From the NCBI GenBank assembly GCA_016938615.1, contig JAFGUH010000242.1:1-36191 (forward strand): a stretch of 36,191 nt of DNA, read 5' to 3'. This DNA is from Halothiobacillaceae bacterium. GTDB taxonomy: Bacteria > Pseudomonadota > Gammaproteobacteria > Halothiobacillales > Halothiobacillaceae. Positions 1 to 36,191 of the stretch are shown one piece after another. The position numbers and the translations under genes are program-made. How positions within the stretch are numbered: position 1 is the first letter of the stretch; each line of letters starts with the position of its first letter. The notes under the pieces were generated by a model that saw nothing but the letters and a program-made list of their open reading frames with translations, made no database searches and was not told the DNA's origin.

Positions 1-46
1 ACCCGAAGTCATTGATTAAAGACAGATAACCCAAGAGGTATAGATT

Positions 47-352
47 ATGTCTACTATCCGCATGCGCATCTCTCCGGCCGGCGACGTCCTGGACGTGAAG
101 GCCCTGATCCGTCACCCGATGGAGTCTGGTCTCCGCGAAGACAAGTCCACCGGCGAGAAGATCCCGGCAAACTACATCCAGAAGCTGATGGTCATGGTCA
201 ACGACGAGACCGTCATGGATGGCAACCTGTCCGAAGCGGTTTCCAAGAACCCGTACCTGAACATCAAGGTACCGGGCAAGAAGGGTGACGAAGTCACCAT
301 CTCCTGGACCTCCAACACCGGTGAGTCCGACAAGGCGACTCAAGCCGCCTAA
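47..352 (+). CDS. soxZ: SoxZ, thiosulfate-oxidation carrier subunit
   Basis: SoxZ pairs with SoxY in the periplasm. SoxYZ carries the sulfur substrate covalently on a SoxY cysteine while SoxAX, SoxB and SoxCD act on it. The 101-residue protein has the normal family length, no cysteine, and the family blocks RHPMESGLR (about 22-30), IPANYIQ and SKNPYLNIKVPGKKGDEVTISW (written in part; about 65-87). SoxZ has no signal peptide of its own and is exported with SoxY by Tat, which fits the absence of a leader here. The start is supported by an AAGAGGT ribosome site nine bases upstream. SoxY is expected just left of the window but no recognisable SoxY tail lies in the first 46 bases. The gene is closed by a strong terminator, so it is probably the last gene of its sox transcript. 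Confidence 0.96.
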   Translation: MSTIRMRISPAGDVLDVKALIRHPMESGLREDKSTGEKIPANYIQKLMVMVNDETVMDGNLSEAVSKNPYLNIKVPGKKGDEVTISWTSNTGESDKATQAA

Positions 353-375
353 AGCAGCCTGAGTCCCGAGTTGAG

Positions 376-401
376 AAGCCCGCCATTCGGCGGGCTTTTT
401 T
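376..401 (+). terminator. Rho-independent terminator of soxZ
   Basis: A perfect 9-bp stem (AAGCCCGCC / GGCGGGCTT) closes a 4-base ATTC loop and runs into six T residues. It lies 24 bases after the soxZ stop, between soxZ and the convergent dtd gene. Confidence 0.93.
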
Positions 402-454
402 CGTGGCGTCAAAACACCGCGATCGTTCACCCCCGACTCGCCCAGCCTTCAATT

Positions 455-481
455 GCATGGCATTCGTGCAGAGATTCCCTA
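455..481 (+). repeat. Dispersed short intergenic repeat, copy 1
   Basis: The 15-mer GCATGGCATTCGTGC followed by a purine-rich spacer and TTCCCTA recurs exactly at 4588-4602. Related forms occur at 2171-2190 and, inverted, at 18607-18627. All sit in gaps near gene ends. No function is apparent. Confidence 0.55.
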
Positions 482-518
482 CCGGGCGACCAAAGCGCAG
501 GATCGTCATCCGGCACCC

Positions 519-968
519 CTACCCCGGCCCCACTTCCAGCCAAAAGGTGACCGGACCGTCGTTGACCAGCTCGACCTGCATGTCGGCGCCAAACCGTCCG
601 GTGGCCACGGTACCGGGATGCATCGCACGCAACTCGGTCACGAACCACTCGAACAACCTCTCGGCCTCCTTGGGATCGGCCGCGGGCGTGAAGCTCGGCC
701 GATTGCCGCGCCTGGTGTCCGCGGCGAGCGTGAATTGCGGCACCGAGAGCACGCCGCCACACTCGTCCCGGACCGAGCGGTTCATACGCCCACGCTCGTC
801 CGCGAAAACCCGGTAGTTGAGCACCCGCTCGGCCAACCGCTTGGCCTGCCTTTCGCCGTCACCCCGGTTAATGCCGACCAGGCAGACGAGCCCCGGTCCG
901 ATCTCGCCCGCGCATGCCTCGCCAACCCGCACCCCGCCACGTCGGACGCGCTGGATCAAGGCGATCAC
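519..968 (-). CDS. dtd: D-aminoacyl-tRNA deacylase
   Basis: Dtd hydrolyses the ester bond of D-aminoacyl-tRNAs (and glycyl-tRNA-Ala), releasing the free amino acid and recycling the tRNA. The protein is 149 residues, the usual length. It opens MIALIQRV, carries the active-site block SVPQFTL (about 75-81) and NRPSF (about 89-93), and ends with the cross-subunit [10 protein letters not shown] motif that excludes L-amino acids. The start codon is GTG at 966-968 and overlaps the stop of pip as GTGA, which implies translational coupling. The gene converges on soxZ. Confidence 0.95.
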
Positions 969-1933
969 GCGCCCCTACCCCCGCCACGGGCCCACCGGTC
1001 GACAAATCGATCGGTGGCGCGTACCAGGGCATCGATGATGCCCGGTTCGCTCGCCGCGTGCCCCGCGTCGTCGACGATCTCCAGCTCGGCCTGCGGCAAA
1101 CCCGCCTTGAGCGCGAATGCCTGGTCGATCGGGCAGACCATGTCGTAGCGGCCGTGCACGATGTGAGTCGGGATCCCCGTCAGTCTGTCCAGACCGTCGA
1201 GCAACGGGCGTTCGAGAAAGGCGGCGTGGCTGAAGTAGTGATTCTCGATCCTGGCAATCGACAGCGCATGGTGCGCGTTGGCGAAGTAGTCGACCACCTC
1301 GGGTTCCGGCCGCAGCGTGGCGCAGCGCCCTTCCCACACCGACCAGGCGCGGGCGGCCTGCAGGCGAGCGATCTCGTCCTCGCCGTGGAGGCGTCGCCGG
1401 TATGCCTGGACCAGGTCGTCGTGCTCTGACTCGGGGATCGGCTCCAGATAGTCCGCCCAGTAGTCCGGAAACACGTGGCTCGCCCCGTCCTGGTAGAACC
1501 AATGGATATCTTGTTCGCGGCAGAGAAACACGCCCCGCAAGATCAGTCCCGCGACGCGTTGGGGGTGGGCCTGCGCGTAGGCCAACGCCAGCGTCGATCC
1601 CCACGAACCGCCGAACACCAGCCAGCGCTCGATCCCGAGAGCCTCGCGAATCCGCTCAATATCCTCGACCAGGTGGCCGGTGGTATTCGCCTCGATCTCC
1701 GCATGCGGAACCGAACGGCCCGCGCCACGCTGGTCAGGCAGGACCACCCGGAAACGATCCGGGTCGAAGAAACGCCGATGCATGGGTGTGCACCCGGCGC
1801 CCGGCCCCCCGTGCAGGAACAAGGCGGGAATGCCATCGAGCGAGCCACACTCCTCGACGTGGAGCACATGCCCACCGTCGACCGGCAGGCTGTGGTTTAC
1901 CAGGGGCTCGATGGGCGGATAGAGCGTGCGCAT
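965..1933 (-). CDS. pip: Proline iminopeptidase
   Basis: This alpha/beta hydrolase of peptidase family S33 removes N-terminal proline from peptides in the cytoplasm. From the ATG at 1931-1933 it is 322 residues. Visible features are the oxyanion-hole block HGGPG (41-45), the nucleophile elbow GGSWGS (Ser110), the family block [17 protein letters not shown], and the catalytic His in [11 protein letters not shown] near the C-terminus. The frame stays open to 2047, but residues before [10 protein letters not shown] do not match the family, and an AGGT site lies just upstream of the chosen ATG. The gene is the first of a two-gene unit with dtd. Confidence 0.94.
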
Positions 1934-2408
1934 GATGGCCAGACCTCGTTCGGAAAACTCTGCACGAACCGATAGTGTCTCTGCCGGACCGACCAGGGTC
2001 CAGACACAAGCGGGTCGACGCCGTGGATGACTCCGTCCTGCGCCCACCGGGCAAGGTCTCGGCTTGCCCCTGTGACGGCTGGCGCTGGCGCGTTCCGCCT
2101 TGATGACTGCCCCTAGTCGTTATCGGCCCGCGACCTCGACGCCGAGCACCCCAAGCAACCGTTGCGGCCGATTCGTGCCGCGCTTCCCTCACCGTTGGAT
2201 GTGCCTTGGCCGACGGCATCCGATCGGGTCCCGCGACAACCCTGGCTGCCCCCTCGCGCGGCATGGCAGTCGGCGCGACGCTCCGCCCTGGTGCGTTCGT
2301 CTCGCCCCGTCCCCTCGCCGGCGCGCCCATGGACGCCGCGGTCGCGCATACCCCTGCCATGGTGCGCTTATTGCTTGAAGGGGTCCAAAGGTCACGGGAG
2401 GTGCGTCG
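1934..2408. other. Gap between pip and a small unknown gene
   Basis: This 475-base gap must hold the divergent promoters of pip (minus) and the 86-residue gene (plus). Open frames across it are Arg/Pro/Ser-rich and look like GC-driven noise. Bases 2171-2190 resemble the dispersed repeat of 455-481 (ATTCGTGC then TTCCCT). I see no RNA gene or terminator. Confidence 0.5.
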
Positions 2409-2669
2409 ATGTCGGAACGAGAAGAAATGCAAGCGCTGATCGAGCTCAAACGCGCATTGGAGCGCGACATGGGGATACGTATCGACATGGATCGATTCGG
2501 ATTCCAACAACGCCTGCTGCGGCTTGCCCAGGCCAGCGGCAGCCCTGAGGTAGCGGCTCTGGCTCGGCGCGTGGGATCGCCCCAGATAGCCGACCCCGTT
2601 ACCGAGACGGGCGAGACCCGCCGCATTCGCGGTTACTACCGCGGACGTCCCATTTACGACGACCCGTGA
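2409..2669 (+). CDS. Small conserved-looking protein of unknown function
   Basis: I do not recognise this 86-residue protein. It begins with an acidic, probably helical stretch (MSEREEMQALIELKRALERD, 1-20), continues with amphipathic helices rich in Arg/Leu (30-55), and ends in a tail RRIRGYYRGRPIYDDP with a repeated RGYYRG-like tyrosine/glycine motif. No signal peptide, membrane segment or cysteine is present. A strong GGGAGGTG ribosome site sits six bases before the ATG, and codon use is GC-biased like its neighbours, so it is likely expressed. It precedes ttcA on the same strand with a 77-base gap. Confidence 0.72.
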   Translation: MSEREEMQALIELKRALERDMGIRIDMDRFGFQQRLLRLAQASGSPEVAALARRVGSPQIADPVTETGETRRIRGYYRGRPIYDDP

Positions 2670-2746
2670 CACCACGCCGCGTGGCGTCGACCGACTCGAT
2701 CGCGCTGGTAAGATGAGGGGCCCCTTGCACCGAACGCGCTCGCCCC

Positions 2747-3586
2747 ATGCACGCTATCGTCGAGAATCACCCCGTCGCGGCAGCCGACGCCCGAAATGCC
2801 GGCTGGATCACCCCGGGTCGCCGTCTGCAGAAAACGACGGCTAGAGCAATGATGCGCCATCAGATGCTGCACCACGGCGATCGCGTATTGCTGGGGCTCT
2901 CGGGCGGCAAGGACTCGCTCTCGCTGCTGCACATCCTGCGACACGTCCAGCGGCGGGCGCCGATCGACTTTGACCTGGCAGCCGTCACCGTCGATCCGAT
3001 GGTACCCGGCTTCGACCCCGGCCCGATGAGCGATTATCTCGCCTCGCTGGGCGTACGCCACTACCGGGTGCGCGAGGATATCGTCGGGTTGGCCGCGGAC
3101 CACATGCGTGGCGATTCCTACTGCTCGTTCTGCTCGCGACTCAAGCGCGGCCTGATCTACTCGCTGGCGCGCGACAAAGGCTTCAACGTCCTGGCGCTCG
3201 GCCAACACCTTGACGACCTGGCCGAAAGCTTCTTGATGAGCGCCTTCCACGGCGGCAAGCTCAACACCATGAAGGCCCACTACCTCAACGACGCCAGCGA
3301 CGTGCGCATCATCCGCCCCCTGGTCGACGTGCGCGAATCCGCCCTGGCGGACTTTGCCGGTCGCCACGACCTGCCGGTCATCGCCGACAACTGCCCGGCC
3401 TGCTTCGCCAAACCCACCCAGCGCGAGCACGCCAAGGCGCTGCTGGCAGCCGAAGAATCGGGCAACGGCCAGCTATTCCACTCGCTCAAGTCCGCCATGG
3501 CCCCGTTGGTGGCGGATGGCTCGGAGCGCGCGATAGCGCATGCCCGAGCGAACGCCGCGTCCCGGCCACCGGCGACCTTCAGGTGA
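2747..3586 (+). CDS. ttcA: TtcA-family tRNA 2-thiocytidine synthetase-like PP-loop protein
   Basis: TtcA adenylates and thiolates cytidine 32 of certain tRNAs using an Fe-S cluster. The 279-residue protein shows the PP-loop SGGKDS (52-57), the CSFC pair (C126, C129) followed by SRLKRGLIY, the LGQHLDD block (151-157) and a second pair CPAC (C216, C219). In E. coli TtcA the matching block reads CNLC, and three cysteines hold the cluster. The region around CPACFAKPTQRE therefore suggests a subfamily variant, and the exact substrate is less certain than the family. The ATG has a weak ribosome site. The stop overlaps the next start as GTGA, so the following acyltransferase is probably co-translated. 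Confidence 0.83.
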   Translation: MHAIVENHPVAAADARNAGWITPGRRLQKTTARAMMRHQMLHHGDRVLLGLSGGKDSLSLLHILRHVQRRAPIDFDLAAVTVDPMVPGFDPGPMSDYLASLGVRHYRVREDIVGLAADHMRGDSYCSFCSRLKRGLIYSLARDKGFNVLALGQHLDDLAESFLMSAFHGGKLNTMKAHYLNDASDVRIIRPLVDVRESALADFAGRHDLPVIADNCPACFAKPTQREHAKALLAAEESGNGQLFHSLKSAMAPLVADGSERAIAHARANAASRPPATFR

Positions 3587-4542
3587 GCCGGCAATCGGCC
3601 CGGCAATCGGCCCGGCAATCGCTCTGGCGCCGCGCGAGGGGACCGATGCGTCTGGCCCTGGTACGGGGGCTGTTGTGGCTTTTCAGTCGGCTGTCCCTCG
3701 CTAACGTTCAACGGGTCGGCAGCGGACTGGGGCGATTGGTCTGGAGTGCGAACGGGAAGACTCGGCGGTTGGTCGAGGATAACCTAGCGCGCTGCCTGCC
3801 CGATATGGACGCGCCGACACGCGAGGCACTAGGGCGCAAGGCAATGATTGAGGCCGGCAAGACACTGATCGAAACCGGGCCGCTGTGGCGCTGGCCACGC
3901 GACCGAGTCGAGGCACTGGTGCTTGACACTCCCGGTTTCGAGGCCATCGAGACGGCCCTGGGCGAGGGCCGCGGAGCCATCCTGCTGGGCCCGCACCTGG
4001 GCGCCTGGGAACTGGGCGGGCTGATGACAGCGGTGCGGACGCCAACCACCATCATGTATCGCCCGCCCCGCGAACCGGCCCTAGAGTCATTGATGGTCGA
4101 AGCGCGCTCGCGATTTGGTGCCGCGATGGCGCCGGCCAATCTGCGCGGGGTACGCCAAGCGCTGGCCGCCCTTCGAAAAAATGAACTCGTCGCGATCCTG
4201 CCCGACCAGGAACCGGCAAGCGGCGAGGGGGTCTTCGCGCCCTTTTTCGGCCAGCCGGCGCTGACGATGACGCTGGTGCGCGCGCTGATGCGGCGCACCG
4301 GCGCGCCCGCGTTCATGGGCTACGCCGAACGCCTACCCGAGGGGCGGGGGTTTCGCGTGCATTATCGGCCAACCACCGAACCACTGGACGCCGAGGACTC
4401 GGTCACCGCTGCCAGCGCACTCAACCGGGAAGTCGAGGCGCTGGCCCGCGAGCGTCCGGCCCAATACCAGTGGACCTACCGTCGTTTTCGAACACCGTCG
4501 CCCGCGGCCGGGAATCAGGGAAACACCGCGCGAATCCGATAA
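3583..4542 (+). CDS. LpxL/HtrB-type lysophospholipid (lipid A) acyltransferase
   Basis: Members of this family add a secondary acyl chain to lipid A precursors at the inner membrane, or act on related acceptors. The catalytic H-x4-E motif is visible in LLGPHLGAWELGG. Later family blocks are DQEPASGEGVFAPFFG and the C-terminal YQWTYRRFR. One N-terminal hydrophobic helix (LALVRGLLWLFSRLSL) anchors it. The longest frame starts at GTG 3583, overlapping the ttcA stop, and gives 319 residues. An ATG at 3646 has a better ribosome site (GAGGGG, six bases away) and would remove a basic leader made of RQSA repeats. I keep the long form but either start is possible. A second family member faces it at 4612-5550. 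Confidence 0.88.
   Translation: MSRQSARQSARQSLWRRARGPMRLALVRGLLWLFSRLSLANVQRVGSGLGRLVWSANGKTRRLVEDNLARCLPDMDAPTREALGRKAMIEAGKTLIETGPLWRWPRDRVEALVLDTPGFEAIETALGEGRGAILLGPHLGAWELGGLMTAVRTPTTIMYRPPREPALESLMVEARSRFGAAMAPANLRGVRQALAALRKNELVAILPDQEPASGEGVFAPFFGQPALTMTLVRALMRRTGAPAFMGYAERLPEGRGFRVHYRPTTEPLDAEDSVTAASALNREVEALARERPAQYQWTYRRFRTPSPAAGNQGNTARIR
3589..3621 (+). repeat. 12-bp tandem repeat in the acyltransferase leader
   Basis: CGGCAATCGGCC is present twice in full (3589-3600, 3601-3612) and then as nine bases (3613-3621). It encodes RQSA-RQSA-RQS if translation starts at GTG 3583. It lies upstream of the alternative ATG at 3646. Confidence 0.85.
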
Positions 4543-4587
4543 CGCCCCAACGCGCGTTGGTCACGAACGACTCGCCAAGCCAGAGTG

Positions 4588-4615
4588 GCATGGCATTCGT
4601 GCGGCGGTTCCCTAG
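4588..4615 (+). repeat. Dispersed short intergenic repeat, copy 2
   Basis: This is an exact match of GCATGGCATTCGTGC to copy 1, again followed by TTCCCTA. It lies between two convergent acyltransferase genes and its last bases overlap the 3' end of the minus-strand gene. Confidence 0.55.
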
Positions 4616-5550
4616 GACGGGTAGCGACTCCCCTCACCGGGCGGCGCGGTCTTGAAGTACTTGAGCGACCACATCAACTGGGCCGGATCGTCACGGACCA
4701 TGGTCTCGATGACGCGATTGACAGCCTTGGCGGCCTCTCGATCCGCGTTCGCGGGCAGCGTGACCGGTTCGAACAGACGCAGCCGATAGCGCCCCGTACG
4801 TTCGTCGAGCTGACCGATCAGCGGGTAGATCGGCCGCCGCGTCGCCCTGGCGATCTTGCCGGCCAACGGCAGGGTCGCCTTCTCCACGCCAAAGAACGGT
4901 GCGAACACGCCGTGGCTCGCACCGAGATCCTCGTCGGCGATATAGAAGAAACTCTTGCCCTCGCGCAAGGCACGCAGATGCGGCTTCATGCCGCGCTCGC
5001 GCGGCTGGATCAGCGTGCCGTGGCGACTACGCATCCCGGCGAACCACCAGTCGAGCAGCGGATTGCCGGCAAACGGCTTGTAGATGGTCGAGCCGGGCAC
5101 GGTCTCGGCGAGCATCGCCGCCGCCCATTCCAGGCCGACGCTGTGGACGGTCAGGATCACGCCCGGCTCGGCCCACAACCGCTTCAAAAGCGGCTCGTCG
5201 ACGATCCGTGCCTCGTCGGTCAGCGTGCCACGGCGAGCACGATGAATCCGGCCGAGATCGAGCAACGCCAGCACATGCAGCCTCAGGTGGCGCTCGAGCC
5301 AACGAGCACGCGTGGCCTCGCTCTCCTCGGGGAAGCACAGGGCGAGGTTGGTCGCCATGATGCCGACGCGGCGCGGATTGATGCGGCGGTAAACGCGCGC
5401 CAGTCCACGGGCGAGGCGCCAACGGAAAGGGTGACCGAGAAACGAGAGCAGCCACAGCAAGCCCAGCCCCAGCCATGTCGGCCAGTTCGATGGCGCAAGA
5501 AACCCCCAACGGAATCGCCGGGAGACCGTGGTCGTCGAGCCGTCGCTCAT
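4612..5550 (-). CDS. LpxL/LpxM-type lysophospholipid acyltransferase, second copy
   Basis: This 312-residue inner-membrane acyltransferase belongs to the same family as the gene at 3583-4542. It has an N-terminal hydrophobic segment (LGLGLLWLLSFLG), the LpxL-like block NLALCFPEESEATR, the catalytic H-x4-E as HSVGLE, and the later blocks DEDLGASHGVFAPFFG and AQLMWSLKYFK. It most resembles the family branch that acylates lipid A, but whether it adds laurate, myristate or another chain cannot be read from sequence. The ATG at 5548-5550 overlaps the trkH stop as ATGA, so it is the last gene of the trkA-trkH unit. The frame continues far upstream but only as trkH shadow. Confidence 0.9.
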   Translation of the reverse strand: MSDGSTTTVSRRFRWGFLAPSNWPTWLGLGLLWLLSFLGHPFRWRLARGLARVYRRINPRRVGIMATNLALCFPEESEATRARWLERHLRLHVLALLDLGRIHRARRGTLTDEARIVDEPLLKRLWAEPGVILTVHSVGLEWAAAMLAETVPGSTIYKPFAGNPLLDWWFAGMRSRHGTLIQPRERGMKPHLRALREGKSFFYIADEDLGASHGVFAPFFGVEKATLPLAGKIARATRRPIYPLIGQLDERTGRYRLRLFEPVTLPANADREAAKAVNRVIETMVRDDPAQLMWSLKYFKTAPPGEGSRYPS

Positions 5551-6998
5551 CGGCGCCAGAACATGGGCAGAAGGATCGCCAGCACGGTGAAGATTTCCAG
5601 GCGTCCCAGGATCATGGCCAGCATCGCGATCCAGAGCACGTCGGTCGATTCCCCGGCGAAGTTGGCGCTCACCGAGCCGATACCCGGGCCGAGGTTGGTC
5701 AACGTCGCCAGCACAGCACCCAGCGCCGAGGTCAGGTCCATGCCGGTGAACAGCATCGCGAAGAAGAACACCACGAAAGTGAACATCCAGGCCGCCAGGA
5801 AGGCCCACACCGCCGCGATCACCCCGGGGTCGATCGGCCTGCCGCCGAGCCGCACCACGAAGGTGGCATGCGGATGGACCAGTCGCCGCACTTCGTTGAG
5901 CCCCTGACGGCCCAGCAGCATCACCCGCACCGATTTCATGCCGCCGGTGGTCGAGCCGGCACAGCCGCCGATGATCGCCGCAAACACCAGCAACATCATC
6001 AGAAACGCGCCCCACTGGGTATGGTCAGCGGCCGTGTAGCCCGTCGTGGTAGCGAAGGAGACCAGGTTGAACAACACGTGGCGAAGGTCCTCGAGCCAGC
6101 TTCCCTCGGGGAGGTGGACCAGAAAGAATACCACCGACAGCGCGGCGACCGCCGCCATCCAGAAGATGAAAAACCGCACCTCGGCGCTGTTTGCGTAGCC
6201 CTGCAAGGTACCCCGCCGCAAGGCGATGAAGTGCAGCGCCATCGGGGTCGCTCCGAGGATCATGAACACCATGGCCGTGACTTCCATGGTGGGATTGTCG
6301 AAGTAACCGAAGCTGGCGTCGTGGGTGGAGAACCCGCCGGTCGCGACCGTGGTGAAGGCGTGGCCCACGGCGTCGAACCAGCTCATGCCCTCGATCTTGT
6401 AGATCAGGGCGCAGAGGATCGTGATGCCGGTATAGACCAGCCAGAGCGCCTTGGCGGTCTCCGAGATGCGCCCGGAGAGACGGGAGTCCTTGATCGGGCC
6501 GGTCATCTCGCTCTTGTAGAGCTGCATCCCGCCCACGCCCAGCAACGGCAGGAAGGCGACCACCAGCACGATGATCCCCAGCCCGCCCAGCCATTGCAGT
6601 TGCTGTCGGTAGAACAGGAGCGAGCGCGGCAATTCGTCGAGCCCCGTGATCACCGTCGCACCCGTCGTGGTGATCCCCGAGACCGATTCGAATACCGCCT
6701 GCGAAAAGCTCAACCCCAGATCGGGCTGGAGGTAGATCGGCGTCGCCCCGATCAGGCCGAGAACCACCCAGAACGACACCACGATCAACAGCCCGTCGCG
6801 CAGCTTCATCTCGCGGCGATAGCGGCGCGTCAGCCCCCAGAAAACCCCGCCAATCGTCACGCTGATTATGAAACTGAGCGCGAACGGCGTCAGGTTGGAG
6901 TCCCCCATCAGCCAACCGACCAGCCACGGCGGGACGAAGGTCAGCCCGAACACCATCAGGAGAACGCCGAGAATGCGGATGACGATCAAGAGTTGCAT
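5547..6998 (-). CDS. trkH: Trk potassium transporter, membrane subunit TrkH
   Basis: TrkH forms the K+-conducting channel of the Trk uptake system and is gated by TrkA. The 483-residue protein is almost entirely hydrophobic, with four repeated membrane-pore-membrane units. The four filter-like pore loops are visible as TTTGATV, TVATGGFST, ATTTGYT and TNLGPGIG. It follows trkA by 21 bases and overlaps the downstream acyltransferase as ATGA. K+ uptake through Trk is a main early response to salt stress, which would suit a halotolerant sulfur oxidiser (inference). Confidence 0.96.
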   Translation of the reverse strand: MQLLIVIRILGVLLMVFGLTFVPPWLVGWLMGDSNLTPFALSFIISVTIGGVFWGLTRRYRREMKLRDGLLIVVSFWVVLGLIGATPIYLQPDLGLSFSQAVFESVSGITTTGATVITGLDELPRSLLFYRQQLQWLGGLGIIVLVVAFLPLLGVGGMQLYKSEMTGPIKDSRLSGRISETAKALWLVYTGITILCALIYKIEGMSWFDAVGHAFTTVATGGFSTHDASFGYFDNPTMEVTAMVFMILGATPMALHFIALRRGTLQGYANSAEVRFFIFWMAAVAALSVVFFLVHLPEGSWLEDLRHVLFNLVSFATTTGYTAADHTQWGAFLMMLLVFAAIIGGCAGSTTGGMKSVRVMLLGRQGLNEVRRLVHPHATFVVRLGGRPIDPGVIAAVWAFLAAWMFTFVVFFFAMLFTGMDLTSALGAVLATLTNLGPGIGSVSANFAGESTDVLWIAMLAMILGRLEIFTVLAILLPMFWRR

Positions 6999-7019
6999 CG
7001 GGCGCCCGGCTCGCTTGGC

Positions 7020-8399
7020 TTAGAAGAAGCCGAAACCGACCGAGAACAACTGTTCGATCTCGTCGATCCGGTTCTTGTCGGTCAGAAACAGCACCACGTG
7101 ATCGTCGGACTCGATCACCGTGTCGTGGTGGGCGATAAGGAGCTCCTCTTCGCGGAGGATCGCCCCGATCGTGGTGCCGGGCGGCAGGTCGAGTGACTCG
7201 ATACGCCGACCGACCACCCGGGAGGTGCTCTCGTCACCGCGGGCGATGATCTCGATCGCCTCGGCCGCGCCACGTCGCAGCGAATGCACACTGACCATGT
7301 CGCCGCGGCGCAGGTGGGTGAGCACCTCGCCGATGGTTATCTGGTGCGGCGAGAGCGCGATATCGATCGTGCCCATCTCGATCAGGTCGACGTACTCGGG
7401 GCGATTGACGATGCACATCGCTCGGCGCGCTCCAAGGCGCTTGGCCAACATCGAGGCGAGGATGTTGTCTTCGTCGTCGTTGGTCAGTGCGAGGAAGACG
7501 TCCATGTCCTCGATGTTTTCCTCCTCGAGCAGTTCCGTGTCCGAGGCGCTTCCCGACAACACGATGCTCCGATCGAGCGCGGCGGACAACTCGCGGGCGC
7601 GGCGCGTGTTGTGGCTGATCAGTTTGACCTGGTAGTTCTCCTCCAGGCTCGCAGCCAGCGTCCCGCCGACGTTGCCGCCACCGGCGATCATGATGCGCCG
7701 GTACGGCTTGTCCAGTGGCCGCATCACGCTCATCACGCGACGGATGTCGTTACCCTGGTGGGCAAGAAAGAACACCTCGTCGCCGGCCAGCAGGCGGGTA
7801 TTCCCTTCCGGCGGCACCGAGGTCTCGTTGCGGTAGATGGCCGCCACGCGCGCCTCGATCCCCGGTATCAGCTCGCGCAGGCGATGGATCGGTTCACCTA
7901 CCATCGGCCCGCCACGATCGACTTCCATGCCGATCAGCAGCAGCTTGCCCTCGCCGAATTCGCGCACCTGCAGCGCGTCGGGGTACTCGATGAGTCGGGC
8001 GATGTAGTTTTTGATCAGCCGCTCGGGGCTGATGATGAAATCGACCGGAATCGCGGCATTGTCGAACAGCGCGGGGTGGTCCTGGTAGTCGGTCGCCCGA
8101 ATGCGCGCGATCTTGGTGGGCGTGTGAAACAGTGTCCAGGCGACCTGGCAGGCAAGCATGTTGGTCTCGTCGGACTGCGTGACCGCGATCAGGATGTCGG
8201 CATCCGCAGCACCTGCTTCCGCCAGCACGCTAGGCCGGGACCCCAAGCCGGTGACCGTGCGCAGATCAAGCCGCTCCTGCAACCAGCTGAGCGCGTCGAC
8301 GTCGGTATCGACCACCGTCACCGAATTGTTGGTCTCGTTCGCCAGCGCAGTGGCGACCGAGCCACCCACCTGGCCGGCACCGATGACAATCACCTTCAT
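7020..8399 (-). CDS. trkA: Trk potassium transporter, regulatory subunit TrkA
   Basis: TrkA is the cytoplasmic NAD(H)- and nucleotide-binding ring that gates TrkH. The 459 residues form two RCK halves. Each starts with a Rossmann glycine motif, GAGQVGG at about 7-13 and AGGGNVGG in the second half, and each is followed by a TrkA-C subdomain. This is the typical full-length duplicated form. An AGGTG ribosome site lies six bases before the ATG. The upstream neighbour is ntrX with a 211-base spacer that contains a possible small coupled ORF. Confidence 0.96.
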   Translation of the reverse strand: MKVIVIGAGQVGGSVATALANETNNSVTVVDTDVDALSWLQERLDLRTVTGLGSRPSVLAEAGAADADILIAVTQSDETNMLACQVAWTLFHTPTKIARIRATDYQDHPALFDNAAIPVDFIISPERLIKNYIARLIEYPDALQVREFGEGKLLLIGMEVDRGGPMVGEPIHRLRELIPGIEARVAAIYRNETSVPPEGNTRLLAGDEVFFLAHQGNDIRRVMSVMRPLDKPYRRIMIAGGGNVGGTLAASLEENYQVKLISHNTRRARELSAALDRSIVLSGSASDTELLEEENIEDMDVFLALTNDDEDNILASMLAKRLGARRAMCIVNRPEYVDLIEMGTIDIALSPHQITIGEVLTHLRRGDMVSVHSLRRGAAEAIEIIARGDESTSRVVGRRIESLDLPPGTTIGAILREEELLIAHHDTVIESDDHVVLFLTDKNRIDEIEQLFSVGFGFF

Positions 8400-8614
8400 C
8401 GAATCACCTGTAGCAAAGCGGCACGCATGGCGGTCGTCACGGCACGCCCCGCGGGGGTGTCCGCTCCCATCGTTGGCAGCCGGCGGCAGGTCCGCGCCAT
8501 CACGTTTGACCTGCCGTCCGCCCGGCGCCTCGAAGGCGAACGGCCCCTCGACTCGGACGCAGCCTCGATTGATGCAGCACTCGCCGGTAAGACGCCCGAT
8601 CGGAACGCCGTCAC
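8396..8614 (-). CDS. Possible 72-residue ORF bridging ntrX and trkA
   Basis: The frame starts at GTG overlapping the ntrX stop (GTGA) and stops overlapping the trkA start (ATGA), so it exactly fills the gap with 4-base overlaps at both ends. The product is Arg/Ala/Ser-rich with no motif I recognise. Its third codon positions are less GC-biased than those of the flanking genes. TrkA has its own ribosome site, so coupling is not required. It may be a chance open frame in GC-rich DNA or a small coupled protein. Confidence 0.22.
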   Translation of the reverse strand: MTAFRSGVLPASAASIEAASESRGRSPSRRRADGRSNVMARTCRRLPTMGADTPAGRAVTTAMRAALLQVIR

Positions 8615-10008
8615 GAGCCAGTCCCCGAGGGGCGCTCGCTGGCGTGAATGCCGAGCGACTTCAACTTGCGGTAGAGGTTGGTGCGCTCCATACCCGTCCG
8701 GCGAGACAGCTCGGTCATCGACCCGTCGACGTTCTTCAGTTGCGCGAGCAGATAACGGCGTTCGAACTCGTCGCGCGCCTCGCGCAACGGTAGATCGAGA
8801 TTGAGCGAGATCAGGGCCGGCCCACTGTCCGCATCGGCGCCTTCGGGCGGCACGAGCCCCAGCGCGCGCTGCACCTCCTGCTCATCGATGACCTCGCCGC
8901 TGCCGAGAATCAAAAGACGCTGCACCAGGTTCTTGAGCTCACGGACGTTACCCGCCCAGTGGTGGTAGCGCAGCAGATTGCGGGCGCCGATGGTGAGATC
9001 GCGCTTCGGCAGCCCCTCGACGGTGTTCGCTGCCTCCAGGTAGTGGGCCAGCAGCACCGGGATATCCTCGGGGTGCTCACGCAGCGGCTGGATGTGCACC
9101 GGCACCACCGACAGGTGGTAATAAAGGTCTTCGCGGAAATTGCCGGCACGCACCTCGGATTCGAGATCCTTGCGGGTTGCCGCGATCACCCGCACGTCGA
9201 CACGCACCGGCTCGTTGCCGCCGACGCGGAAGAACGACTGGCTTTCCAGCGCAGAAATCAACTGCATCTGGGTCTGTTCGTCCATGTCGGCGGCCTCGGC
9301 GATGAACAAGGTGCCGCCGTTAGCCTGTTCGAGCAGGCCATAGCGCACCCGCCCGTCGTCCTCGGCGCCGAACAGCTCGATCGCGGCGTTCTGACGACCG
9401 GAGATCGCGCTGCCACCGGTGTCGACGAACGGGAAATGACGCCGGGCCGAATGGCGGTGGATGAACCGCGCCAGCGCCTGCTTGCCGGTGCCCGGCTCGC
9501 CGGAGATCAAAACCCAGGCGTCGTGGCTGGCGATCTTCTTCGCCTGCGAACGCAGTTCCTGCATGTACTCGGAATCGCCGATCAGATCGAGGGGATCGAC
9601 CTCGCCGCGCTTGAGCGCCGCGTTCTCCTGGGCCAGCCGTCGATTGTCGAGCGCGTGTTCGATCAGCAACAGCAGCTTGTCGAGCGAGATGGGCTTCTCG
9701 ATGAAATCGAACGCACCCAGCCTCGTCGCCTCGACCGCGGTTTCGACCGTGCCGTGCCCGGACATCATGATCACCGGCCAGACCAGCTGGTCGCGCTCGT
9801 GCCACTCGCGCAGCAGGGCAATGCCGTCGGTCCCCGGCATCCAGATGTCCAGCAGGATCAGATCGGGACGGCGCACGGCGATCGAGGCACGGGCCTCCAC
9901 CGCATCGGCCGCGCTGCTGACGGTGAATCCTTCGTCCTCCAGAACATCGACCAGCAGGTTGCAGATTTCGTTCTCGTCGTCGACGACCAGGATGTGTCCG
10001 ATACTCAT
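8611..10008 (-). CDS. ntrX: NtrX-type response regulator lacking GAFTGA and the Walker B Asp
   Basis: NtrX is the partner of the sensor kinase NtrY. The 465-residue protein has a receiver domain (Asp10, Asp11, phosphoacceptor Asp54 in LLDIWMP, Lys105), a central AAA+ domain (Walker A GEPGTGK, 170-176) and a C-terminal Fis-type helix-turn-helix (SRRTGMERTNLYRKLKSLG). The stretch where GAFTGA should follow ELFG reads AEDDGRVRYG, so the sigma-54 contact loop is missing. Walker B reads TLFIAEAADM where family members have LFLDE, so Asp is Ala237. Two arginine-finger-region arginines are His in REDLYYHL and LREH. It probably regulates without sigma-54 remodelling (inference). It overlaps ntrY as ATGA. 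Confidence 0.93.
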   Translation of the reverse strand: MSIGHILVVDDENEICNLLVDVLEDEGFTVSSAADAVEARASIAVRRPDLILLDIWMPGTDGIALLREWHERDQLVWPVIMMSGHGTVETAVEATRLGAFDFIEKPISLDKLLLLIEHALDNRRLAQENAALKRGEVDPLDLIGDSEYMQELRSQAKKIASHDAWVLISGEPGTGKQALARFIHRHSARRHFPFVDTGGSAISGRQNAAIELFGAEDDGRVRYGLLEQANGGTLFIAEAADMDEQTQMQLISALESQSFFRVGGNEPVRVDVRVIAATRKDLESEVRAGNFREDLYYHLSVVPVHIQPLREHPEDIPVLLAHYLEAANTVEGLPKRDLTIGARNLLRYHHWAGNVRELKNLVQRLLILGSGEVIDEQEVQRALGLVPPEGADADSGPALISLNLDLPLREARDEFERRYLLAQLKNVDGSMTELSRRTGMERTNLYRKLKSLGIHASERPSGTGS

Positions 10009-12329
10009 TCGTCAGGAAATTCCTGTTGCTCCGTGGGGTTCGCCGTTGCGCAGCGACCCGATTCCAAAGGTAGGCGAATCGTAACGCGTGCGCCGTGATT
10101 GGCAAGCCGAGCCGCGATGCCGCACTGATTGCCGGCCGCCGCCTCCGTGGCCGGATGCTCGTCGGCATTCCAGGCATGCACGGCACCCGCATGCTCCTCG
10201 GCGATCTTCTTGACGATCGCCAGCCCCAGGCCGGAACCCTTGGGCCGGGTGGTCGCGTAGGGCTCGAACAGGCGATCGAGCATTTCCGCCGGGAACCCGG
10301 GGCCGTTGTCGGCAACTCGCAGCTCGACGAGGCATTGGCCGGCCTCACCGATCACGCGCAAGTCGACCAGCACCTGCGGCGTGCCGCCCGTGGCCCCGCG
10401 CTCGTACAAGGCCTGGCTGGCGTTGCGGATCAGGTTGTGCAGCAGTTGCCGCAGCCGGTTCCCGTCGCCCTCGACCCAGACCGGCGCCGGGTCGTCGTCG
10501 ACGAAGCGAACCTTCACGTTGGTATTGCCGCGGTAAAGTTCGACCGTCTCCGTGACCAGGGCGTGCAGATCGAGTCGTTCCAGCTGCGCGCGAGGACTGC
10601 GGGCATACTCGGCGAACTCGTTGACCATCTGCTTCATCGCGTCGACCTGGGCGATGATCGTGGCGGTGGCGCGATCGAGGATCGGCGCGTGCGTCTCGTC
10701 GAGTTGCGGCAGAATGCGGCGACGGAGGCGCTCGGCGGAGAGCCCGATGGGCGTGAGCGGGTTCTTGATCTCGTGGGCCAGGCGCCGCGCCACCTCCGAC
10801 CAAGCCGCATCGCGCTGCGCCTGGATCAGGGCGGTAACGTCCTCGAGCACCATCACGTAGCCGCCGGCTTCGACGTCACCGTCCGGCGGCAGGGCCGCCA
10901 GCCGGGCCAGCAGCACCTTGCGGCCGCTGCCGTTCATGATCCTGACCTGCGCCTCGACCGTTTCGCCCGGCGGCGGCCCGGCCGCCCCGAGTCGCTCGAG
11001 AAAGGCCTCGCACAGCGGTTCCAGGGTTGCGTGCTCGCGGCAGATATCCTGCAGCGACCCCTCGAACATCTCGTCGGCGGGCACGCCCATTATCTGCTGG
11101 GCGGCGGAGTTGCCGCTGATGATGCGTCCGTCGAAGGAGAGCGTCAGCACCCCGGAGGACAGGTGCTGGATCACAGTGTCGAGGTAGTCGCGCTCCTTGT
11201 CTGCCAGCTCCTGGAGCTCGCGCATGACGTCGTGCGCCCGGCGCACCCGGGCGGTCATGGTGTTGAACGACTGGACCAGTTGCCCCAGATCGTCGCGACG
11301 ATCGACCGGCAGACGCAGGCTGTAGTCGCCCTCGGCGACTGCCCGGGTGCCGGCCGCCAGCTCGCGGATCGGGCTGAGAAGACGGCGGGCAGCGAGGAAG
11401 GCAAGCCACACCGCGGTGAGCAGCGAGAGCAGCAACGCCAACGTCAGGGCGAGGGTGAAGGTCTGCTTGAGCGAGGTGTGCAGGTACACCAGCTCGCGGT
11501 AGTCGTTGTAAGCGGTCTGCACGCTTTTCGACAACTCGTTCGCCTGATCGGGTACGTCGTAGAGTGCCTGTAGCACGCGCTTGCCGCCGTCGCTGGTCAG
11601 CCCCGCCTCCATCGGCACCACCACCCGGATCTGCAGGTTGCCGTCGCCACCCGGGTCCAGGCCGATGAAGTCTCGGCCGGAGCGCGCGTGCGCCAAAGCG
11701 GTCTCGTCGGCGCGCGCCGGCACGATACTGGTGGCATCCTCCGAAGACGAGGCGACGATCAGGTTGCGCTGGCCAAGGATGGTCATCTCCTGGGCACCCG
11801 TGGTGCGACGCACGCGCGAGAGTTCCAGCGCGATCAGGTCCGAGCCGCCGTCGCGCAGTTCGTCGGCGGCCCGCTTGGTCTCCTCCAGCGCCTGACGCAT
11901 GCGCCCGTCGAAGGCCATCTGCGAGAGCGACAAGGCATCGGTCATCGCCTGTTCGACCTGAACGTCGAACCAGGAGTCGATGCCCCGCTGCACGAAGGTC
12001 AGAGAGAAATAGAACACGATCGCCACCGGCACTACCGAAAGGGCCACGAAGGTGACGACCAGCCGGGCGGTCAGGCGTGCACCGGGCGTGCCGCGCCGGT
12101 AATCACGGATCAGGCGGACGATGTGCCAGAGCACCACCAAGGCGAGAAACAGCAGCCCGACCGCACTGATGGCGAGCAGCGCGAGAAAGAGTCCCTCGGG
12201 CTGCTCGACGGCGCGCAGGGAGTCGGACACCAGGTACAGGAGCACCAGCAGCAGCACCACCACCATGCCACTGATAGGGGCGACCGCGCGTCGCACCCAG
12301 CGCTGCAGCCAACGCCCGGTGCGGCTCAT
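10005..12329 (-). CDS. ntrY: NtrY-type membrane sensor histidine kinase
   Basis: NtrY autophosphorylates a histidine and passes phosphate to NtrX. The 774-residue protein has three N-terminal membrane helices, a periplasmic/extracytoplasmic region of about 180 residues, a further helix (FTLALTLALLLSLLTAVWLA), a HAMP domain (RRLLSPIRELAAGTRAVAEG), a PAS domain (IQHLSSGVLTLSFDGRI), a HisKA box (ARRLAHEIKNPLTPI) and a kinase core with N box (NLIRNASQAL), ADNGPGFP and SGLGLAIVKKI. About 25 extra residues lie between the last G-box and the terminal strand (VTIRLPL). I chose the ATG at 12327-12329 because it overlaps the DUF4390 stop as ATGA and has GGAGG eight bases upstream. The frame allows five more residues. 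Confidence 0.94.
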   Translation of the reverse strand: MSRTGRWLQRWVRRAVAPISGMVVVLLLVLLYLVSDSLRAVEQPEGLFLALLAISAVGLLFLALVVLWHIVRLIRDYRRGTPGARLTARLVVTFVALSVVPVAIVFYFSLTFVQRGIDSWFDVQVEQAMTDALSLSQMAFDGRMRQALEETKRAADELRDGGSDLIALELSRVRRTTGAQEMTILGQRNLIVASSSEDATSIVPARADETALAHARSGRDFIGLDPGGDGNLQIRVVVPMEAGLTSDGGKRVLQALYDVPDQANELSKSVQTAYNDYRELVYLHTSLKQTFTLALTLALLLSLLTAVWLAFLAARRLLSPIRELAAGTRAVAEGDYSLRLPVDRRDDLGQLVQSFNTMTARVRRAHDVMRELQELADKERDYLDTVIQHLSSGVLTLSFDGRIISGNSAAQQIMGVPADEMFEGSLQDICREHATLEPLCEAFLERLGAAGPPPGETVEAQVRIMNGSGRKVLLARLAALPPDGDVEAGGYVMVLEDVTALIQAQRDAAWSEVARRLAHEIKNPLTPIGLSAERLRRRILPQLDETHAPILDRATATIIAQVDAMKQMVNEFAEYARSPRAQLERLDLHALVTETVELYRGNTNVKVRFVDDDPAPVWVEGDGNRLRQLLHNLIRNASQALYERGATGGTPQVLVDLRVIGEAGQCLVELRVADNGPGFPAEMLDRLFEPYATTRPKGSGLGLAIVKKIAEEHAGAVHAWNADEHPATEAAAGNQCGIAARLANHGARVTIRLPLESGRCATANPTEQQEFPDE

Positions 12330-12907
12330 CCAGGGAACCTCCACAGGAACCAGTCGCTGCCCAGATCCCAGTCGTCACGGAACAGGGCGGGCACGCGCAG
12401 CGGCAATGGCAGCTTGTTGATGTCCAGGCGCACGCGCAGCTTGCCCAGCACCCGTCCCTCTTTGGGCAGGGCCGTGGACGACCCCAGTCGCCAGGCGCGG
12501 ATCCGCGACAGCGACCTGACGGCATCGGCCAGCTTGGAAAACGTGTGGGTCTCGCGGGCGGTCACGTCGGTGACCATCCAGGTCCGCGACAGGGCATGGT
12601 ATTCAAGCCGCAGGGCACGCTTGCCGCCCAGGAGCCGACGATCCCAGAGCCACTCGCGCGGCGCGACCAGCTCGGCCTCCACCACCAGGTTCAGGGCGAT
12701 GGAATTGCGCAGGGCGTCGATCACCTCGGCATCGAGATGTACGGCGAGATCGGCGTCGAGAAACACGGCCTGTTCGCGCACCTCGGCATGCACGTCGATT
12801 ACCCGGGTCTCCGCCTGGACCGGTTGCCAGGGGAGCAAGGCGACCGCGGCGCCGAGCCCGGTGAGTGCCAGCAGCCAGCCGCTCAGCCCCCCGCCCAGGC
12901 GAGTCAT
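12326..12907 (-). CDS. DUF4390 exported protein
   Basis: The 193-residue protein starts with a signal peptide (MTRLGGGLSGWLLALTGLG..., probable cleavage after PVQA at about 32). The mature part is beta-rich, with LRLEYHALSRTWMVTDVTAR and RLDINKLPLPLRVPALF, which I recognise as the DUF4390 family. This family is characteristically found directly before ntrY in gammaproteobacteria and has no known function. A GAGGTG ribosome site precedes the ATG by four bases. Its stop overlaps the ntrY start, so the protein may be made with the sensor and might work with its extracytoplasmic part (inference). The frame extends upstream without a plausible start. Confidence 0.88.
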   Translation of the reverse strand: MTRLGGGLSGWLLALTGLGAAVALLPWQPVQAETRVIDVHAEVREQAVFLDADLAVHLDAEVIDALRNSIALNLVVEAELVAPREWLWDRRLLGGKRALRLEYHALSRTWMVTDVTARETHTFSKLADAVRSLSRIRAWRLGSSTALPKEGRVLGKLRVRLDINKLPLPLRVPALFRDDWDLGSDWFLWRFPG

Positions 12908-13121
12908 GGGCACCTCGAAAGACCGTCGCGAGCCGCCCGAGCGCATGGAGCCGCGCAGCGAGCGATGAGACGAATCACGCCGATGGCCAAGGAGCGAGCG
13001 ACGGGATGGCCGAGCTGCCATGCCGGGGACAGGCGCCGCCTGGGCGTGCAAGGCGCATGAGCGCCCGGAGTCCGTCGGCGACGCAGCGATCGGGTAGCGC
13101 CGCGGTATTCTTGAGTTGCCC

Positions 13122-14567
13122 TCATCTCGCCTCCGCCCGTTTCTCGAGTACGGCGTAGTAGAAGCCATCCGGGCCGTCGACCTCGGGAAACAGCTGTCGA
13201 CCCACGGCCTGCGCCTCACCCCAGTCCACGGACATCGGTACGGCGACGGCATCCGGGTGAGTATCCAGGAAGGCCTCGACCTGGTGGACGTTCTCGCGCT
13301 GGAGGATCGAGCAGGTGGCATAGACCAGTCGGCCGCCGGGGCGCAGCAAGGTCCAGAGCCGCTCGAGAATGATGGCCTGGCGCTCGACCAGCGCCTTGAT
13401 GTCCTCGGGGCGACGCAGCCGCTTGATGTCGGGATGGCGCCGGATCACACCGGTCCCCGAGCAGGGCACGTCGGCGAGTATCCGGTCAAAGGCGCCCGGC
13501 GTGTCGATCGCCTCGCCGGTCAGGTCGGCGCAGACGAGCTCGGCGAAATGCCCGGATCGTTCCAGGTTGTCCTGCACCCGGGCCAGGCGAGTCACGGCGA
13601 TATCGACGGCGGTCATGGCCACGTCCGGCTCGGCATCCAGCATCGCCAGCGTCTTGCCGCCTGGCGCACTGCAGGCATCCAGCACGCGCTGGCCAGCGGC
13701 CAGCTCCATCAACCCGACCACCAGCTGGGCCGCCTCGTCCTGCACGGACACCTCGCCCTGGCCAAAGCCGGGCAGGCGCTCGACGTCCAGCGGGGTGGTC
13801 AGGGTCAGGCCATGGGGCGCGTACCGGGTCGGCCGGGACTCGATGGAGAGCTGGGCCAGCCGTTCGCGGTAGGACGCGGGCTGCTCGACGGTGGCGTTGA
13901 CCCGCAGCGTCATGGGCGGATGGGTGGCGAGCCGTTCGCCGATTTCAACGGCTCGCTCCTCGCCCCAGTCGGCGGCGAGCATGCCGAACAGCCAGTCCGG
14001 CAGGCGGGCACGCACGGCCGGCGGCGCGGCGCCCAGCGGCGTTTCCCCCGCCTCGACCTGGCGCACCGCGCGTCGCAGTACTGCGTTGACCAGGCCGGTC
14101 GCCCAGTTATGGTTGAGTTCCCGGGCCGCATGCACCGCCGCATTGACGACCCGCGAGGGTTCTCGTTTCGAGCCGGTCAGACGCTCGAGCCCGACCACCA
14201 GCAGCATGCCCACGTCGACCGCGCGCGGATTCAAGGCACGGTCGAGCAATTGATCCCGCCACCAGGCGAGTTGCTCGTAGTGGCGCAGCACCTCGTAGCT
14301 CATCGCCTGGACGACGCTGCGGTGCGCGGCCTGGGCGCGACCGGTCAGCTCCGGGAGCACCTGATCGAGCGAACGTCCATGCTCGACCACCTGCAACAGC
14401 CCCTCGGCGACCAAGGCCTCGGGCGAGCGGGGCCGGCCCGTGCCGCCGTCGGGGCGACGGCGCGATCGATCGCCTCTCGTCGCCCCTCCACGCCGAGGGC
14501 CCGCGGCGCCTTTCGACCCCTGATTCGGCCCACGATTCGACCCACTGTTTGGCTCGTCAGTCGCCAA
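13122..14567 (-). CDS. rsmB: 16S rRNA m5C967 methyltransferase RsmB
   Basis: RsmB methylates cytosine 967 of 16S rRNA with S-adenosylmethionine. It has an N-terminal NusB-like RNA-binding domain (LVAEGLLQVVEHGRSLDQVL ... VNAVLRRAVR) and a Rossmann methyltransferase domain with DACSAPGGKT, DVPCSGTGVIRRHPDI (catalytic PC) and YATCSI (general TC). The start is uncertain. The frame runs upstream within fmt, but a TTG at 14565-14567 overlaps the fmt stop by 11 bases with an AGGGGGTG ribosome site five bases away, giving 481 residues. That includes a basic, Gly/Arg-rich leader of about 45 residues not found in E. coli RsmB (429 residues). It belongs to the def-fmt-rsmB unit. Confidence 0.93.
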   Translation of the reverse strand: MATDEPNSGSNRGPNQGSKGAAGPRRGGATRGDRSRRRPDGGTGRPRSPEALVAEGLLQVVEHGRSLDQVLPELTGRAQAAHRSVVQAMSYEVLRHYEQLAWWRDQLLDRALNPRAVDVGMLLVVGLERLTGSKREPSRVVNAAVHAARELNHNWATGLVNAVLRRAVRQVEAGETPLGAAPPAVRARLPDWLFGMLAADWGEERAVEIGERLATHPPMTLRVNATVEQPASYRERLAQLSIESRPTRYAPHGLTLTTPLDVERLPGFGQGEVSVQDEAAQLVVGLMELAAGQRVLDACSAPGGKTLAMLDAEPDVAMTAVDIAVTRLARVQDNLERSGHFAELVCADLTGEAIDTPGAFDRILADVPCSGTGVIRRHPDIKRLRRPEDIKALVERQAIILERLWTLLRPGGRLVYATCSILQRENVHQVEAFLDTHPDAVAVPMSVDWGEAQAVGRQLFPEVDGPDGFYYAVLEKRAEAR

Positions 14568-15510
14568 GCCGCACCCCCTCGAGTTTCCGACCGCGGGCGA
14601 AGTCCGCCGCGTCGATGGGCCGTCCGCCCGCACGTTGGACGCGGTTGATCTCGAGCCCGCCGTCGCCGGCCTGGACGACCATGCCGCCCTCGGAAACGGC
14701 CAGCACCTCGCCCGGGACCGCGCCTTTGCGTCCGTCGGCAAGCCGCGCACCCCACAGGCGCAGCGTCTGACCGTCGAGCGTGGTCTGGGCCACCGGCCAC
14801 GGGTTGAAGGCACGCACGCGGCGCTCGATCAAACCGGCCGATTCGCGCCAGTCCACGCGGGCCTCGGCCTTGGCGAGCTTGGCCGCGTAGCAGCTTTGTG
14901 TGTCGTCCTGCGGCTCCGGGGCGCCCTCGCCGGTGACGATGCGTTCCAACGCCTCGATCAGCGCGGTCGCGCCCAAGGGGGCCAGCCGGTCGTGCAGGCT
15001 GCCGGCGGTGTCCTCGGGCTGGATCGGCTCGGGCATCTTGTGCCACATCGGCCCGGTATCGAGCCCGGCCTCCATCTGCATGATGGTGATGCCGGTCTCG
15101 GTGTCGCCGGCCTCGATCGCGCGATTGATCGGCGCCGCCCCGCGCCAGCGCGGCAGCAGGGAGGCATGGATGTTGATCGCGCCGAACCGGGGCAGGTCAA
15201 GCACGGACGGCGGCAGGATCAGCCCGTAGGCGGCAACGACCAGCAGGTCGGGTTGATACTCGGCCAGACGGGTCTGGGCGTTCTCGTCGCGCAGCGAGAC
15301 CGGCTGCTCGACCGGGAGCCCCAGCTCGAGCGCGGCCCGCTTGACCGGTGAGGCAGTCAGCTTCTTGCCGCGTCCGGACGGACGATCGGGCTGGGTGTAG
15401 GCGGCGACCAGTTCGAGCGACTCGCCACCGATCGCTCCCTGGCGGGCGAGTGCCTCGAGCGCCGGCACGGCGAAATCCGGCGTACCGCAGTAGATCACGC
15501 GCAGCGTCAT
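14557..15510 (-). CDS. fmt: Methionyl-tRNA formyltransferase
   Basis: Fmt formylates initiator Met-tRNA with 10-formyl-THF, which is needed for efficient translation initiation. The 317-residue protein is normal length. It has the N-terminal CGTPDFAVPALEAL, the active-site and folate block SLLPRWRGAAPINRAI (Asn-His-Asp set: INIHASLLPRW and later DTETGITIMQM), and the C-terminal OB-like domain (RVRAFNPWPVAQTTLDGQ). Its ATG overlaps the def stop as ATGA, and it is followed by rsmB with an 11-base overlap. Confidence 0.97.
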   Translation of the reverse strand: MTLRVIYCGTPDFAVPALEALARQGAIGGESLELVAAYTQPDRPSGRGKKLTASPVKRAALELGLPVEQPVSLRDENAQTRLAEYQPDLLVVAAYGLILPPSVLDLPRFGAINIHASLLPRWRGAAPINRAIEAGDTETGITIMQMEAGLDTGPMWHKMPEPIQPEDTAGSLHDRLAPLGATALIEALERIVTGEGAPEPQDDTQSCYAAKLAKAEARVDWRESAGLIERRVRAFNPWPVAQTTLDGQTLRLWGARLADGRKGAVPGEVLAVSEGGMVVQAGDGGLEINRVQRAGGRPIDAADFARGRKLEGVRLGD

Positions 15511-16013
15511 ACGCGCTCCCGGCGCGCGGCCTTTTCCATCTTCTTGCGAATGCGCTGCTGCTTGAGCGGCGAGAGGTAATCGATGAACAGGCGACCGTCC
15601 AGGTGGTCGAGTTCGTGCTGGAAGCAGATCGCCAGCAACCCATCGATCTCCCGCTCGAACGTCTTGCCCGCGGCATCCTGGGCACGCACGCGAATGCGCT
15701 CGGCACGGGTTATGGTCTCGTTGATCTCCGGGATCGACAGGCAGCCTTCCTCGGACTCGATCGCGCCTTCCAAGGCGAGGATCTCGGGGTTGACGAACGC
15801 CTGGGCGCCGCTGCGATCCTCGCTCACGTCGGCGACGAACAGCCGACGGTGCTCGTCGATCTGGGTCGCCGCGAGACCGATGCCCCGCTGCTCGTACATG
15901 GTCTGGAACATGTCCTCGACCAGTTCGGCCAGCGCCGGCTCGAAGGAATCGACCGGGCGGGCGACCTTTCGCAACCGCTCGTCGGGGTAGATGAGGATAT
16001 CTCGCAGACTCAT
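15507..16013 (-). CDS. def: Peptide deformylase
   Basis: Def removes the N-formyl group from nascent proteins and uses a metal held by one Cys and two His. The 168-residue product carries all three family motifs: GIGLAATQ, EGCLS (metal Cys) and QHELDHLDG (metal His pair and catalytic Glu). The ATG at 16011-16013 gives MSLRDILIYPDERLRKVA, matching known deformylases. A GTG 24 bases earlier is in frame and would add eight residues. It is the first gene of the minus-strand run and is divergent from the lysM gene. Confidence 0.96.
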   Translation of the reverse strand: MSLRDILIYPDERLRKVARPVDSFEPALAELVEDMFQTMYEQRGIGLAATQIDEHRRLFVADVSEDRSGAQAFVNPEILALEGAIESEEGCLSIPEINETITRAERIRVRAQDAAGKTFEREIDGLLAICFQHELDHLDGRLFIDYLSPLKQQRIRKKMEKAARRERV

Positions 16014-16076
16014 ACGCCGTTCACCAGAAAGTGACACCTCGCCCCCGAGCCAGCTGGAGCGCGGGGGCGAAATCTT

Positions 16077-16106
16077 TTACATCAAACCGTATTTGGGGAT
16101 ACATTG
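16077..16106 (+). promoter_or_regulatory. Candidate sigma-70 promoter for lysM-dprA
   Basis: TTTACA (16077-16082) and TACATT (16101-16106) are separated by 18 bases. They match the -35 and -10 consensus at 5/6 and 4/6. They sit in the only AT-rich patch of the def/lysM divergent gap, about 100 bases before the lysM start. Confidence 0.5.
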
Positions 16107-16204
16107 TACGCCAGCACCCGGCTGAACCCAGATGCCCGTCGACAAAACACGCGGGCGACCCGGAGCCGGGTCGCTCTCGACCGGATACCAAGGACGTTGT
16201 AACG

Positions 16205-17365
16205 ATGAGATCGACCAAAGGACTCCCCCTGGCACTCGCCCCGGCACTCGCGCTCGCGGGCCTCGTGCCGTTTACCGCCATCCTCTCGGGCTGCGCCGGC
16301 ATCGACGAGGACGACGCGATCAACCCGCGCGAGCCCTACGCGGCCGAGGCCTTGCCCTTAGGCGCCGAACGTGGCCCGGTCAAGCGCACGCTCACCGCCG
16401 AGGAAACCCGCGATCAGTTCCGCGACCTCGCCGCGGAGGACTACGTGGTCAAGAAGGGCGACACCCTCTGGTCGATCGCCAACCACTTTCTGAAAGACCC
16501 CTACTACTGGCCCGAGATCTGGTACGGCAACCAGGAGATCGAGAACCCCCATCGCATCTACCCGGGCGACCGCATCACCATCATGTTCGTGGGCGATCGA
16601 CCGCGGCTGGCCGTGGGCCTGCGCCCGCACATCCGTTACGAATCGCTGCCGCCGGCGGTCTCTGCCGTACCGCTCGAACTGGTCCGTCCGTTCTTGAGCT
16701 ACGACCAGGTGCTCGACCAGTCGGATTTCGAGGCCGCACCATACATCCTCGCCAACCGTGAAGGCGCGCTCCACGCGAGCACCGGCGATACCGTATACGC
16801 CCGGGGCATCGAGGATCAGCGCAAGCGGTTCGCCGTCGTGTCCCAGGGCAAGGCGCTGCGAGACGGACGTACCGACGAACTGCTCGGCTACCGGGCGATC
16901 TTCAAGGGCGAGGCGAACCTGGTGGAAGCGGGCGATCCGGCCACGCTCACGCTCGCCGACACCGTCCGCGAAATCGAGGAAGGCAATCGCCTGGTCGAGA
17001 TGACGCCCGAGGCCTTTACCAGCGACGTCACGCCACAGATCCCGGCTTTCCCCATCGATGCGCGCATCATTCTCCTGCCGGACGCGATCACGCAGATCGG
17101 CAACCAGCAGGTCGCCATCATCGACCGCGGCGCCGACAATGGCGTCTCTCCCGGCGACCTGTTGCAGATCAGCAAGCGTGGCCGAGTGGTCGAGGACCGC
17201 TTCGGTCCCGACGAGGCAGTGGTGCGACTGCCCGACTACCCGATCGGCAGCGCCATGGTCTTCCGGGTCTACGATCGCGTCAGCTACGCCCTGGTCATCA
17301 AGGCCACCAAGCCGATCCACGCCGGCGACCTCGCGCAGACGCCGGTCCAGGGCGACACTCTTTAA
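16205..17365 (+). CDS. LysM-domain lipoprotein
   Basis: This 386-residue protein has a lipoprotein signal ending in the lipobox LSGC (Cys30). The residue after the Cys is not Asp, so outer-membrane delivery is expected. A LysM peptidoglycan-binding domain follows at about 79-129 (DYVVKKGDTLWSIANHFL ... NPHRIYPGDRI). The rest is a conserved beta-rich region of unknown role (IDRGADNGVSPGDLLQI near 300-316). The family is regularly found directly before dprA and may link the outer membrane to peptidoglycan (inference). I chose the ATG at 16205 because it opens the signal peptide and has AAGGA upstream. The open frame from 16031 has no signal. Confidence 0.9.
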   Translation: MRSTKGLPLALAPALALAGLVPFTAILSGCAGIDEDDAINPREPYAAEALPLGAERGPVKRTLTAEETRDQFRDLAAEDYVVKKGDTLWSIANHFLKDPYYWPEIWYGNQEIENPHRIYPGDRITIMFVGDRPRLAVGLRPHIRYESLPPAVSAVPLELVRPFLSYDQVLDQSDFEAAPYILANREGALHASTGDTVYARGIEDQRKRFAVVSQGKALRDGRTDELLGYRAIFKGEANLVEAGDPATLTLADTVREIEEGNRLVEMTPEAFTSDVTPQIPAFPIDARIILLPDAITQIGNQQVAIIDRGADNGVSPGDLLQISKRGRVVEDRFGPDEAVVRLPDYPIGSAMVFRVYDRVSYALVIKATKPIHAGDLAQTPVQGDTL

Positions 17366-17368
17366 GGG

Positions 17369-18520
17369 GTGCCCGAGGCACCGACCCCACCACCCGGCCA
17401 GCCGGCCCCGCCCGACGCGCTGATCGAGCTGCTCTCGATCGACGGCATGGGGCCACGTCGGCTCGACCGGCTGCTGGCCCACTTCGGCTCGCCCGACGCG
17501 GCGCTCGGCGCCCCTCGCCGGGAATGGCGCGACGCCGGGCTGCCCGAGCCGCTCACCCGCGAGCGCCCCGACCCCGCGAGAACTCGACGGATTCGCGACT
17601 GGCTCGACGACGCCCCCGATCATCACCTCGTGGCGCGTAACGCCTCGGCCTTCCCCGAATCCCTCGACGACCTGCCCGATGCCCCGGCCGCCCTGTTCGC
17701 CCGGGGACGGGTCGAGGCTTTGCGTGAGCCGCAGATCGCCATGGTCGGCTCCCGGACCCCGACCACCGGCGGCCGACAGAACGCCCGCGCCTTCGCGCGA
17801 CATCTGGCCCGCCAGGGACTGGTGATTACCAGCGGACTCGCACTGGGCATCGACGGCGAAGCCCACCAGGGCGCCCTCGATGTCGGCGGCAGCACGATCG
17901 CGGTGCTCGGCTCGGGCATCGATCGGCTCTACCCGTCGCAGCACCGCGATCTGGCCGAGCGGATCGTCGCCGGCGGCGGGCTGATCCTCTCGGAGTGGCT
18001 GCCGGGCACCGAGCCGCGTCGCGGACATTTCCCGCGCCGAAACCGCCTGATCAGCGGGCTGGCGAGCGGCGTGCTGGTGGTGGAAGCCTCCGTCCAGAGC
18101 GGCTCGCTGATCACCGCACGGCTGGCCGGCGAACAGGGCCGCGAGGTCTTCGCCATTCCCGGGTCGATCCACAACCCGCTCGCCCGTGGCTGCCATCGCC
18201 TGATTCGCGAAGGGGCCAAGCTGGTGGAAACCGGGCAGGACCTGCTCGAGGAGCTCGCCCCCGCACTGCGTCGACAGCTCGAGGCCCTGGATACGCCGGC
18301 GCCCCCATCGCAAGCCAACGAGACGCCCGCGCCTCGGCGAGACCCGCAGCAAGCCCGTATCCTCGATCTGCTCGGCCACGACCCGCAGCCGGCCGACACC
18401 TTGATCGAGGCGAGCGGATTGACCGCCGGGGAGGTTTCCTCCATCCTCCTCATGCTTGAACTGGCGGGCGAGGTTTCCACCCTGCCGGGCGGCCTGTATG
18501 CACGCACGAGCCAGGCCTGA
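17369..18520 (+). CDS. dprA: DNA-processing protein DprA (Smf)
   Basis: DprA binds incoming single-stranded DNA during natural transformation and loads RecA. The 383 residues comprise an N-terminal helix-hairpin/SAM-like part (LLSIDGMGPRRLDRLLAHFG), a central Rossmann domain (MVGSRTPTTGG, SGLALGIDGEAHQGAL, VLGSGIDRLYP, PRRNRLISGL, SGSLITARLAGEQGREVFA) and a C-terminal winged-helix (ILDLLGHDPQPADTLIEASG). The first in-frame start is GTG at 17369, six bases after the lysM stop codon begins. AAGGGG touches it too closely to be an ideal ribosome site, so coupling from lysM is likely. comF, another competence gene, is in the window. Confidence 0.95.
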   Translation: MPEAPTPPPGQPAPPDALIELLSIDGMGPRRLDRLLAHFGSPDAALGAPRREWRDAGLPEPLTRERPDPARTRRIRDWLDDAPDHHLVARNASAFPESLDDLPDAPAALFARGRVEALREPQIAMVGSRTPTTGGRQNARAFARHLARQGLVITSGLALGIDGEAHQGALDVGGSTIAVLGSGIDRLYPSQHRDLAERIVAGGGLILSEWLPGTEPRRGHFPRRNRLISGLASGVLVVEASVQSGSLITARLAGEQGREVFAIPGSIHNPLARGCHRLIREGAKLVETGQDLLEELAPALRRQLEALDTPAPPSQANETPAPRRDPQQARILDLLGHDPQPADTLIEASGLTAGEVSSILLMLELAGEVSTLPGGLYARTSQA

Positions 18521-18810
18521 CTCGGGACCCGAGCCGGCCTCATGCCCGAAATTACCAAGCCGCGCGTGCCCGGGGCGTCGCACCTGGGAACGGGGATTCC
18601 CATTGTGCGGCGGACGAACGCCATGCCTCACTGCGCAATTCGAGGCAGGCAGCGGGGCGGCATCCGGGCGCCGCTGGCCCCGGGGTAGCCCGGGGTAGCC
18701 CGGGTGGTCACCGGTGGTCACGGCCAACCGCGCCCCGCCATTCGTACCTGCCGCCGACCCGCTCCGTTTCCCGACCGCGCGGGCTCACGCCATCACGTTC
18801 CGGTAAGCCG
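18521..18810. other. Gap between dprA and smg
   Basis: The 290 bases hold an inverted form of the dispersed repeat (18607-18627) and a short run of tandem units: CCCGGGGTAG twice near 18679-18698 and GGTGGTCACC-like units twice near 18703-18722. I see no gene and no clear promoter or terminator. Confidence 0.45.
18607..18627 (-). repeat. Dispersed short intergenic repeat, copy 3 (diverged)
   Basis: Read on the minus strand it is GGCATGGCGTTCGTCCGCCG, which differs from copies 1 and 2 by a few bases. It lies about 90 bases after the dprA stop. Confidence 0.45.
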
Positions 18811-19284
18811 ATGAAAGAAACCGTTCTCGACCTGTTGATGTTCCTCTTCGAGAATTACATGGAAGACGAGGACCGCTTCCCCCCGCAAAATGAGCGTGCC
18901 GGACTGCAGATGAAGCTGCTCGAGGCCGGCTTCGACCACGACGAGATCGACGACGCGTTCGGGTGGCTGGAGGGTGTGCTGGAACAAGGCGGGCTTGCCG
19001 ACCCCGAACGCGACCAGGCCTTCCGGGTCTACAACGACGACGAGCAGATGGTGCTCGATGTCGATGCCCGTGGCTTTCTGATGCAACTCGAACAGATCGG
19101 GGTGCTCTCACCATCGAGCCGGGAAACCGTGATCGAGCGCGCCATGGCCCTCGACGAGGACGAGATCGACGTCGAGCGTCTCAAGTGGATCGTGCTCCTG
19201 GTGCTGTTCGCCAAGCCCGGGGAGGAACAGGCGTTCGCCTGGATGGAGGACCTGGTCTTCGACGACGCCGCCATCCTGCATTGA
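18811..19284 (+). CDS. smg: Smg family protein (DUF494)
   Basis: The 157-residue acidic helical protein begins MKETVLDLLMFLFENYMEDE and matches the Smg/DUF494 family in length and sequence (GFDHDEIDDAFGWLEGV, LKWIVLLVLF). Its biochemical role is not established. It lies in its usual place between dprA and a topoisomerase gene. Confidence 0.93.
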   Translation: MKETVLDLLMFLFENYMEDEDRFPPQNERAGLQMKLLEAGFDHDEIDDAFGWLEGVLEQGGLADPERDQAFRVYNDDEQMVLDVDARGFLMQLEQIGVLSPSSRETVIERAMALDEDEIDVERLKWIVLLVLFAKPGEEQAFAWMEDLVFDDAAILH

Positions 19285-19505
19285 CGAGACCCACCGCGCC
19301 CAGAGCGCGGCGGGGCGAGAATGAGGCAAACAGGCAGTCGACCCGTCCAAGCCGTGACCCGGGACCGATATCTGCTACGTTGTCTCACCGAGGCCGGGCA
19401 CGAACCGACCGAACAGGGGATGCACGCCATGCAACGAACCTCTCGCCTCGACCCGGGTCGACACACGCCGAGCGACACCGTATTTCCAAGTAACGAAGAC
19501 ATTCT

Positions 19506-21995
19506 ATGAGCGAAAACCTGGTCATCGTCGAGTCGCCCGCCAAGGCGAAGACGATCAAGAAATACCTCGGCCCCGGCTTTGAGGTGCTGGCCTCCTACGG
19601 TCACGTGCGCGATCTGGTGCCCAAGAACGGCGCAGTCGATACCGAGCACGATTTCGCGATGAACTACACCGTCATCGACAAGAACAAAAAGCACGTCGAC
19701 GCCATCAAGAAGGCACTGAAAAAGGCCGACACCCTGCTGCTCGCCACCGACCCCGACCGCGAAGGCGAGGCCATCTCCTGGCACCTCCACGAACTGTTGA
19801 AGGACAGCGGCCTGCTCAAGGACAAGCAAGCCAAGCGCGTGGTGTTCTACGAGATCACCAAGCGCGCCGTGCAGGAGGCGATCGCCCATCCGCGCGGACT
19901 GGCCCAGGAACTGATCGACGCCCAGCAGGCGCGCCGGGCGCTCGACTACCTGGTGGGCTTCAACCTCTCGCCGCTGCTTTGGAAGAAGATCAACCCGGGC
20001 CTGTCGGCCGGCCGAGTACAGAGCCCGGCCCTGCGGATGATCGTCGAGCGCGAGCAGGAGATCGAGGCCTTCACCCCGCGCGAGTACTGGTCGATCGCCG
20101 CCGACTGCCGCACCGGCGAGCTGCCGTTCGCCGCCCGCCTCTACCAGCTCGACGGCAAGAAGGTTTCCCAGTTTTCGCTCGAGGACGAGGCCTCCGCGAC
20201 CGCGGCGCGCGAACGCCTGCAAGCGGCCGCCGACGGCACGCTGACCGTCGACAAGGTCGATCGCCGCGAACGCAAGCGCCACGCCGCCCCGCCGTTCACC
20301 ACCTCCACCATGCAGCAGGAAGCGGTGCGCAAGCTCGGCCTGTCCGCCTCGCGCGCCATGCGCGTCGCCCAGGAACTCTACGAGGGCGTCGACATCGGCC
20401 AGGGCACCGTGGGCCTGATCACCTACATGCGGACCGACTCGGTCAACCTGTCGAACGACGCGATCGGCGAGATCCGCCAGCACATCGGGGAAAGCTACGG
20501 CGCCGACTACGTGCCGGAAACCCCCAACCAGTACCGCACCAAGTCGAAGAATGCCCAGGAGGCCCACGAGGCCATCCGCCCGACCTCGATCGCCAACGCG
20601 CCCGACAAGGTGCGCGCATTCCTCAACCGCGACCAGTTCCGTCTCTACGAGATGATCTTCAAGCGCACGCTGGCCTCGCAGATGAATCCGGCGATCTTCG
20701 ACCAGGTCTCCGTGGATCTCGCCGCCGGCACCGAGCACAGTTTCCGCGCGACCGGCTCGACCCTGAAGTTCCCCGGCTTTATCGCCGCCTACCGCGAGGA
20801 CGAGGACGACCAGGCATCGGACAAGGACGACGACCGTCGCCTGCCGCCGCTTGAGGAAGGCCAGCAGATCGATCTTGCCGAGATCAAGGCCACCCAGCAC
20901 TTCACCGAGCCGCCGCCACGCTTTACCGAGGCGAGCCTGGTCAAGACGCTCGAGCAGTACGGCATCGGGCGGCCATCGACCTACGCCAGCATCATCTCGA
21001 CGCTGCGCTCGCGCGAGTACGTGGAGCTCGAACAGCGCCGCTTCAAGCCCACCGACATGGGCCGAGTGGTCAACGGCTTTCTGACCGAGTACTTCCGCGA
21101 CATCGTCGACTACGAGTTCACCGCGAAGCTCGAGGACGAACTCGATGCCGTCTCGCGCGGCGAGGCCGACTGGGTGCCGCTGCTGCGCGAGTTCTGGGAG
21201 CCGTTCGCCGAACGGGTCGAGCACACCCAGCAGAACGTATCCCGCCAGGAGGCGGCCCAGGGCCGCGAGCTGGGCACCGACCCGAAGAGCGGCAAGCCGG
21301 TGGTCGCCCGCCTGGGACGCTTCGGGCCGTTCGTGCAGATCGGCAGCAAGGACGACGAGGAGAAGCCCAAGTTCGCCTCGCTGCGCCCGCACCAGAGCAT
21401 CGCGACCATCACGCTCGACGAGGCGATGGAGCTGTTCAAGCTGCCGCGCGAACTGGGCGAGACGCCCGAGGGGGAGCCCGTACAAGCCAATATCGGTCGC
21501 TTCGGCCCCTACGTGAAGTTCGGTAACAAGTTCGCCTCACTGGGCAAGGACGACGACCCCTACACCGTCGATCTGCCGCGCGCGCTCGAGATCATCGAGG
21601 TCAAGAAACTCGCCGAGAAGAATCGCATCATCACCGACTTCGGCGACGGCATCCAGGTGCTCAACGGTCGCTACGGCCCCTACGTCTCGGACGGCAAGAA
21701 GAACGCCAAGATTCCCAAGAACGACGATCCCAAGGCGATCACCCACGAGCAGGCGATCGAGATGATCGCCCAGGCGCCTGAACGCAAGGGCCGGGGTCGC
21801 AAGGCCGCTCCCAAGGCCGCTGCCAAGAAGACGACGACCACCAAGACGGCGGCCAAGTCGACCACCAAGGCGACGGCCAAGAAGACCGCGAGCAAGACCA
21901 CAACCAAGCAGGCGACGGCGAAAAAGGCCCCGGCCAAGAAGGCCACCGCCAAGAAGAGCGCGCCGAAAAGCGCCTCCGGGGACAAGGCCGAATGA
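19506..21995 (+). CDS. topA: DNA topoisomerase I
   Basis: TopA relaxes negative supercoils through a transient tyrosyl-DNA bond. The 829 residues have a TOPRIM domain (Glu9 in VESPAKAKT, DPDREGE at 82-88) and the active-site Tyr307 in LITYMRTDSVNLS. The C-terminal part has no zinc-ribbon cysteines. It has topoisomerase C-terminal repeats (ARLGRFGPFVQIG, ANIGRFGPYVKFG, VLNGRYGPYVSDG) and a Lys/Ala/Thr-rich tail of about 65 residues. That layout differs from E. coli TopA, which ends in zinc ribbons. The stop overlaps tsaC as ATGA. Confidence 0.97.
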   Translation: MSENLVIVESPAKAKTIKKYLGPGFEVLASYGHVRDLVPKNGAVDTEHDFAMNYTVIDKNKKHVDAIKKALKKADTLLLATDPDREGEAISWHLHELLKDSGLLKDKQAKRVVFYEITKRAVQEAIAHPRGLAQELIDAQQARRALDYLVGFNLSPLLWKKINPGLSAGRVQSPALRMIVEREQEIEAFTPREYWSIAADCRTGELPFAARLYQLDGKKVSQFSLEDEASATAARERLQAAADGTLTVDKVDRRERKRHAAPPFTTSTMQQEAVRKLGLSASRAMRVAQELYEGVDIGQGTVGLITYMRTDSVNLSNDAIGEIRQHIGESYGADYVPETPNQYRTKSKNAQEAHEAIRPTSIANAPDKVRAFLNRDQFRLYEMIFKRTLASQMNPAIFDQVSVDLAAGTEHSFRATGSTLKFPGFIAAYREDEDDQASDKDDDRRLPPLEEGQQIDLAEIKATQHFTEPPPRFTEASLVKTLEQYGIGRPSTYASIISTLRSREYVELEQRRFKPTDMGRVVNGFLTEYFRDIVDYEFTAKLEDELDAVSRGEADWVPLLREFWEPFAERVEHTQQNVSRQEAAQGRELGTDPKSGKPVVARLGRFGPFVQIGSKDDEEKPKFASLRPHQSIATITLDEAMELFKLPRELGETPEGEPVQANIGRFGPYVKFGNKFASLGKDDDPYTVDLPRALEIIEVKKLAEKNRIITDFGDGIQVLNGRYGPYVSDGKKNAKIPKNDDPKAITHEQAIEMIAQAPERKGRGRKAAPKAAAKKTTTTKTAAKSTTKATAKKTASKTTTKQATAKKAPAKKATAKKSAPKSASGDKAE

Positions 21996-22552
21996 GCATC
22001 CAGTCGCCCTTCCAGCTGCGCGAGATCACCCGACACCTCGACGACGGAGGCCTGATCGCCTACCCGACCGAAGCAGTCTTCGGCCTCGGCTGCGACCCGC
22101 TCGACGGGCACACAGTCATGCGCCTGCTGGCCCTGAAACAGCGCGAGGTGGGCAAGGGCCTGATCCTGATCGCCGACACGCCGGAGATGCTTCTGCCCTT
22201 CGCCGCGGTGAGCGCCGAGGAATGGGATAGCATCGCAGCCGACTGGCCGGCGGCGCGCACCGTGATCGTGCCGGCGGCCGACGGCGTGCCGGCCTGGCTG
22301 ACCGGCGGGCGCAAGGAGATCGCCCTGCGCGTACCGGCCCACGAGACGGCACGCGCGATCAGTCGCGCCTTCGGCGGGGCGATCGTCTCGACCAGCGCCA
22401 ACGTCAGCGGCCGACCGGCGGCACGCGACGCGCTCGCCGCCCGCCGCCAATTCGCCCGGGCGGATGTCCGGATCATTCCGGGGCAGGTCGACCGGCGCGC
22501 CCGGCCCTCGCAGATCGTCCATTGGCCCACCAGGCGGACCATCAGGAGCTGA
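21992..22552 (+). CDS. tsaC: Threonylcarbamoyl-AMP synthase TsaC
   Basis: TsaC (YrdC/Sua5 family) makes threonylcarbamoyl-AMP from threonine, bicarbonate and ATP for the t6A37 tRNA modification. The 186-residue length fits the short TsaC form without the Sua5 extension. Motifs are [14 protein letters not shown] (20-33), the basic [12 protein letters not shown] and [11 protein letters not shown]. The start overlaps the topA stop as ATGA. In E. coli tsaC sits after smg and yrdD, so its place here is conserved. Confidence 0.95.
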
Positions 22553-22553
22553 C

Positions 22554-23510
22554 ATGGCGGACAACCAGGCCGATACACAGGCCGACCTCCAGGCCATTCG
22601 TGACTACCTCGTCGACCTGCAGGACCGTATCGTTGCAGGCCTGGAGAGCCAGGAGGACGGCACGCGCTTTCTGCACGATGACTGGAAGCGCCCGCCTGGC
22701 GATCACCTCAACGGCGAAGGCCGCGGGCGGATCCTCGAGGACGGCAGCACCTTTGAGCGCGCCGGGATCAACTTCTCGCATGTGACCGGCAACAAGCTGC
22801 CACCCTCGGCCACCGCCCATCGGCCGGATCTTGCCGGCGGCTCGTTCGAGGCGATGGGCGTCTCGCTGGTGATTCACCCGCGCAACCCCTATGCGCCCAC
22901 TTCACATGCCAACGTGCGTTTCTTCCAGGCGCAGAAAGAGGGGGTCGAGCCGGTGTGGTGGTTCGGCGGCGGTTTCGACCTGACGCCCTACTACGGTTTT
23001 ACCGAAGATGCCGTGCACTGGCACGAACAGGCCGAGGCGGCCTGCCGGCCGTTTGGCGACGACCACTATCCGCGCTTCAAGCAGTGGTGCGACGAGTACT
23101 TCTGGCTAAAGCATAGGGCCGAGCCGCGCGGGATCGGCGGCCTGTTCTTCGACGACTACGGCGCCGACGGCCAGGTCGACTTCGACACCGCCTTCGGCTT
23201 CATGCGCTCGGTGGCCGACCACTACCTGCCCGCCTACCTGCCGCTGGTGGAACGGCGCAAGGACACGCCCTATGGCGAGCGCGAGCGCGATTTTCAGGCC
23301 TACCGGCGCGGCCGTTACGTCGAATTCAACCTGGTCTACGACCGTGGCACGCTGTTCGGACTGCAGTCAGGCGGGCGCACCGAATCGATCCTGATGTCGA
23401 TGCCGCCGCGCGCCGCCTGGCGCTACGACTACCACCCGGAACCCGGCAGCGAGGAGGCCCGTCTCTACGACGAGTTTCTCCGCCCGCGCGACTGGCTGGC
23501 CGAACGGTAA
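22554..23510 (+). CDS. hemF: Oxygen-dependent coproporphyrinogen III oxidase
   Basis: HemF decarboxylates two propionate groups of coproporphyrinogen III with O2 in heme synthesis. The 318-residue protein has the family blocks [31 protein letters not shown] and a long C-terminal block around [20 protein letters not shown]. The ATG at 22554 has AGGAG six bases upstream and begins one base after the tsaC stop. The frame stays open to 22464 inside tsaC. The presence of HemF points to aerobic growth. Confidence 0.96.
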
Positions 23511-23527
23511 TCCAATTGCCGAATCCC

Positions 23528-23647
23528 TGTGGGAGCGGGCCTCGCCCGCGAATCGCGCGAAACGCGCGAGTCCTGCCCTACCCTTGCCGTCATATCCCAC
23601 GGGGACGGCGGCTGACGCCGCCTTCGCGGGCAAGGCCCGCTCCCACA
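23528..23647. repeat. Inverted pair of REP-like palindromes (family R1)
   Basis: A 25-base palindromic unit beginning TGTGGGAGCGGGCC (23528-23552) is repeated in inverted orientation at 23623-23647 with one base difference. The spacing is about 70 bases, a BIME-like arrangement. It lies just behind hemF. The same unit occurs behind bioB and, with changes, at 34107-34131. Confidence 0.85.
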
Positions 23648-23650
23648 GAA

Positions 23651-23679
23651 AAGGGCGAACCCGCCGGGGGTTCGCCCTT
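23651..23679. terminator. Bidirectional terminator between hemF and the nuclease gene
   Basis: A 12-bp perfect stem (AAGGGCGAACCC / GGGTTCGCCCTT) closes a 5-base loop. On the minus strand the helix ends in TTTT, so it should end the nuclease transcript. On plus it is followed by CTTCTTC, a weaker tract that could still stop hemF. Confidence 0.85.
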
Positions 23680-23713
23680 CTTCATTCCAGGATGACTTCG
23701 AGACGGGCTTGCG

Positions 23714-24553
23714 CTAGTCCAGCCGTTCGAGCGCATGCGCCGAGTCGACCGGGATAAACCAGTCCTGGTAGCGGTTGCTATGGTGCACGATCCAGCCGCG
23801 GGCTCGCAGGGTCTCGCCTGCCAGCGCCTCGAAATCCCAACCGGGGAAACGCGCGAGGTCGGACTTGTCGACGCGCACGGCTACCCGACCCTCCAGGTTG
23901 AGCCAGATATTGCGCCGGCTCTCGCCCACCGATTCCACCCGGCCGCGGACAATCGCCGCGCCCTGCACCGCCTCGGGAATGCCCTGTGCCGAGGGCAACC
24001 CCGGATCGTAGGCAGGCAGCGACCAGAGGCCGAGGGCGTCATCCCGCGCCAAGGCTTCGTGCGCGAGCAGGCAGTCGGCCAGCTCGAGATTGGGGGCGAC
24101 GAATACCGCCATGGCCATGCCTTGCTCGAGCAACCGTGCCTGTACCGAGCGGCCGTCGGGAAGATACAGGTAGGACAGCCGGCGACCGTAGCGGTCCTCG
24201 CCCTCGGTGGCATCGACCACGCGCACGCGGTTGCGGGCGTCGGCCAGCAACGCGCGCAGCGCCTGCTGTGCCTTGCGGGCGTAGGGTTCGTCCTCTGTCC
24301 CGTCACGGCCGACCTCCGGGGTGTCGATACCCACCAGACGCACCCGGTCGCCGTTGGTCAACCGGACGGTATCGCCATCGTTGACGTATGCGACCGTGGC
24401 CATGCGTCCCTCGGCCCCAGTGGGTCGACAATCGGCGGCCGACAGCGGATCGGCAACCAGGACGAGAAGGACCAGCCAGACAGCAAAAAGGGCACCGGGG
24501 AAACCCACGATGCCCTTTCGATGCGCCCGCCCGAGTGGCAGAAGCGCGCCCAC
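23714..24553 (-). CDS. Exported thermonuclease-family (SNase) protein
   Basis: This is a staphylococcal-nuclease-like enzyme that would cut DNA/RNA outside the cytoplasm. It has a hydrophobic leader (LFAVWLVLLVLVADPLSA, cleavage near residue 39), the Ca-binding NDGDTVRL, the catalytic Arg and Glu in VRLVGIDTPE plus a nearby DEPYARKA, and a second Arg in DRYGRRLSYLYLPDGR. About 95 extra C-terminal residues (VRGRVESVGESRRNIWLNLE ... LRARGWIVHH) resemble an OB-type add-on common in bacterial relatives. The GTG at 24551-24553 is used. A GTG 45 bases downstream with AAAGGG upstream is an alternative. It starts 7 bases after rpmE2 stops. Confidence 0.86.
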   Translation of the reverse strand: MGALLPLGRAHRKGIVGFPGALFAVWLVLLVLVADPLSAADCRPTGAEGRMATVAYVNDGDTVRLTNGDRVRLVGIDTPEVGRDGTEDEPYARKAQQALRALLADARNRVRVVDATEGEDRYGRRLSYLYLPDGRSVQARLLEQGMAMAVFVAPNLELADCLLAHEALARDDALGLWSLPAYDPGLPSAQGIPEAVQGAAIVRGRVESVGESRRNIWLNLEGRVAVRVDKSDLARFPGWDFEALAGETLRARGWIVHHSNRYQDWFIPVDSAHALERLD

Positions 24554-24560
24554 GATGACC

Positions 24561-24812
24561 TTAGCTCTTCTTCTGGCCGTAGCGGTTGCGGAACTTGTCC
24601 ACCTGCTTGGCCATGCTGCCCTCGGAGCGCTTGCCGGTGAAGAACGGGTGACTCGCGGAAGAGACGTCCATCTTGACCAGCGGGTACTCGTTGCCGTCTT
24701 CCCACTTGATGGTTTCGCGCGACTTGATGGTCGAACGGGTCAGGATGGCGAAATCCGCCGCGACGTCCTGGAACACCACCGGCTGATAGGTCGGGTGAAT
24801 GCCTTCTTTCAT
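24561..24812 (-). CDS. rpmE2: Ribosomal protein bL31, type B (zinc-free)
   Basis: The 83-residue protein begins [16 protein letters not shown] and contains [20 protein letters not shown] and [10 protein letters not shown], the type B L31 signature. It has no cysteine, so it cannot bind the zinc that type A L31 uses. In organisms with both paralogues, type B is normally Zur-repressed and made in zinc shortage. Whether a type A copy exists elsewhere cannot be told here. The ribosome site is AAGGG ten bases upstream. It probably shares a transcript with the nuclease gene. Confidence 0.95.
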
Positions 24813-25083
24813 CTCGATTCTGCCCTTGGTAAAGGTTCGAAAGTTGGGTCGGATACCGCCCGCGGCGGCATCTCAAGTTGATCGTCTTCGGGATCGCCCC
24901 GATTCGGGGCCACCATCCGAGCCGCCGGAAGTCAGCCCCGGGGATCAGCCCCAGGAATCATCCCCGGGAATCATCCAAATAGGATTCACCACGGGCGCAC
25001 GCGGCCGGGACGGCCAAGGCGCGAGATTCTACCCAAACTGCGATCGCGACACAAGGCACCGCCCCGTTTCGTGAATCGGGAGA

Positions 25084-25788
25084 TCACGGGGTACGCGCCA
25101 GCGCCCACACCGCCACCGACTCGGCCCCACCCTGGCGCAGCTGGGCCGCCAGGGCGCCGACGCTAGCGCCGGTGGTCAGCACGTCGTCGACGATCGCCAC
25201 GGTGCGCGGCACGGGCGCATCGACCACGAACGCCCCGGCCAGCGCCCGCCTTCGCTCCCGAGCCGACCGCATGGCAAGCGAACCGGTATCGCGCACCCGT
25301 TGCACGCCACGGGCCATCAGCGGGGTGCCGAGCGAACGAGCAAGGGCGTCGGCCAGCAACCAGGCCTGGTTGAAACCGCGCCGGCGCCGTTGTGCCGGGT
25401 GCAGCGGCATGGGCACCAGGGCATCGGGCAGACTCTCGCGGGGCAGCGCCGCGATCGCGCTGGTCAAGGTCGCCTGCAACAACGGCAGGACGCTCAGGTC
25501 ACGGTGGTATTTCAGGCGATGCACCAGCTCGCGCGCGACCGGATCCAGATCGATCGCCGCAACCACTTGGGCGAACGGCCAGGGCCGCGCGGCGCAGGCG
25601 CCACAGGGTCCGGTCTCGGCCGCGTCGGGCAGGCACAGCCCGCAGGAGTGGCAGCGCGGCAAACCCGCCAGGGCGTGCCATTCGCGCAGGCAGTCGGGGC
25701 AGAGCCCGTCGGGCTCGACGGTATCGCGTCGGCAGAGATGACAGGGCGCGTCGAACCAGCGCCCGCGTCGCGAGGACATCCCTTTCAT
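25084..25788 (-). CDS. comF: ComF family phosphoribosyltransferase-like protein
   Basis: ComF proteins assist uptake of single-stranded DNA in transformation, and GntX relatives are linked to other roles. The 234 residues contain an N-terminal zinc-finger-like set of Cys pairs (CHLC at about 16-19, CPDC, CHSC, CGAC), a middle HRLKYHRD block, and the phosphoribosyltransferase loop VAIVDDVLTTGAS near residue 195-207. Two in-frame ATGs lie at 25788 and 25779, and the first has AGCAGG upstream. The start codon falls within a 14-bp tandem repeat shared with the leader of the divergent gene. Confidence 0.92.
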   Translation of the reverse strand: MKGMSSRRGRWFDAPCHLCRRDTVEPDGLCPDCLREWHALAGLPRCHSCGLCLPDAAETGPCGACAARPWPFAQVVAAIDLDPVARELVHRLKYHRDLSVLPLLQATLTSAIAALPRESLPDALVPMPLHPAQRRRRGFNQAWLLADALARSLGTPLMARGVQRVRDTGSLAMRSARERRRALAGAFVVDAPVPRTVAIVDDVLTTGASVGALAAQLRQGGAESVAVWALARTP

Positions 25789-25812
25789 GGTAGCCTGCTC
25801 ATGGTAACCTGC
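25785..25812. repeat. 14-bp tandem repeat at a divergent promoter
   Basis: TCATGGTAGCCTGC (25785-25798) is followed directly by TCATGGTAACCTGC (25799-25812), one base different. The first copy contains the comF start codon on minus. The pair lies 32 bases before the ATG of the membrane protein gene on plus. Confidence 0.8.
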
Positions 25813-25843
25813 ATCCCATCTGCATATTTATAGGTCGAAGGAA

Positions 25844-26275
25844 ATGAACGAGGACGCGCGCGCTCAACCGATCGATTCCGACGACGAGCACACCCCGACC
25901 CGGGTCTCGGGTCGCTCGGCCCGCCGCGCCGCGACCTGGTTCAACTGGGGCAACATCGTCGCCATGCTCGTACCGTTGCCGCTGGCGATCTTCTGGACCG
26001 GCCTGTCGATGCTGATCTACGCGCTCAACCGGCATCATCCCAATCCCAAGGTGGGCTACTACACCCAGTGGGCAGCCTACCGCTTCTACGGGGTCGCCGG
26101 ATCGGCCGTGGCCATCGCCGCTTTCGCCCCGCCCCACCTGACGTTCTACCTGGTCGTCTGGGCCGTGGCGGCACTGATCATCATCCCCTGGTCGCTTTAC
26201 GACCTCTACCGGATCAAGCAAGATACCTGGGAAGACTCCTACACCGAGCCACCTGAATCGTTCGAGGACGACTGA
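25844..26275 (+). CDS. Small conserved membrane protein before bioB, function unknown
   Basis: The 143-residue protein has a polar, acidic N-terminus of about 30 residues, then hydrophobic segments at about 37-60 ([20 protein letters not shown]), 82-95 ([14 protein letters not shown]) and 99-117 ([16 protein letters not shown]), with an acidic tail. The block [22 protein letters not shown] between them looks conserved. I cannot name the family. The ribosome site GAAGGA sits four bases before the ATG, and an AT-rich patch (CATATTTATA) just upstream may be a -10 region. bioB starts four bases after its stop, so the two are co-transcribed. Confidence 0.85.
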
Positions 26276-26279
26276 TCGA

Positions 26280-27278
26280 ATGACCCGCCCGCGCTGGACC
26301 AAACCGCAAGCACTCGACCTGTTCGCCAAACCCTTCAACGACCTGCTGTTCCAGGCGCAGACGGTGCATCGCGAGCACTTCGATCCCAACGCGGTCCAGG
26401 TCAGCACCCTGCTCTCGATCAAGACCGGCGCCTGCCCGGAAGACTGCAAGTACTGCTCACAGAGCGCCCGCTACGACACGGGCCTGGAGCGCGAGCGACT
26501 GCTGCCACTCGACGAGGTGCGTGTTGCCGCCCGTCGGGCGCGCGAAAAGGGCGCATCGCGTTTCTGCATGGGCGCGGCCTGGCGCAATCCCACCGACACC
26601 CAGCTCGAGCGGGTCATCGACATGGTGCAGGTGGTCAAGCAGACCGGCATGGAGGCCTGCGTCACGCTCGGCATGTTAAAGCCCCACCAGGCCACGCGCC
26701 TCAAGGAAGCCGGGCTCGACTACTACAACCACAACATCGACACCTCGGCCGAGTACTACGACCAGGTGATTACCACCCGCTCGATCGAGGACCGCCTCGA
26801 AACACTCGACCACGTCCGCCAGGCGGGCATCAACGTCTGTTCCGGCGGCATCCTCGGCATGGGTGAATCCCGCGAGGATCGCGCCTCGTTCCTGACCACG
26901 CTGGCCAACCTCGAACGCGCACCGGAATCCGTGCCGCTGAACATGCTGGTGCGCATTCCGGGCACGCCGCTCGCCGATGTGCCGGCACTCGACCCGATCG
27001 AGTTCATCCGCACCATCGCCGTTGCCCGCATCCTGATGCCAAGCTCGCACGTCCGGCTGTCCGCGGGGCGCGAGGGGCTGAGCGAGGCGATCCAGGCCTG
27101 GTGCTTCTTCGCCGGTGCCAACAGCATCTTCTACGGCGAAACGCTCCTGACCACCGAAAACGCCGATGCCGCGGCCGACGAGGCGATGTTCGAAAAGCTC
27201 GGCCTCGTCCCGCTAATCCCTGACGGCTGCCAGCTCGACCAGCCAGCCGACAGCGAACCGGCCTCCGTGTCGGCCTGA
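26280..27278 (+). CDS. bioB: Biotin synthase
   Basis: BioB is a radical-SAM enzyme that inserts sulfur into dethiobiotin. The 332 residues show the SAM cluster motif CPEDCKYC (Cys52, Cys56, Cys59), the auxiliary [2Fe-2S] ligands in ACVTLGML and [12 protein letters not shown], the block [20 protein letters not shown], and the Arg ligand in [11 protein letters not shown]. No other bio gene is in the window. A terminator follows 25 bases after the stop. Confidence 0.97.
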
Positions 27279-27300
27279 TCGGCACCGTTACCGAAGGCTC

Positions 27301-27609
27301 GCACGGGTCGCGACGGACCTACCCGGTCGGTCGCGGCCCGTTTTAGGCATTCCTCAAACCCACTGTGGGAGCGGGCCTCGCCCGCGAAGGCGACCTCAGT
27401 CGCCGTCCTGTGCCGATCTGCCTCGCGGCGCGGTTCGGATTGCGGCTCGCGGCGCGGTTCGCCTGCGAGGCAAGCTCCCACAAAGAGCTCCAGGCGCCGT
27501 AGGAGCGGCTTTAGCCGCGAAATGCCGAAGCGTCACCCGACCCCATCGCGCCTGAAGGCGCTCCTACGCCCTGCCCAACCGCATCCCGCTCAACCCCGCA
27601 TGTCGAGAG
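27301..27609. repeat. 312-bp tandem duplication behind bioB, unit A
   Basis: The unit carries in order a terminator (27303-27344), an R1 REP pair (27364-27388 and, inverted and diverged, 27458-27482), and a second palindrome family R2 beginning GTAGGAGCGGC (27499-27522) with an inverted partner (27546-27567). Unit B begins 312 bases later and is nearly identical apart from the segment between the two R1 palindromes. Confidence 0.9.
27303..27344 (+). terminator. Rho-independent terminator of bioB
   Basis: A 17-bp stem with one G-U pair and one mismatch (ACGGGTCGCG... / ...CGCGGCCCGT) closes a 5-base loop and ends in TTTT. A second copy, with a different wobble pair, is at 27615-27655 in repeat unit B. 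Confidence 0.85.
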
Positions 27610-27612
27610 ATC

Positions 27613-27925
27613 GTACGGGCCGTGACGGACCTCCTGGTCGGTCGCGGCCCGTTTTGTTAGGCATTCCTCAAACCCACTGTGGGAGCGGGCCTCGCCCGCG
27701 AAGGCGACCTCAGTCGCCGTCCTGTGCCGATCTGCCACCCGGGACCCGCGCCTCGGGGTGCGGTTCGGGGCGTGGTTCGCCTGCGAGGCAAGCCCCCACA
27801 AAGAGCTCCAGGCGCCGTAGGAGCGGCTTTAGCCGCGAAATGCCGAGGCATCACCCGATCCCATCGCGCCTGAAGGCGCTCCTACGCCCTGCCCAACCGC
27901 ATCCTGCCCAACCGCATGTCGAGAG
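27613..27925. repeat. 312-bp tandem duplication behind bioB, unit B
   Basis: It repeats unit A with the second terminator (27615-27655), R1 palindrome (27678-27702) and R2 pair. It ends 13 bases before the 3' end of the convergent YyaL-type gene. The 660-base bioB/yyaL gap holds nothing else. Confidence 0.9.
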
Positions 27926-27938
27926 TCAGCCGGGCCCA

Positions 27939-30296
27939 CTATTGACCGTCGCGACCCACGTCGATCTCCAGCTTGTCCGGCGCCAGGCACACCTCGTCAT
28001 CGCAGGCCTGGATTTCGATCTGCAGGCGTTCCGGCACGTCACCGACGATCGGCACGCGCAGGGTCAGCTCACCTTCGTAGACGTCGATCGACTCTGTGGC
28101 GAACGCTGCGCGGAAGGGCTGGCCCGGCGGGTAGTCGATCGGCCCGATCTCGCCGTCCGGGGCGGTAATGCGCGTCGGCACCAGGTAGTCCTCGCTGGCT
28201 GGGTTGGCGTTGACATGAAAGCCGGGATCAATGACCAGCCGCACCTCGACCGCCTCGCCCCCCGGGGTCACCTGTGCCGAGACCTTGACGTGATCGCGCG
28301 AGGCACCCGGCCCGGTTGGTTCGGGCGCCGCGAGCTCGGTGGCAAATCGCTCGACTGCCTCGGCGCGCGACGGGCGGGCCAGCTCGCCGACCAGCCAGCC
28401 CCAGGCCGCCGGTTCGGCGGCCACCTCGCCGGCGAAGCCTGCCAGCGCCGTCACCGCGCGCCGCTGGCGTGCCGGGGCATCCATAACCAACCCCAGGTCG
28501 AGCAGGAACACCACCGCCTGGCTATGCCCGGATGGACCCACCTCGTCACCCAGCAGCGGCGGGCTGATCGAGAGACCCGCGGCCTCCTCGCCCAATGCCC
28601 GCTCTTGCAAATGACCGGCCTGGTCGACGAACCGAGTCTCGAGGGCGTTGGCGACCCGTTGGGCACGGAACAGCCATTTCAGCTCGTGTTGGCTGGCGTA
28701 GAGCGACAACATCAGCCGGCCGGTCGCAGCGTAGTCGGCGAGGAATGCCTCGCCACCGACCTCGCCGGCGTACGCCTGCCGTGACAACCGCCCGGCCGGC
28801 TCGTCCCAAAGCTCATTCCATAGCCATTCGCCGACCTCGACCGCCCGCTCGGCCGCATCGGGCCGATCGAGTGGTTGCGCGGCGGCCAGCAGGCCCAACC
28901 CGGCCAGCGCGTTGAGCTCGGCGACGCGCTTGCGGTCCCGGTCGGGCTGCCCGCGGGCCTGACGCGCCGCGAGCAACGCGGCATATTCCGGGGACAGCGG
29001 CGCTATCTCGTCGGCCAGTCGGCCTGCGGCGAGCGCGTCCAGCGCCTTGCCCGGGCGCAGGTTGAGGACTTCACCGTCGGGCGGCTCGTGATCGATACGG
29101 CTCTCCGGCAGTTCCACCAGCTCGTGCCAGTCCAGAAAATCGGCCGCGCGCGGGCCCAGCACCGAACGGATCTTGTCGACCGTGAAGACGTAGCCCTTGC
29201 CCTCGATGCCATCGAGCGACGCGCTCTCGGCGGTGTAGAAACCGCCATTCTCTGACCACAGCCGCCGATTGAGGTACTCGATGCTGCGACCGGCGACGCG
29301 CTCGTACCACGGTTTGCCCAAGCGCGTGCCGGCCCGGGCGTACAACCCGATCAGCTGCGCGTTGTCGAGCAGCATCTTCTCGAAGTGCGGCACCTGCCAC
29401 TGTGGATCGACCGTGTAACGGTGAAAGCCGCCGCCGACGTGATCGAACAGCGCGCCGATGGTCATCGCCGCCAGGGTCTGGTCGAGCATCTCCGCTGCCG
29501 ACACATCGCCAAAGTCGTCGCCCGACTCGACGGCTGATAGCAACAGGGAAAGTGCCGGCGACTGCGGAAAGCGGCTCGACTGGCCCGCCGGGGCGAAGCC
29601 GCCCGCCAGCGGGTCGAAAGTCTGCCGCAGCGACTCGACCGCCCGCTCCCGCCAGGCGACCGGGTCGAGGCGTGCCGGGTCGATGCCGCTGGCGCCCGCT
29701 TGCTCGCGCAACCGGTCGGCGATGCGCCCGGCCCGCTCGAGCAACGGCCCGCGGTCGTTCTGCCATTGGGCCGACAGCCGTTGGAGGATCTGCGGGAAGC
29801 TCTCGCGCCCGGGCAGCGGCTCGGGCGGGAAGTAGCTGCCGGCGAAGAACGGCTCGAGATCGGGGGTGAGAAACACGTTGTTGGGCCAGCCGCCGCCCCC
29901 GCCCAGGGCCTCGGTGGCCTGCATCAGCACCCGGTCGAGGTCGGGGCGCTGTTCGCGGTCGACCTTGATGTTGACAAACCCCGCGTTCATCACCGCAGCG
30001 ATCTCCGGGTTCTCGTAGAGCTCGCGCTCGGCGACGTGGCACCAGTAGCAGGTGGAGTAGCCCACGGAAACGAAGATGGGCTTGTTCTCGCGACGGGCGC
30101 GATCGAGGGCCTTCTGTCCCCAGGGATACCAGTCGACCGGGTTGTCGGCATGGTCACGCAGGTAGTCCGAGGCCGTGTCGGCGAGCCGGTTTTCGGCCGC
30201 TGTCGGGTTGGCGAGCCCAGCGGCCACCAGGCAACACAGCCCGGCCAGCAGTGTCGGCAGACGGTGGGTGAACGAATGGGAGGGGAACATGAGCAT
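27939..30296 (-). CDS. Secreted YyaL/DUF255 thioredoxin-fold protein with DsbD-alpha-like C-terminus
   Basis: The protein is 785 residues with a signal peptide ([19 protein letters not shown], cleavage near 34). Next comes the DUF255 thioredoxin-like domain common to YyaL and eukaryotic SPATA20: [20 protein letters not shown], then [12 protein letters not shown] with a CxxC pair (Cys83, Cys86), then [11 protein letters not shown] and [13 protein letters not shown] long alpha/alpha-barrel region (about 200-650) follows. The last 110 residues look like the N-terminal domain of DsbD, including a [11 protein letters not shown] pair (Cys765, Cys770). Typical YyaL proteins are cytosolic and lack this tail. 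A role in periplasmic thiol chemistry is inferred. The start has a GAGG site seven bases upstream. Confidence 0.87.
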
Positions 30297-30390
30297 CGGT
30301 GACCTCGCCTAGACCCCGAGAATGGCACAGACGATACCGAAATGCGGACCAGTGCTAGGCTTCATTCGTCATCGACATCAAGGGATCGCC

Positions 30391-31896
30391 ATGTTCGAAG
30401 CCGCCGAGCTCGGTCGCTGCCTGTCCAAGTCCGACTACCGCGAGGCCGAACCGGAACTGCGCGCCCGGCTGCTCGATGCCCAGCGCCGGGCCCGCGCCGC
30501 TGGCGTGCCGGTGCTACTGCTGATCACCGGCGTGGCCGGGGCGGGCAAGGGCGAGCTGGTCAACCGCCTGCATGAGTGGCTCGACTCGCGCAATCTGCGC
30601 ACACACGTCTTCTGGGACGAAACCGACGAGGAGAAGCAGCGCCCGCGCTGGTGGCGCTACTGGCGGGCGATGCCGGCCGCCGGCGAGATCGGGATCCTGT
30701 TCGGCGGCTGGTACGCGAAACTGATGGACGACGCCCGCCACGCTCGACTGGACGAGGACGGCATCGAGGGCGAACTCGCCCGCATCCGCCAGGTGGAACA
30801 GATGCTGGTCGACGGCGGCACACTGCTGGTCAAGTTCTGGCTGCACTTGCCCGGCCGCGAGCAGGCCCGCCGGGTCGAGGCGCGCCGTCGCGATCCCAAG
30901 AGCCACTGGCGCATGGCCCCGGAAACCGCCCGCGAGGCGAACCACTACGACGCGTTCATCGATCTCGCCACCCGAGTGGTCCGCGAGACCGACACCGGCG
31001 AGGCGCCCTGGTACCTGATCGAGGCTACCGATCGACCCTTCCGCGACCTGACCGTAGGCCAGACCCTGCAACGTGCGATCGAGACGCGGTTGAGCGCGCG
31101 CCGCGAGCCGACCGACGTCACGGTGTCGCATGCCCCGGCCCTGCCCGCGGCCGAGAGTGCCCGCACCACGATCCTCGACCGGGTCGACACCGATCTCGCC
31201 CTGCCGAAACCCGAGTACAAGCGACACAAGCAAACGCTGAACGCACGGCTCAACCGGCTCGGCTGGGAGGGATTCGAGGCCCGCCACCCCGTCGTGGCTG
31301 TCTTCGAAGGCTGGGACGCGGCCGGCAAGGGCGGCACCATCCGGCGCCTGACCGAAGCGCTCGATGCCCGCCTGTACACCGTCGTACCCATCGCCCAGCC
31401 GAGCGACGAGGAAGCGGCCCACCACTACCTGTGGCGCTTCTGGCGCCAACTGCCGCGCGACGGCTACTGGACCCTCTTCGACCGCTCCTGGTACGGCCGC
31501 GTGCTGGTCGAGCGGGTCGAAGGCCTCACCCCAGAACCCGACTGGGCGCGCGCCTACCACGAGATCAACACCTTCGAGGAACAGCTCGCCGAACACGGCG
31601 TCACCCTGCTCAAGTTCTGGCTCCACATCACGCCGGACGAGCAGCTCCAGCGCTTCGAAGCGCGCGCCGAGACGCCCCACAAACAGCACAAGATCACCGC
31701 CGAGGACTGGCGCAATCGCGAGAAGTGGAGCGACTACGAGGCCGCGATCAACGAGATGGTGGTGCGCACCTCCACCGAATTCGCGCCGTGGCACATCATC
31801 CCGGCGAACGACAAGCGCCATGCGCGCATCGAGGTGATGCGCATCGCCGCCGAGGCGGTCGCGCGGGACGTGAAGAGCAAACGCCAGTCGCCGTGA
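30391..31896 (+). CDS. pap: Polyphosphate:AMP phosphotransferase, two-domain PPK2
   Basis: Pap makes ADP from AMP with polyphosphate as donor. From ATG 30391 (AAGGGA six bases upstream) it is 501 residues with two PPK2 domains. Domain 1 has Walker A GVAGAGKGE (47-55). Domain 2 has GWDAAGKGG (307-315), the lid block and DRSWYGR (the Asp of this motif aids catalysis). In domain 1 the matching stretch reads FGGWYAK and lacks Asp-Arg-Ser, so only the second half is likely active, as reported for other two-domain members. The frame is open from 30322, but residues before MFEAAELGRC do not match the family. Confidence 0.93.
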   Translation: MFEAAELGRCLSKSDYREAEPELRARLLDAQRRARAAGVPVLLLITGVAGAGKGELVNRLHEWLDSRNLRTHVFWDETDEEKQRPRWWRYWRAMPAAGEIGILFGGWYAKLMDDARHARLDEDGIEGELARIRQVEQMLVDGGTLLVKFWLHLPGREQARRVEARRRDPKSHWRMAPETAREANHYDAFIDLATRVVRETDTGEAPWYLIEATDRPFRDLTVGQTLQRAIETRLSARREPTDVTVSHAPALPAAESARTTILDRVDTDLALPKPEYKRHKQTLNARLNRLGWEGFEARHPVVAVFEGWDAAGKGGTIRRLTEALDARLYTVVPIAQPSDEEAAHHYLWRFWRQLPRDGYWTLFDRSWYGRVLVERVEGLTPEPDWARAYHEINTFEEQLAEHGVTLLKFWLHITPDEQLQRFEARAETPHKQHKITAEDWRNREKWSDYEAAINEMVVRTSTEFAPWHIIPANDKRHARIEVMRIAAEAVARDVKSKRQSP

Positions 31897-31900
31897 GCGC

Positions 31901-31940
31901 CGGATCGCCGGATCGCCGGATCGCCGGATCGCCGGATCGC
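31901..31940 (+). repeat. Five perfect 8-bp tandem repeats
   Basis: CGGATCGC is repeated five times without a mismatch, starting four bases after the pap stop codon and 66 bases before the next start. Each copy contains GATC. Confidence 0.95.
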
Positions 31941-32005
31941 TTGCAGCGCAAATATCACATCGTCAGACTGGCGAACAAGAATAAAGGCGCCGCACAGGGA
32001 CTGGA

Positions 32006-32638
32006 ATGCAGGCAACGAAAAACAGCACGGATCTGCCCGTCGACAGCGAGTTCACGGTGCTCGAACCGGGCTTGCTCGACACGCTCAATCCGGCTCGCCA
32101 TGCCGACCGAGTGGTGTTGCAAGACGGCGAGGAGATCGGCCGAATGGGCGTGCGCCGCGGCCGCAACACGGCATGGGTGGGCTATCGGCGCTTCGAGTTG
32201 CGCGGGGCCGGCGACGTGACGCTGGGTGAATTCCTGAGCGACTTTTTCGGCCACCTGAGCGGCCGCCGCGACCGCATGCGCTGGCATTCGGCCGGCGGCA
32301 AACGCATCGACATGGGCCGGGACGTCGAATCGTGGCGCCGCCCGCACGGCTGGCTGGAAGTCGGCGACTCTCGAATCGAGGTCGCCGGCCGCCTGGAACG
32401 CGGGTTTCTGCATCACGACCTGCATGCGCAATGGCTGCACGACGGCCACTTGATCGCCCGTCTGGAAAGCTGGCGGGACCAGCCGCGCGAAGGCCACATC
32501 GAACTGTTACAGCCCGTCTCGCCGGAAACACTGATCCTCGCCACGCATCTCACGTTCTGGATACTGCCCGGCTCCGGCAGTGGCGGCGGCGGAGGGGGCG
32601 CCGGCGGCGGGGGCGGTGACGGCGGTGGAGGCTGCTGA
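32006..32638 (+). CDS. Unknown protein with poly-glycine tail and single terminal cysteine
   Basis: I do not recognise this 210-residue protein. It has no signal peptide. Residues 35-170 are beta-like with DGEEIGRMG, GWLEVGDSRIEVAGR and DGHLIARLESWRD. The strand pattern with repeated dGxxI...R blocks is loosely like LURP-one/scramblase folds, but that is only an impression. A hydrophobic stretch ETLILATHLTFWIL (173-186) follows. From residue 187 the chain is Gly/Ser with one Ala and one Asp, and it ends in Cys210, the only cysteine of the protein. An AGGGA ribosome site sits six bases before the ATG. It follows pap by 109 bases and converges on mgtE. Confidence 0.78.
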   Translation: MQATKNSTDLPVDSEFTVLEPGLLDTLNPARHADRVVLQDGEEIGRMGVRRGRNTAWVGYRRFELRGAGDVTLGEFLSDFFGHLSGRRDRMRWHSAGGKRIDMGRDVESWRRPHGWLEVGDSRIEVAGRLERGFLHHDLHAQWLHDGHLIARLESWRDQPREGHIELLQPVSPETLILATHLTFWILPGSGSGGGGGGAGGGGGDGGGGC

Positions 32639-32658
32639 CCCGCCGCCGGCTCGGCAAG

Positions 32659-34029
32659 TCACCCCGCCGGCATCGCCTTGAGCCAGGCGGTGGCGATGCC
32701 GAAGTAGATCAGGATGCCGCCGATGTCGGCGATCGAGGTGATCAGCGGGGTCGAGGCGGTCGCCGGGTCGAGCTTGAGGCGTGTGAGCAAAAACGGCAGC
32801 AGCATACCCACCATGCTGCCGAAGACCACCACGGCGATCATCGACAGGAAGATGACGTTCGCAAGCATGGTCCCACCGTAGAACAGCCCGATCCCCCAGG
32901 CCGCGGCGCCCATGGTCAGGCCAAGCGCGGTGGCCACGCCCAGTTCGCGTACCCATAGCCGCGCCCAATCGCCGGAGGAGACGTCGCCGGTCGCCAGCGC
33001 ACGCACCATCATGGTCGCCCCCTGCGATCCGGCGTTGCCGCCCGAGCCGATGATCAGCGGCAAGAAGAAGCTCAGCACCACCGCCGCCTTCAGCGTCTCC
33101 TCGAAGGCCGAGACCGCGCCGGCGGCGAAGATGGCGAGAAACACCAGCATCAACAGCCAGCCGATCCGCTTCTTGAACAGTTCGAGGATCGACGCGCCGC
33201 GCAAGCTGATCTGCTTCGCCCCCAGGCCACCGAGCTTGTGGATATCCTCGGTGGCCTCCTTCTCGACCACGTCCATGACGTCGTCGATGGTCACCATGCC
33301 CAGCAACACCCGGCGATCGTCAATCACCGGCAAGGCAGTGTGGTCGTAGTGCTGGATCAGGTGGGCGACCTTTTCGCGATCGTCGCCGACCGTCACGTGC
33401 TCGGGGTCGCTGTCCATCAGGGATTCGACCGTGGCCTCGGGCTCGCCCAGCACCAGCTTGCGCAGGCCGGTCCAGCCAAGCAGCCGGCCACGATCGTCCG
33501 TGACGAAGAGCGTGTTGATGGTCTCACTGTGCCCGGCGTGCCGCTGCACGTGCTCCAGCGCGGCGGCCAACGTCCACTCCGGACGCAGGGCGATGAATTC
33601 CGTCGTCATCAGGCGACCGGCACTCTCCGGCGGATAGCCCAGAATGCGCAGCGCCTGTTGCGTCCGGTGCGGGCTCAGACGTCGGACGACCGACTCGCTC
33701 TCCTTCTCGCCCAGGGCCTCGATCAACGCCGTCAGGTTATCCGGGCGCAGCGCTTCGAGCAGCTCGTGCGCCCGCTCCTCGTCCAGCGACTCGACCAACG
33801 CGAACTGGGCCCCGGGCTCGAGAAAACCGAACACCCGTTCGCGCCGCTCCTGCGACAGCAAGTCGAGCGCCCGCGCCATCTCCTCCGCGGACGCGCCCGC
33901 CATCGCCCGGGCGATGTCCTGGTCACGGACGGCATCGAAGTCATCGCAGAGCGCATCGGCCCCGATCTCGTCGCGTTCGAAGCGGGCGAGGCGGTCGGCG
34001 AGTTGTTCGATGGTTTCCGTGGGGATCAT
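32659..34029 (-). CDS. mgtE: MgtE magnesium transporter
   Basis: MgtE is a Mg2+ channel gated by cytoplasmic magnesium. The 456-residue protein has the N-domain of helical repeats (1-130), a CBS pair (about 134-260, MTTEFIALRP ... VIDDRRVLLGMVTIDDVMDV), a plug helix, and five membrane helices with the pore blocks PLIIGSGGNAGSQ and DPATASTPLITSIADIGG. All parts are full length. The ATG is at 34027-34029. No Mg2+-sensing leader could be recognised upstream. Confidence 0.96.
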   Translation of the reverse strand: MIPTETIEQLADRLARFERDEIGADALCDDFDAVRDQDIARAMAGASAEEMARALDLLSQERRERVFGFLEPGAQFALVESLDEERAHELLEALRPDNLTALIEALGEKESESVVRRLSPHRTQQALRILGYPPESAGRLMTTEFIALRPEWTLAAALEHVQRHAGHSETINTLFVTDDRGRLLGWTGLRKLVLGEPEATVESLMDSDPEHVTVGDDREKVAHLIQHYDHTALPVIDDRRVLLGMVTIDDVMDVVEKEATEDIHKLGGLGAKQISLRGASILELFKKRIGWLLMLVFLAIFAAGAVSAFEETLKAAVVLSFFLPLIIGSGGNAGSQGATMMVRALATGDVSSGDWARLWVRELGVATALGLTMGAAAWGIGLFYGGTMLANVIFLSMIAVVVFGSMVGMLLPFLLTRLKLDPATASTPLITSIADIGGILIYFGIATAWLKAMPAG

Positions 34030-34106
34030 TTGGGTGTATGCCTTGGGGCGTCCGTTTCGACTGGCGTCAGGGAAATATAACCGCGAGTGGTGATTCCGCC
34101 GCGTCC

Positions 34107-34131
34107 TGTGGTAGCGGGCCCTGCCCGCGAA
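34107..34131 (+). repeat. Diverged R1 REP-like palindrome, single copy
   Basis: The unit begins TGTGGTAGCGGGCC, differing from the R1 consensus by a G-to-T and a loop change. No inverted partner was found within 150 bases. Confidence 0.7.
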
Positions 34132-34287
34132 GGCCGCTCCGGCGACCGTGATGCCGACAGGATGACATGCCTGTTTGAACAGAGCATGTCGGGTCGTGCC
34201 TGGAGGGTGGTGTTAGGAACGTGGGGATGGGTTTCACGCGCGTTTTTCCCTAAGGGGTCTCGATGAACGCACTTCGATGCGCGCGAG

Positions 34288-34500
34288 CCCCTTTTCTTGC
34301 TTGTCCAAGAAAAGGGGCGAAAAGAAAGACACCCCACGGCTTGGCCCTCGGGCCTTCGAGGCCGGACGGCGTCCGACCTCGAAGCCTCACAACCGCCGGC
34401 TGGCTTCGGGGCCGGCTCGACGCGACGTCGTGTCGCGGCGAGCCTCGGAGCGACGTCCATGTCGCTCCGACCCCGGCCACCCGCCGGCCGTGAGGCAAGC
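34288..34500 (+). repeat. Multi-hairpin repeat element, copy 1
   Basis: It opens with a perfect 12-bp hairpin (CCCCTTTTCTTG, loop CTTGTC, 34288-34317) followed by CGAAAAGAAAGACACCCC. A long CTTCGAGG/CCTCGAAG hairpin follows near 34360, then a hairpin at 34415-34443 (GCTCG.CGCGAC / GTCGCG.CGAGC), and a perfect 9-bp hairpin with loop GTCCAT at 34446-34469. GAGGCAAG closes it. Copy 2 has the same order in the other orientation. Confidence 0.8.
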
Positions 34501-34640
34501 CCTAGGGGGAAGGCCTCCGCCGACCCGAGTGCAAGATATGCCGATCCGGCTACCTCTTCAGGCATGGTCCGCCTAGACCCAAACAAGGCATGGCACAGCG
34601 AATAGCACCGAACGAGAACGAAGGGGAAATCCCCGTGGCG

Positions 34641-34823
34641 CCTTGCCTCGCGAGCGGGGGATTGCAGGGACGGGCCGGCACGGACGCCGGCCCGAGGTTC
34701 GCCGCGACAGGACGTCGCGTCGAACCGTGCCCGTCGGCAAGCCCCCGGTCGCGAGGGGAGCCCGCAGGGCCAAGGCGCCGGGGCGTCCTTCTTTTCGGGT
34801 GTTTTCTTGGACGAGCAAGAAAA
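34641..34823 (-). repeat. Multi-hairpin repeat element, copy 2 (inverted)
   Basis: On the minus strand it opens with an 8-bp hairpin (TTTTCTTG, loop CTCGTC, 34802-34823), then CGAAAAGAAGGACGCCCC, a hairpin with GGTTCG/CGAACC arms (34696-34726), a 9-bp hairpin with loop GTCCGT (34671-34694), and a final GAGGCAAG. Stems match copy 1 in pairing rather than in sequence. Confidence 0.8.
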
Positions 34824-34915
34824 TACCCTCGCGCGCCGAGCAAGGCGGTTTACTGAAAACCACCGAACGAAAACGGCGTGCGAAACAACAAACCACGCCG
34901 AAAAGCGGCCGACGG

Positions 34916-35980
34916 TCACACCCGTCGCAAGTAAGCCGTCACCTCATCCCGATCGTGATACAGCTGCCGAATGTCGATATCGAAGTCGACTTCCGCCTCC
35001 TCCAGCCGATCCGCGATCCGCTCGACTGCATCCATCACCGCCTGCTGGCGCTTCTTCATCGGCAGCTTGAGATTGAAGATCGCCCGTCGGCAGTCGCCGC
35101 GCGCCACCCAGGCGGCCATCAGGTCGGCCACACGCGAGGGCTTTTCCACCATGTCGCAGACCAGCCACTCGACCGGCCGGTCGGGACGGAAGGTGAAACC
35201 GTCCTCGCGGCGATGCTCGACGGAGACGTGTCCGGTCAGCACGTCCGCCATCGGGCCGTTGTCGACGGCAGCGACCATCAGCCCGTCGCGCACCAGCTGC
35301 CAGGTCCAGCCGCCCGGTGCGGCACCGAGGTCCACGGCCTCCAGCCCGGCGCGCAGCAACTCTTGGCGCTCCGCGGGCGAGAGGAAGGTGATCAGCGCCT
35401 CCTCGAGCTTGAGCGCCGAACGGCTGGGCGCCTCCTTGGCGAGCTTGAGGCGCGGGATGCCCATCGGCTTACGCGCGGCCTGCCCCGGATGCGACCAGCC
35501 GGGGATCGCAGTGGTGGTATCGGTAAAGGTGAGATGCAACCGCGGCAGATCTGCATTGCCCGGATCCAGCAGCCCGCGCTTGCGCATCGACTGCTCCAAC
35601 GGCTTGGTGAACTGGCGCGCCAGTCGCATCAGCGGCCGGGTCGCTTCGGCATCCGGCGTCTCGACATAAACCCCGCCGTATTCCTGCCCCTCGATCGCGG
35701 CAAGGATCGGCCCCAGCCGGTTGTCCGGCGGCAGGTCGGCCAGAGGCTCGCCTGCCAGGCACATCTGCCGGGCAAAGATCAGCTCATCGAGTGAAAGCGT
35801 CTCGAACCACTCGGCCAGCGCGTGCGTGTCGTGGGCGATGAAGGTGAGATAGCCGGTATCGGCCTTGGCCTTGCAGTAGCCATGAACGCCAGCCTCGACG
35901 GCGACGGCCTGCACCTGGGCGGCGCAGTCGCCCTCAAAGCCGGCGCGGGTGAGGAGAAGCAATCGGGATTCGTGTGACAT
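34916..35980 (-). CDS. rlmM: 23S rRNA 2'-O-ribose C2498 methyltransferase RlmM
   Basis: RlmM methylates the ribose of C2498 in 23S rRNA. The 354 residues have the N-terminal THUMP-like part (LLLLTRAGFEGDCA) and the block LSLDELIFARQM. They also show MGIPRLKLAKEAPSRSALKLEEA, the SAM-binding VDLGAAPGGWTWQLV, VDNGPM, CDMVEKPSRVADLMA, FNLKLPMKKR and a closing RQLYHDRDEVTAYLRR. All match RlmM in order. The ATG at 35978-35980 is chosen from the family start. Another ATG is 12 bases upstream, and neither has a strong ribosome site. Confidence 0.95.
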   Translation of the reverse strand: MSHESRLLLLTRAGFEGDCAAQVQAVAVEAGVHGYCKAKADTGYLTFIAHDTHALAEWFETLSLDELIFARQMCLAGEPLADLPPDNRLGPILAAIEGQEYGGVYVETPDAEATRPLMRLARQFTKPLEQSMRKRGLLDPGNADLPRLHLTFTDTTTAIPGWSHPGQAARKPMGIPRLKLAKEAPSRSALKLEEALITFLSPAERQELLRAGLEAVDLGAAPGGWTWQLVRDGLMVAAVDNGPMADVLTGHVSVEHRREDGFTFRPDRPVEWLVCDMVEKPSRVADLMAAWVARGDCRRAIFNLKLPMKKRQQAVMDAVERIADRLEEAEVDFDIDIRQLYHDRDEVTAYLRRV

Positions 35981-36051
35981 GACGCGAAGCATGCCAGAGC
36001 GCGGCGAGGATTCCAGTCTGTACGGCACGCCATCCGCCGGTCGGGCGGATT

Positions 36052-36124
36052 GTCGGGCTGAAGCCCGACCCACAGGACCCTGTCACCACCGAGGCTCTCC
36101 CTGTGGGTTGGACTTCAGTCCAAC
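36052..36124. repeat. Inverted pair of REP-like palindromes (family R3)
   Basis: Unit 1 (36052-36076) and inverted unit 2 (36100-36124) share CCTGTGGGT and a CTTCAG loop. Their stems differ as GTCGGGC/GCCCGAC against GTTGGAC/GTCCAAC, which are paired changes. The unit lies about 70 bases upstream of rlmM. Confidence 0.8.
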
Positions 36125-36191
36125 GTCGCCGATCGACCGACTACCGTAGTCATCCAAACAGGCGCTGGAGGATTGCTTCGCGCGCCTGTCG

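Follow-up and report, generated by a model that had tools for sequence, protein, structure and literature searches.

What kind of element occupies the gap between mgtE and rlmM in a contig of a Halothiobacillaceae bacterium (GenBank assembly GCA_016938615.1, contig JAFGUH010000242.1; all 36,191 nucleotides analysed are referred to as the window), and is its shape kept as RNA, as DNA or as that of a mobile unit? Two elements of about 200 bp had been described here from the letters alone, facing each other and built of hairpins whose stems change on both sides. The genome of the window is represented by an incomplete assembly of 2.4 Mb, and its genus is very probably Guyparkeria.

Layout of the inverted pair between mgtE and rlmM

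The pair is situated between rlmM (34916..36073, minus strand; Pfam RlmM_FDX, RLMM_N and FtsJ), the upstream neighbour with its 3' end toward the element, and the downstream neighbour mgtE (32659..34029, minus strand; Pfam MgtE, CBS and MgtE_N). That two elements face each other in this gap is right and far beyond chance. The arms 34407-34473 and 34667-34733 (67 nt) are 81% complementary, and the same value is found for the arms 34279-34335 and 34780-34836 (57 nt). The named stems and loops are present at or beside the positions that the sequence-only reading had assigned to them. Among these are the stem CGGAGCGAC-GTCCAT-GTCGCTCCG of the left half, which is altered on both sides to CGGGCCGGC-GTCCGT-GCCGGCCCG in the minus strand of the right half, and the GCTCG/CGAGC stem with its counterpart GTTCG/CGAAC. 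The proposed extent, 34288-34823, locates the element correctly but is too narrow: the paired domains span 34286-34830, and the unit also includes the end motifs at 34231 and 34874-34886. Mapped by these motifs, from GTTTCACGCGCG to CGGCGTGCGAAAC, the whole inverted pair covers 34231..34886, with no strand assigned. Ends resembling those of the window are found in the other three pairs of the same genome, where the contig extends so far, and at many Guyparkeria loci.

Both halves are matched by the Rfam family TwoAYGGAY (RF01731), on opposite strands and with E-values of 1.1e-7 and 3.6e-6 in the whole-window search. The left core (34407..34475, minus strand) scores 53.3 bits and the right core (34665..34735, plus strand) 60.1 bits, at a gathering cut-off of 43; for no other Rfam family does the window contain a match above the gathering score. 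The sequence-only reading knew of no characterised function for such repeats and did not name the family; TwoAYGGAY is an orphan RNA family. AYGGAY hairpin 1 lies at 34447..34468 (minus strand) in the left half, with the loop motif CATGGACG (CANGGANG), and at 34672..34693 (plus strand) in the right half, with the loop motif CACGGACG (CANGGANG).

According to the consensus structure, the RNA domain from P1 through the pseudoknot spans 34286..34511 in the left half (sense minus) and 34630..34830 in the right half (sense plus). These multi-helix half-units of 200-226 nt fold with z-scores of -10.5 (left) and -6.6 (right) relative to 200 shuffles each; the right half is devoid of hairpin P5. A descriptor of the pseudoknot-triplex gave exactly two matches over the 36-kb window, one per half: 34287..34331 on the minus strand (S1 TGTC/GACA, L1 TTCTTTT, S2 GCCCCTTTTCTTG/CAAGAAAAGGGGC) and 34784..34829 on the plus strand (S1 CGTC/GACG, L1 TTCTTTT, S2 GGGTGTTTTCTTG/CAAGAAAATACCC). 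Between the two halves, one pair of S1 is altered on both sides. A coding role for the gap was considered and rejected; the 297-aa frame that spans it (34026-34919, minus strand) has no Pfam match and is probably a chance frame in G+C-rich DNA.

Covarying fold, pseudoknot and predicted third strand

The alignment comprises 42 Guyparkeria halves out of 63 halves listed; the 21 omitted by eye belong mostly to a TTTCTCTT subfamily or are divergent or broken copies. In the RNAalifold consensus, P1 closes the domain, and the 3' arm of P1 abuts the pseudoknot. Consensus and pseudoknot together amount to 80 pairs in nine helices, with 99.2% of the cells paired and 33 of the 80 pairs altered on both sides. 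At 0.346, the covariation score compares with 0.129 in shuffles (0 of 500 as high), and slid controls stay at or below 0.080. Score, paired cells and both-side changes are higher than in any of the 500 shuffles or slid controls, whereas the count of further pair types does not rise above the shuffles (190/500). Selection on folding, as suspected earlier, is strongly supported by this covariation and by the compensating changes. Judged from the aligned copies, both the TwoAYGGAY and the pseudoknot parts covary, with both-side changes in two of the four pairs of helix 8 (pseudoknot S1). The loop of hairpin 1 reads CANGGANG in 42/42 halves, and the stem around it covaries. Hairpin 2 carries GGA in 26 of the 42 halves and lacks it in 16; the left half of the window reads CACGACG. 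P1 is better than all ten shuffles in 28/49 Guyparkeria matches, 12/22 matches of the sister genus g3 and 27/88 other matches; due to this last proportion it is only weakly supported outside the family.

The paired cells differ between the strands. In the consensus structure of the sense strand, 115 G-U cells oppose 5 A-C cells over the 42 halves. RNAalifold favours columns with G-U, which is corrected in part by an antisense-optimised consensus, where 9 G-U cells oppose 37 A-C cells. Single-sequence folds are lower for the sense strand in 41/42 halves, and 149 hairpins across loci contain 56 G-U and 12 A-C. Since cruciform DNA would lack such an asymmetry, it argues for a structure on one strand, as RNA. 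Of the two forms left side by side by the sequence-only reading, RNA of one strand is thus favoured and the cruciform is not. Across many copies and several taxa, compensating changes on the sense strand are shown to keep the predicted secondary structure, pseudoknot and third-strand code.

The leading hairpin and its flank had been noticed before, but the pseudoknot with a predicted triple helix, of which they are parts, had been missed: the sequence GAAAAGAARGAC of the flank is antisense to the pseudoknot arm and third strand (GTCYTTCTTTTC). The loop of the hairpin TTTTCTTG/CAAGAAAA measures six nt and reads GNCRAG in most copies; its first four bases pair with the arm immediately 5' of a pyrimidine tract, giving an H-type pseudoknot. 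The descriptor fixes a single G-C closing pair and no other letters, and requires the third-strand code. Over 187 descriptor matches, S1 is formed with 4/4 pairs in 174, 3/4 in 9 and 2/4 in 4, by 15 combinations; the chance of 4/4 is estimated at about 6% or somewhat more, because the best of three spacers and several placements is taken. A five-pair S1 arm was rejected: it is found in 96/120, most of the misses are shifts of the register by one base, and an arm of four pairs gives the better fit. In a set of 168 matches S1 is absent in 9.

The tract L1 (TTCTTTT) fits a parallel Hoogsteen third strand on the purine arm AAGAAAA of S2. Among 178 matches found from hairpin and loop alone, the third strand is complete (7/7) in 164 and incomplete in 14, among them three G172 copies with a replaced L1 and locus L078 with one wrong third-strand letter. 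The register of the third strand moves with the arm (AAGAAAA/TTCTTTT, AAAGAAA/TTTCTTT, AAGAGAA/TTCTCTT, AAAAGAA/TTTTCTT), and 39 of 47 non-standard purine arms match the code, whereas 2000 permutations give 11.9 on average and 22 at most. Arms with an inverted T-A pair (AATAGAA) are accompanied by TTGTCTT, which places G on T-A, in 14/16 cases, while the A predicted for a mirror repeat occurs in 0/16. In pyrimidine triplexes, G is classically the base placed opposite T-A. A mirror repeat or H-DNA as the source of TTCTTTT/TTTTCTT is ruled out for arms with T-A inversions. In AAACGAA arms (C-G inverted, two matches) the third strand has C or T, and the mirror rule also fits one of them. AATAGAA arms are mainly found in one Guyparkeria subfamily and one further genome, G172; when genomes of the whole class were searched by pattern for arms with a T-A inversion, 6/369 matched, chiefly Guyparkeria and G172, and one of the pattern matches, L256, is no pseudoknot.

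The triple is 7-8 steps long in 161/168 matches and the lower stem (linker) measures 6 nt in 111/168. Six pairs in the lower stem would fit the short distance over which the deep groove of A-form RNA is crossed. For 56 diverse hairpins the covariation of the S2 stem is 0.482 versus 0.189 in shuffles; in the short pseudoknot alignment the covariation score is above shuffles but both-side pair changes are not (265/500). Most canonical matches stem from a scan with fixed S2 letters, and independent events are far fewer than matches, since copies within a genome are related. Some copies are altered. In the G172 copies L255, L265 and L270 the TTTCTATT-type hairpin is kept and L1 reads GGATCGAA or similar, which breaks the triplex code. 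At L106:520-580 and L095:530-620 the 5' arm of S2 is swapped for a similar CATGACTTGGC/CATAGCTTGGC-like stretch, resulting in a broken arm; the two copies belong to separate species and separate loci, and the replacement looks like a product of template switching.

Telomerase RNA and the SAM-II riboswitch contain H-type pseudoknots with a major-groove triplex. The pseudoknot of the element shares their topology, in which a pyrimidine strand runs parallel to the purine arm as third strand; neither is known to be related to the element in sequence, host or context. Its predicted third strand, of 7-8 steps in nearly all matches, differs from theirs and includes G on T-A and C or T on C-G. The pseudoknot-triplex domain has no name in Rfam and is apparently undescribed. 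No account of it was found in the open-licence literature searched, which is no proof that none exists; a small-RNA study of Alcanivorax (PMC9788540) is unrelated to the element.

Copies in the genus, its relatives and other phyla

Further copies were found in the genome of the window and in its relatives. The own genome contains eight RF01731 matches that form four pairs, all minus-then-plus, and 19 of the 57 genomes searched, the own genome included, have matches. Five tabulated genomes of the genus contain 20 minus/plus pairs, one plus/minus pair, one minus/minus pair and 23 unpaired matches; at several of the tabulated unpaired matches, motifs of both halves are present. In the sister genus g3 (genomes G012 and G016) 17 plus/minus, that is tail-to-tail, pairs and 29 unpaired matches were counted. 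These two genomes carry a dispersed unit of about 600 bp, with copies up to 92% identical, and tail-to-tail units are also present in g3 and in G011, another sister-genus genome. A 48-position model has matches in 16/28 genomes, including the own, with 11 in G000, 24 in G010 and at least 150 pseudoknot matches in G011 (loci L285-L304). In G013, G015 and G017 (genus g4) no match to this model was found among up to 150 candidates scored per genome; G021, of the same genus g4, has two RF01731 matches. Arrays of alternating orientation, composed of halves about 90% identical, are seen in G011, several of them reaching contig ends.

Of 44 Guyparkeria loci, 32 fall into ten flank clusters spanning at least two genomes and 12 are unshared. 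Both flanks are common to 13 pairs of loci, and the four pairs of the own genome occupy sites common to sister species. A pseudoknot hairpin pair is located just downstream of rlmM in six of the ten genomes with a full rlmM (G000, G002, G003, G005, G007 and G010). In G006 an element pair lies upstream of rlmM, a decayed remnant is visible by eye upstream of rlmM in G005, and the motifs used detect no element at the rlmM locus of G009. The shared flank clusters and the comparison of the rlmM sites indicate long-standing inheritance of the copies in place, accompanied by gain and decay. The earlier suggestion of a mobile unit survives in part: units are dispersed and amplified as inverted dimers, but neither a mobilising enzyme nor a consistent target duplication was found, and many copies sit at sites common to several species.

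Two rlmM loci have further peculiarities. In G001 (L059:614-1264, plus strand) a 216-aa frame with a C-terminal TonB_2 domain (E 4.4e-11) is flanked by one full and one truncated half, as if carried inside the element. In G008 (L061) a lone end motif GGTTTCGCACGCC is present downstream of rlmM at the orthologous site, the rest being missing.

A pattern scan of contigs yielded at least 115 stretches, 80 of which are listed by name. Among those listed are Thioalkalivibrio, Alkalilimnicola, Pseudomonas, Stutzerimonas, Kangiella, Salinisphaera and Thiobacillus, as well as Geothermobacter, Runella and MAGs of further phyla. The domain is also found in Fusobacteriota and Bacteroidota. The descriptor matches with at least 3/4 S1 pairs in 15 of 17 named records tried, the exceptions being a Nitrospirota MAG and Burkholderia cepacia. 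Some MAG taxon assignments may be binning errors; records without MAG in the title include Geothermobacter, Runella and Ilyobacter. The copies of Ilyobacter and Variovorax are from plasmid records.

With a relaxed descriptor, opposite-strand neighbours within 1200 nt point outward in 29/30 cases; of these 29, no fewer than 11 belong to the genus of the window and another 11 or more to other genera of the pattern scan. This descriptor gives 17 matches in 905,186 reversed bases as background to 173 real matches, of which 64 have an opposite partner and 109 have none within 1200 nt. In 80 partnerless matches, an upstream antisense match beats shuffles in 12, compared with 3 for the downstream control.

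A phage or plasmid origin was considered and discarded, since searches of plasmids and phages gave few matches and none with the element of the window, for which distant searches returned neither. With a Pseudomonas copy as query, three plasmid records and no phage were obtained, and with a Thiobacillus hairpin 11 plasmid records, all of at least 203 kb, and one weak 26-nt phage match. A fixed hairpin pattern matched one stretch in viral contigs.

Proposed working and alternative explanations

We consider it somewhat better than even (a probability of roughly 0.55) that the pair is an inverted pair of structured RNAs that are made by read-through, end in a triplex module, bind CsrA in the lineage of the window, spread as dimers and were then inherited in place. 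From the centre outwards, each half would consist of a multibranch domain closed by P1, with the two TwoAYGGAY hairpins, followed by the H-type pseudoknot, in which L1 is predicted to lie in the major groove of S2 and to make Hoogsteen contacts to the purine arm. No promoter was found in the mgtE/rlmM gap, and scores for divergent promoters in the centre are not above shuffles (mean 6.28 over 61 halves versus 6.50). As the centre lacks a promoter, the halves are presumed to be transcribed by read-through from neighbouring genes; given the inverted arrangement, a transcript entering from either side would finish in one sense half at its 3' side. Close to the 3' end of the RNA, the triplex pseudoknot could then serve as a rigid module, either withstanding nucleases or binding a protein. 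The units would have been spread and amplified as inverted dimers by some agent, and many copies would then have been inherited in place.

In the lineage of the window, hairpin 1 may bind CsrA/RsmA, its CANGGANG being the consensus of these proteins. The element would be a read-through RNA module that probably binds CsrA in this lineage. The gene csrA is present in 27/30 genomes; the three misses, G000, G004 and G034, are incomplete assemblies. It was not found in the genome of the window, whose assembly is incomplete. TwoAYGGAY was matched to CsrA sites by RMfam (PMC4333381), and its first description lists it as a probable RNA, but probably not a cis-regulatory one (PMC2864571). Inspection by eye revealed no CsrA motif in betaproteobacterial and Desulfuromonadales contexts, for which reason CsrA binding cannot be the general function.

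An account in which the copies constitute a distributed small-RNA pool that titrates CsrA, as RMfam proposed for TwoAYGGAY, would draw on the same invariant loop with its covarying stem, on the wide occurrence of csrA and on the published motif match (PMC4333381). It appears unlikely, however, as GGA is missing from hairpin 2 in 16/42 halves, no promoter was found, and Rfam recognises TwoAYGGAY in only 3 of 18 pseudoknot-hairpin loci (L185, L159 and L149). CsrB/RsmZ-type RNAs share the hairpin loop CANGGANG; unlike them, the element has one invariant site per half within the genus, many genomic copies and no visible promoter. The few sites between divergent genes (2/19 pairs and 6/59 singles kept after filtering), terminator-like sites in the gap (6 versus 1.4 expected) and a convergent downstream gene in 47/75 cases are what one would expect of a two-way 3'-end device, either a transcription stop or an mRNA 3' stabiliser for the genes on both sides. 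Nevertheless, the upstream gene is co-directional in only 33/75 cases, or 37/59 singles, by rough gene calls, and a U-run after the pseudoknot stem is missing in the window, so that we regard such a device as distinctly unlikely. These counts of gene orientation rest on rough gene calls after matches within frames or distant from genes were dropped (e.g. 75 of 128 kept), and the bias in neighbour orientation is weak, with no strong rule.

Explanations at the DNA level have to account for the strand asymmetry. A REP/BIME-like palindrome that is acted on by RAYT (Y1 transposase) in cruciform or single-stranded form, with no role as RNA, is quite improbable: although inverted doublets and alternating arrays resemble BIMEs (PMC2817692) and arrays of alternating halves occur in G011, the structure is strand-asymmetric, the units of the window are multi-helix and 200-226 nt long as opposed to palindromes of 20-40 bp, and Y1_Tnp (PF01797) is unmatched in G005, G006, G011, G014 and G016, all of which carry the element. 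RAYT is not supported as a general mobiliser; PF01797 does match in certain other carriers, among them G000, G001, G003, G010 and G012, and no GTAG-type tag was seen by eye at the stems. More generally, the element is like REP, BIME and REPIN sequences in being extragenic and in forming inverted doublets and alternating arrays, and unlike them in its much larger size, its RNA-strand specificity and its presence in genomes with no Y1 transposase match.

A non-autonomous transposon of the MITE type, moved in trans by a DDE transposase via terminal inverted repeats, would explain the 24-nt terminal inverted repeat near GGGTGTTTACAAAACGAAGGTTTG at the outer ends in G011, the Guyparkeria ends GTTTCRCGCGCC, which are terminal inverted repeats, and the highly similar dispersed dimers of about 600 bp in g3. 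The repeat in G011 resembles IS256-type ends. However, target duplication is inconsistent (TGA on both sides in two units, absent in others with both ends seen), the IS256-type transposase (PF00872) is unmatched in G006, G010, G011, G012 and G016, and both the RNA-strand structure and the triple code are left unexplained, which makes this origin doubtful. With no match in the five genomes searched, the IS256-type transposase is not supported as a general mobiliser either. The element is comparable to MITEs in being short and dispersed and in the terminal repeats of G011, and differs in that neither a partner transposase of the IS256 type nor a consistent target duplication was found. Reverse transcriptase as the agent was discarded too: it is matched in G011, G012, G016 and G017 and unmatched in the five Guyparkeria genomes searched and in G013, G014 and G015, so there is no link to the element.

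Since TwoAYGGAY is mostly unrecognised outside the lineage, a more general role is to be expected of the pseudoknot, for which a 3' block or a protein platform is the best guess. Tentatively, and somewhat short of an even chance, the pseudoknot-triplex may be the core of an undescribed RNA class that spans phyla, with TwoAYGGAY as only one of several 5' partners, and a protein recognising the triplex may drive or license the spread of inverted pairs. With respect to TwoAYGGAY as described, the element agrees in a core above the gathering score and, less clearly, in two hairpins that carry ANGGA-like loops on a shared stem, the second of them with GGA in 26 of 42 halves. It differs in that this core lies within a larger P1-closed domain followed by a pseudoknot-triplex outside the Rfam matches, that the halves form inverted pairs, and that the 3' domain also occurs where the core is unrecognised. 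In this way an orphan RNA motif acquires a more complete structure, together with a partner domain at its 3' side and a genomic arrangement. In addition, the domain provides a large natural set of sequences from which a Hoogsteen code, including G on T-A and C or T on C-G, can be read from evolution. Both the role of TwoAYGGAY RNA and the question whether dispersed bacterial repeats are kept for RNA structure become testable.

Of relevance to the pseudoknot-triplex as a possible core is an Oscillospiraceae MAG (L186:3700-4035), in which two outward pseudoknots are 276 nt apart. Here the pseudoknot hairpin is the sole inverted repeat of at least 12 nt found between the two sides, and a G+C-rich hairpin adjoins S1 of the right pseudoknot.
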